Source: Chlorogloea sp. CCALA 695 (GTDB lineage: Bacteria > Cyanobacteriota > Cyanobacteriia > Cyanobacteriales > Chroococcidiopsidaceae). Taken from it: DNA of 38,612 nucleotides. A model generated the notes under the pieces. The model saw only the letters and a list, made by a program, of their open reading frames with translations, did no database searches and was not told the origin of the DNA. A program made the position numbers and the translations under genes. The stretch covers positions 1-38,612 of the forward strand of contig NZ_PVWN01000046.1 of NCBI RefSeq assembly GCF_003003885.1. Reading direction: 5' to 3'. This document shows, in pieces, positions 1-38,612 of the stretch (positions are counted from its first letter, which is position 1; the number at the start of each line of letters is the position of its first letter).

Positions 1-21
1 GTTATTTAATATGCAAAAAAT

Positions 22-51
22 TTGACATAGTTATCTCTATCATCATATAAC
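22..51 (+). promoter_or_regulatory. Candidate sigma-70-type promoter of the kinase gene
   Basis: A perfect -35 hexamer TTGACA (22-27) is followed after 17-18 bases by ATATAA/TATAAC (45-51). It lies about 20 bases ahead of the kinase ATG at 70. This is seen in the sequence only; the start site is inferred. Confidence 0.45.
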
Positions 52-69
52 TAATTATTAATAAACTTT

Positions 70-1869
70 ATGGGAACTGCAATAATACTTCGAGGACGCT
101 ATAAAATTACCAAACTTTTAGGGCGAGGAGGGTTTGGAGAAACTTATTTAGCAGAAGATGGCGATCGCCCTGGTAATCCAATTTGTGTAGTTAAGCAGTT
201 ACGACCAGTTTCTAATTCGCCTAATGTCCTGAAAGCAGCACAAAGATTATTTAATAACGAAGCAGAAATATTATACAAGTTAGGTAATCATGAACAAATA
301 CCGCGACTTTTAGCTCACTTTGAAGAAAATAATCAATTTTATTTAGTTCAAGAATTTATTGACGGACACGACCTAAGCGAAGAAATTACTCCAAATAGGC
401 GATGGACAGAAGAACAAGTAATTGGCTTTTTAAAAGATGTACTTATAGTTTTACAGTTTGTTCATGAACAAAATGTTATCCATCGAGACATTAAACCATC
501 TAATTTAATTAGGCGCAGACGAGACGGCAAAATTTTCTTAATTGACTTCGGCGTAGTTAAAGAAATTCAGCTACCAACTACCCAAAACAACACTTACTCA
601 ACAATTTCTGTGGGGACTCCAGGCTATGTCCCCAACGAACAATTAGGCGGAAAACCCCGTGTTAGTAGCGACATTTATGCGCTAGGTATCACTGCAATTC
701 AAGCTTTAACAAGGCTGTATCCAGAGCAAATTGCGGAAAATACTCAGACTGGAGAAATTCTCTGGCGACAAAATGCCCAAGTAAGCGATCGCCTAGCTGG
801 GATTTTAGACTTAATGGTTAAGTCCCATTTCCGCGATCGCTATCAATCTGTTGAGGAGGTACTAAACGATTTACAAAACATCCAAGTTAATTCTCAAAAT
901 ACCGTAGTATCAAATACAACTAAAAATCAGTTACCTACTACTAATTTTGCTCCACTTCAACCGCTAAGTACCATTGATAACAGAGCGGAGTCATCAAAGC
1001 ATAAACCAATAAGTTTACCTTTAGTTGTTGGTTTAATCGCCATTACGGCGGTGGCAACTTTGTATTTGTCTCGTTCGTTACTCCCAACACAGCAAGTAGT
1101 TAACCGTAGTGTAGCTAGAGTAACACCGCTAGCACCTAAATCAACTCCTCAACCTGCGGTAGTGCGAAGTCCCGCCGCAACACCAGGATTTCCCGCAAGT
1201 TCAAAACCGACTGTAGTGCGAAGTCCCTTAGTGCAAGTAACCCAATCAAGCCAAAGAGTTTCTTCACCCCCAAACACTGCCAGCCTTCCAGAAATTTCAT
1301 CACCTACAGTGACGACAAAAATTAACCCGCAAGTTCAAATAGCCTTGCCAAAACCGACTCCTGCACCTGTAGCAATTACAGAACCAATTCCTTTAACTGA
1401 AGTTAAATGCTCAACGACAAGTGCTGACTCTAATAGCCAATCTTTCGTTGAATCACTCAAAAACTTAACTATTGGTAAAGCTACCGTTACAGCAATAGCT
1501 GAACTTGCAAGTCAAAACTTTAAGAATCCTGCAAATAGTCAAATAAAAGCTGATACTCCTGCGGGAGTAGATTGTTTACTAAATCCTCGCAATGGTAACA
1601 ATCAATTTAATACTTTAAAACTAGCTTTTGGCATTAACGATACTAATAAATATTTAAGCAATGTGAGTGCAGAAACCAAAGTCCGGTTAACTGTTTATCT
1701 TGATCGCAAAAATATTGGTTCAAAAGAAGTAACTAAAGGAGAGATAAAAACTTGGGGATTAAATATTGCAGAGGTTGAAAATGTTGCTTTAGAAGCAGAA
1801 TGTATAGAAAGTAATTACGTCCCCAAAATTTGTCCTGCCCTTGTGTTTACTCAAGTAGACTTAAATTAA
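70..1869 (+). CDS. Membrane-anchored serine/threonine protein kinase
   Basis: 599-residue Hanks-type protein kinase. The glycine loop GRGGFGET is at residues 18-25, the ATP-binding lysine in VVKQL at about 42, the catalytic loop HRDIKPSN at 138-145, the DFG motif at 159-161, and GTPGY plus DIYALG complete the catalytic core (residues about 10-270). One transmembrane helix follows (about 315-334). After it come a Pro/Ser/Thr-rich linker and a C-terminal domain of about 160 residues that I do not recognise, presumably periplasmic. All catalytic residues are present, so it should be active. The substrate and the signal sensed are unknown. It stands alone with its own promoter, and a hairpin terminator follows it. 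Cyanobacteria carry many such kinases, so I give no symbol. Confidence 0.93.
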   Translation: MGTAIILRGRYKITKLLGRGGFGETYLAEDGDRPGNPICVVKQLRPVSNSPNVLKAAQRLFNNEAEILYKLGNHEQIPRLLAHFEENNQFYLVQEFIDGHDLSEEITPNRRWTEEQVIGFLKDVLIVLQFVHEQNVIHRDIKPSNLIRRRRDGKIFLIDFGVVKEIQLPTTQNNTYSTISVGTPGYVPNEQLGGKPRVSSDIYALGITAIQALTRLYPEQIAENTQTGEILWRQNAQVSDRLAGILDLMVKSHFRDRYQSVEEVLNDLQNIQVNSQNTVVSNTTKNQLPTTNFAPLQPLSTIDNRAESSKHKPISLPLVVGLIAITAVATLYLSRSLLPTQQVVNRSVARVTPLAPKSTPQPAVVRSPAATPGFPASSKPTVVRSPLVQVTQSSQRVSSPPNTASLPEISSPTVTTKINPQVQIALPKPTPAPVAITEPIPLTEVKCSTTSADSNSQSFVESLKNLTIGKATVTAIAELASQNFKNPANSQIKADTPAGVDCLLNPRNGNNQFNTLKLAFGINDTNKYLSNVSAETKVRLTVYLDRKNIGSKEVTKGEIKTWGLNIAEVENVALEAECIESNYVPKICPALVFTQVDLN

Positions 1870-1907
1870 ATGTACGTGTAGCTACAGCTAAGTATACATA
1901 ATAAAAT

Positions 1908-1940
1908 AGCCGTTAAGTAAGGTTTTTTTACTTAACGGCT
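1908..1940. terminator. Bidirectional hairpin terminator between convergent genes
   Basis: A perfect 13-bp stem (AGCCGTTAAGTAA / TTACTTAACGGCT) with a 7-base loop lies between the stop codons of the kinase (plus strand) and the heat-shock gene (minus strand). The loop carries the T run, and the minus-strand exit side is also T-rich, so it could serve both genes. Confidence 0.6.
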
Positions 1941-2061
1941 TCTAATTATAGCCACTCAGTGTCACAGTTCTATAGTGATGGCTCTATAAAATATTTATGA
2001 GCCGAAGCCTGATTATTAGTATTTTAGAAGCTAGATAGAACTGCTATTAGCTAGGGCTATT

Positions 2062-2580
2062 TTAGTTACTAGAACTGAGAGACGGGTTTTGATGAGAAAC
2101 ATTTTGATTGTCCGTTTCCAAACTAGGTAATGTTTCTTGCTTTTCCTCGCCTAAATTAACTTTCACAACTTTATGTCTAGCTTCTTGGGCTTTAGGTAAG
2201 GTAAGTTTTAAGATTCCATCTTTAAACTCAGCTTGCACTTGATTGTTTTCTACAGCAACTGGGAGGGGAATTGTGCGCCCAAAACTGCCATAACGCAACT
2301 CTGTACGGAAAAAGCCTTGCTCTTGAGCTTTGTTTTCGTAGCGGTGTTCGCCACTAATAGCTACGGCTTCTCGCGCTACTTGAATATCTAAGTCTTTGGC
2401 TTCAACTCCAGGAATTTCTGCACGTAAAACTAAGCTATCTTCACGATCTTGAATCTCAATTGCAGGTATCCAAGCTGTAGAAGATTGGCGATTAACTCCT
2501 GCAATTTCGTCAAACATCTGATCCATTTGACGACGCAATGATTCCATTTCGGAAAAAGGTTGCCAACGTACTAACCGCAT
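2062..2580 (-). CDS. Hsp20/alpha-crystallin family small heat-shock protein
   Basis: 172-residue small heat-shock protein, an ATP-independent holdase that binds unfolding proteins. The alpha-crystallin domain spans about residues 36-143, from the WIPAIEIQD strand through RAEIPGVEAKDLDI and SFGRTIPLP to the closing GILKLTLPK segment. The N-terminal arm is short, and the C-terminal tail is rich in Gln, Ser and Asn. Cyanobacterial HspA/Hsp16.6 is the nearest named relative. A purine-rich GAGGTAAA ribosome-binding site precedes the ATG at 2580. I see no CIRCE-type repeat upstream. It is monocistronic and converges on the kinase gene. Confidence 0.95.
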   Translation of the reverse strand: MRLVRWQPFSEMESLRRQMDQMFDEIAGVNRQSSTAWIPAIEIQDREDSLVLRAEIPGVEAKDLDIQVAREAVAISGEHRYENKAQEQGFFRTELRYGSFGRTIPLPVAVENNQVQAEFKDGILKLTLPKAQEARHKVVKVNLGEEKQETLPSLETDNQNVSHQNPSLSSSN

Positions 2581-2787
2581 AAGTCGATTTACCTCAATTT
2601 AATGTTCTACAAAAAAAAGATGGATGTTTACTTAAAGTGCGGTAAGAGTTACATCGAGCCGAAATACAAGTTCTGAAACCTATTAAGCTTGATGTCTCTT
2701 GCCTTTGACTTTATATTGACTTATTTGAATGGTTGAATAGGTGAGGCAAACTCTACCAAGTAAGTAGTATTTTACAGATATTTGTAA

Positions 2788-3822
2788 TTATTCACCCAAT
2801 CGCTTCTGCAATTGCTTAAGAGTTTGATACATTTCTGGCAAGCGACTGTAAATAGCAGCAGCTTTAATATAAAGTCTGTGGGAAATTGCCGGAGTGCCAG
2901 AAACGGTTGCTCCAGGCTCAACATCTTTGAGAATCCCTGCTCTAGCAGCAGCGATCGCACCATTTCCCATTTTGGCTTGATTGGCGATGCCGACTTGACC
3001 TGCTAAGATGACGCGATTTCCTAGAATTACGCCTCCAGCTAAACCAACTTGGGCTGCGATCGCACAATTTGCCCCAATTCGGCAACCATGACCAATCTGG
3101 ACTAAGTTATCAATTTTTGTTTGCTTGCCAATGCGAGTTTCGCCCACCGAGGGGCGGTCTATGGTGCTATTACAGCCGACTTCTACCCCGTCTTCTAAAA
3201 TGGTGATTCCTGACTGCTCCATTTTGTACCAGCCTGTAGGAATCGGCACAAAGCCAAAGCCTTCAGAACCAATAACTGCGCCGCTATGAATTACGCAATC
3301 AGCGCCGATAACTGCGCGTTCGCTAATTGTGCAGTTGGCGTGTAAGGTGGTGCGATTGCCGATCTGTACCTGGGGATAAATTACGACGTTGGGGTGAATG
3401 CAAACGCGATCGCCAATTTGGACGTTAGCTTCAATTACGACATGAGCGCCAATATAAACATCTTTGCCTATATTGGCGGTGGGGTGAATGACCGCCGTAG
3501 GATGAATAGCCGGGGTAGGGCGGTAAGGCTCGTAAAATAAAGCGATCGCCTTCGCAAATAGCAATCGTGGCTGGGAGGTACTAACCCAAGCTATACCGCG
3601 TGCTTTGGCTTGAGCTTGCAAGTTTTCGTCTAAAGGCAAAATTAAGGCACTAGCGCCCGTTTTTGCCACCTCGGAGGCAAATTTAGCCCCCTCTATGTAA
3701 CTTAGAGTATTAGAAGCGGCTTCATCTATGGCAGCGATGCCACTAAGCTCAATATCGTTATCTGGCAGGCTGTTATTATTAGCACTGTCTCCTAGCTTTT
3801 GGACTATTTCGCTAAATTTCAT
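2788..3822 (-). CDS. lpxD: UDP-3-O-acylglucosamine N-acyltransferase LpxD
   Basis: 344-residue acyltransferase that adds the N-linked hydroxy-fatty acid to UDP-3-O-acylglucosamine, the third step of lipid A synthesis. The N-terminal uridine-binding domain (about 1-100) is followed by a left-handed beta helix of isoleucine-patch hexapeptide repeats (about 105-300), with runs such as HPTAVIHPTANIGKDVYIGA. The conserved catalytic-type stretch VQIGHGCRIG is at about 242-251. A short helical tail ends the protein. The length is normal for the family. No other lpx gene is adjacent, so it appears dispersed from the rest of the pathway. Confidence 0.95.
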   Translation of the reverse strand: MKFSEIVQKLGDSANNNSLPDNDIELSGIAAIDEAASNTLSYIEGAKFASEVAKTGASALILPLDENLQAQAKARGIAWVSTSQPRLLFAKAIALFYEPYRPTPAIHPTAVIHPTANIGKDVYIGAHVVIEANVQIGDRVCIHPNVVIYPQVQIGNRTTLHANCTISERAVIGADCVIHSGAVIGSEGFGFVPIPTGWYKMEQSGITILEDGVEVGCNSTIDRPSVGETRIGKQTKIDNLVQIGHGCRIGANCAIAAQVGLAGGVILGNRVILAGQVGIANQAKMGNGAIAAARAGILKDVEPGATVSGTPAISHRLYIKAAAIYSRLPEMYQTLKQLQKRLGE

Positions 3823-3892
3823 ATTTCGGCAATTTTAAAGTGATTCAATATTATTGAATGTTATTAGCGTCAAGAATGTTCGTAAACAAAAC

Positions 3893-5125
3893 TCAAGACT
3901 CTATATTGCCTAAAGCGTTTCCAGCTATCCAGGCGGTTGTCCAAGCACTTTGAAAATTGAAGCCCCCGGTAACTCCGTCAATGTCTAAGACTTCTCCAGC
4001 AAAATGCAATCCTGGAGTAATACGGCTTGCCATTGTTTTAAAGTTAACTTGCTTGAGATTAACACCGCCGCAGGTAACAAATTCTTCTTTAAAGGCTCCC
4101 TTACCTTTAATTTGATAAGTACCTTGAGTAAGTTCTTGAATTATTTGGTTTAAACTTTTGTTGGATATTTCCGCCCAGCGTTGGTCTAATCCTACATCTG
4201 TACGAGCGATTAGATACTGCCAGAGACGATGAGGTAAGTCAACACCACGTTGCAAAGCGATTACTTTTTTGGGATGCGCTGTTTTTGCTGATAGCAATTG
4301 CGATCGCAATTGGTCGGTACTGTACTCAGGTTGCCAATTAATTAGTAATGTTGCCTGATATTTGCAGTCGTGCAGCACCCTTGCACCCCAAGCTGATAGT
4401 TTGAGTACGGCAGGGCCACTTAAACCCCAGTGCGTAATAAGTAAAGGTGCGGTTTGTTCTAAAGTTTTTTTAGCTATCGATAATTTTAGCTGCACTGTAC
4501 CCACGCTAATTCCAGCTAATTCTTTTAAATACTTGTCAAGAATATTAAAGGTAAATAGTGAAGGTACGGGTGGTTCAATAGTATGACCTAAATCTTGGGC
4601 GATTTGATAGCCCAAAGGATTGCTACCAGTAGCTAGTAAAATGCGATCGCACTTTATTTTCTCTCCGGTTTTTAGTTCAATTTCAAACCCTGTGGTTTGC
4701 TTAACAACAGATACTACAGTTTTGCCAGTAAGCAACTCTACTCCAGCCAAATCAGCCGCTTTTGTTAAGCAATCAATAATTGTTTCGGAACTATCGGTAG
4801 TTGGAAACATTCTCCCATCAGCTTCAGTTTTTAGCTTTACTCCTTGGTTTGCAAACCATTTGACTGTATCGGTAGCTTGAAAGCGACTAAAAGCACCCTG
4901 TAAAGCTTTTTCACCTCTAGGATAGTTTTGCACTAAGTTAATAGGTTCAAAGCAAGCATGAGTAACGTTACAACGTCCCCCACCCGATACGCGGACTTTG
5001 GCTAAAGGCTGACGACTAGCTTCTAATAAAGTAACTTGGATATGGGGATGAGATGACGCGCAAGCAACTGCACCAAAAAAGCCAGCCGCACCACCTCCAA
5101 TTACTACTACTCGTAACGGTTGCAT
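3893..5125 (-). CDS. HI0933/YhiN-family FAD-dependent oxidoreductase
   Basis: 410-residue flavoprotein of the HI0933 (BaiN-like) family. The N-terminal dinucleotide-binding motif VVIGGGAAGFFGA is at about residues 7-19, followed by VSGGGRCNVTH (about 46-56), which is diagnostic of this family. The C-terminal FAD-contacting segment LHFAGEVLDIDGVTGG is at about 373-388. The physiological substrate of these proteins in cyanobacteria is not established; gut homologues have been linked to bile-acid reduction, which is not relevant here. It lies 70 bases upstream of lpxD on the same strand and could be co-transcribed with it. Confidence 0.92.
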   Translation of the reverse strand: MQPLRVVVIGGGAAGFFGAVACASSHPHIQVTLLEASRQPLAKVRVSGGGRCNVTHACFEPINLVQNYPRGEKALQGAFSRFQATDTVKWFANQGVKLKTEADGRMFPTTDSSETIIDCLTKAADLAGVELLTGKTVVSVVKQTTGFEIELKTGEKIKCDRILLATGSNPLGYQIAQDLGHTIEPPVPSLFTFNILDKYLKELAGISVGTVQLKLSIAKKTLEQTAPLLITHWGLSGPAVLKLSAWGARVLHDCKYQATLLINWQPEYSTDQLRSQLLSAKTAHPKKVIALQRGVDLPHRLWQYLIARTDVGLDQRWAEISNKSLNQIIQELTQGTYQIKGKGAFKEEFVTCGGVNLKQVNFKTMASRITPGLHFAGEVLDIDGVTGGFNFQSAWTTAWIAGNALGNIES

Positions 5126-5250
5126 TAAATCCTTAAGTTATTTACAGTTCCAGCCTAACTAATTTATTTAATCGCACCATTCCAAACCGTAGGGAAGATT
5201 GATTGCTGAATATTCCAGGTGCAACATCCGACGATGGGTAGGGTTTGTAG

Positions 5251-5457
5251 CTATTGAAGAACTATGCAGTAGTAATCAAGGCTACGAATTTCTGGAATTA
5301 ATAGCGCATTGCGGATAGTATAAATGCTTTTATGGCGCTGTTTAGCAAAAAGACTATTTGCTGCTAGGGCTATTATTTGAATCAATAAGTCAATTTTTAC
5401 CACAGAGAAATCATCTTCTGCGATCGCTCTTTTCAAAGCAGTTTTCCTCAGACTCAT
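5251..5457 (-). CDS. Doubtful small hypothetical protein
   Basis: A 68-codon open frame starts at ATG 5457 (GTG at 5463 is the alternative). The product is mixed charged and hydrophobic, with no signal peptide and no motif I recognise. No convincing ribosome-binding site precedes it. It contains a GCGATCGC site, which is neutral evidence. It may be a non-coding open stretch or a gene relic. Confidence 0.2.
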   Translation of the reverse strand: MSLRKTALKRAIAEDDFSVVKIDLLIQIIALAANSLFAKQRHKSIYTIRNALLIPEIRSLDYYCIVLQ

Positions 5458-5482
5458 TAGCACTGCGCGATCGATAGAGTCT

Positions 5483-5505
5483 GGAGCATAAATAGTTTAT
5501 GCTCC
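5483..5505. terminator. Hairpin downstream of the small secreted protein gene
   Basis: A perfect 10-bp inverted repeat GGAGCATAAA/TTTATGCTCC with a 3-base loop lies about 33 bases past the minus-strand stop codon at 5538. There is no clear U tract after it, so it may be an RNA-stabilising 3' hairpin or a weak terminator. Confidence 0.35.
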
Positions 5506-5537
5506 AAACCCAGGATAAGTTATTATTGCTTTTTTGT

Positions 5538-5960
5538 TTACAATCCTGGCTGTGGAGGTTCAGACTCGCTATTAACCTCTGCGCGGGGAGATTGTAAAAT
5601 TGAGGTGTCGTAAGGATTGGGTAAATCTCTAGTCCGAACTACGCGATCACTAGAATTCTGCTGTAACAGCGCATCTCGGTAAAGAACATTAACAGCTTTA
5701 GTGTCTGCGGTAATTTCATTTTCTACAAAGGAATTATTTAGACCACCAATCCCGATGAGAAAATCTAGCTGCCGCAGAAAAGAGCGATTTCTAGAATACT
5801 CTTTGTCGTTAGTATAAAATACTTGCTCAAAGCGATCAGAGAGAGTTTTATACTGAGAAAACTGGTTAGCGGGGGAAGTTTGAGCTTTTGCGCTCGAACT
5901 AATACAAACTGTTGCAAAAATGACTAAAGCGCCTGTTAAGCTCTTAAATTTTACACCCAT
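5538..5960 (-). CDS. Small secreted hypothetical protein
   Basis: 140 residues from ATG 5960. I prefer this start to GTG 5975 because GTGAGG then serves as the ribosome-binding site. A Sec signal peptide is clear: a basic start (GVKFK), a hydrophobic core (ALVIFATVCISS) and an AKAQ-type cleavage site. The mature part is short and polar, with many Asn, Ser and Arg residues and a Pro-rich tail. I do not recognise a family. It is probably periplasmic or exported. It is transcribed away from pyrE, with about 95 bases between them. Confidence 0.65.
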   Translation of the reverse strand: MGVKFKSLTGALVIFATVCISSSAKAQTSPANQFSQYKTLSDRFEQVFYTNDKEYSRNRSFLRQLDFLIGIGGLNNSFVENEITADTKAVNVLYRDALLQQNSSDRVVRTRDLPNPYDTSILQSPRAEVNSESEPPQPGL

Positions 5961-6056
5961 GATGTTTTTCCTCACTTATAGATATTTTATTTATGGTTGC
6001 ATCTAGCATCAGTGTTAGCTTATTTTTGGGTTTGCTACAACTATTAAATTTTTTTG

Positions 6057-6677
6057 ATGACAAACCAAATTCCCAAGCAGATAGATACAGAACTTTGGGC
6101 AGTTAAGGCAGATTTAACAGGCTTAAAATCCCATTTACTTGATTTATTTTGTACTTTAGCCTATACTGAAGGTGATTTTGTGCTTTCTTCAGGGCAAAAA
6201 AGTTCTTACTACATCAATGGTAAACAAGTAACTTTGCATCCTCAAGGTGCAGTGGCGATCGCCCGGATACTATTATCTCAGATTTCTAGCAATACTCAAG
6301 CTGTAGCAGGATTAACTTTAGGAGCCGATCCTATTGTTACAGCAGTAAGTGTAGTTTCGGTTTATGAACACCGCCCTATCCCCGCTTTAATTATCCGCAA
6401 AGAAGCAAAGGGACATGGAACTATGGCTTATATTGAAGGCTTAACTCTACCTATGGGTGCGTCTGTAGTAGTGCTAGAAGATGTCGTAACTACCGGACAA
6501 TCAGCCTTGCAAGCGGTAGAAAGACTTACTGGTGCAGGTTATAGGGTTACTGAAGTAATGGCGCTAGTAGATAGACAGCAAGGAGGAGAGGAGTTGTACA
6601 AATCGAAGGGTTTAAATTTCCAGTCAATTTTTACAATTACCGATATTCAAGAGCGATTTAGGGCAATGGGTAAGTAG
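6057..6677 (+). CDS. pyrE: Orotate phosphoribosyltransferase
   Basis: 206 residues from ATG 6057; TTG 6054 directly before it is also in frame. It transfers phosphoribose from PRPP to orotate to form OMP in pyrimidine synthesis. The type I phosphoribosyltransferase PRPP loop VVVLEDVVTTGQSALQA is at about residues 136-152. Upstream, the segment FVLSSGQKSSYYINGK is typical of PyrE, and the flexible-loop segment IRKEAKGHG is at about 115-123. The length is normal. It converges with thiC, and a heptamer repeat array fills the space between them. Confidence 0.95.
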   Translation: MTNQIPKQIDTELWAVKADLTGLKSHLLDLFCTLAYTEGDFVLSSGQKSSYYINGKQVTLHPQGAVAIARILLSQISSNTQAVAGLTLGADPIVTAVSVVSVYEHRPIPALIIRKEAKGHGTMAYIEGLTLPMGASVVVLEDVVTTGQSALQAVERLTGAGYRVTEVMALVDRQQGGEELYKSKGLNFQSIFTITDIQERFRAMGK

Positions 6678-6706
6678 GAGATTGGAGATTGGGGATTGGG
6701 AATTGA

Positions 6707-8125
<1,419 letters not shown>

Positions 8126-8141
8126 TTACCTCTAATCACAG

Positions 8142-8216
8142 CTTTCCTACGCTGGTATTACCCAGTCTCAGGTTCTAAGGGACTATCTCAGCCTGGCTTA
8201 TCAGACACCCCTAGCT
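8142..8216 (-). promoter_or_regulatory. TPP riboswitch (THI element)
   Basis: Reading the minus strand, the conserved blocks come in order: GGGGTGTC, then CTGAGA, then CCCTTAGAACCTGA, then TGGGTAATACCAGCG followed by TAGGA. These are the hallmark segments of the thiamine-pyrophosphate aptamer. It ends about 22 bases before the thiC start and close to the ribosome-binding site, which suggests control of translation initiation by sequestration. That mechanism is inferred. Confidence 0.95.
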
Positions 8217-8266
8217 TGATTTCAAATGTTAGCACTTTCACTTATAAAATGGCACAAAAATTTGTT

Positions 8267-8288
8267 GGTAGCGATCGCCTTGGCTACC
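8267..8288 (-). terminator. Possible terminator after the tRNA gene
   Basis: A 6-bp GGTAGC/GCTACC stem is followed on the minus strand by AACAAATTTTTG. It sits about 43 bases past the tRNA 3' end and before the thiC leader. The stem is short, so support is weak. Confidence 0.3.
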
Positions 8289-8330
8289 CTATATTTTTTG
8301 AGCTTTATTGACCTAGGAAAATAATTGTAA

Positions 8331-8403
8331 TCGGCAGTGCAGGAGTTGAACCTGCCTAACACGAATTATGAGCTCGTTGCCTCAACCGCTCGGCCAACTG
8401 CCG
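8331..8403 (-). tRNA. tRNA with CAU anticodon, probably tRNA-Ile2 (lysidine type)
   Basis: 73-nt type I cloverleaf. The acceptor stem is CGGCAGT/ACTGCCG with discriminator A. The D arm is GCC-GGC, the anticodon stem ACGAG/TTCGT with loop CTCATAA (anticodon CAU), and the T arm GCAGG-TTCAACT-CCTGC. CCA is not encoded. The D-arm segment (TGGCCGAGCGGTTGAGGC) resembles plastid trnI-CAU more than elongator or initiator tRNA-Met. I therefore favour the isoleucine tRNA whose C34 is converted to lysidine by TilS and reads AUA. The Ile-versus-Met assignment is inference; that it is a tRNA is clear. Confidence 0.92.
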
Positions 8404-8519
8404 CAGATTACATTTTATGGGATGCAGCTTATCATAGACGATTTAGCCATCACCTACCCAATCGCATATATTATCATAACAACGGTTTTGTTATTTTTTC
8501 TAAAAATATATTTTGCGTA

Positions 8520-9218
8520 ATGAAATTAAATTCAACGGCAATTTTAACGTTAGTATTATTAACCTTAATGGTGGGTTCAGGTTATCTAAGTTCAGTTTTT
8601 GCTTACGGTATTGGACGCGAAGCCCTAAAAAGCGTTACTAAACCCGATGCTCGTCCGGCAACGAAAATCAAAGTTCGTAAGCCGACTTCGCAAAAAGAGG
8701 GGGCAGTAGTTATGTTGAAAGAGCAAGATATTCTCAACACTGTCAAAGCCCGAATTGCTGGCAAAGGCAAAAAAGTTAGACCGCAAAAAGTACGAAAAAC
8801 TACCCAAAGTAATAATACTGTAGCGCCAAAAGCTCAGTTAGTAGCTGCCACCGAAGCGCCTCAACCAGGCTTTCCCATTAGCAATACAATTACTGGCGTA
8901 ACTTTAAGTGTTACTTCGGCTCGGTACGCTGGTGGAGCTTTGGTATTAAAGTTAGATTTTAAAAATAAAGGTGATAAAACTGTACGTTTTTTATATAGTT
9001 TTATGGATATAACCGACGATCGCGGACGAGCTTTGAGCGCCAATACCGAAGGCTTACCGGAGGAATTACCGCCAGACGGGAATAATACAGGAACAGTTAG
9101 CATTCCTACAGCTTTACTTGACGATGTGAAAAGCCTATCCTTGCAGCTTACCGATTATCCAGATCAACAATTACAGTTGCGAGTTGCCAATATTCCGGTT
9201 GTTGCGTCCATTCGTTAA
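8520..9218 (+). CDS. Membrane-anchored hypothetical protein paired with an ABC-2 permease
   Basis: 232 residues from ATG 8520. A longer in-frame reading from 8337 would run through the tRNA gene and is rejected. An N-terminal hydrophobic segment (about residues 6-28) serves as signal anchor. Then comes a strongly basic linker (Lys/Arg-rich, about 35-110). A C-terminal domain of about 100 residues has alternating hydrophobic strands (GVTLSVTSARY, LVLKLDFKNKG) like a beta-sandwich. I cannot name the family. It ends 12 bases before the permease gene, so the two are probably co-transcribed and may act together. Confidence 0.75.
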   Translation: MKLNSTAILTLVLLTLMVGSGYLSSVFAYGIGREALKSVTKPDARPATKIKVRKPTSQKEGAVVMLKEQDILNTVKARIAGKGKKVRPQKVRKTTQSNNTVAPKAQLVAATEAPQPGFPISNTITGVTLSVTSARYAGGALVLKLDFKNKGDKTVRFLYSFMDITDDRGRALSANTEGLPEELPPDGNNTGTVSIPTALLDDVKSLSLQLTDYPDQQLQLRVANIPVVASIR

Positions 9219-9230
9219 AGGAAGTTTATA

Positions 9231-10010
9231 GTGAGTTTGGGCAGAATTTTTGTGATGGGAACTAATGTGTTTCGGGAAGTAATTCGCGATCGCATTTTAT
9301 ATATTATTGGTTTTTATGCGTTGCTAATGGTAGTTGTCATGCAGCTACTTCCTCAAATAGCCGCTAGTACCGAAGATAAAATATTTTTAGATTTTGGACT
9401 CGCCGCGATGAACGTCCTGGGTTTAATTGTGGCGGTGTTTGTTGGTACGGGGTTAGTTAGTAAAGAAATCGAAAAACGCACAGTTTTATCTTTAATTGCT
9501 AAACCGATTAGTCGCGCTGAATTTATTATTGCCAAACATTTAGGCTTATCTAGCGTTTTAGCCTTGCTTGTAGGCGTGATGACGGTAATTTATCTGGCGC
9601 TATTGCAATTTCAAGGCATTACTTATTCGCTTGTCAGTATATTACTGGCATCGGTGTTTTTATTTTTGCAGCTAAGTTTGATTACCGCCTTTGCTTTGGC
9701 TTTGGGAGTGTTTACAAGTTCGGTACTCGCAACACTGCTAACTTTTGCCGTGTATTTGATGGGAAACTTTAGCCAAGACTTAGTTAATATTGGGCGGATT
9801 AGTAAAAATCCTGGTTTTGAGCGTGTAACTCAAACTCTATACTTGATATTGCCTGACTTGTCGCGTTTAGACTTAAAAAATTTAGCAGTTTACGGCACGC
9901 AATTGTTACCAAGTCCATTGACCTTACTGGCTAATGCTGGTTATGGAGTGGTGTATATTGTCTTGGTACTGGCGATCGCTATTTTAGTATTTGCCCGCCG
10001 CGAATTTTAA
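9231..10010 (+). CDS. ABC-2 type transporter permease
   Basis: 259 residues from a GTG start preceded by AAAGGAAG. Six hydrophobic segments are visible. After the second comes the cytoplasmic motif VSKEIEKRTVLSLIAKPISR, typical of ABC-2/NosY-like permeases. The protein ends in FARREF, as many of these do. The substrate is unknown. No ATPase gene is adjacent, so it must use one encoded elsewhere. The preceding gene is 12 bases away and probably shares its transcript. Confidence 0.88.
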   Translation: MSLGRIFVMGTNVFREVIRDRILYIIGFYALLMVVVMQLLPQIAASTEDKIFLDFGLAAMNVLGLIVAVFVGTGLVSKEIEKRTVLSLIAKPISRAEFIIAKHLGLSSVLALLVGVMTVIYLALLQFQGITYSLVSILLASVFLFLQLSLITAFALALGVFTSSVLATLLTFAVYLMGNFSQDLVNIGRISKNPGFERVTQTLYLILPDLSRLDLKNLAVYGTQLLPSPLTLLANAGYGVVYIVLVLAIAILVFARREF

Positions 10011-10049
10011 AAATTAATTATCCTTGCACCTGAATTAACAAGGTGTTAT

Positions 10050-10072
10050 TTTATAACTTATGTTCGATATAA
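10050..10072. promoter_or_regulatory. Operator-like motif, copy 1 (upstream of the TetR gene)
   Basis: The 23-bp sequence TTTATAAC-TT-ATGTT-C-GATATAA lies about 48 bases ahead of the TetR start. It recurs with three mismatches at 12701-12723 ahead of another gene of the same island. The ends TTATA/TATAA are dyad-like. A TetR binding site is inferred. Confidence 0.4.
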
Positions 10073-10119
10073 AATATAGCGGTAGGGGATAATTGTAGAT
10101 ATTAAGTTTATTGCTCCGT

Positions 10120-10692
10120 ATGCCGAAGATTGTTGACCACGACCAATACCGCCAAGAACTGCTGATGAAAAGTTTTGACTTATTTGCTCAGAAAAGTTAT
10201 AGCTCGATTACCATGCGGCAGTTAGCGCAAGGAATAGGGGTGTCTACAGGAACGTTGTATCACTACTTTGCTAGCAAAGAAGCTTTGTTTTTGCAGTTGA
10301 CGGAAGAATTAGATCGGCAAAACGTGATGCACTTTTTAGCAGAAGCAGGAAATCCACCAACTTTAAAAGAGCGGATTGAGAGCTTATTTCAATTTGTTGC
10401 CAAACATGAAGACCATATAGGCAAGCAAACTTTGCTGTGGATTGATTTTTGCCAACATAACGACTGGTCTGATAGCTCTACTAAAGAAAAGTTTAAAGAA
10501 GTAGATGAACAAACAATTTTAGCACTGGCTGATTATATGCAAATTACCGATAGAGTCATTATTGATCTGATTTTTAATTTGCTCTATGGCTTGATGTTGC
10601 GGCGGTTATTTGGAGAAGAAACTATTTCTTATACAGAACAAGGAGCCTTAGTAGGCAAGATGTTAGCTAATTACATGGGAGAGGAAAAATGA
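10120..10692 (+). CDS. TetR/AcrR-family transcriptional regulator
   Basis: 190 residues from ATG 10120; a TTG three codons earlier is the alternative. The N-terminal helix-turn-helix (about residues 18-45) has ITMRQLAQGIGVSTGTLYHYF, the signature of the TetR family. The C-terminal ligand-binding domain is divergent. Its stop overlaps the start of the DevB-like gene by four bases (ATGA), so the two are translationally coupled. TetR-DevB-DevC-DevA sets are common in cyanobacteria, and by analogy it probably represses this exporter in response to an unknown ligand. Confidence 0.93.
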   Translation: MPKIVDHDQYRQELLMKSFDLFAQKSYSSITMRQLAQGIGVSTGTLYHYFASKEALFLQLTEELDRQNVMHFLAEAGNPPTLKERIESLFQFVAKHEDHIGKQTLLWIDFCQHNDWSDSSTKEKFKEVDEQTILALADYMQITDRVIIDLIFNLLYGLMLRRLFGEETISYTEQGALVGKMLANYMGEEK

Positions 10693-11870
10693 AAGATGTG
10701 CCATCGCTTCCTCTGCCTGAAAACAAAAAGTTAATTGGGTTAGTTGTAGCGGCTATAGCTGCTACAACTGCGATCGCTTACTATGGCATTTCTCAGTCAG
10801 GATTGCTAACGCCATCGTCCCCAGAACCAGTGTTAACAACGCCTCCAGCTAAGAAAGTAACGGCTTTAGGGAGGCTAGAGCCAGAAGCAGAAACAATCAG
10901 CTTGGCTGCCCCTGTAGCTTTGGATGGTGATCGCTTAGAGCAATTATTAGTTACCGAAGGCGACATTGTTAAAAAGGGGCAAGTAGTGGCAATCTTAGAT
11001 TCGCGCGATCGCTTGAGCGATGAATTGCAACAAGCCAAGGAGCAAGTAAAAAACGCTATTGCCAAGCTCAATCAAGTAATTGCTGGGGCAAAAACTGGAG
11101 AAATTCAAGCGCAACAAGCAACGATTACTCAGTTAGAGGCAGAGTTAAAGGGTGGCAGCGAAACTCAAAATGCAGCGATCACCAGGTGGCAATCGGAAGT
11201 CCGTAATGCTAATGCTGAGTATAACCGTTTTGGGCAGTTGTACGGACAAGGTGTGATCGCGTCTTCTAACTTAGATAGCAAGCGCTTGGTAGCAGAAACA
11301 ACAGAGGCGCAATTACAAGAAGCGATCGCCACTAGAAACCGCAATTTCAGCAGTCTGCAAGCTCAAATAAGTCAAGCTAAAGCTACCTTAAATCGGATCG
11401 CCGAAGTACGTCCGGTAGATGTGCAAGCGGCGCAAACAGGGGTAGAAAGTGCGGTTACGGCGGTTAAAGGCGCTCAAACGGCTTTGGATCGAGCTTATAT
11501 TCGTTCGCCAATAGCAGGACAAATTCTTAAAATTCATACCCACCCTGGAGAAAAACTCAGCGATGACGGAATTGTTGAGATGGGAAAAACTGACCAAATG
11601 GTGGCAATAGCAGAAGTTTATCAAACTGATATTGGTAAAGTGCGAGTTGGACAGCAAGCAGTAGTTACAAGTCAAGCCTTTGATAGTGAAATCAAAGGCA
11701 CAGTGGCGCACATTGGTTTGCAAGTAGAGCAACAAAAAGTATTTAAAAATCAACCAGGAGAAAACCTTGATCGCCGCGTAGTTGAAGTAAAAATTCGCCT
11801 CAACCCTCAAGATAGCAAGCGTGTTACAGGTTTAACTAATTTGCAAGTACAAACAGCAATTAATCTTTAG
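10689..11870 (+). CDS. HlyD/DevB-family membrane-fusion protein
   Basis: 393-residue periplasmic adaptor of an ABC exporter. It has one N-terminal transmembrane helix (about 14-35), a lipoyl-like half-motif (LEQLLVTEGDIVKKGQVVAILDS cut here by position, about 82-104), and a long coiled coil (about 108-235). The second lipoyl half contains SPIAGQILKIHTHPGEKL, followed by a beta-barrel domain. Family knowledge: DevB links the DevCA inner-membrane ATPase complex to TolC for glycolipid or other export. The partner permease is unusually far away (14559), with unrelated genes in between. Confidence 0.92.
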   Translation: MKDVPSLPLPENKKLIGLVVAAIAATTAIAYYGISQSGLLTPSSPEPVLTTPPAKKVTALGRLEPEAETISLAAPVALDGDRLEQLLVTEGDIVKKGQVVAILDSRDRLSDELQQAKEQVKNAIAKLNQVIAGAKTGEIQAQQATITQLEAELKGGSETQNAAITRWQSEVRNANAEYNRFGQLYGQGVIASSNLDSKRLVAETTEAQLQEAIATRNRNFSSLQAQISQAKATLNRIAEVRPVDVQAAQTGVESAVTAVKGAQTALDRAYIRSPIAGQILKIHTHPGEKLSDDGIVEMGKTDQMVAIAEVYQTDIGKVRVGQQAVVTSQAFDSEIKGTVAHIGLQVEQQKVFKNQPGENLDRRVVEVKIRLNPQDSKRVTGLTNLQVQTAINL

Positions 11871-11952
11871 TTGGTTTTAAGCATACATTCTACTGGTTTA
11901 GGAGGTAGGGCAAAATGTTAATAAATTTGTTTTCATCCATTGGAGTAGCAAA

Positions 11953-12645
11953 ATGACTGAGCAAACAATTCAAGAACAAATTGCTTACTACAAAGCTAGA
12001 GCTAAAGAATATGATGAATGGTTTTATCGAATTGGGCGCTATGATCGCGGATTGGAAATAAATCAGCGTTGGTTTGATGAAGTTGCGGCGCTCAAAAATG
12101 TTGTCCAGCAAGTGGGAATTGTTGATTCGATATTAGAGTTAGCTTGCGGTACTGGAATATGGACACAAGAACTTTTAAAAATTGGCAAGCAAGTTACAGC
12201 GATAGATGTTTCCCAAGAAATGATTGAAATTAATCGCCAAAAACTAAACAACGCTCTTAACGTAGAATATCGGCAGCTAGATTTATTTTCATGGCAACCA
12301 GACAAACAATATGATCTAGTTTTCTTTTCTTTTTGGCTATCTCACATTCCCCCCGCAAAAGTTGATGAGTTTTTAAGTAAAGTTTATGACTCAGTTCTAC
12401 CAAAGGGGAAAGTTATGATTATTGACTCTTATTTTGAAATAACATCTTCAGCTAAAGATCATCTGCTTCAAAACAAAAATGAAATTTACCAAAAGCGCAA
12501 GCTAAATGACGAGCGAGAGTTTCAAATATTTAAAATTTATTATCAACCTGATGTTCTGCTGCACAAACTAACTCAAGCTGGCTTCCAAGCCGAGGCAAGA
12601 CTTACAGATACATACTTTATTTACGCTCAAGGAGTAAAGGTTTAA
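11953..12645 (+). CDS. Class I SAM-dependent methyltransferase
   Basis: 230 residues with a GGAG ribosome-binding site. The SAM-binding motif I is ILELACGTGIWTQEL (about residues 55-69), with the acidic residue at the end of strand 2 in VTAIDVSQEMI (about 78-88). A motif III-like LPKGKVMIIDSYFE is near 148-161. The N-terminal segment YYKARAKEYDEWFYR is typical of small-molecule methyltransferases. The substrate is unknown. It sits between the DevB-like adaptor and the DUF2834 gene, where devC would normally follow. Confidence 0.92.
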   Translation: MTEQTIQEQIAYYKARAKEYDEWFYRIGRYDRGLEINQRWFDEVAALKNVVQQVGIVDSILELACGTGIWTQELLKIGKQVTAIDVSQEMIEINRQKLNNALNVEYRQLDLFSWQPDKQYDLVFFSFWLSHIPPAKVDEFLSKVYDSVLPKGKVMIIDSYFEITSSAKDHLLQNKNEIYQKRKLNDEREFQIFKIYYQPDVLLHKLTQAGFQAEARLTDTYFIYAQGVKV

Positions 12646-12700
12646 CATTTTTGCAACAGTCTAAATTCAACAGCAAAAGTTACTGAGAGTTCTAAGTTGA

Positions 12701-12723
12701 TTTATAACGAATGTTTGATATAA
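12701..12723. promoter_or_regulatory. Operator-like motif, copy 2 (upstream of the DUF2834 gene)
   Basis: TTTATAAC-GA-ATGTT-T-GATATAA matches copy 1 at 10050-10072 in 20 of 23 positions. It abuts the ribosome-binding site (AAGGAG) of the gene starting at 12734. A truncated variant (TTTATAGACGAATGA) occurs at 13080-13094 ahead of the phosphatase gene. Confidence 0.4.
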
Positions 12724-12733
12724 GGAGATTTTT

Positions 12734-13075
12734 ATGCTTCAAACTACATACTTAATTCTTTGTATCCTGGGAACTATTCTACCTTATTCCCAATTCGTGC
12801 CGTTTTTATTAGAGCATGGCTTAAACCTACAGCTTTTCTTCGAGCAGTTATTTGTCAATCGCATCTCTAGCTTTTTTGCTATGGATTTGATTGTTTCATC
12901 GCTAGCCCTCTGGGTTTTCATATTCTGGGAAGGTTCGCGATTGGGAATGAAAAATTTATGGGTTTATATTGCTAGTAACTTGCTCGTTGGAGTTTCTTTA
13001 GGATTACCGCTATTTTTGCTAATGAGACAGCGAAAACTAGAGGAATATGTTGATAAAAAGTCAGTTTCTAATTAA
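12734..13075 (+). CDS. DUF2834-type small membrane protein
   Basis: 113 residues with three or four hydrophobic segments (about 5-24, 46-68, 73-97) and a charged C-terminal tail. The pattern YLILCILGTILPYSQFVPFL near the N terminus and SSFFAMDLIVSSLALWVF in the middle fits the DUF2834 family of small integral membrane proteins of unknown function. The AAGGAG ribosome-binding site is strong. An operator-like motif lies just upstream, so it may belong to the TetR regulon. Confidence 0.8.
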   Translation: MLQTTYLILCILGTILPYSQFVPFLLEHGLNLQLFFEQLFVNRISSFFAMDLIVSSLALWVFIFWEGSRLGMKNLWVYIASNLLVGVSLGLPLFLLMRQRKLEEYVDKKSVSN

Positions 13076-13170
13076 TAAGTTTATAGACGAATGACACTTC
13101 TTTCAAGTTGTTGCAGTAGAAAAAAGGACATGGTCATTGTAAATAATCGCCATCAAAATAGAGCGGGATT

Positions 13171-13713
13171 ATGTATAGATTTGCTGCGGCATCAAAACAA
13201 GAAATTATCGTGTTTGGATCTGCTAAGCCTGAATTTGCAAATGAAAAAGTGAGTGATTGGATTGGATATATGCAACGTCAAAAAATTGAGCGAGTTTGCT
13301 GTTTGCTACCCAAAAAGCAACTTGCACCTTATGCAAACTTGCTAGGTAATTACGAACAAAAATTTGGACATCAAAAAGTTTGTTGGACACCCATTGACGA
13401 TTTTACAATACCTCACCCTGACGCACTAACTGGAAAAATATTGCCATTTTTGCTTGAAGCAGACAAGCATTCAGAGAAAGTAGTCGTGCATTGTAGTGGA
13501 GGTGTTGGACGTACTGGGCTTGTTTTAGCAGCTTGGCTAGTGTATGGGCGCGGATTCTCTAACAAAACAGCAATTGCAGCAGTCAATCAAACAGGTAGGA
13601 ATTCTTATGAAGCAGCAATTGCAGCAGTTTTTCAAGCAAAAAATCCCCTTAAAGTAGTTGCAGATATTGACTTACTTCTAACGACGATCGCGCATCTGTC
13701 AACCTTTAACTAA
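13171..13713 (+). CDS. Protein-tyrosine/dual-specificity phosphatase-like protein
   Basis: 180 residues with the phosphatase P-loop VVHCSGGVGRTG. The catalytic cysteine is at 108 and the phosphate-binding arginine at 114 (HCX5R(S/T) type). A candidate general-acid aspartate lies upstream in PIDDFTIPHP (about 75-84). The active-site set is complete, so catalysis is plausible, on phosphotyrosine or another phosphomonoester. It lies in the island between the DUF2834 gene and the devC relic. No kinase is adjacent, so its substrate is unknown. Confidence 0.85.
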   Translation: MYRFAAASKQEIIVFGSAKPEFANEKVSDWIGYMQRQKIERVCCLLPKKQLAPYANLLGNYEQKFGHQKVCWTPIDDFTIPHPDALTGKILPFLLEADKHSEKVVVHCSGGVGRTGLVLAAWLVYGRGFSNKTAIAAVNQTGRNSYEAAIAAVFQAKNPLKVVADIDLLLTTIAHLSTFN

Positions 13714-13725
13714 GAACACAAAGCC

Positions 13726-13926
13726 ATGCTGTACAAAACATCTTTTGTTTGGTTTCGCTTTTTTCGCCGCAAAACTTATCTTTGGTTAATTTTGGCGATC
13801 GCATCTTGTAAAGTCATTTACCTATGTGGGACGGAACAACAAAAAGAAAAAAACCGTTTAGCTGTAGCTATTGTCAAGATTGATTTTGTCAAGTTTTACG
13901 CATTTATAAACGATCTATTGTGGTGA
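13726..13926 (+). pseudogene. Relic of the 5' end of a devC-like permease gene
   Basis: A 66-codon open frame. Its segment at 13846-13872 matches codons 15-23 of the intact devC-like gene (14601-14627) in 25 of 27 bases and in the same frame (EKNRLAVAI versus EKTRLAVAI). The similarity fades after about 17 codons, and nothing downstream resembles the rest of the permease. The upstream half does not match. I read it as a broken duplicate of the devC start, left when genes entered or were rearranged within the devBC operon. Confidence 0.55.
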
Positions 13927-13932
13927 ACAAAA

Positions 13933-14550
13933 ATGAGTACCGAAGTTATTTGTTTAGAAATATCTCAAATTGACGCAGCCAGCAAAACCCTTGCTCATGC
14001 TTTTAATGACGACCCGATTTTTCGTCACTTTGCCTCCGAACGCGAACAAGCAAGACTTGGTGCAATTCAGTTGCTTGCTAAAACTGCATTGCGTTACAGC
14101 CAGTCCTACAACCATATTTATACAACCGCAAAGGAGTTAAAAGGAGTCGCAATCTGGATACCTCCAGGCAAATTTCCGCTTAACGACTTACGTTTATTGC
14201 GATTAGGTTTATATACTTTACCTTTCAAACTGCGTCTTAACCGACTAAGGCAATTAATATCACTATTCTTGACGATGGAAAAACATCACAAGCAAGACAT
14301 AACTCAGCCTCATTGGTATTTATTTATGCTGGGTGTTTCTCCCACCTATCAACGCCAAGGGATAGGTAATTTATTGCTGCAACCAATTCTTAAACAGGCA
14401 GATAGTGAAAAATTGTCTTGTTACCTAGAAACCTCAACCGAAGGCGGAGTTCGCTTCTATCAAAGACTTGGTTTTGAAGTAGTGCGAACAGGTGGTTTAC
14501 CAGAAGCAGACTTTAAATTTTGGACAATGAAGCGATCGCCACAATCATAA
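13933..14550 (+). CDS. GNAT-family N-acetyltransferase
   Basis: 205 residues. The acetyl-CoA-binding motif is in LGVSPTYQRQGIGNLLLQPI (about residues 133-152; Q/RxxGxG pattern). The C-terminal YLETSTEGGVRFYQRLGF segment is typical of GNAT proteins that acetylate small molecules. The substrate is unknown. It starts seven bases after the devC relic and ends nine bases before the intact devC-like gene, so it is probably co-transcribed with devC. Confidence 0.9.
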   Translation: MSTEVICLEISQIDAASKTLAHAFNDDPIFRHFASEREQARLGAIQLLAKTALRYSQSYNHIYTTAKELKGVAIWIPPGKFPLNDLRLLRLGLYTLPFKLRLNRLRQLISLFLTMEKHHKQDITQPHWYLFMLGVSPTYQRQGIGNLLLQPILKQADSEKLSCYLETSTEGGVRFYQRLGFEVVRTGGLPEADFKFWTMKRSPQS

Positions 14551-14558
14551 AAATAATT

Positions 14559-15713
14559 ATGTTTAACAAAATCCCTCTAGCGTGGCTGCAAGTAACTAGA
14601 GAAAAAACCCGTTTAGCTGTAGCTATAGCAGGAATTGCTTTTGCCGATGTGTTGATATTTATTCAAATGGGTTTTGAAGGTGCGCTGTACGATTCCGCCA
14701 CCAAACCTCATCGCACCTTGCAAGCAGATTTGGTGTTAATTAATCCACAATTTCAGACATTGTTTTCAGTCAAAAGCTTTCCAAGAGAGCGGTTGTACCA
14801 AGCTTTGAGTTATGAAGGAGTCAATAAAGTTAGTCCGTTATACATTTCTACCGGACAGTGGCAAAATCCTGAAACCCGCGTTAGTCGGGCAATTTTGGTT
14901 TGGGGAGTCGATCCCGCAAGTCCTACTTTCAAGTTTCCTGAAGTAAATCGGAATTTAGACCAGCTAAAGCTATTAAATCAGGTACTGTTTGACCAATCTG
15001 GTCGTCCTGAGTATGGCAAAGTTGCAGATATTTTTAATCAAACAGGTACAGTAGAAACAGAGTTAAATAACAAAATTATCAGTGTCAAAGGCTTGTTTAC
15101 CAACGGATCGTCTTTTGCGGCGGATGGCAATGTTATTACTAGCGACTCCACATTTTTACAACTATTTCCCGATCGCACACCAGCAGAAATTGAAGTTGGT
15201 TTAATTAATTTAACCCCCGGTGCGGATATTGAGCGAGTGCGAAGTCAATTAATCACTGGTTTACCCAATGATGTCAAAGTGTTAACTACCGAAGAATTTG
15301 CCCAAATTGAAAAAGACTATTGGGCAAGTGGTACGGGTATCGGCTTTATATTTGGTTTGGGTGTAGGAGTGGGGTTTATTGTCGGGATCGTAATTGTCTA
15401 TCAAATTTTGTATGCCGATGTCTCTGACCATTTGCCAGAATACGCCACTCTGAAGGCGATGGGTTATACAAACCTATATTTGCTAGGAGTTTTGACCCAA
15501 GAAGCGTTATTGCTGGCAATTTTGGGCTTTTTGCCAGCTTTTGCCCTTTCTTTTGGACTGTATCAAGTCACCTATGCAGCTACACTTTTACCAATTTCAA
15601 TGACCGTAGATCGAGCAGTAACAGTATTAGTGCTAACAATTATTATGTGCAGCGTTTCTGGTGCGATCGCCATGCGAAAACTCCGCTCCGCCGATCCTGC
15701 GGAGGTTTTTTAA
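14559..15713 (+). CDS. DevC-family ABC exporter permease
   Basis: 384 residues from ATG 14559, chosen because FNKIPLAWLQVTREKTRL is the usual DevC N terminus. A cytoplasmic N-terminal segment is followed by the first transmembrane helix (about 20-40) and a large periplasmic domain. Three further helices lie at about 262-290, 310-335 and 350-370, the FtsX/MacB topology. Family knowledge: DevC works with DevB and the ATPase DevA. DevB is 2.7 kb upstream here, and no ATPase gene follows; the next gene is a GAP-family protein. Confidence 0.92.
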   Translation: MFNKIPLAWLQVTREKTRLAVAIAGIAFADVLIFIQMGFEGALYDSATKPHRTLQADLVLINPQFQTLFSVKSFPRERLYQALSYEGVNKVSPLYISTGQWQNPETRVSRAILVWGVDPASPTFKFPEVNRNLDQLKLLNQVLFDQSGRPEYGKVADIFNQTGTVETELNNKIISVKGLFTNGSSFAADGNVITSDSTFLQLFPDRTPAEIEVGLINLTPGADIERVRSQLITGLPNDVKVLTTEEFAQIEKDYWASGTGIGFIFGLGVGVGFIVGIVIVYQILYADVSDHLPEYATLKAMGYTNLYLLGVLTQEALLLAILGFLPAFALSFGLYQVTYAATLLPISMTVDRAVTVLVLTIIMCSVSGAIAMRKLRSADPAEVF

Positions 15714-15732
15714 TCTCCATCAGTGTAATTAA

Positions 15733-16401
15733 ATGCCATCTTTACTTGCTTATCTTGTGGCGCTCGCTGCCTTAGACAGCCTCAACCCCACTACTACAGT
15801 ATTCCAAATTTATCTACTTAGTACCCCTAAGCCAGTTCCTCGCTCTGTGGCATTTATTGCTGGAGTATTTATTACTTACTGGGCGGCGGGACTTGCCGTA
15901 GTAATAGGAGTAAGTCAATTAAATATCACTTTTCAACTGCCAAATTTAGCGCTATACATAGTTCAACTAATTATTGGCGTAGTCTTATTTTTGTTTGGTT
16001 GGAATCTTAAAGATACTGCCTCTGATTCCCAAAAAATTAAGCCTCTTTCTCAGCTAACGACTTTTCAAGCTTTTCTAGTTGGAGGTGCGGCGACGCTTTG
16101 GGACTTCCCGACGGCGTTGCCTTACTTAGCGGCGATTGAGCGGATTAGTACAACGCAGTTTGATTTATTAACAATAGTGAGCATTCTAGGAATCTACAAC
16201 ACTATCTTTATTTTGCCTCTAGTTGCTTTAGTTGGAATTTACCTTTATCTAGGCGATCACAGTGTAAATTTGATTTCTGCTATTAATCAATCGATCCGGA
16301 AATGGGGACACAAAATATTGCGATTTCTATTGATTGGGCTAGGCATTGTCCTAATCGTCGATGGGATTGCTTTTTTTCTAGGACAACCAATTTTTCAATA
16401 A
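15733..16401 (+). CDS. GAP (SfLAP)-family membrane protein
   Basis: 222 residues with about six transmembrane helices and the N-terminal SLNPTTTVFQIYLL segment. The polar DSLNP in helix 1 and the mid-protein GGAATLWDFPTALPYLAAI fit the GAP/Sap family (related to LysE/CcdA-type transporters), whose mycobacterial members help export glycolipids. The function in cyanobacteria is unknown. It starts 19 bases after devC, so it probably belongs to the same operon, and it could serve export of the same compound. Confidence 0.78.
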   Translation: MPSLLAYLVALAALDSLNPTTTVFQIYLLSTPKPVPRSVAFIAGVFITYWAAGLAVVIGVSQLNITFQLPNLALYIVQLIIGVVLFLFGWNLKDTASDSQKIKPLSQLTTFQAFLVGGAATLWDFPTALPYLAAIERISTTQFDLLTIVSILGIYNTIFILPLVALVGIYLYLGDHSVNLISAINQSIRKWGHKILRFLLIGLGIVLIVDGIAFFLGQPIFQ

Positions 16402-16522
16402 TTTATCCAATTACACGCAACGATTCAAACTCAACAACCCGCTCAGAATCTTTTAATTTCGGGGTTAGAACCTGTTATTTCTGCCTAACAAAAGATTTAA
16501 TAGTAAATTAGCTGAGTATACT

Positions 16523-17131
16523 TTAATCAATAAGCCCAAACTTGTAGGTTTCTAAAATTGTAGCCAAGGTTTTTTGAAAGCTTCTATTTGTACAGATTTG
16601 CTTATTACCAATCGTAAATACTGGTTTTGCTCGGTCAAAAATAGCTGCACAAAGCTGAGAAAGATCGTGCCGGGCGCGATAATAAATTCCATCTACTTGA
16701 GATGGGTGATTCCACAATGCTAATGCCCAACGTTGAGCTACTTTATGCTCTGCAACAGTTAGACGAGCATCAGCGCTTAGGTGGACTACGCCAGAGCCAC
16801 TTAAATCTACTAATTGCAAAGGGCGAGTACAAATAAGCTGGCTAATACTACGCAGAGACAATTCTCGATAGGATATTACCTGAATACCTGTTTGGCTACC
16901 AAAGGTTTCAATAAAGCAGCCCTGGGGGTCAGCAGCGATGTACATTACCCCATATTCTTGCGCTGGAGCGTCAAAGCGGTTTGCACCAGAGTCGCCAAAA
17001 TACAAAGGACTGTGGCGGATCTGATGAATGCGAAACCAAGATTTTTCTATTTGGATAATAGGTAAATTCTGCGCCTGTAAGTCGGTGGGTGGCTCTGGAT
17101 GAAGACCTGGAGAACCTGATTCTACTGTCAA
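16523..17131 (-). CDS. RES-domain toxin
   Basis: 202 residues. The RES domain (about 30-180) shows its defining residues: arginine in RIHQIRHSPLYFG, glutamate in CFIETFG and serine in LVDLSGSG. The segment ANRFDAPAQEYGVMYIAADP is the family hallmark. Family knowledge: RES toxins deplete NAD+ or ADP-ribosylate targets and are blocked by an Xre/MbcA/ParS antitoxin. The start codon overlaps the antitoxin stop (17128-17131, ATGA), so translation is coupled with antitoxin first. All three namesake residues are present, so it is likely active. Confidence 0.9.
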   Translation of the reverse strand: MTVESGSPGLHPEPPTDLQAQNLPIIQIEKSWFRIHQIRHSPLYFGDSGANRFDAPAQEYGVMYIAADPQGCFIETFGSQTGIQVISYRELSLRSISQLICTRPLQLVDLSGSGVVHLSADARLTVAEHKVAQRWALALWNHPSQVDGIYYRARHDLSQLCAAIFDRAKPVFTIGNKQICTNRSFQKTLATILETYKFGLID

Positions 17132-17796
17132 GCGGCTCCCTGCTCTCCATAAATTTTTGCTGCATTCATAACTACTTCTAAATTACCCTCACGTAGCAAT
17201 TCTAAAGGTGATAGCCCACTCAACCTAATATTACCGTTAATCATCCAAGCTGTTTGCATCCAAGGATCGCGAACTTGGAGATGCTGCAACACTTTTTCTA
17301 AACCGCGTAGAGTTTCTCCTGTACCAAATTGCCAGGCTGGATAAACATACGCACGTCCCGCAAGTAATCCGATAAGTTTGCCGTTTAACCGTCGCTTATC
17401 TACAGCTTGGCGTTTAATTCCTAAAATCTGTGCTGCTTCCTCAGAAGATACAATCCCACCTTCGGCTTGAAGTAGCTGCCGTTTTGCTATTAATCCTCGG
17501 ATTTTCGCCTCAGCTAAAGGATCTCTAGACGGAAGAACTTGCATAGCTTCCGGCAGTTGCAACAGTGCCAATAATAGATCGTAATCCGTAGGCGCAGCCG
17601 TTGCTTCTTCTAAAGAAACCTCGTCTGTTAGCGTTAGTAAGGCTCTGATCGCACGAACTAGAAAAATTTGCTTGACTTCTTTCCTACTATGATTAAATTC
17701 TGAGACTAAAGGCAACAGTAGATCGATTGATTCTCTAGGCAGTTGGTTAATACTGCCGTGTAACTGAGTTTTCTTTTCTTCAATAGTCAAACTCAT
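17128..17796 (-). CDS. MbcA/ParS/Xre-type antitoxin of the RES pair
   Basis: 222 residues. The C-terminal toxin-binding domain (about 175-222) has PWMQTAWMINGNIRLSGLSP and ends VVMNAAKIYGEQGAA, as in MbcA/ParS/Xre proteins. A DNA-binding-like helical segment SSEEAAQILGIKRQAVDKRR is at about 118-137. The N-terminal 110 residues are extra compared with short antitoxins and are unassigned. A GGGAGG ribosome-binding site precedes ATG 17796. It probably neutralises the RES toxin and represses the operon through the palindrome at 17829-17844. Confidence 0.87.
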   Translation of the reverse strand: MSLTIEEKKTQLHGSINQLPRESIDLLLPLVSEFNHSRKEVKQIFLVRAIRALLTLTDEVSLEEATAAPTDYDLLLALLQLPEAMQVLPSRDPLAEAKIRGLIAKRQLLQAEGGIVSSEEAAQILGIKRQAVDKRRLNGKLIGLLAGRAYVYPAWQFGTGETLRGLEKVLQHLQVRDPWMQTAWMINGNIRLSGLSPLELLREGNLEVVMNAAKIYGEQGAA

Positions 17797-17828
17797 AACC
17801 GAGCCTCCCTTGGTTGCTTAAGTATATC

Positions 17829-17844
17829 ATTTGCTATAGCAAAT
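17829..17844. promoter_or_regulatory. Perfect 16-bp palindrome, candidate toxin-antitoxin operator
   Basis: ATTTGCTATAGCAAAT is a perfect palindrome starting 33 bases upstream of the antitoxin start. On the minus strand it lies between a TTGACG hexamer (17849-17854) and an AATGAT-like -10, where a bound repressor would block RNA polymerase. The promoter hexamers are weak; the palindrome is certain. Confidence 0.6.
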
Positions 17845-17933
17845 ACTACGTCAACTTTTATAGGTGGCAGGAGTAGATTTAGTAGTGTTAATGGGACTTG
17901 CTGGCGATCGCGTGATTATTTGCCTAAAATATT

Positions 17934-18674
17934 TCAAAGAGCATCCGTATCTATACCACTTGCTCTTAACCTAGCAAGGAGAGTTTCTAACTGTTTTTCG
18001 GCATTTTCTGCTCTTAAACGTTCTTGGTCGGCTTTTAAACGTTCTTGGTTTGCTAATTCTTCGGGGGTAAAATATCTATTTCCCTGCTGATTATACCAAT
18101 ACAAAACCTCACGCTCTAAACCACCACTCCAACTTGTAGCGCGTCCAATTCCTAAATCAATTTCCGCCATCCAAAAAGGTTCGCCCGTTTGCAACTGATA
18201 TTGCTCGTCTACTAACTTATACACTTCAAAAGGTTGGTGTTTGTGACGCTTCCAGTATTCGGGATTATAGATTACATAATATAAAACTCCTAATTTGGCA
18301 TAAGTTGCCATTTTGGAGTTATATTCTCCCCCTGGGGTTTGCGATACCGTTTCTAAAACAAAAATGGGTTGAATGTAATCTTCTTCCCACATTACATAGC
18401 TTTTGCGCGATACATTCCCCGGCTTGCGGCGACTGGTTCCCAAACTCAAAAAACCATCAGGGACTACAGGGACTAAATGATTAATGCCCGTGGTGTGATA
18501 AACTCCCATATCAACAGCGAAAAACCAATCAGTACGCTCTGCCCAGATAAACTCTAATAAAAACAAGAGAAAATTGGGAATAAAATTTTGATTTTCGTTA
18601 TCCACTGGCGCGTCGTCTGAACACGGCAATTGGTCGCTACTTGGTAAGTTGAGCTTGGAGTCAGATTTTACCAT
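17934..18674 (-). CDS. Uma2-family (DUF820) endonuclease-like protein
   Basis: 246 residues of the Uma2 family, very abundant in cyanobacteria, with a PD-(D/E)XK nuclease fold. The core segments DMGVYHTTG, VPDGFLSLG (PD motif), PIFVLETVSQTPGGEY (ExxS/T motif) and KMATYAKLGVLYYVIYNP appear in order between about residues 54 and 140. The C terminus is a charged coiled coil (about 205-240) with near-repeats of the QERLKAD type. The biological role of the family is unsettled. It is transcribed in the same direction as, and 22 bases downstream of, purN. Confidence 0.9.
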   Translation of the reverse strand: MVKSDSKLNLPSSDQLPCSDDAPVDNENQNFIPNFLLFLLEFIWAERTDWFFAVDMGVYHTTGINHLVPVVPDGFLSLGTSRRKPGNVSRKSYVMWEEDYIQPIFVLETVSQTPGGEYNSKMATYAKLGVLYYVIYNPEYWKRHKHQPFEVYKLVDEQYQLQTGEPFWMAEIDLGIGRATSWSGGLEREVLYWYNQQGNRYFTPEELANQERLKADQERLRAENAEKQLETLLARLRASGIDTDAL

Positions 18675-18696
18675 TAGATAATTCTCAATTCTTTTC

Positions 18697-19347
18697 TTAT
18701 TTTAAGTTTGAATTAGCCGCCAGGGCGATCGCCTGTGGTAATATGCGGTGTTCTTGAATTTGGATGCGATCGTGTAAAGTTGCGGCGGTATCGTTGGATA
18801 ATATCGGCACGGCAGCTTGACATAAAATAGTTCCGCTATCTACTTCTGGACTTACTAAATGTACCGTACAGCCAGTTATCTTAACTCCTGCTTCTAGGGC
18901 TTGTTCTACGGCTTTGACTCCTTTAAAACTAGGTAATAAACTGGGGTGAATATTAATAATTTTTTCGGGAAAAGCATTAATTAAAACTGATGTAACTATT
19001 CGCATCCAACCAGCCATAATTACCCAATCGACATCGTAACGCTGCAAACACTGAATGATTTGTAAGTCTAATTCTTCCCGGCTACCAAAATCACGGTGAT
19101 TTAATAAAACTGCTGGTACATTCCACTTATATGCACGTTCTATAACTTTTGCACTGGGATTGTTGTAAATTAACACTTTAATTTGAGCGTTTAGTTGCCC
19201 ATTTTTGATAGCTTCTGCTACAGCTTCAAAATTACTTCCACTACCGGAGGCTAAAACCCCTAGTTTTAAAGGTGTTTCCTTGTTTGAAACCGAAGAAATA
19301 CTTGGAGAAATTAAACTAGCAGTATCATCGACTGAAAACAGCGTCAT
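18697..19347 (-). CDS. purN: Phosphoribosylglycinamide formyltransferase (GART)
   Basis: 216 residues. It transfers a formyl group from 10-formyl-THF to GAR, the third step of purine synthesis. The phosphate-binding LASGSGSNFEAV is at about 32-43. Catalytic residues are visible: Asn and His in INIHPSLLPSFKG, and Asp in VSPEVDSGTIL. A short N-terminal extension (about 25 residues) precedes the enzyme fold. It diverges from the sugar permease gene with only 18 bases between the two starts, so their promoters must lie inside the neighbouring gene or overlap. Confidence 0.95.
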   Translation of the reverse strand: MTLFSVDDTASLISPSISSVSNKETPLKLGVLASGSGSNFEAVAEAIKNGQLNAQIKVLIYNNPSAKVIERAYKWNVPAVLLNHRDFGSREELDLQIIQCLQRYDVDWVIMAGWMRIVTSVLINAFPEKIINIHPSLLPSFKGVKAVEQALEAGVKITGCTVHLVSPEVDSGTILCQAAVPILSNDTAATLHDRIQIQEHRILPQAIALAANSNLK

Positions 19348-19365
19348 ACAGGAAAAAATTTGTAA

Positions 19366-20250
19366 ATGGCAAAACTATATAGTAGGGCGTGGTGGGATAA
19401 TGAGGAAGTCGCCGCCTGGATATTCTTAACTCCAGCACTCCTATTTTTGGGCGTATTTCTCCTCTATCCGATTGCTTATTTGTTTTACATCAGCTTTACG
19501 GCGGGTAGCTTTACATCTTCTGGTGTCAAATGGATAGGTTTAAGAAACTATTGGCGTTTGCTAGTTACTCCAGATTTTTGGCAAGTTTTAGTTAATACTA
19601 CTTATTTCACCTTTGCAACGGTAATTCCTAGCTTAGTAATTCCTTTGGGATTAGCCGTACTATTAAATCGCTCTATTAGCTTAAGAGGAATATTACGCAG
19701 CGCCTATTTTTTGCCTTCTATTACGTCTCTTGTTGCTGCTGGCTTGGGTTTTCGGTGGCTATTTCAAACCGAAGGCGCTGTAAATGGACTATTAAATATA
19801 TTTGGATTAACCCCGATTCCTTGGCTAAGTAGCACCGTTTGGGCAATGCCTGTATTAATTTTACTCAGTGTTTGGAAACAAATAGGTTTTAATATGGTGG
19901 TGTTTTTAGCAGGATTGCAAGCAATTCCAATTAGTCGCTACGAAGCGGCGGAACTAGATGGCGCTAACTCGTGGCAGCAATTTCGGTATATTACTTTACC
20001 AGGATTGCGCCCGACAATTGTTTTTGCGGCGATTACTACAGCAATTTTTACCCTCAGAAGTTTTGAGCAAGTGTATGTAATAACTGGCGGTGGCCCGTTA
20101 AACTCTACTAACTTGCTTGTGTACTATATCTACCAAGAAGCCTTTGGACAATTTGATTTTGGTTATGCGGCGGCGGCGGCTACAATATTACTTGCGATCG
20201 CATTACTACTGGTATATCTGCAATTGCAAACCTGGGAAGAAGATTCTTAA
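19366..20250 (+). CDS. Sugar ABC transporter permease (MalF/UgpA type)
   Basis: 294 residues with six transmembrane helices. The cytoplasmic EAA loop is EAAELDGANSWQQFRYITLP (about 202-221), which contacts the ATPase. The N-terminal half has TPALLFLGVFLLYPIAYLFY, usual for MalF-type permeases without the long periplasmic insert. No binding protein, second permease (MalG type) or ATPase lies nearby, so it must assemble with subunits encoded elsewhere. Its 3' end overlaps the rhodopsin gene by four bases in convergent orientation. Confidence 0.9.
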   Translation: MAKLYSRAWWDNEEVAAWIFLTPALLFLGVFLLYPIAYLFYISFTAGSFTSSGVKWIGLRNYWRLLVTPDFWQVLVNTTYFTFATVIPSLVIPLGLAVLLNRSISLRGILRSAYFLPSITSLVAAGLGFRWLFQTEGAVNGLLNIFGLTPIPWLSSTVWAMPVLILLSVWKQIGFNMVVFLAGLQAIPISRYEAAELDGANSWQQFRYITLPGLRPTIVFAAITTAIFTLRSFEQVYVITGGGPLNSTNLLVYYIYQEAFGQFDFGYAAAAATILLAIALLLVYLQLQTWEEDS

Positions 20251-20951
20251 ATGGCTGACGATTCGTAGCTTGGTATTGATCCTGTAGTTTTTTCTAAGGT
20301 GTGCATAGAGTTTAAAGATAAAAATCCAAACCCAACTTTAGAAGTTATATCCAACAAAGTATAAAACATTGTCTCTGTACCTTGATTGATAGCACTAAAT
20401 CCTGTATTCCCCAGCAGCCAGACAATCGGGTAAAGCGTCCATAGCACTAAATGCACCGATAACAATTTACGAAATACTTTTTTAGCTTGAGGATAATTTC
20501 GCTCTGCTTGTTTGCGATATTGATTGACTAGCAAGTACACCGTAGCCAAGAAAGCGAAGCAGCTAACAACATACCAAATATACCCTACCGTCCTATCGGC
20601 GGAAATAGTCGCCACAAAGCCTGTAGCAATCATATAAGCATTAGCGCCTAGTAAGCTTGCGGTAATAGGTAAGCTAGTTTTACCCAAAAAAGTCAAGTCA
20701 ATAATTAGTAACGGTGTAGATAAAAACCAAGTAATATATCTTACCCAAACCGTAGGACGACCTGCAATAACACTTCTACCTTGACCTAGTGCCATTGATA
20801 AATATAAACCCGCCGCGATCGCACAGATGAAAAAATTAATTGTAAATAGTATTTTCCACCGCTCATTTTTGGCATTGTGCGCGCCAATTCCAAAAAAAGC
20901 CGATCCTAGTGTCATCCCAATTACACCAATCCACAGCCAAACCTGACCCAT
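20247..20951 (-). CDS. Microbial (type I) rhodopsin, light-driven anion pump of the cyanobacterial TSD halorhodopsin type
   Basis: 234 residues with seven transmembrane helices. Helix G has LDITSKVGFGF, giving the counter-ion Asp201 and the retinal Schiff-base Lys205. Helix C reads RYITWFLSTPLLIID. The three functional positions equivalent to bacteriorhodopsin D85/T89/D96 are Thr74/Ser78/Asp85, the TSD motif. Retinal-pocket aromatics are present (Trp75, Trp171, Tyr174, Trp178). Thr at the D85 position excludes an outward proton pump. TSD proteins from Mastigocladopsis repens and Synechocystis sp. PCC 7509 pump chloride inward, and the latter also sulfate. Anion pumping is therefore inferred from family knowledge. 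AAGG serves as ribosome-binding site. No retinal-forming oxygenase lies in the window. Confidence 0.95.
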   Translation of the reverse strand: MGQVWLWIGVIGMTLGSAFFGIGAHNAKNERWKILFTINFFICAIAAGLYLSMALGQGRSVIAGRPTVWVRYITWFLSTPLLIIDLTFLGKTSLPITASLLGANAYMIATGFVATISADRTVGYIWYVVSCFAFLATVYLLVNQYRKQAERNYPQAKKVFRKLLSVHLVLWTLYPIVWLLGNTGFSAINQGTETMFYTLLDITSKVGFGFLSLNSMHTLEKTTGSIPSYESSAI

Positions 20952-21041
20952 ACTAAACCTTGAAACCTAATAACGGTTAATTTACTAAGGTTTTGGTACT
21001 TTGACTTCCTCAAAAAGTAGGAAATTGAACTGTTAAAATTG

Positions 21042-21806
21042 CTACAGTTCGCTTGCTGAATCTGTATCTAAAAACAACGTTGCTTGAGCAAACTTGCGTA
21101 AAATCGAAGCTGGGCAAGTTGTAGAAATGGGAAGTTGCAACATATTTTTTACCGCCGTAGCTTTCCGCTTTTCTGGCGCTAGGCAAAGTATTTTATTGCT
21201 ACCACAAATTTGGGGAACTGTCAAGGTAAAAGCATATTGCGGCACATCTTCAATGGTATAAAAATAACCCGCACTTACTTGTTGCTGGCGGGTAATTGAT
21301 TCTAACTTCACTAAGATTATTTGCCTAATTTCGTCAAAAGATGCTACCGATGGTTCATTAAAAGCCAAGTGTCCGTTTTCGCCAATGCCAAGGAAACATA
21401 AATCGATAGGTTGCGCTTGTAATAATTGAGTATAGCGATCGCATTCTCCTAATGGTTGGTCGCAGTCGCCAACTATGTAATGAAAAACCGCAGAACTTAC
21501 TTTTTTTTCGACGTTTTTGTGCAAATAGTAACGAAAACTCCCTGGATGTTGGGGGTTAATTCCCAAATACTCATCAAGATGAAAAAAGACAACCCGCGAC
21601 CAATCTACACCACCCAAGGCAATTAGCGCTTCTAAAAACTTAAGTTGAGAATTACCCGTCGCTAAAATTATCGTCGCTTGACTTTGTTTTGTTAGCAGAG
21701 TTATTAAATAATTTTGGGCTATTTTTGCCGCATCCTTTGTTAAAGTAGTTGGGTCGTAGATATGTACTGTTAGATCGTCAACTTGAAAGTTTTTTACAGA
21801 ACCCAT
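21042..21806 (-). CDS. nagB: Glucosamine-6-phosphate deaminase (NagB family)
   Basis: 254 residues. It would convert glucosamine-6-phosphate to fructose-6-phosphate and ammonia. The NagB signature is clear: VVFFHLDEYLGINPQHPGSF (catalytic Asp of the LDEY motif, about 73-92) and LCFLGIGENGHLAFNEP (about 131-147). These separate it from 6-phosphogluconolactonase. The length is slightly short but complete. It is 90 bases upstream of the rhodopsin gene on the same strand, so read-through between the two is possible, though a functional link is not obvious. Confidence 0.9.
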   Translation of the reverse strand: MGSVKNFQVDDLTVHIYDPTTLTKDAAKIAQNYLITLLTKQSQATIILATGNSQLKFLEALIALGGVDWSRVVFFHLDEYLGINPQHPGSFRYYLHKNVEKKVSSAVFHYIVGDCDQPLGECDRYTQLLQAQPIDLCFLGIGENGHLAFNEPSVASFDEIRQIILVKLESITRQQQVSAGYFYTIEDVPQYAFTLTVPQICGSNKILCLAPEKRKATAVKNMLQLPISTTCPASILRKFAQATLFLDTDSASEL

Positions 21807-22072
21807 TTATACGCTTAAAAGATTTTATCCTTGAGAAACTGCGATCGCATTTACATCTATACTACGGTCAAATAATACTCGAGGCTTGAGTAAAATCTTA
21901 AATAGCAGCAATACTGATTACAATTCTTCAGGGGTATTTTGACGCTTCCATTGTCCTGGACGATAAAATAATATTTCTACTAAACAGTGTTGGCTATGTA
22001 TTGTGAGATTAATGTCTAAATCCCTCTGTAGGCATTACTTTACATAGAAAAAAATACTAAAATGATTTAAAA

Positions 22073-23044
22073 ATGCGATCGCCCATGACTTATCTTGAAA
22101 CCGCCGCCCAGTTTTATAGTGATGTAGCCGAGACTCCTCAAGTTGGGCTATGTTGTGTTCAAAGTACCCCTTTGCAGCTACCAGGGTTAAATATTCCCAC
22201 CCAGATGCAAGAAATGAATTATGGCTGCGGTACTACCGTCCACGCTGCCGAACTTGTAAACCAACCAACGGTGCTTTATGTAGGGGTTGGTGGCGGCTTA
22301 GAAGCCTTGCAATTTGCTTATTTTTCTCGCCGTGCGGGGGCAGTTATTGCCGTAGATCCAGTTCCCGCCATGCGCGAAGCCGCCGCCCGTAATCTGCAAA
22401 TCGCCGCTCAAGAAAACCCCTGGTTTGAAGCAAATTTTGTTGAAATTAGAGCCGGGGATGCTTTTAAATTACCTGTAGCTGATGCTTCAGTAGATGTAGT
22501 TGCCCAAAATTGCTTGTTCAATATCTTTGAACCTGCGGATCTTTCGATTGCCCTGCAAGAGGCGTATAGAGTCTTGAAACCCGGTGGACGCTTGCAAATG
22601 AGCGATCCTATTGCGACACGTCCTATTCCTTCTCACCTCCAGCAAGACGATCAATTAAGGGCAATGTGTCTATCGGGGGCGCTTACTTATGAGGAATATA
22701 CAGCACGAATTGTTGATGCAGGCTTCGGACAAGTAGAAGTGCGATCGCGTCGTCCATATCGACTTTTAGATAGTCATACTTACAATTTGGACGAGCATTT
22801 ACTTTTAGAAAGTCTTGATTCTGTCTCTTTCAAAGTCCCAATTCCCGAAGATGGGGCTTGTATTTTCACAGGAAAAACCGCTATTTACACCGGAAAAGAA
22901 GCAATTTTTGACGATAATGCTGGGCATATACTCCAGCGTGGTATTCCCGCCGCCGTCTGCGATAAAACTGCGGCAAAACTTGCCTCCAAAGACGTAATTA
23001 TTACTAATTCTACTTGGTACTACGATGGTGGCGGTTGCTGCTAA
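22073..23044 (+). CDS. arsM: Arsenosugar-type arsenite methyltransferase ArsM
   Basis: 323 residues (ATG 22085 is an alternative start). SAM-dependent methyltransferase with motif I VLYVGVGGGLEALQF (about 67-81) and the acidic VIAVDPVPAMRE (about 91-102). Cysteines expected to bind As(III) are present: the CC pair in GLCCVQS (27-28) and Cys in NYGCGTT (52). A second CC ends the protein (DGGGCC). The short N-terminal CC form, with a radical-SAM gene directly downstream, is the arrangement of arsenosugar biosynthesis in cyanobacteria. It should methylate arsenite to the dimethyl form. No ArsR gene is adjacent. Confidence 0.9.
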   Translation: MRSPMTYLETAAQFYSDVAETPQVGLCCVQSTPLQLPGLNIPTQMQEMNYGCGTTVHAAELVNQPTVLYVGVGGGLEALQFAYFSRRAGAVIAVDPVPAMREAAARNLQIAAQENPWFEANFVEIRAGDAFKLPVADASVDVVAQNCLFNIFEPADLSIALQEAYRVLKPGGRLQMSDPIATRPIPSHLQQDDQLRAMCLSGALTYEEYTARIVDAGFGQVEVRSRRPYRLLDSHTYNLDEHLLLESLDSVSFKVPIPEDGACIFTGKTAIYTGKEAIFDDNAGHILQRGIPAAVCDKTAAKLASKDVIITNSTWYYDGGGCC

Positions 23045-23104
23045 AAAAAATTAAATAGTTTGAATGAATACATCTAATATTTCTGACTCATTTAGTTAAT
23101 AATT

Positions 23105-24091
23105 ATGGTGCAAACAGTCCTAACATCTTTCAAGGATAAATTAAATTTACCTCTAGTTAAGAAACAAATAACTACCTTACAAATTAATTTGGGTAAACGT
23201 TGCAATCTTGCTTGCGCCCACTGTCATGTAGAAGCAAGCCCGAAAAGAACAGAAGAACTTAGCCCAGAGGTTTGCGATCGCCTAATTGAAATTATTAATA
23301 CATTTCCCCAAATCCAAACCGTCGATCTTACTGGTGGTGCGCCAGAGATGAATTACGGATTTAAACCTTTAGTAAAAGCCGCTACAAAAGCCGGGAAAAA
23401 GGTAATTATTCGCTCTAATTTAACTATCTATTTTGTATCAGGGTTTGAAGATATACCTGAATATTGTGCTAAACATCAAACTCAAATAGTTGCTTCTTTG
23501 CCCTGCTATTTAGAGGATAATGTCGATAAAATGCGAGGTAAAGGTGTTTATAACGATTCAATTGCAGCCCTGCAACGTCTCAATCAATTAGGTTATGGAA
23601 AAGATGCTAATTTAATCTTAGATTTGGTATATAACCCGCCAATACCAGTCTCAGATAAATTTAGCTTAACTCCAGAGCAAACTAAGTTAGAGCAAAGTTA
23701 CAAAGCATACTTACAAGAGCATTTTAATATAGTTTTTAATAATTTATACACAATTACCAACTTGCCAATTGGGCGAACTAAATTTCAATTGGAAAACAAG
23801 AAACTGCACAGACCTTACTTGCACTTTTTAGAGTCAAACTTTAATGCTAGTACCGTTGAACATTTAATGTGTAGAAGTGAGCTTTCAATTGATTATTTGG
23901 GCAATGTATACGACTGCGACTTTAACCAAATGGAAAATTTACCAGCTAAAACTCGTAATGGTGAAACATTGACCGTTGCTAAGTTGTTAGAATCGGGAAG
24001 TTTAGATTTGATTAATGAAATTAAAACTGCTCCTTATTGTTACGGCTGTACGGCGGGGAGTGGTTCTAGTTGTGGCGGCGCTTTGGTGTAA
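23105..24091 (+). CDS. arsS: Arsenosugar biosynthesis radical SAM protein ArsS
   Basis: 328 residues. The radical-SAM cluster motif CNLACAHCHVEASP (CX3CX2C) is at about 33-46. DLTGGAPEMNYGF follows. The C-terminal half contains further conserved cysteines (CRSELSIDYLGNVYDCDFNQ at about 257-276) and ends with CYGCTAGSGSSCGGA, as in ArsS. It is thought to add the 5'-deoxyadenosyl group from SAM to dimethylarsinous acid, giving the arsenosugar precursor. It lies 60 bases after arsM on the same strand, so the two form a pathway operon. Confidence 0.92.
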   Translation: MVQTVLTSFKDKLNLPLVKKQITTLQINLGKRCNLACAHCHVEASPKRTEELSPEVCDRLIEIINTFPQIQTVDLTGGAPEMNYGFKPLVKAATKAGKKVIIRSNLTIYFVSGFEDIPEYCAKHQTQIVASLPCYLEDNVDKMRGKGVYNDSIAALQRLNQLGYGKDANLILDLVYNPPIPVSDKFSLTPEQTKLEQSYKAYLQEHFNIVFNNLYTITNLPIGRTKFQLENKKLHRPYLHFLESNFNASTVEHLMCRSELSIDYLGNVYDCDFNQMENLPAKTRNGETLTVAKLLESGSLDLINEIKTAPYCYGCTAGSGSSCGGALV

Positions 24092-24180
24092 TTTCGCTAA
24101 GACTTGTGACTATAGATAGAATAATTCTGTCACCACAAATGTTACTTGTATAGGGATAGTTGATAACAAAGTAAAAATTA

Positions 24181-24678
24181 ATGAGCGATCGCACTGGCAA
24201 TATTAAAAAGCTGCACGACATGGTTAAAGACATCAGGTTTGCCATGCTGACTACTGTAGAAGAAGATGGCTCTTTACGCAGCCGCCCAATGGCAACCCAA
24301 GAATTTGAATTTGATGGCGATTTATGGTTTTTTACGAGCGCCGATGCGACTAAAGTTAACGAAGTACAGCACGAACACCATGTTAATGTTAGCTATTCTG
24401 AACCAAAAGATCAAAAATATGTTTCGGTATCAGGTACAGCCCAATTAATCCGCGATAAATCTAAAATAGAAGAACTATGGAATCCTCTATTTAAAGCTTG
24501 GTTTCCTGATGGATTAAACGATCCTCAACTTGCGCTGCTAAAAGTTAGTGTAGATAAAGCTGAGTATTGGGACTCGCCATCTAGTAAGGTAGTGCGTCTA
24601 TTAGGGTTTGCAAAAGCACTGGTCACGGGTAAACAAATTGGTAATCCTGGCGACAATGCCAAAATTGAAGAGATTTAG
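24181..24678 (+). CDS. Pyridoxamine 5'-phosphate oxidase-fold protein (general stress protein 26 type)
   Basis: 165 residues with the split-barrel flavin-binding fold. Key stretches are IRFAMLTTVEEDGSLRSRPM (about 18-37), DGDLWFFTSADATKVNEV and VNVSYSEPKDQKYVSVSGTA. The C terminus has the KAEYWDSPSSKVVRLLGFAK segment of the GSP26-like subfamily. These bind FMN or FAD and are associated with stress, but the reaction is unknown. It follows arsS by 89 bases with its own ribosome-binding region, so linkage to arsenosugar synthesis is uncertain. Confidence 0.9.
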   Translation: MSDRTGNIKKLHDMVKDIRFAMLTTVEEDGSLRSRPMATQEFEFDGDLWFFTSADATKVNEVQHEHHVNVSYSEPKDQKYVSVSGTAQLIRDKSKIEELWNPLFKAWFPDGLNDPQLALLKVSVDKAEYWDSPSSKVVRLLGFAKALVTGKQIGNPGDNAKIEEI

Positions 24679-24767
24679 CAGCAATAATTGACCTATCAAG
24701 GTTATACAAATAAGTTAGTGGCGAGCGCCTTTTAAACAAGCGCTCAACAACGCTTAAAAATAGTAAA

Positions 24768-24793
24768 GCAACTTTTACAATTGTAAAGGTTGC
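24768..24793. terminator. Hairpin terminator between convergent genes
   Basis: GCAACTTTTACAA/TTGTAAAGGTTGC forms a 13-bp stem with one wobble pair and almost no loop. On the minus strand it is followed by TTTACTATTTTTA, so it probably ends the DUF3177-like transcript and may also stop the PNPOx gene. Confidence 0.45.
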
Positions 24794-24859
24794 CTTAAAA
24801 TGCGGTTCTACAGCCAATTCATAAACAAAAAGCTTACTGAGCAAATTAACTAATCTTAC

Positions 24860-25453
24860 TCACGAAATTGCCGAGCGCCCTTGCTTACCTAGCTTAAAGA
24901 ATACAAAATAGATTAAGCAGCCAACATAAAATATTAAACCCACCGTGCCTAGAAAGCCTAAAAATCCTGCTTGGCTATTAGGATGAAAATACTCTTTAAA
25001 TAGCAGTGGTGGCTCTAAAAAGGCACGACAAAAAGAAGATGAAACCGCTTCCTTTGAGATTGCACACTGTAAAAAAGGGAGTGTAGAAACTGCCCCAATT
25101 ACACAAAAAATTGATACCGCCCACCGCCAAGCATTAAAACTCAATGTTAAAGCCCCAGTCGAACGATCGGCAATTTCTTCATTGATATCTACCCAAAACC
25201 ATAGAGATATTGGGATTAAAATTCGCGCCATTATTCCCGAAACAAAACCCACAGGAAAGGCGGGGATTAGTAAATAAACAGAAATTGCCAGCAAGCTAGA
25301 CACGCGCCAGTAAATAGTTAATAAGCGCATTATGACCTCGGCTTTTTGCGCCAATGCCCATAGTAGTAAGATTAACGGCAAAATTACTGTAAATATGACA
25401 CCTAAACGATAGTCTGTCCAAATTAGAGAGCGGAGCCAAGTTTCAGCAAGCAT
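24860..25453 (-). CDS. DUF3177-like integral membrane protein
   Basis: 197 residues with five predicted transmembrane helices (about 15-36, 42-64, 70-88, 108-128, 168-190). The order of conserved stretches (WTDYRLGVIFTVILPLILLL, RILIPISLWFWVDINEEI) matches what I recall of DUF3177, a family restricted to cyanobacteria with no assigned function. The C terminus is basic (KLGKQGR). It lies downstream of cp12 on the same strand, but a strong terminator separates the two. Confidence 0.75.
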   Translation of the reverse strand: MLAETWLRSLIWTDYRLGVIFTVILPLILLLWALAQKAEVIMRLLTIYWRVSSLLAISVYLLIPAFPVGFVSGIMARILIPISLWFWVDINEEIADRSTGALTLSFNAWRWAVSIFCVIGAVSTLPFLQCAISKEAVSSSFCRAFLEPPLLFKEYFHPNSQAGFLGFLGTVGLIFYVGCLIYFVFFKLGKQGRSAIS

Positions 25454-25474
25454 AAATTAAATTAGCGTGATAAT

Positions 25475-25519
25475 AAAAAAGCAACGAAGTACACTCCTTA
25501 GCTTAGTGTTCTACGTTGC
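25475..25519 (-). terminator. Rho-independent terminator of cp12
   Basis: On the minus strand a 15-bp stem with two mismatches (GCAACGTAGAACACT / AGTGTACTTCGTTGC) closes a 9-base loop and is followed directly by six T residues (25480-25475). It begins 34 bases after the cp12 stop. Confidence 0.8.
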
Positions 25520-25553
25520 TAAAAATTTAAGCAGGTTCTGCTACTTTTTAGGG

Positions 25554-25775
25554 TTATTCTTCGTACAGACGGCATTCATCAGCGCCGGGGTTGTCATCGC
25601 AGTATCGCTCTAAAGAAGTTTTGGGTTTTACTTGGCGCTTGTGGGCTGCTTCTGCTTGCAATTCTTCTACAACGTCCCAAGCTGCGGCGCATTCTCCTGA
25701 TGTAGCGCCTTCAGTACCACAGACAGTACGGGCTTGATCTCTTTCTTCTTCGATTTTTTGATTGATGTTGCTCAT
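25554..25775 (-). CDS. cp12: Calvin-cycle regulator CP12
   Basis: 73 residues from ATG 25775; an upstream in-frame extension to 25916 has no family match. CP12 is a small, intrinsically disordered redox protein that links GAPDH and phosphoribulokinase in the dark and switches off carbon fixation. Both disulfide pairs are intact: Cys19/Cys29 for phosphoribulokinase binding and Cys59/Cys68 for GAPDH binding. The core AAWDVVEEL is at 31-39. The C-terminal GADECRLYEE is the GAPDH-docking tail. It is a full-length canonical form with its own terminator. Confidence 0.97.
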   Translation of the reverse strand: MSNINQKIEEERDQARTVCGTEGATSGECAAAWDVVEELQAEAAHKRQVKPKTSLERYCDDNPGADECRLYEE

Positions 25776-25807
25776 AAATTTTTTTGCAAATGTATTCCTG
25801 TGTCTAT

Positions 25808-25841
25808 TATAAGAAACCTTTGATGGTGAAAGTTTCTTATA
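25808..25841. promoter_or_regulatory. Inverted repeat upstream of cp12
   Basis: A perfect 10-bp inverted repeat TATAAGAAAC/GTTTCTTATA with a 14-base spacer lies 33-66 bases ahead of the cp12 start. It could be a 5' UTR hairpin or a regulator site. It does not fit the NtcA consensus (GTA-N8-TAC). Confidence 0.35.
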
Positions 25842-26053
25842 GCAAGGTAGCATCAAAGATGTTGTTTGCTTGCTTCTAAAGGCTAACACGCACCATTGCT
25901 CGTTTTCCGCTCTCAAAGGAGGTTACTAAGTTCTAATCCTACAGGCGAACATACTGTAGTTTTGAGAAATTTATCAATAATATAAGTCTAACTAATGCAA
26001 TAGGGGGCGATCGCACTTTGGTATCTTGGTGTTATGACCATTGGGTACAACTC

Positions 26054-27262
26054 ATGACCAAAATGCAGTGGGCGAATGCCTTATCAACTCAAGCGTCTTT
26101 AGAATCAGCCGTAGCGGAGGTTGTAGAGCGTGCTACTACTATATTGCAAGCTCCCGCCGATTTAGCCATAGTGTTTATTTCGGCAGCTTTTACTAGCGAT
26201 TATCCCCGGTTGCTGCCTTTGCTCAAGGAAAAACTTACAGATATAAAAGTGTTAATTGGCTGTAGTGGTGGAGGGATTGTCGGGGTATCCCAGTCGGGAG
26301 AAATGCAAGAATTGGAAGATTTACCAGCTTTGAGCTTGAGCCTAGCATACTTGCCAGACGTGGAGATTCAGTCTTTTCATCTTGTGCCGGAGGAATTGCC
26401 CGATCTTGATAGTCCGCCCCATACTTGGGTAGATTTGATTGGTGTAGAACCCGACCAATCGCCGCAATTTATTTTGTTATCCGATCCCTTTTCCAGTAAG
26501 ATTAACGATTTATTACAAGGGCTTGACTTTGCCTATCCGGGATCTGTAACTGTAGGCGGTTTAGCTAGTGGTGGCTCAAATTCTGGAGTTACAGGCTTAT
26601 TTTGCAACGACCATTTTTACCGCGAGGGAACTGTAGGCATAGCTTTAAGTGGCAATATTGTTTTAGAAACTATTGTGGCGCAAGGATGTAGACCGATTGG
26701 TAAGCCTTATCAAGTTAGTTCAAGCGATCGCAATATTATTTTAGAATTAGACGAAAAGCCGCCTTTAGAACAATTACGAAGACTAATTGACAGCTTGAAT
26801 GAAGAAGACCAACGTTTAGCACAAACAGCTTTATTTATTGGTGTGACGCGAGATGAATTTAAGCAAGAGTTGGGACAGGGAGATTTTTTGATTCGCAACT
26901 TGTTAGGGGTAGATCCTCAAGCTGGGGCGATCGCCATTGGCGATCGTATTCGTCCAGGTCAACGGATTCAATTTCACCTGCGCGATGCCCAAACTTCCGC
27001 AGAAGACTTAGAATGGTGGCTGCAAAAGTACCAAAATTCTAGCCAATCGCAGCCCAAATCAGCAGGTGCTTTAATGTTTTCTTGTTTGGGAAGGGGTGAA
27101 GGGTTGTATGGAAAGCCAAACTTTGATTCTGGTTTATTTGGGCGCTATTTAAGCGATATTCCGTTAGGTGGTTTCTTTTGTAGCGGTGAAATTGGCCCAG
27201 TAAGCGGTAGCACTTTTTTACATGGCTATACTTCGGTATTTGGTATTTGTCGTCAACCTTAA
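26054..27262 (+). CDS. FIST-domain signal-transduction protein
   Basis: 402 residues from ATG 26054 (ATG 26063 is equally possible, and a TTG at 26018 less likely). The N-terminal FIST domain (about 20-210) includes DIKVLIGCSGGGIVG and the SVTVGGLASGGSNSG stretch. The FIST_C domain (about 225-385) ends with GLFGRYLSDIPLGGFFCSGE and GSTFLHGYTSVFG. FIST domains are thought to sense small ligands such as amino acids, but here there is no attached output domain, so its role is unknown. It precedes trmB by 15 bases and is probably co-transcribed. Confidence 0.9.
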   Translation: MTKMQWANALSTQASLESAVAEVVERATTILQAPADLAIVFISAAFTSDYPRLLPLLKEKLTDIKVLIGCSGGGIVGVSQSGEMQELEDLPALSLSLAYLPDVEIQSFHLVPEELPDLDSPPHTWVDLIGVEPDQSPQFILLSDPFSSKINDLLQGLDFAYPGSVTVGGLASGGSNSGVTGLFCNDHFYREGTVGIALSGNIVLETIVAQGCRPIGKPYQVSSSDRNIILELDEKPPLEQLRRLIDSLNEEDQRLAQTALFIGVTRDEFKQELGQGDFLIRNLLGVDPQAGAIAIGDRIRPGQRIQFHLRDAQTSAEDLEWWLQKYQNSSQSQPKSAGALMFSCLGRGEGLYGKPNFDSGLFGRYLSDIPLGGFFCSGEIGPVSGSTFLHGYTSVFGICRQP

Positions 27263-27277
27263 AGTTAGGAGTTAATA

Positions 27278-27913
27278 TTGTCACCTGTTCGAGTTCGTCA
27301 GCACGTTAATCCGTTAGCAATTAAGTACATAACGCCAATTTTGCCTCTTGATTGGGAGCAAATTTATCTCAACTCTACTCAACCTCTGCATTTAGATATT
27401 GGTTGCGCGAGGGGGCAGTTTTTGCTAGAAATGGCAAAACTAGAACCTAGTTGGAATTATTTGGGATTAGAAATCCGCGAAGTTTTAGTAGATGATGCGA
27501 TTTTAACTACTCGCAAACTAAACCTAACTAATCTGCATTATCTATTTTGCAATGTCAATAATCCTCTCGCACCTTTACTAGAATCTCTTTCCCCGAAAAT
27601 GTTACAGCGCGTTACGATTCAGTTTCCCGATCCTTGGTTCAAAAATCGTCATGCCAAAAGAAGGCTGTTGCAGCCGCAGTTAGTCGCCGAATTAGCGACT
27701 TATTTAGCTAGTGGTGGGATGGTGTTTTTGCAATCAGATATTGAGGGACTATTGTTAGAAATGCGCGATCGCTTTGCAAGTCACCCAGATTTCATACTGC
27801 AAAGTCCAGAACCATTACTAACACCCAATCCTTTACCTGTAGCTACTGAAAGAGAACAAACGACTTTGTTACGCGGTGAACCTGTTTATCGGGCGATATT
27901 TATCCGGTGTTAA
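27278..27913 (+). CDS. trmB: tRNA (guanine-N7-)-methyltransferase TrmB
   Basis: 211 residues. It makes m7G46 in the variable loop of tRNAs. The SAM-binding LHLDIGCARGQFLLEMA is at about 37-53. The signature VTIQFPDPWFKNRHAKRRLL is at about 111-130. The protein begins SPVRVRQHVNPL, the usual cyanobacterial start. The only suitable start codon is TTG at 27278, supported by a TAGGAG ribosome-binding site seven bases upstream. Its 3' end overlaps the convergent PMT gene by four bases. Confidence 0.95.
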   Translation: MSPVRVRQHVNPLAIKYITPILPLDWEQIYLNSTQPLHLDIGCARGQFLLEMAKLEPSWNYLGLEIREVLVDDAILTTRKLNLTNLHYLFCNVNNPLAPLLESLSPKMLQRVTIQFPDPWFKNRHAKRRLLQPQLVAELATYLASGGMVFLQSDIEGLLLEMRDRFASHPDFILQSPEPLLTPNPLPVATEREQTTLLRGEPVYRAIFIRC

Positions 27914-29415
27914 ATCCAATTAGGTAAAAATTGCTTGATCCATAAGGGTAATTGCGAGTAGTTGAAATAAGGCAAACGTAGGCGATATTCGGCTAAAGAT
28001 AAGGGTAAACCTAAATAAACGGGCATCCAGAAGACGAAAGCTAACAGAATCGAGAAAATAGTTGTTAAACCGAGGATTCGGACGAATGAACGGTAACTTT
28101 GCAACCAATTATTTACAAAAAAGGCGATCGCCATTCCCGCAAATACTGAAGCACCCATGTAGTGATAAATGAACGTGCAGCGCGTTACCGGAATCCAAGG
28201 TAGCAAATTAGCCAGCCAATTGAGGACTAAATATAAAATAATCCAGTTGTCAGTAATTTGGCGATCACTAATTTGAGGAAATAAGCTAAATTTTTGCGTA
28301 GACAAGCTATATCGCAGCACTAACCACAGCATATAAAAAATAGCCGCAGTAGACAGCCACCACAATAACGGATTGCCCATTGCATGAACATCATAAATTA
28401 CATTTGCGGCGGTTGCTGGGGGCGCTGGGGTATCAAAAGCTAAGGGTACGGTGGTGTTATCCGCCGTGCGATAAAAGTAGGCTACAGGACGCAGCATTAA
28501 TAGCCAGGTGTACCAATCAGAGCAGTAAGGATGCACTTTTGCTCCGTCGCCGATTCTTTCGTGATAAGACAAAATTTGTTTCTGCATATCCCAAAAGTTG
28601 GGAGTGGGGTTTTGTTGCAGGTGCGGAATCCAAGCAAGGCTATAAACGGCAACGGGGATAATTGCTAAGTAAATTAAAACGTGTCCTAACTTAAGCTGAG
28701 TTAGGTTTTGTAGCGGTGTAGTATTGTGGCGACCTATGTAAGTATTTTTGAGCGGATTTAGCCATTTAATCGCCCAAGCAGCTAGCCAAATTAGATAAAT
28801 TCCCAGCAAAAACCATAAACCATTCCACTTAATCGCCGCCGATGCCCCAAACCACACCCCAGAGAGGGCTAGATAGAGGCTGCGTTTGATTCTATGATGT
28901 TTGAGTCCTAATAACAAAAACAACTGCCCTAGCAGCCCAAAAATCACTAGGTAGACATTATTGAGGGCGTAACGGGACTCTACTAAAAACAACCCATCGG
29001 TTGCGGCGAATAAGGCAGCAATTAGAGCGTAGTTGCGGCGTAAACTAATTTGATAGGCGATCGCAGCGACAACTAAAGGAATAAACGAGCCAGTTAAAGC
29101 ATTAAGCCAACGATAGCTCCAAGTAGAACGCACCGAGCCTGTAAGATTATTGACGGTATCTTGTCCAATGGGAAGATGGCTACCAATCCAAATCCCCATC
29201 GCAATAATATACTGACTTAAGGGCGGATGAGCGTTGAAAAACTTGGTATTGGTTAGGTAGTTGTTGGCAAACTTGGCATAGTAAACTTCATCAAAGACAA
29301 AGGTATTAAAGCGCCCTAATCCCCAAAATCGTAGGATTATTGAAAATAAAAATATGCCTACTAAACCAATCCAAAACCAAGGAGTTGAGTTAGGGCGCTT
29401 GTTAGACAAGAACAT
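27910..29415 (-). CDS. PMT-family (GT39-like) glycosyltransferase
   Basis: 501-residue integral membrane protein with about ten transmembrane helices. The first luminal/periplasmic loop has FVFDEVYYAKFANNYL, with the acidic pair that marks dolichyl-phosphate-mannose protein mannosyltransferases. NAHPPLSQYIIAMGIWIG and the ATDGLFLVESRYALNN loop follow. It would transfer a sugar from a polyprenyl-phosphate carrier onto protein or another acceptor. It lies 34 bases downstream of ppsA on the same strand, so co-transcription is likely even though the functions differ. Confidence 0.9.
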   Translation of the reverse strand: MFLSNKRPNSTPWFWIGLVGIFLFSIILRFWGLGRFNTFVFDEVYYAKFANNYLTNTKFFNAHPPLSQYIIAMGIWIGSHLPIGQDTVNNLTGSVRSTWSYRWLNALTGSFIPLVVAAIAYQISLRRNYALIAALFAATDGLFLVESRYALNNVYLVIFGLLGQLFLLLGLKHHRIKRSLYLALSGVWFGASAAIKWNGLWFLLGIYLIWLAAWAIKWLNPLKNTYIGRHNTTPLQNLTQLKLGHVLIYLAIIPVAVYSLAWIPHLQQNPTPNFWDMQKQILSYHERIGDGAKVHPYCSDWYTWLLMLRPVAYFYRTADNTTVPLAFDTPAPPATAANVIYDVHAMGNPLLWWLSTAAIFYMLWLVLRYSLSTQKFSLFPQISDRQITDNWIILYLVLNWLANLLPWIPVTRCTFIYHYMGASVFAGMAIAFFVNNWLQSYRSFVRILGLTTIFSILLAFVFWMPVYLGLPLSLAEYRLRLPYFNYSQLPLWIKQFLPNWI

Positions 29416-29449
29416 ATTACAAGGCTTCTTAGCTCAAAGAGTATTCAGA

Positions 29450-31882
29450 CTAAGATACCTTTTCTGCGTCCGCTACTACGAGCAAAGTCTTGAGTACCGA
29501 ATCAGGATTGAGACTAATAGAGTCAATACCTTGCTCTACTAAAAATTTAGCAAACTCTGGGTAATCGCTGGGTGCTTGACCGCAAATACCAATTTTGCGA
29601 TGATTCTTTTTAGCCGATGCGATCGCCATTTGTACCATTCTCTTTACTCCTTCATTACGCTCATCAAATAAATGTGCCACTAAAGCCGAATCTCTATCCA
29701 AGCCTAGGGTTAGTTGCGTCAAATCATTAGAACCAATTGAGAAGCCATCAAATACTTGGCTAAATTCTTCCGCCATAATTACATTACTTGGCAATTCGCA
29801 CATGACATAAACTTCTAGCCCATTAACACCTCTTTCTAAACCGTGTTTTGCCATCTCTGCAATTACGCGCTTACCTTCATCAGGAGTACGACAAAAGGGA
29901 ATCATCGGAATAACGTTTGTTAAACCCATTTCATCGCGTACTCGTTTTAAGGCGTAACACTCTAGCGCATAAGCTTCGCTGTAACGCTCATCATAGTAGC
30001 GACTTGCACCCCGCCAACCAAGCATCGGATTTTCTTCTTTTGGTTCAAATTGTCTACCACCGAGTAAATTAGCGTATTCGTTGGTTTTAAAGTCGCTCAT
30101 CCGCACGATTACAGGGTTAGGATAAAATGCCGCCGCGATCGTTGCTACTCCCCGTGCTAATTTATCGATAAAATACTGGGGTTTATATTCGTATAGTTGC
30201 GTAAGCTTGGCAATTTTTGCTTTAACAGTTTCATCTTCTAGCTTGTCGTAGTGAATTAAAGCCAGTGGATGCACTTGGATATAGTTAGCAATAATAAATT
30301 CTAACCGCGCTAATCCTACCCCATCATTAGGGATAGCCGAAAAACCAAAAGCTTCGGAGGGATTTCCCACATTCATTAAAATTTTAGTCCGAGTGCGGGG
30401 TAAGTTTTCTAAAGGTACTTCCCTAACTTCAAAAGGTAACAATCCCGCATAAACCCTTCCTTCTTCACCTTCAGCGCAGGAAATAGTTATTTCTTGACCA
30501 TTTTTTAGAACTTCTGTAGCGTTATTAGTTCCCACAATTGCCGGAATCCCCATTTCTCTAGCAATAATTGCAGCATGACAAGTCTTCCCACCAGAATTAG
30601 TCACGATCGCACTCGCTTTTTTCATAATTGGTTCCCAGTCAGGATCGGTGCGATGAGTAACTAACACTTCTCCAGTGCGAAATTGATCGATTTTGTTAAT
30701 ATCTACAACAATCCTAGCTGCTCCTTGACCAATTGCTTCTCCCACACTGCGACCAATAATTAAAGGCGATCGCGCATCTTTTGAAGTAAAATGATAACTG
30801 CGTAAGATATTTTGGGATTTTTGCGACTGTACGGTTTCTGGTCTAGCTTGAACGATAAATAATTCCCCTGTTATCCCATCTTTTGCCCATTCCATATCCA
30901 TTGGGGTATATTGGTTATGGATTTGGCTGTAATGATCTTCAATCACGCACGCCCATTTTGCTAGTTGTAAAATTTCCTCATCTTCTAGGGCATATTGAGC
31001 GCGGCTTGCTTCGTCTACCAATAGATTTTTAGTAAACTTAGAGCCGTCATCGTAAACCATTTTTAACTCTTTACTGCCTACTCTTTTCTTTAAAATTGGG
31101 CGGAATCCTTGCTTTAAAGTCGGCTTAAATACACTGTATTCATCAGGATTTACCGCACCTTGAACGACATTTTCCCCCAATCCATAAGCCGCAGATAGCA
31201 GCACAGCATTTTTAAAGCCTGTTTCGGTATCGATAGAAAACATCACCCCAGAACAAGCCAAATCAGAACGTACCATTTTTTGCACACCGACAGAAAGGGC
31301 TACATCTAAGTGGTCAAAGCCTCTATGATGGCGATAGGAAATTGCGCGATCAGTAAATAAAGAAGCAAAGCAACGATGACAAGCTGCTAAAACTCCTGGG
31401 GTACTATGAACGTTGAGATAAGTTTCCTGTTGTCCAGCAAAACTAGCATCAGGTAAATCTTCCGCCGTAGCGCTAGAACGGACTGCAACATCGGTATCAA
31501 TACCATACTTTTGACATAATTGCAAGTAAGCTTTAGCGATCGCATCTGTTAGTTCTACAGGAAATGCAGTGTGCATAATTAACGCTCTTGCTTGTTTTCC
31601 TGTTTGCTGCAACTTATTTACATCATCTACATCCAAGTCAGCAAACAAGCTGCTTAATTGTGCTTTTAATCCAGCTTTCTCAATAAAGTAGCGAAAAGCA
31701 TAAGCTGTAGTTGCAAAACCATTAGGAACTTTTACTCCCTTAGAGACTAATTGCTGGATCATCTCGCCTAGAGAAGCATTTTTTCCACCTACTAAGCCAA
31801 TATCACTAATGCCTACTTGATTAAACCACAGAATTAGCGATCGCTCCTTGGCAGATGAGACAGACTCGTCCTGTGTAGCCAT
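29450..31882 (-). CDS. ppsA: Phosphoenolpyruvate synthase
   Basis: 810 residues, full length. It makes PEP from pyruvate, ATP and water. The N-terminal ATP-grasp domain has LVGGKNASLGEMIQ (about 30-43) and VAVRSSATAEDLPDASFAGQ (about 132-151). The phosphohistidine domain has GGKTCHAAIIAREMGIPA with active-site His436. The C-terminal PEP/pyruvate TIM barrel has FSIGSNDLTQLTLGLDRD and the catalytic cysteine in GICGQAPSDYPEF. The upstream region is AT-rich and shared with the divergent glycosyltransferase gene. Confidence 0.97.
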   Translation of the reverse strand: MATQDESVSSAKERSLILWFNQVGISDIGLVGGKNASLGEMIQQLVSKGVKVPNGFATTAYAFRYFIEKAGLKAQLSSLFADLDVDDVNKLQQTGKQARALIMHTAFPVELTDAIAKAYLQLCQKYGIDTDVAVRSSATAEDLPDASFAGQQETYLNVHSTPGVLAACHRCFASLFTDRAISYRHHRGFDHLDVALSVGVQKMVRSDLACSGVMFSIDTETGFKNAVLLSAAYGLGENVVQGAVNPDEYSVFKPTLKQGFRPILKKRVGSKELKMVYDDGSKFTKNLLVDEASRAQYALEDEEILQLAKWACVIEDHYSQIHNQYTPMDMEWAKDGITGELFIVQARPETVQSQKSQNILRSYHFTSKDARSPLIIGRSVGEAIGQGAARIVVDINKIDQFRTGEVLVTHRTDPDWEPIMKKASAIVTNSGGKTCHAAIIAREMGIPAIVGTNNATEVLKNGQEITISCAEGEEGRVYAGLLPFEVREVPLENLPRTRTKILMNVGNPSEAFGFSAIPNDGVGLARLEFIIANYIQVHPLALIHYDKLEDETVKAKIAKLTQLYEYKPQYFIDKLARGVATIAAAFYPNPVIVRMSDFKTNEYANLLGGRQFEPKEENPMLGWRGASRYYDERYSEAYALECYALKRVRDEMGLTNVIPMIPFCRTPDEGKRVIAEMAKHGLERGVNGLEVYVMCELPSNVIMAEEFSQVFDGFSIGSNDLTQLTLGLDRDSALVAHLFDERNEGVKRMVQMAIASAKKNHRKIGICGQAPSDYPEFAKFLVEQGIDSISLNPDSVLKTLLVVADAEKVS

Positions 31883-32259
31883 ACTTACTTCCCCTTATTC
31901 CTATGCGTTTAGCTTTAATTAACTTATCAATTAGCTAGTTTTATTGTTTGACTATTTTTTGGTGATTTTTAGGTGTTCTTTTCCTTAAAATTCTAGTAAG
32001 TTAGTTAGTTTGCCGAAACTTGTTATTAACTGTACTTGACCTTACCCAAGTATGTGTTATATTTTGTTAAGTTTATCAAAAAATACTAAGTAATTTTAGT
32101 TTAGCTATTACACACAACTATCGAGATAAACACTTGCAAATCAATTGTGTAAAATTTTAATTAACTTCCTCAAACGTAGTAAATAAAAGATACTATTTTT
32201 TGAGTATGTGCTGACAATAAAGCTTTCAACACAATCGAACAAATTACAAAAATAGTAAA
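31883..32259. other. 377-base AT-rich divergent intergenic region
   Basis: It separates ppsA (minus strand) from the exostosin-like gene (plus strand). It holds one good plus-strand promoter candidate (listed separately). I see no RNA gene, coding fragment or repeat in it. Confidence 0.5.
32036..32063 (+). promoter_or_regulatory. Candidate promoter of the exostosin-like gene
   Basis: TTGACC (32036-32041) and TATATT (32058-32063) are 16 bases apart, close to the sigma-70 consensus. The predicted 5' leader would be about 190 bases. Confidence 0.35.
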
Positions 32260-33423
32260 ATGTCCATAATTGAAAAATTACGAAAAGTTATTATTTCATG
32301 GATCCAATATATTCGTGCCAGTATTGACATTAAAGCCAGAAGTCAACAGAGTAATGATATAGAAATATACATCTACTTACAAGAAAAAGGTATTTATTAT
32401 GAAGATTATGGAAGATATTTATATCTACTACTAAGATTTTTGACATTTGCAGAAGGCAAGGTTGCTCTCGTCAAAAAAATCACTTTTAAGGATTACTATA
32501 AAATGGGAATTTATGGTACAAAAATATACAATCTTGACAACTTGGTTTTAGCAAAAAAGCTGCCGGAAAATACTGAAAGAAAAATATTTATCTACGATCA
32601 AGACATTCATAAATGGACATCAAAAACGTGGAAAAAATCAATCCATCTTGAACTGAATATTGCTTTACCTATTCCTTCCCATGATGATTGGGTCTTTATG
32701 CCTTATACAATGCATCCTTCCACTTACTCTACAGAACAATATTCAAATATCAAAAGCTTGCAAAATATGTATAGAAGAGTCCGACTACTTTTTGTAGGAA
32801 ATGTAACTCATGATTGCTATGCAAATACCGACTCGAAAAGTGTTTTTGAAAAGTTCAAAATTATGACACGAGCAACAGCAATCAATACAGTAAACTCTTA
32901 CTTAAGGGATGAAATACTAGCTATAAAAGATTGGCAACATATGGAGGTAATACTTAACGATGACTATCAACAAAAAGCTATTATCTTAGAAACAAATAAA
33001 ATAAGTTTTAAAGTTCCACAGACAAAATGGTTAGAGGTTTTGGCTAAGAGCGACTTTTTTCTTTGCCCACCAGGAGTGAGTATGCCACTATGCCACAATG
33101 CTATTGAGTCGATGTCTGTAGGAACTATCCCAGTAATTAACTATCCTAATTGGTTTTTTCCTTCACTGAACCATTTAGAGAATTGCATCAAATTTACTAA
33201 TAAAGAAGATTTAATAGAGGCAATTAAACTTGTTATGAATATGGAGAAGCCCCAAATCGAACAACTCCAAAAGAATGTTATTGAATACTATAAAAAATAT
33301 TTATCTTGCGATAGTTTTTTAGCAAATACAATTTACAACGACAAGCCTAAACTGACTGTATTTATGAATGCACAAACAGACTATATACAAGATATTAGTA
33401 AGGATTCAATCATTCTAAACTAA
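32260..33423 (+). CDS. Exostosin-like (GT47-type) glycosyltransferase, AT-rich
   Basis: 387 residues. The C-terminal part has ALAKSDFFLCPPGVSMPLCH-like spacing (about 264-283), followed by NAIESMSVGTIPVINYPNWF (about 284-303). This is the nucleotide-sugar-binding pattern of exostosin/GT47 proteins and related glycosyltransferases. The N-terminal half is divergent, rich in Ile, Tyr and Lys, without a signal peptide. The gene is visibly more AT-rich than its neighbours, with no GCGATCGC site in it. It stands alone with its own promoter and strong terminator, which suggests a transferred cargo gene. The donor sugar and acceptor are unknown. Confidence 0.65.
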   Translation: MSIIEKLRKVIISWIQYIRASIDIKARSQQSNDIEIYIYLQEKGIYYEDYGRYLYLLLRFLTFAEGKVALVKKITFKDYYKMGIYGTKIYNLDNLVLAKKLPENTERKIFIYDQDIHKWTSKTWKKSIHLELNIALPIPSHDDWVFMPYTMHPSTYSTEQYSNIKSLQNMYRRVRLLFVGNVTHDCYANTDSKSVFEKFKIMTRATAINTVNSYLRDEILAIKDWQHMEVILNDDYQQKAIILETNKISFKVPQTKWLEVLAKSDFFLCPPGVSMPLCHNAIESMSVGTIPVINYPNWFFPSLNHLENCIKFTNKEDLIEAIKLVMNMEKPQIEQLQKNVIEYYKKYLSCDSFLANTIYNDKPKLTVFMNAQTDYIQDISKDSIILN

Positions 33424-33447
33424 TTCAGCATAAAGTAAAAAATTGAT

Positions 33448-33481
33448 AATAAAAAAGGCTAAATACTTAGCCTTTTTTATT
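33448..33481. terminator. Strong bidirectional terminator
   Basis: A perfect stem AAAAAAGGCTAA/TTAGCCTTTTTT (extended by three A-T pairs) closes the 4-base loop ATAC and gives T runs on both strands. It lies between the convergent exostosin-like and DUF2330 genes and can serve both. Confidence 0.9.
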
Positions 33482-33491
33482 TAAAAATAGA

Positions 33492-34808
33492 CTAAAACCA
33501 GAACCTACGCCACCAAGGAATAGATGAGCTTACCGGAACATTATTTCTTCTACGAATATCTTGAATCTTCCACCCAGTAAGTTTAGCTAGAGTTTGCGAT
33601 TCTTGTTCAAACCTGCGCGGTAAAGACCTTTGATACTGTTTTCCAGCATCGCATTTAGCTTCGCCATTAAAAGGATGATGCAATACATATCTACCTTGAA
33701 AGAATTGATTGTTAGCTGTTTCTTGAAACATCAAATCTTCAGGAAATTTATCACGGCTATAACGGACGTGCAACCGAGTAAGAAATACATTACTATTGAC
33801 CGACGAATCTAACCAAAAAACGCCAGCTTTGCGTAATTCTTCTGGGTTTAAAGGTTCCGCCGAACAAGGGTCGCAACTTCCCATATTCCAAGCATATTCA
33901 AGAAAGGCTACTTTTTTATTCTCTTTGGTGTAAGAGTTTTGAAACATTGACTTGTAAAAACTGCCAAATTCATCTTTTACAAACAAAGGAACATCCGCAT
34001 CAGAAGGAATATTTACTGTCCGGTAATTTGTCAGTTCTGCTTGTCCTTTTGGCGACAGAATATAGACAAGTAAATCTTGCTCGTTTGTTGAATTTATCAT
34101 GCCTAAACGAATTGGCAATATAAATTTTGGCGACTCAAAAGCCATTGTTAAAGGTCTAAGAAACTCGTAACCAGATTTATCAAACTCGGCTAAGTTTACC
34201 TTAGCAACAAAAAACTTCATTTTCTGACGAATGTAAGGTTGCAATAGTTGTTTTGCACCTTTAGGAATTTTGTAGCCGTTAATATTTAACCAAGTCACTA
34301 AACCATTAGATTCTTTGGCGTTAAGAACGACAATATCGTATTCTCCTACAGTAAACTTAGCTTCTATAGTAACTCCTAAAGAGCGATCGCTTCTCCTCCT
34401 ACTTACTGACTCTTGCGCTGTTGGCGCTGGTGCTTGTGCGCTTCTGAGAGAATCATTAAAATAGTTAGTTTCACAGGGATCTTCATCAAAGTATTCTACT
34501 AATCTAGGTGCGCTAAAAGCATCTAATCGTTCAATAATTTTACTTTCACCTACACGGACTTGATCGGCTTTTAAAACTACGGGTACAGGGACAACTAAAG
34601 CAAAATCTTTGACATCGCCTTGGTAGTCATTTGCCATAGTTAAAACTGTCCGTTTTCCATCCCTCGCAATTACTACTTGAGAAGCTTTGTTGTAAAGCTT
34701 TGCATCGGCTTTAGAAACATAAAATCCGCAAAAAGCCCACGCACTAGGGACAAAACAAATAACAGCTATAAAAACTATTATTAGTAACTTCGATAATCGT
34801 TTAAACAT
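33492..34808 (-). CDS. DUF2330-domain exported protein
   Basis: 438 residues from ATG 34808. A Sec signal peptide (hydrophobic core LLIIVFIAVICFVP, cleavage after AWA) is followed by FCGFYVSKADAKLYNKASQV and FALVVPVPVVLKADQV, the hallmark of DUF2330. Cysteines are scattered in the mature protein (CGF; the EDPCETN region; MGSCDPCSAEP), hinting at disulfides or a metal site. The function is unknown. The start overlaps the stop of the RnfD-like gene (TGATG), so the two are translationally coupled and probably act together at the membrane. Confidence 0.85.
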   Translation of the reverse strand: MFKRLSKLLIIVFIAVICFVPSAWAFCGFYVSKADAKLYNKASQVVIARDGKRTVLTMANDYQGDVKDFALVVPVPVVLKADQVRVGESKIIERLDAFSAPRLVEYFDEDPCETNYFNDSLRSAQAPAPTAQESVSRRRSDRSLGVTIEAKFTVGEYDIVVLNAKESNGLVTWLNINGYKIPKGAKQLLQPYIRQKMKFFVAKVNLAEFDKSGYEFLRPLTMAFESPKFILPIRLGMINSTNEQDLLVYILSPKGQAELTNYRTVNIPSDADVPLFVKDEFGSFYKSMFQNSYTKENKKVAFLEYAWNMGSCDPCSAEPLNPEELRKAGVFWLDSSVNSNVFLTRLHVRYSRDKFPEDLMFQETANNQFFQGRYVLHHPFNGEAKCDAGKQYQRSLPRRFEQESQTLAKLTGWKIQDIRRRNNVPVSSSIPWWRRFWF

Positions 34809-35695
34809 CAAAATCTCCAGAAGAATTGCAGAGGATTTTTTACAATGAGTAATGAATTATCATTTGCTTGCAGCCAAGTAAATTTTGGTGCAGTCCAAAT
34901 AAAATCTAAAATAACTGTTAAGGGTGCAAGGGCGAATAATGCCCAAAATATAGCCGTAGAAACAAAGAATTGATTTCGCAAAACAAACGTTAATACAGCA
35001 ATACAAATAACCCAAACATAGCGACCACTTTTAGCGCTAGGAATCGAGCGCGGATCAGTCAGCATAAATAGAGCAAACAACAACAATGAACCGCTCATAA
35101 GTCGGTGTAAAAATACATCTAAAGTCCAACCTAGCCAAATATTTCTAACCGCTTCTAACCCCGCGTAAGCACTTAAAAAAACAACGCTTGTATCCCATCT
35201 CCCTACTTGTTTTAAAACAATCCCACCCGTACCAAAAAATAATAGTGCATACCACCAATCATCCCCCCATTGTCCTGGTGAAACCCAAGCATCTGGAGTT
35301 AGAGTTAAAGCTGAAATAATCCCAAAATTAGCCGGATTAAAAAAATGTTTCTCGTTAAAATTAAAAATAAATTTGCTAGAGATTGCTAAAAACCCCGCCA
35401 AAACCATTGTTAGGTAACTGTCCGCACGTAGCAACAAACTTAAGCCTAAACCAGTAATTACTGCACTACGCAGTGAATGTAGTTTTAAAGGATTAGATAA
35501 AGTAAATTTTTGTGTAGACAAATAAGCTTTTATTTCTTCATTAGCCCATTGAGTAGTTAAGCAAGTTAGTAGCAAAACTATAATTAGTTCTGGCTTTAAC
35601 GTCCAATCTTTTGTACTAATACCTAAAAATAGGAAACTAGCTAAGAACAATATTTGATAATCGCGGATATCTTCAAAAAACACGGTTTTTATCAA
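34808..35695 (-). CDS. RnfD/NqrB-like integral membrane protein (stand-alone)
   Basis: 295 residues with about nine hydrophobic segments. The order IFNFNEKHFFNPANFGI (about 114-130), LMSGSLLLFALFMLTDPRSI (about 198-217) and SAKSGRYVWVICIAVLT follows the NqrB/RnfD/RnfE fold. The SGAT-type threonine that carries covalent FMN in NqrB/RnfD appears as Ser-Gly-Ser (residues 200-202), so flavinylation at this position is doubtful. No other rnf or nqr subunit is in the window. It is the first gene of a two-gene operon with the DUF2330 protein, which points to an uncharacterised electron-transfer or membrane module. Confidence 0.75.
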   Translation of the reverse strand: MIKTVFFEDIRDYQILFLASFLFLGISTKDWTLKPELIIVLLLTCLTTQWANEEIKAYLSTQKFTLSNPLKLHSLRSAVITGLGLSLLLRADSYLTMVLAGFLAISSKFIFNFNEKHFFNPANFGIISALTLTPDAWVSPGQWGDDWWYALLFFGTGGIVLKQVGRWDTSVVFLSAYAGLEAVRNIWLGWTLDVFLHRLMSGSLLLFALFMLTDPRSIPSAKSGRYVWVICIAVLTFVLRNQFFVSTAIFWALFALAPLTVILDFIWTAPKFTWLQANDNSLLIVKNPLQFFWRF

Positions 35696-35749
35696 TGAAA
35701 CAATGTAATTGCTGCTAGTATGGCTGGTAAAAAAATAGATTAGTTAACG

Positions 35750-35766
35750 GTTACACAAAATGTAAC
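35750..35766. promoter_or_regulatory. Dyad GTTACA-N5-TGTAAC upstream of the RnfD-like gene
   Basis: A perfect 6-bp inverted repeat with a 5-base spacer lies 55 bases ahead of the start at 35695. The form suits a dimeric repressor or activator; the regulator is unknown. Confidence 0.3.
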
Positions 35767-35940
35767 AGCCTAAGTAGTAATACATATGAATGCGGGAGAA
35801 GTACGATCGCTTTCTTCTAAAGCGTTGCGATAGCCTTCAGCTAAAGTATTTTTATGACCAAAACTTAAAATTAGTTTTAAGCTTCAAATACAAAACATTA
35901 CTTTTTGTACTTAGTTTTTAATATTTAGCAAATTGAGGTA

Positions 35941-35970
35941 TTGACAAAAATAAAAGGTTTATGATAAAGA
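35941..35970 (+). promoter_or_regulatory. Candidate promoter of the small coiled-coil gene
   Basis: A consensus -35 TTGACA (35941-35946) is followed by GATAAA/TAAAGA (35963-35970) at 16-18 bases. The leader to ATG 36053 would be about 75-80 bases. Confidence 0.35.
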
Positions 35971-36052
35971 AAAGTTTTGTAAGCAAGCTATGCTTACTCA
36001 AGTGATTATTTAGGATAATAAAATAAATCGCTACTGGCAGTAAGGTTAAAAA

Positions 36053-36427
36053 ATGGAGCCATTACAAAAACAGTTCACAACTTTAACTCAAAAAGTAGAT
36101 GCCTTATATCAAGTCGTAGATCAACTAAATGGTCAAGTTACCGATGCTTTGTCAGAGTGCCGTTTAACACCAATGCAAGATGGAAATGGCAACATTTTAG
36201 CTACAGAAAATACTGGGCGCTACCCAAGTTTAGGTTACAGCAATCATCAGCCAGCAATAGAACATAAAGATGTTCTTGCCGATAATAGCTCCAAAGACGC
36301 GCACAAGTCTGGAGAAAAAGAATTAACACCAGAAATTCAAATCCGCAGGCTGACAGCCCAACTAACCGCCGCTTACAACCGAATTGCTGCTTTAGAAGAA
36401 CAAATACTTGCTCAAAGAATCCACTAA
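36053..36427 (+). CDS. Small hypothetical protein with terminal coiled coils
   Basis: 124 residues. Heptad-like helices lie at both ends: EPLQKQFTTLTQKVDALYQV (about 2-21) continuing to 34, and IRRLTAQLTAAYNRIAALEE (about 96-115). The middle is polar and probably disordered. There is no signal peptide, membrane segment or known motif. An AAGG ribosome-binding site precedes the ATG. It is likely cytoplasmic and self-associating. A MITE-like element begins eight bases after its stop codon. Confidence 0.65.
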   Translation: MEPLQKQFTTLTQKVDALYQVVDQLNGQVTDALSECRLTPMQDGNGNILATENTGRYPSLGYSNHQPAIEHKDVLADNSSKDAHKSGEKELTPEIQIRRLTAQLTAAYNRIAALEEQILAQRIH

Positions 36428-36434
36428 AAAATAT

Positions 36435-36576
36435 GGCGTTGCTGAATTGGTAATGGGTAATTGGTAATTGGTAATTGGTAATTGGTAGTAATTTTAATGA
36501 ACAATTCCCAATGCGGTATGAATGAGGGAGATAGGAGAGTAGATACGAGAAAAATCATCATATTTTCAGCAACGCC
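36435..36576. mobile_element. 142-bp MITE-like element
   Basis: Perfect 12-bp terminal inverted repeats GGCGTTGCTGAA (36435-36446) and TTCAGCAACGCC (36565-36576). The flanks are AAAAATAT on the left and AGAAATAT on the right, a 7-of-8 match consistent with an 8-bp target duplication. The inside is non-coding and contains a heptamer repeat. There is no transposase, so it would need one supplied in trans. Confidence 0.7.
36458..36485. repeat. Tandem heptamer repeat (TAATTGG)4
   Basis: Four perfect copies of TAATTGG preceded by one variant (TAATGGG, 36451-36457), located inside the MITE-like element. Confidence 0.85.
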
Positions 36577-36590
36577 AGAAATATTTGTAC

Positions 36591-37694
36591 CTAACTAGCC
36601 AAATACTTACCTACCAAGCTTTCAATGGCTTGGAGCATTTCTACTTGCTGCCACGATTGAGTTAAATTAGCAGCAATACAAGCACCACCCGCGCCCATAC
36701 CCTCTTTTACAAAGCCTCTTTCGTAAGCTTGGAGTTGTTCGTACTTAGAAAGAGCAAAACTTAGTTGGGTAGCAATTAGCGGTACATTAGCTACTTCTGT
36801 CGCTAGTTTAACGGTATTACCCGTCGGATCTTCCGCTACCCAACGGGTTGTCCCCACGACAACTTGCGTCGGTTGCCAAGCTAAATCGAAAGCTTTGACA
36901 ATAGCTTTAATCAACGCATAAACCGCCAACATTTGCGTCCCGCCAGCGAGTAAAACTCCGCCGGAGCGACTGGCAGAAATTGCCATCCCTGCAACTACAA
37001 TTTGCATAGGATCGCCTATAGCTGCAACTAATTGTAATGGATCGCTAAAAATATCTTTCCCTAACAATTTTGCCTGTTTTAGTCCGGCTTGTACTATTTC
37101 CCATTTTTGAGCATGGTTGCAAACTGGGTGACTACTATTAACTTTTCCTGCTGCTGCAATTCCTAACCCTGTTAAAACAGCAAGGGCGGTAGTTGTTCCC
37201 CCAACAACACATTCACCAATAATTACATAGCCCTGTGGAGTAATTTTTGCTAACTTTTCACCCCAAATCAAACCTTGCTCTAGGAGGTGTTGCACAGTTT
37301 TTAGTTCTAAAGCGCAACCTTGACTCAAACACTTTGCAGAAGTACCGCCCAAATCTATCGTGGGGACAACAGGCGGCTGGGGTAATCCGGCATTAAATAA
37401 ATAAAGGGGAATAGATAAAGCTTCTACCACCGCACGAGAAATTAGCACTGGGGAAGCGCCAGCATGGAGAGGGGGTAAAGGGTACTGAGGATGCGACGTT
37501 ACACCGTTGTACAAAAACTCTGCGTCTGCAAGGCAAGTATACTGGCGATCGCGAGAAGTTGCACCCGCCGCCGAAATTCCCGGAATTAAACCCGTGTCTG
37601 TAAAGCCCAAAACACACGCAAATACAGGTTTAATTCCTCGATAGCGTTGCAACCACTGCGTTCCTTGTTCTAATTGAGTATAAACACGAATCAT
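36591..37694 (-). CDS. cobT: CobT-like nicotinate mononucleotide-dependent phosphoribosyltransferase
   Basis: 367 residues from ATG 37694; the in-frame TTG at 37700 is less likely. It belongs to the CobT-related family found in cyanobacteria and archaea, expected to make the alpha-riboside phosphate for the lower ligand of cobamides. Visible features are LGFTDTGLIPGISAAGATSR near the N terminus, TIDLGGTSAKC (about 129-139), VIGECVVGGTTTALAVLTGLG (shown by position, about 160-180) and a Gly-rich MGAGGACIAANL near the C terminus. No cobalamin riboswitch is visible; a group II intron lies about 35 bases upstream and may separate the gene from its original promoter. Confidence 0.88.
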   Translation of the reverse strand: MIRVYTQLEQGTQWLQRYRGIKPVFACVLGFTDTGLIPGISAAGATSRDRQYTCLADAEFLYNGVTSHPQYPLPPLHAGASPVLISRAVVEALSIPLYLFNAGLPQPPVVPTIDLGGTSAKCLSQGCALELKTVQHLLEQGLIWGEKLAKITPQGYVIIGECVVGGTTTALAVLTGLGIAAAGKVNSSHPVCNHAQKWEIVQAGLKQAKLLGKDIFSDPLQLVAAIGDPMQIVVAGMAISASRSGGVLLAGGTQMLAVYALIKAIVKAFDLAWQPTQVVVGTTRWVAEDPTGNTVKLATEVANVPLIATQLSFALSKYEQLQAYERGFVKEGMGAGGACIAANLTQSWQQVEMLQAIESLVGKYLAS

Positions 37695-37814
37695 AAGCAA
37701 GAAAAATCAGCGTTTTTCCTAGTGGCGTGTTAGAGTCGAGGGCTGGTATTATCCAGCGCCCCTCCCTGTTAGATCCGGACGTGCGACTTTCATCGCATCC
37801 GGCTCCCGATTCAA

Positions 37815-38546
37815 TCAGGCAGTGCCTTTGCTCATGTGGGCGTAATCATGGCATGACTCATGTAGAGCTTCCAGATTGTTGTTTTTCCAGTTTTGGTGAT
37901 TTCCATCTTTATGGTGCAGGTGTACCCGCTCCTGAGATGTAGTCTTTAATCCGCATCTGGCACATGAATGGTTTTGTCGTTTTAGGACTTTAGAGGTATT
38001 ACCATCATAGAGCTTACTATTACGTTCGCTCCAATAGGTCAAATCGCCGTCATAGGGTGATTTATTCCCTTTAACGTTGATATGTTTATTTTCGGAGTGG
38101 AAAACTGTTGGGAAGGCTTTATCTAACAATGTTTTGCTAGTGTAGCGATTCAGCTTTTTTTCCTTATTGAACACCTTAAACGCTCTTGTTTCGATGTGAT
38201 ATAACGAGTTTCTAGACCCGTCCATCTTGCAGAAGCGATGGTAATTCCTCCACCCTCTAACGATGGGAGCTAATTTCTCAGCTTTTACCTTCGCACCATA
38301 GTTACTGTTGTTGACGATGTGTTTTACTTTCTGACGAAAGGCTTTGAAGTTGTCCACTGAGGGGACGCATCTAAACTTCCCGTTGCTTTGCACTTTAAAG
38401 CGCCAGCCGAGGAAATCAAACCCATCTGTCGTAGCGGTTATTCTGGTCTTCTTTTCACTTACCTTTAATCCGCGTTCTGCTAAAAATTGGCTAATTCGTT
38501 CAAGTATTTGTTCAGCATCATCTTGAGGTCGGAGAATTAGTCGGGT
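37815..38546 (-). CDS. Group II intron reverse transcriptase/maturase with HNH domain, C-terminal exon of an interrupted gene
   Basis: The open frame runs from just inside the window end (TRLILRPQDDAE at 38546 downward) to the stop at 37815, about 243 codons. It carries the end of the reverse-transcriptase domain directly after the expected YADD catalytic motif (segment GFDFLGWRFK), then the maturase X domain (APIVRGWRNYHRFC). A C-terminal HNH endonuclease domain follows (CARCGLKTTSQERVHLHHKD with a later HESCHDY). No start codon belongs to it. A stop codon at 38559-38561 and intron-like sequence precede it, so the N-terminal part is separated by an insertion. Confidence 0.88.
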   Translation of the reverse strand, partial: TRLILRPQDDAEQILERISQFLAERGLKVSEKKTRITATTDGFDFLGWRFKVQSNGKFRCVPSVDNFKAFRQKVKHIVNNSNYGAKVKAEKLAPIVRGWRNYHRFCKMDGSRNSLYHIETRAFKVFNKEKKLNRYTSKTLLDKAFPTVFHSENKHINVKGNKSPYDGDLTYWSERNSKLYDGNTSKVLKRQNHSCARCGLKTTSQERVHLHHKDGNHQNWKNNNLEALHESCHDYAHMSKGTA

Positions 38547-38612
38547 AGGGCAGGAGCATTACTGCTCCCTTCCCCCCTAGAAACCGGACTTACAAGTTTC
38601 CAAGTATCCGGC
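38547..38612 (-). mobile_element. 3' end (domains V-VI) of a second, nested group II intron
   Basis: Upstream of the truncated reverse-transcriptase frame, the minus strand shows a domain V-like hairpin (38580-38612: GCCGGAT...GAAA...GTCCGGTTTC). A domain VI-like hairpin follows, with a perfect GGAGCA-GTAA-TGCTCC core and a flanking GGGG/CCC stem interrupted by an unpaired A. The reading frame resumes immediately after it. The domain V helix 2 has mismatches (ACTTG versus CTTGT), and the element runs out of the window, so the call is tentative. Confidence 0.6.

Follow-up and report, generated by a model that had tools for sequence, protein, structure and literature searches.

The window, the whole stretch of 38,612 nucleotides from Chlorogloea sp. 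CCALA 695 that was analysed here (contig NZ_PVWN01000046.1), contains a rhodopsin gene whose product is an ortholog of SyHR, the halorhodopsin of Synechocystis sp. PCC 7509, and very probably acts as a light-driven, inward, electrogenic chloride pump that probably carries sulfate along the same path. This reading draws on the sequence and its homology, the clade into which the protein falls, its conserved residues, the purifying selection on the gene and a homologue of a retinal-forming oxygenase in the genome, all of them results of the present analysis. The gene is one more close ortholog, from a congeneric species, of a pump with a published structure and published transport, and its product is nearly a known protein. 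Together with the copy in Aliterella, it provides natural variants of SyHR at 86-93%. What most deserves following up is the distribution of residues at site 183, at the anion entrance: a comparison of 58 rows of cyanobacterial halorhodopsins (CyHRs) shows a sulfate-permissive residue to be widespread there, and commoner than the published statement has it.

Identification of the gene

The rhodopsin reading frame occupies exactly positions 20247-20951 on the minus strand, with an ATG start and a TAA stop, and encodes 234 amino acids that include a TSD motif; frame 1 of the plus strand has many stops over the same interval. The earlier note had claimed a gene here without giving its strand, and the claim is borne out by the open frame and by a match to PF01036 (residues 3-219, E 1.4e-53; 182.1 bits, the cut-off being 24.6), the single match to that profile in the source genome (G000; 5.2 Mb in 168 contigs). 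Its annotation as a cyanobacterial halorhodopsin and SyHR ortholog uses the ORF, PF01036, sequence identity and the tree. Thr74, Ser78, Asp85, Asp201 and Lys205 all stand where the note had placed them, in an alignment register shared with SyHR and MrHR, the halorhodopsin of Mastigocladopsis repens. The seven helices that it had also described hold by way of the crystal structure of SyHR (PMC9617919), 93% identical, from which they are carried over, but a hydropathy scan of the protein itself picked out hydrophobic stretches that did not amount to all seven, the seventh being absent altogether. From that 93%-identical structure, 7zou, we infer a microbial rhodopsin fold, in which Lys205 is the Schiff-base lysine and Asp201 the counterion on helix G.

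Relationship to SyHR and MrHR

The best solved relative of the window protein is SyHR (phmmer E 4.6e-146 to 7zou_A, and three further entries). Among the best 60 of 182 matches, the MrHR entries come next (E 4.4e-108 to 2.2e-106), and other rhodopsins rank below these, from E 1.9e-46 (6lm0) down. The window protein and SyHR (Synechocystis sp. PCC 7509; PDB 7zou, 7zov, 7zow, 7zoy) have the TSD motif in common, are of equal length, and are identical at 218 of 234 residues (93%); for MrHR (PDB 6xl3, 6wp8, 6k6i-6k6k), which also has the TSD motif, the figure is 158 of 223 (71%). The genome collection places SyHR in the same genus, where the ortholog in one genome (G389) is SyHR letter for letter, which makes the source of the window a near relative of Synechocystis sp. 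PCC 7509. Aliterella atlantica CENA595 holds a copy 86% identical to the window protein, and another genome of the same genus (G388) encodes the same protein as A. atlantica does. (The latter, represented by L001 and L088, is a comparison genome in PMC12587747, which reports bacteriorhodopsin-like genes in an Antarctic Aliterella genome, unlike the reference genomes; G388 also has a second rhodopsin.)

How much of SyHR is retained? The two proteins agree at 27 of 28 tabulated sites, most of them drawn from PMC9617919, PMC11995866 and PMC9525653. The agreement extends to 63, 71, 74, 78, 85, 104, 118, 137, 167, 183, 193, 201 and 205, to all of which these three SyHR papers assign roles. The exception is site 124, where the window protein has Tyr, as does MrHR. 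H124Y is one of 16 substitutions relative to SyHR and the sole one among twelve basic residues scanned by others; in SyHR, the change H124A is reported not to affect transport significantly (PMC11995866). Another, L84I, adjoins the key residue Asp85, and the 16 substitutions together could alter the kinetics relative to SyHR.

At the nucleotide level, 614 of 702 positions are identical to the SyHR gene in G389, with dS 0.65, dN 0.033 and dN/dS 0.05. This ratio, together with the phmmer E value to 7zou_A, puts the rhodopsin match far beyond chance. That the gene encodes a sensor, or is a decaying copy without function, we consider very unlikely. Decay does occur in the family: relatives in the window's family have copies in which the frame is split or holds internal stops (L005/L074/L086 in G404; L075 and a second piece in G395), which suggests repeated loss of the pump. 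The window gene, however, has an open frame, keeps its functional residues and evolves under a low dN/dS, and a Pfam scan of 20 window proteins (of 50 window ORFs) showed no transducer. A sensor or pseudogene was rejected on the open frame and the dN/dS.

Clade placement

In a maximum-likelihood tree of 83 rhodopsin rows, the window protein pairs with SyHR (support 100/99), and A. atlantica joins next (100/99). The CyHR clade, comprising 36 rows with the window protein among them, is supported at 98/98. The earlier note had assigned the protein to the TSD halorhodopsin clade, and that is where it falls. Forty cyanobacterial rows with Asp74 and Pro201 form a separate clade (100/99), which we read as xenorhodopsin-like, the name being our own reading. 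Seven other rows (L069, L076, L089-L093) fall outside CyHR; several of these are long-branched and their own places are unsure. The 83-row set leaves out haloarchaeal halorhodopsins, sequences equal to others in the set (L003 = L046, L071 = L001, L070 = SyHR), the window's own copies (L007, L040), the broken L005/L074/L086 copies and three fragments (L075, L084 and L006). Some N-termini are approximate, the start having been taken as the ATG nearest the match, or as the start of the match.

CyHRs are defined by TSD, or TSV/TSL/TSI, at positions 74, 78 and 85 (PMC9617919), and the window protein has Thr74, Ser78 and Asp85. His167 on helix F, reported in the same paper as characteristic of the CyHR clade only, is present in the window protein, in 36/36 CyHR rows and in 0/47 other rows of the 83-row set. 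Judged by the sequence characters of CyHRs that were examined, the protein can be classed as one of them. The haloarchaeal halorhodopsins HsHR and NpHR pump anions inwards, as it very probably does, and share its Thr-Ser at the start of the motif, but they have Ala at the third position, lack His167 and belong to a separate clade (PMC9617919), a distinction made here by description; the third position of the window protein is Asp85, so that it departs from the haloarchaeal motif T-S-A. Cyanorhodopsins (CyR, CyR-II) and xenorhodopsins are, like the window protein, microbial rhodopsins of cyanobacteria. The CyRs, on the other hand, are outward proton pumps, and N2098R has Asp74 (PMC7541481, PMC11528372), where the window protein has Thr74.

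Could the window protein nevertheless pump protons outwards, in the manner of a cyanorhodopsin or bacteriorhodopsin, with Asp85 as the proton donor? It does have an Asp at the donor position, and the single change T74D is described as making MrHR a proton pump (introduction to PMC9617919). Against this, site 74 is Thr and not the Asp found in proton pumps, Ser78 and His167 are as in CyHRs, and the rows with Asp74 (L069, L076, L090, the 40 Pro201 rows and others) lie outside the CyHR clade. Outward proton pumping is therefore extremely improbable, and it was rejected on Thr74, which leaves the protein without an Asp acceptor. The earlier note had valued the gene as a useful intermediate for studying pump conversion, since it keeps Asp85. 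The residue is indeed there, but the point is already in print, Asp85 being discussed in the introduction to PMC9617919; moreover, it is found in 34 of 58 CyHR rows and so is not diagnostic of the clade. That paper had already covered the CyHR clade itself, its TSD motif, the question of Asp85 and the T74D conversion of MrHR.

Some rows have unusual motifs. Within the CyHR clade, L072 and L073 (from G396 and G394, of the window's family) have Ser-Ser-Ile, with Ser replacing Thr74, and L118 (G773) has Thr-Thr-Val. A plasmid collection contained 12 rhodopsin records, all less than 60% identical, of which five were examined. Three of these are haloarchaeal: L090, which is bacteriorhodopsin-like; L093, which matches archaerhodopsins weakly; and L091, flanked by a chemotaxis receptor on one side and by a response regulator on the other. 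The other two are L092, from Salinibacter, and L089, from a plasmid of Deinococcus aetherius (NZ_AP026562.1), which has the unusual motif Thr-Thr-Gln and is 39% identical to the window protein.

Proposed transport mechanism

The binding sites, photocycle, direction and substrates in the following outline are carried over from the papers on SyHR and MrHR. All-trans retinal would be bound on Lys205. In the dark, a chloride ion would lie close to the protonated Schiff base; Thr74 and Ser78 would hold it there, and Asp201 and Arg71 would be close by. Light would isomerise the retinal, upon which the anion would pass the Schiff base to the region of His167 on helix F and then be released into the cell, while the next anion, coming in from the extracellular basin, would pass Thr183 and Arg71. 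The net effect would be inward electrogenic transport of chloride, and probably of sulfate by the same path. In SyHR, the R71A mutant is reported to retain 8% of sulfate and 65% of chloride activity, and H167A 30% and 33%, respectively (PMC11995866).

The supply of retinal appears to be provided for. G000 encodes two RPE65-family oxygenases, one close to the apocarotenoid-15,15'-oxygenase 2biw (E 2.5e-196) and the other more distant (E 1.1e-69). A whole-genome search for a retinal-forming carotenoid oxygenase, proposed in the earlier note, thus gave a positive result, and one that was to be expected, since diox1 is reported in 152 of 154 cyanobacterial genomes (PMC7541481). An enzyme of the Brp/Blh type (PF15461) had no match in G000, but the control genomes gave none either, so that this negative carries no weight.

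Sulfate is the substrate on which the readings diverge. The published evidence for sulfate transport by SyHR is a light-induced change of pH in E. coli, and in the crystal grown in sulfate this ion was seen on the protein surface only, 28 A from the Schiff base (PMC9617919). The absorption of SyHR is reported to shift to the blue with chloride and to the red with sulfate. The window protein has the sulfate-type entrance, with a neutral residue, Thr183, accompanied by Arg71 and Glu193; the roles of site 183, Arg71 and Glu193 in sulfate pumping are described in PMC9525653 and PMC11995866. It is also SyHR-like at all three residues by which mutational studies tell SyHR and MrHR apart, namely Thr183, Ala63 and Ala118, which strengthens the suggestion that it moves sulfate. 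MrHR, by comparison, has the equivalents of Arg71, His167, Glu193, Asp201 and Lys205 in common with the window protein, but has Asn63, Pro118 and Glu182 in place of Ala63, Ala118 and Thr183.

The protein might instead be a chloride/bromide pump like MrHR, without useful sulfate transport, an account that differs from the SyHR-like one on sulfate only. MrHR is, after all, 71% identical, and as a halide pump it gives no more than a faint signal with sulfate (PMC9525653). Even SyHR favours chloride, with a Kd of 0.112 mM against 5.81 mM for sulfate (quoted in PMC9617919), or binding that is tighter by 'six times' according to PMC11995866. However, the entrance residue is Thr183 and not the Glu182 of MrHR, Ala63 and Ala118 are likewise SyHR-like, and Glu or Asp put at site 183 is reported to weaken sulfate pumping by SyHR (PMC9525653). 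A halide-only pump of the MrHR type was set aside on Thr183 and is retained as an unlikely alternative; the likelihoods that we attach to it and to the SyHR-like pump overlap, both being inward chloride pumps.

The entrance residue among cyanobacterial halorhodopsins

Is the neutral entrance a peculiarity of SyHR? A paper from 2022 describes the entrance Glu as conserved, with its replacement by Thr only in SyHR (PMC9617919). The 58 distinct CyHR rows contradict this, since 37 of them are neutral at site 183 (Thr 33, Ser 2, Ala 2), these being from nine genome families, and Glu is found in 21. Twenty of the Glu rows come from one other family, that of G334, and the remaining one is MrHR. In the G334 family, 21 of the 217 genomes searched had a match (E up to 1e-60), and all have Glu, duplicates included. 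No report of this distribution was found in the open-licence literature among the matches listed.

The rows come from overlapping samples: 388 genomes of the class, 19 genomes in the family of the window, 217, 36 and 42 of three other families, 388 genomes of the order and six genome contigs. Sampling was by genome collection and is not exhaustive; in the order and the three other families a match had to reach E 1e-60 or better to be retained, and the families of 36 and 42 genomes added no new row. The total of 58 was reached from 62 rows by removing the duplicates L095, L098, L108 and L006; the partial row L119 is counted but was left out of the tree.

In a tree of 60 rows, the 21 CyHR Glu rows make up one side of a branch (96/95). 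In a tree of 39 rows, on the other hand, the five CyHR Glu rows do not form one fork, L004 standing apart from the other four; taken with the three outgroup rows that have Glu at this site (L069, L076 and L090), Glu there needs two changes, and a single change suffices in only 20% of bootstrap trees. The inner branching of CyHR is largely without support in both trees. By parsimony, a neutral residue at 183 may be ancestral within CyHR, although those three outgroup rows have Glu there.

Loss of the negative charge at the entrance is described as a prerequisite for sulfate transport in mutants of MrHR (PMC9525653), and many CyHRs may for this reason move sulfate. It is possible, though we would put it somewhat short of an even chance, that sulfate pumping is the common condition of CyHRs, that MrHR is a specialised, sulfate-excluding exception, and that the restriction of Thr to SyHR was a product of narrow sampling. 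Site 183 alone may not suffice, on the other hand, because the other two SyHR-like residues are scarce: Ala63 occurs in 2 of 58 rows (the window protein and SyHR; one row is gapped there) and Ala118 in 4 of 58. Rows such as L044, L047 and L051 combine Thr183 with Pro118 and a residue other than Ala at 63. Two laboratories differ over the importance of sites 63 and 118 (PMC9525653 versus PMC9617919), one of them finding that they do count. The distribution raises two questions: did the lineage of MrHR acquire a sulfate-hindering charge, and do many cyanobacteria take up sulfate with the energy of light?

Genomic neighbourhood

Upstream of the rhodopsin gene lies an intergenic stretch of 90 nt (20952-21041, minus strand) that is conserved with G389, matching at 81 of 90 positions without gaps and at 76 of the 81 nearest the start codon. 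This exceeds the expectation from synonymous sites (dS 0.65), and hints at a kept promoter or regulatory leader. The corresponding stretch in A. atlantica is clearly less similar. A scan of the upstream stretch for consensus promoters gave 8 hits against 5.6 in shuffles (sd 2.6), which is no enrichment, and a terminator scan found none (shuffles 1.4). Beyond this stretch is a gene of the glucosamine-6-phosphate isomerase/6-phosphogluconolactonase family (PF01182; 21042-21806, minus strand), and its co-transcription with the rhodopsin gene is possible. The isomerase adjoins the rhodopsin in G389 as well, but the A. atlantica locus showed no copy of it.

On the other side, beyond the 3' end of the rhodopsin gene, are an ABC transporter permease (PF00528; 19366-20250, plus strand), which is convergent and overlaps the end of the rhodopsin gene by 4 nt, a purN formyltransferase and a Uma2 protein. 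The order rhodopsin, permease, purN, Uma2 is kept in G389, and so at the SyHR locus, and in A. atlantica, which makes the permease a marker of synteny. None of the neighbours suggests a dedicated partner of the pump. Compared with G389 (L094) and A. atlantica (L001), the block 17934-21806 that contains the rhodopsin gene is turned round relative to the flanking genes at 11953-15713. The junction of this inversion (15733-17796) contains a SfLAP-like gene, a RES-domain gene and an ORF without assignment. The RES-domain gene (PF08808) is preceded by an overlapping ORF of 222 amino acids without a Pfam match (together 16523-17796, minus strand), an arrangement that we take to resemble a toxin-antitoxin pair of the RES type.

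Elsewhere in the window, profile matches identify ArsM (NF038099) and ArsS (TIGR04167), a pair for arsenosugar biosynthesis, with a pyridoxamine-oxidase-like gene after them (22073-24678, plus strand). A TPP riboswitch is located at 8127-8222 on the minus strand, and two matches to group II intron domains lie near the window end, at 37729-37807 and 38540-38612 (minus strand).
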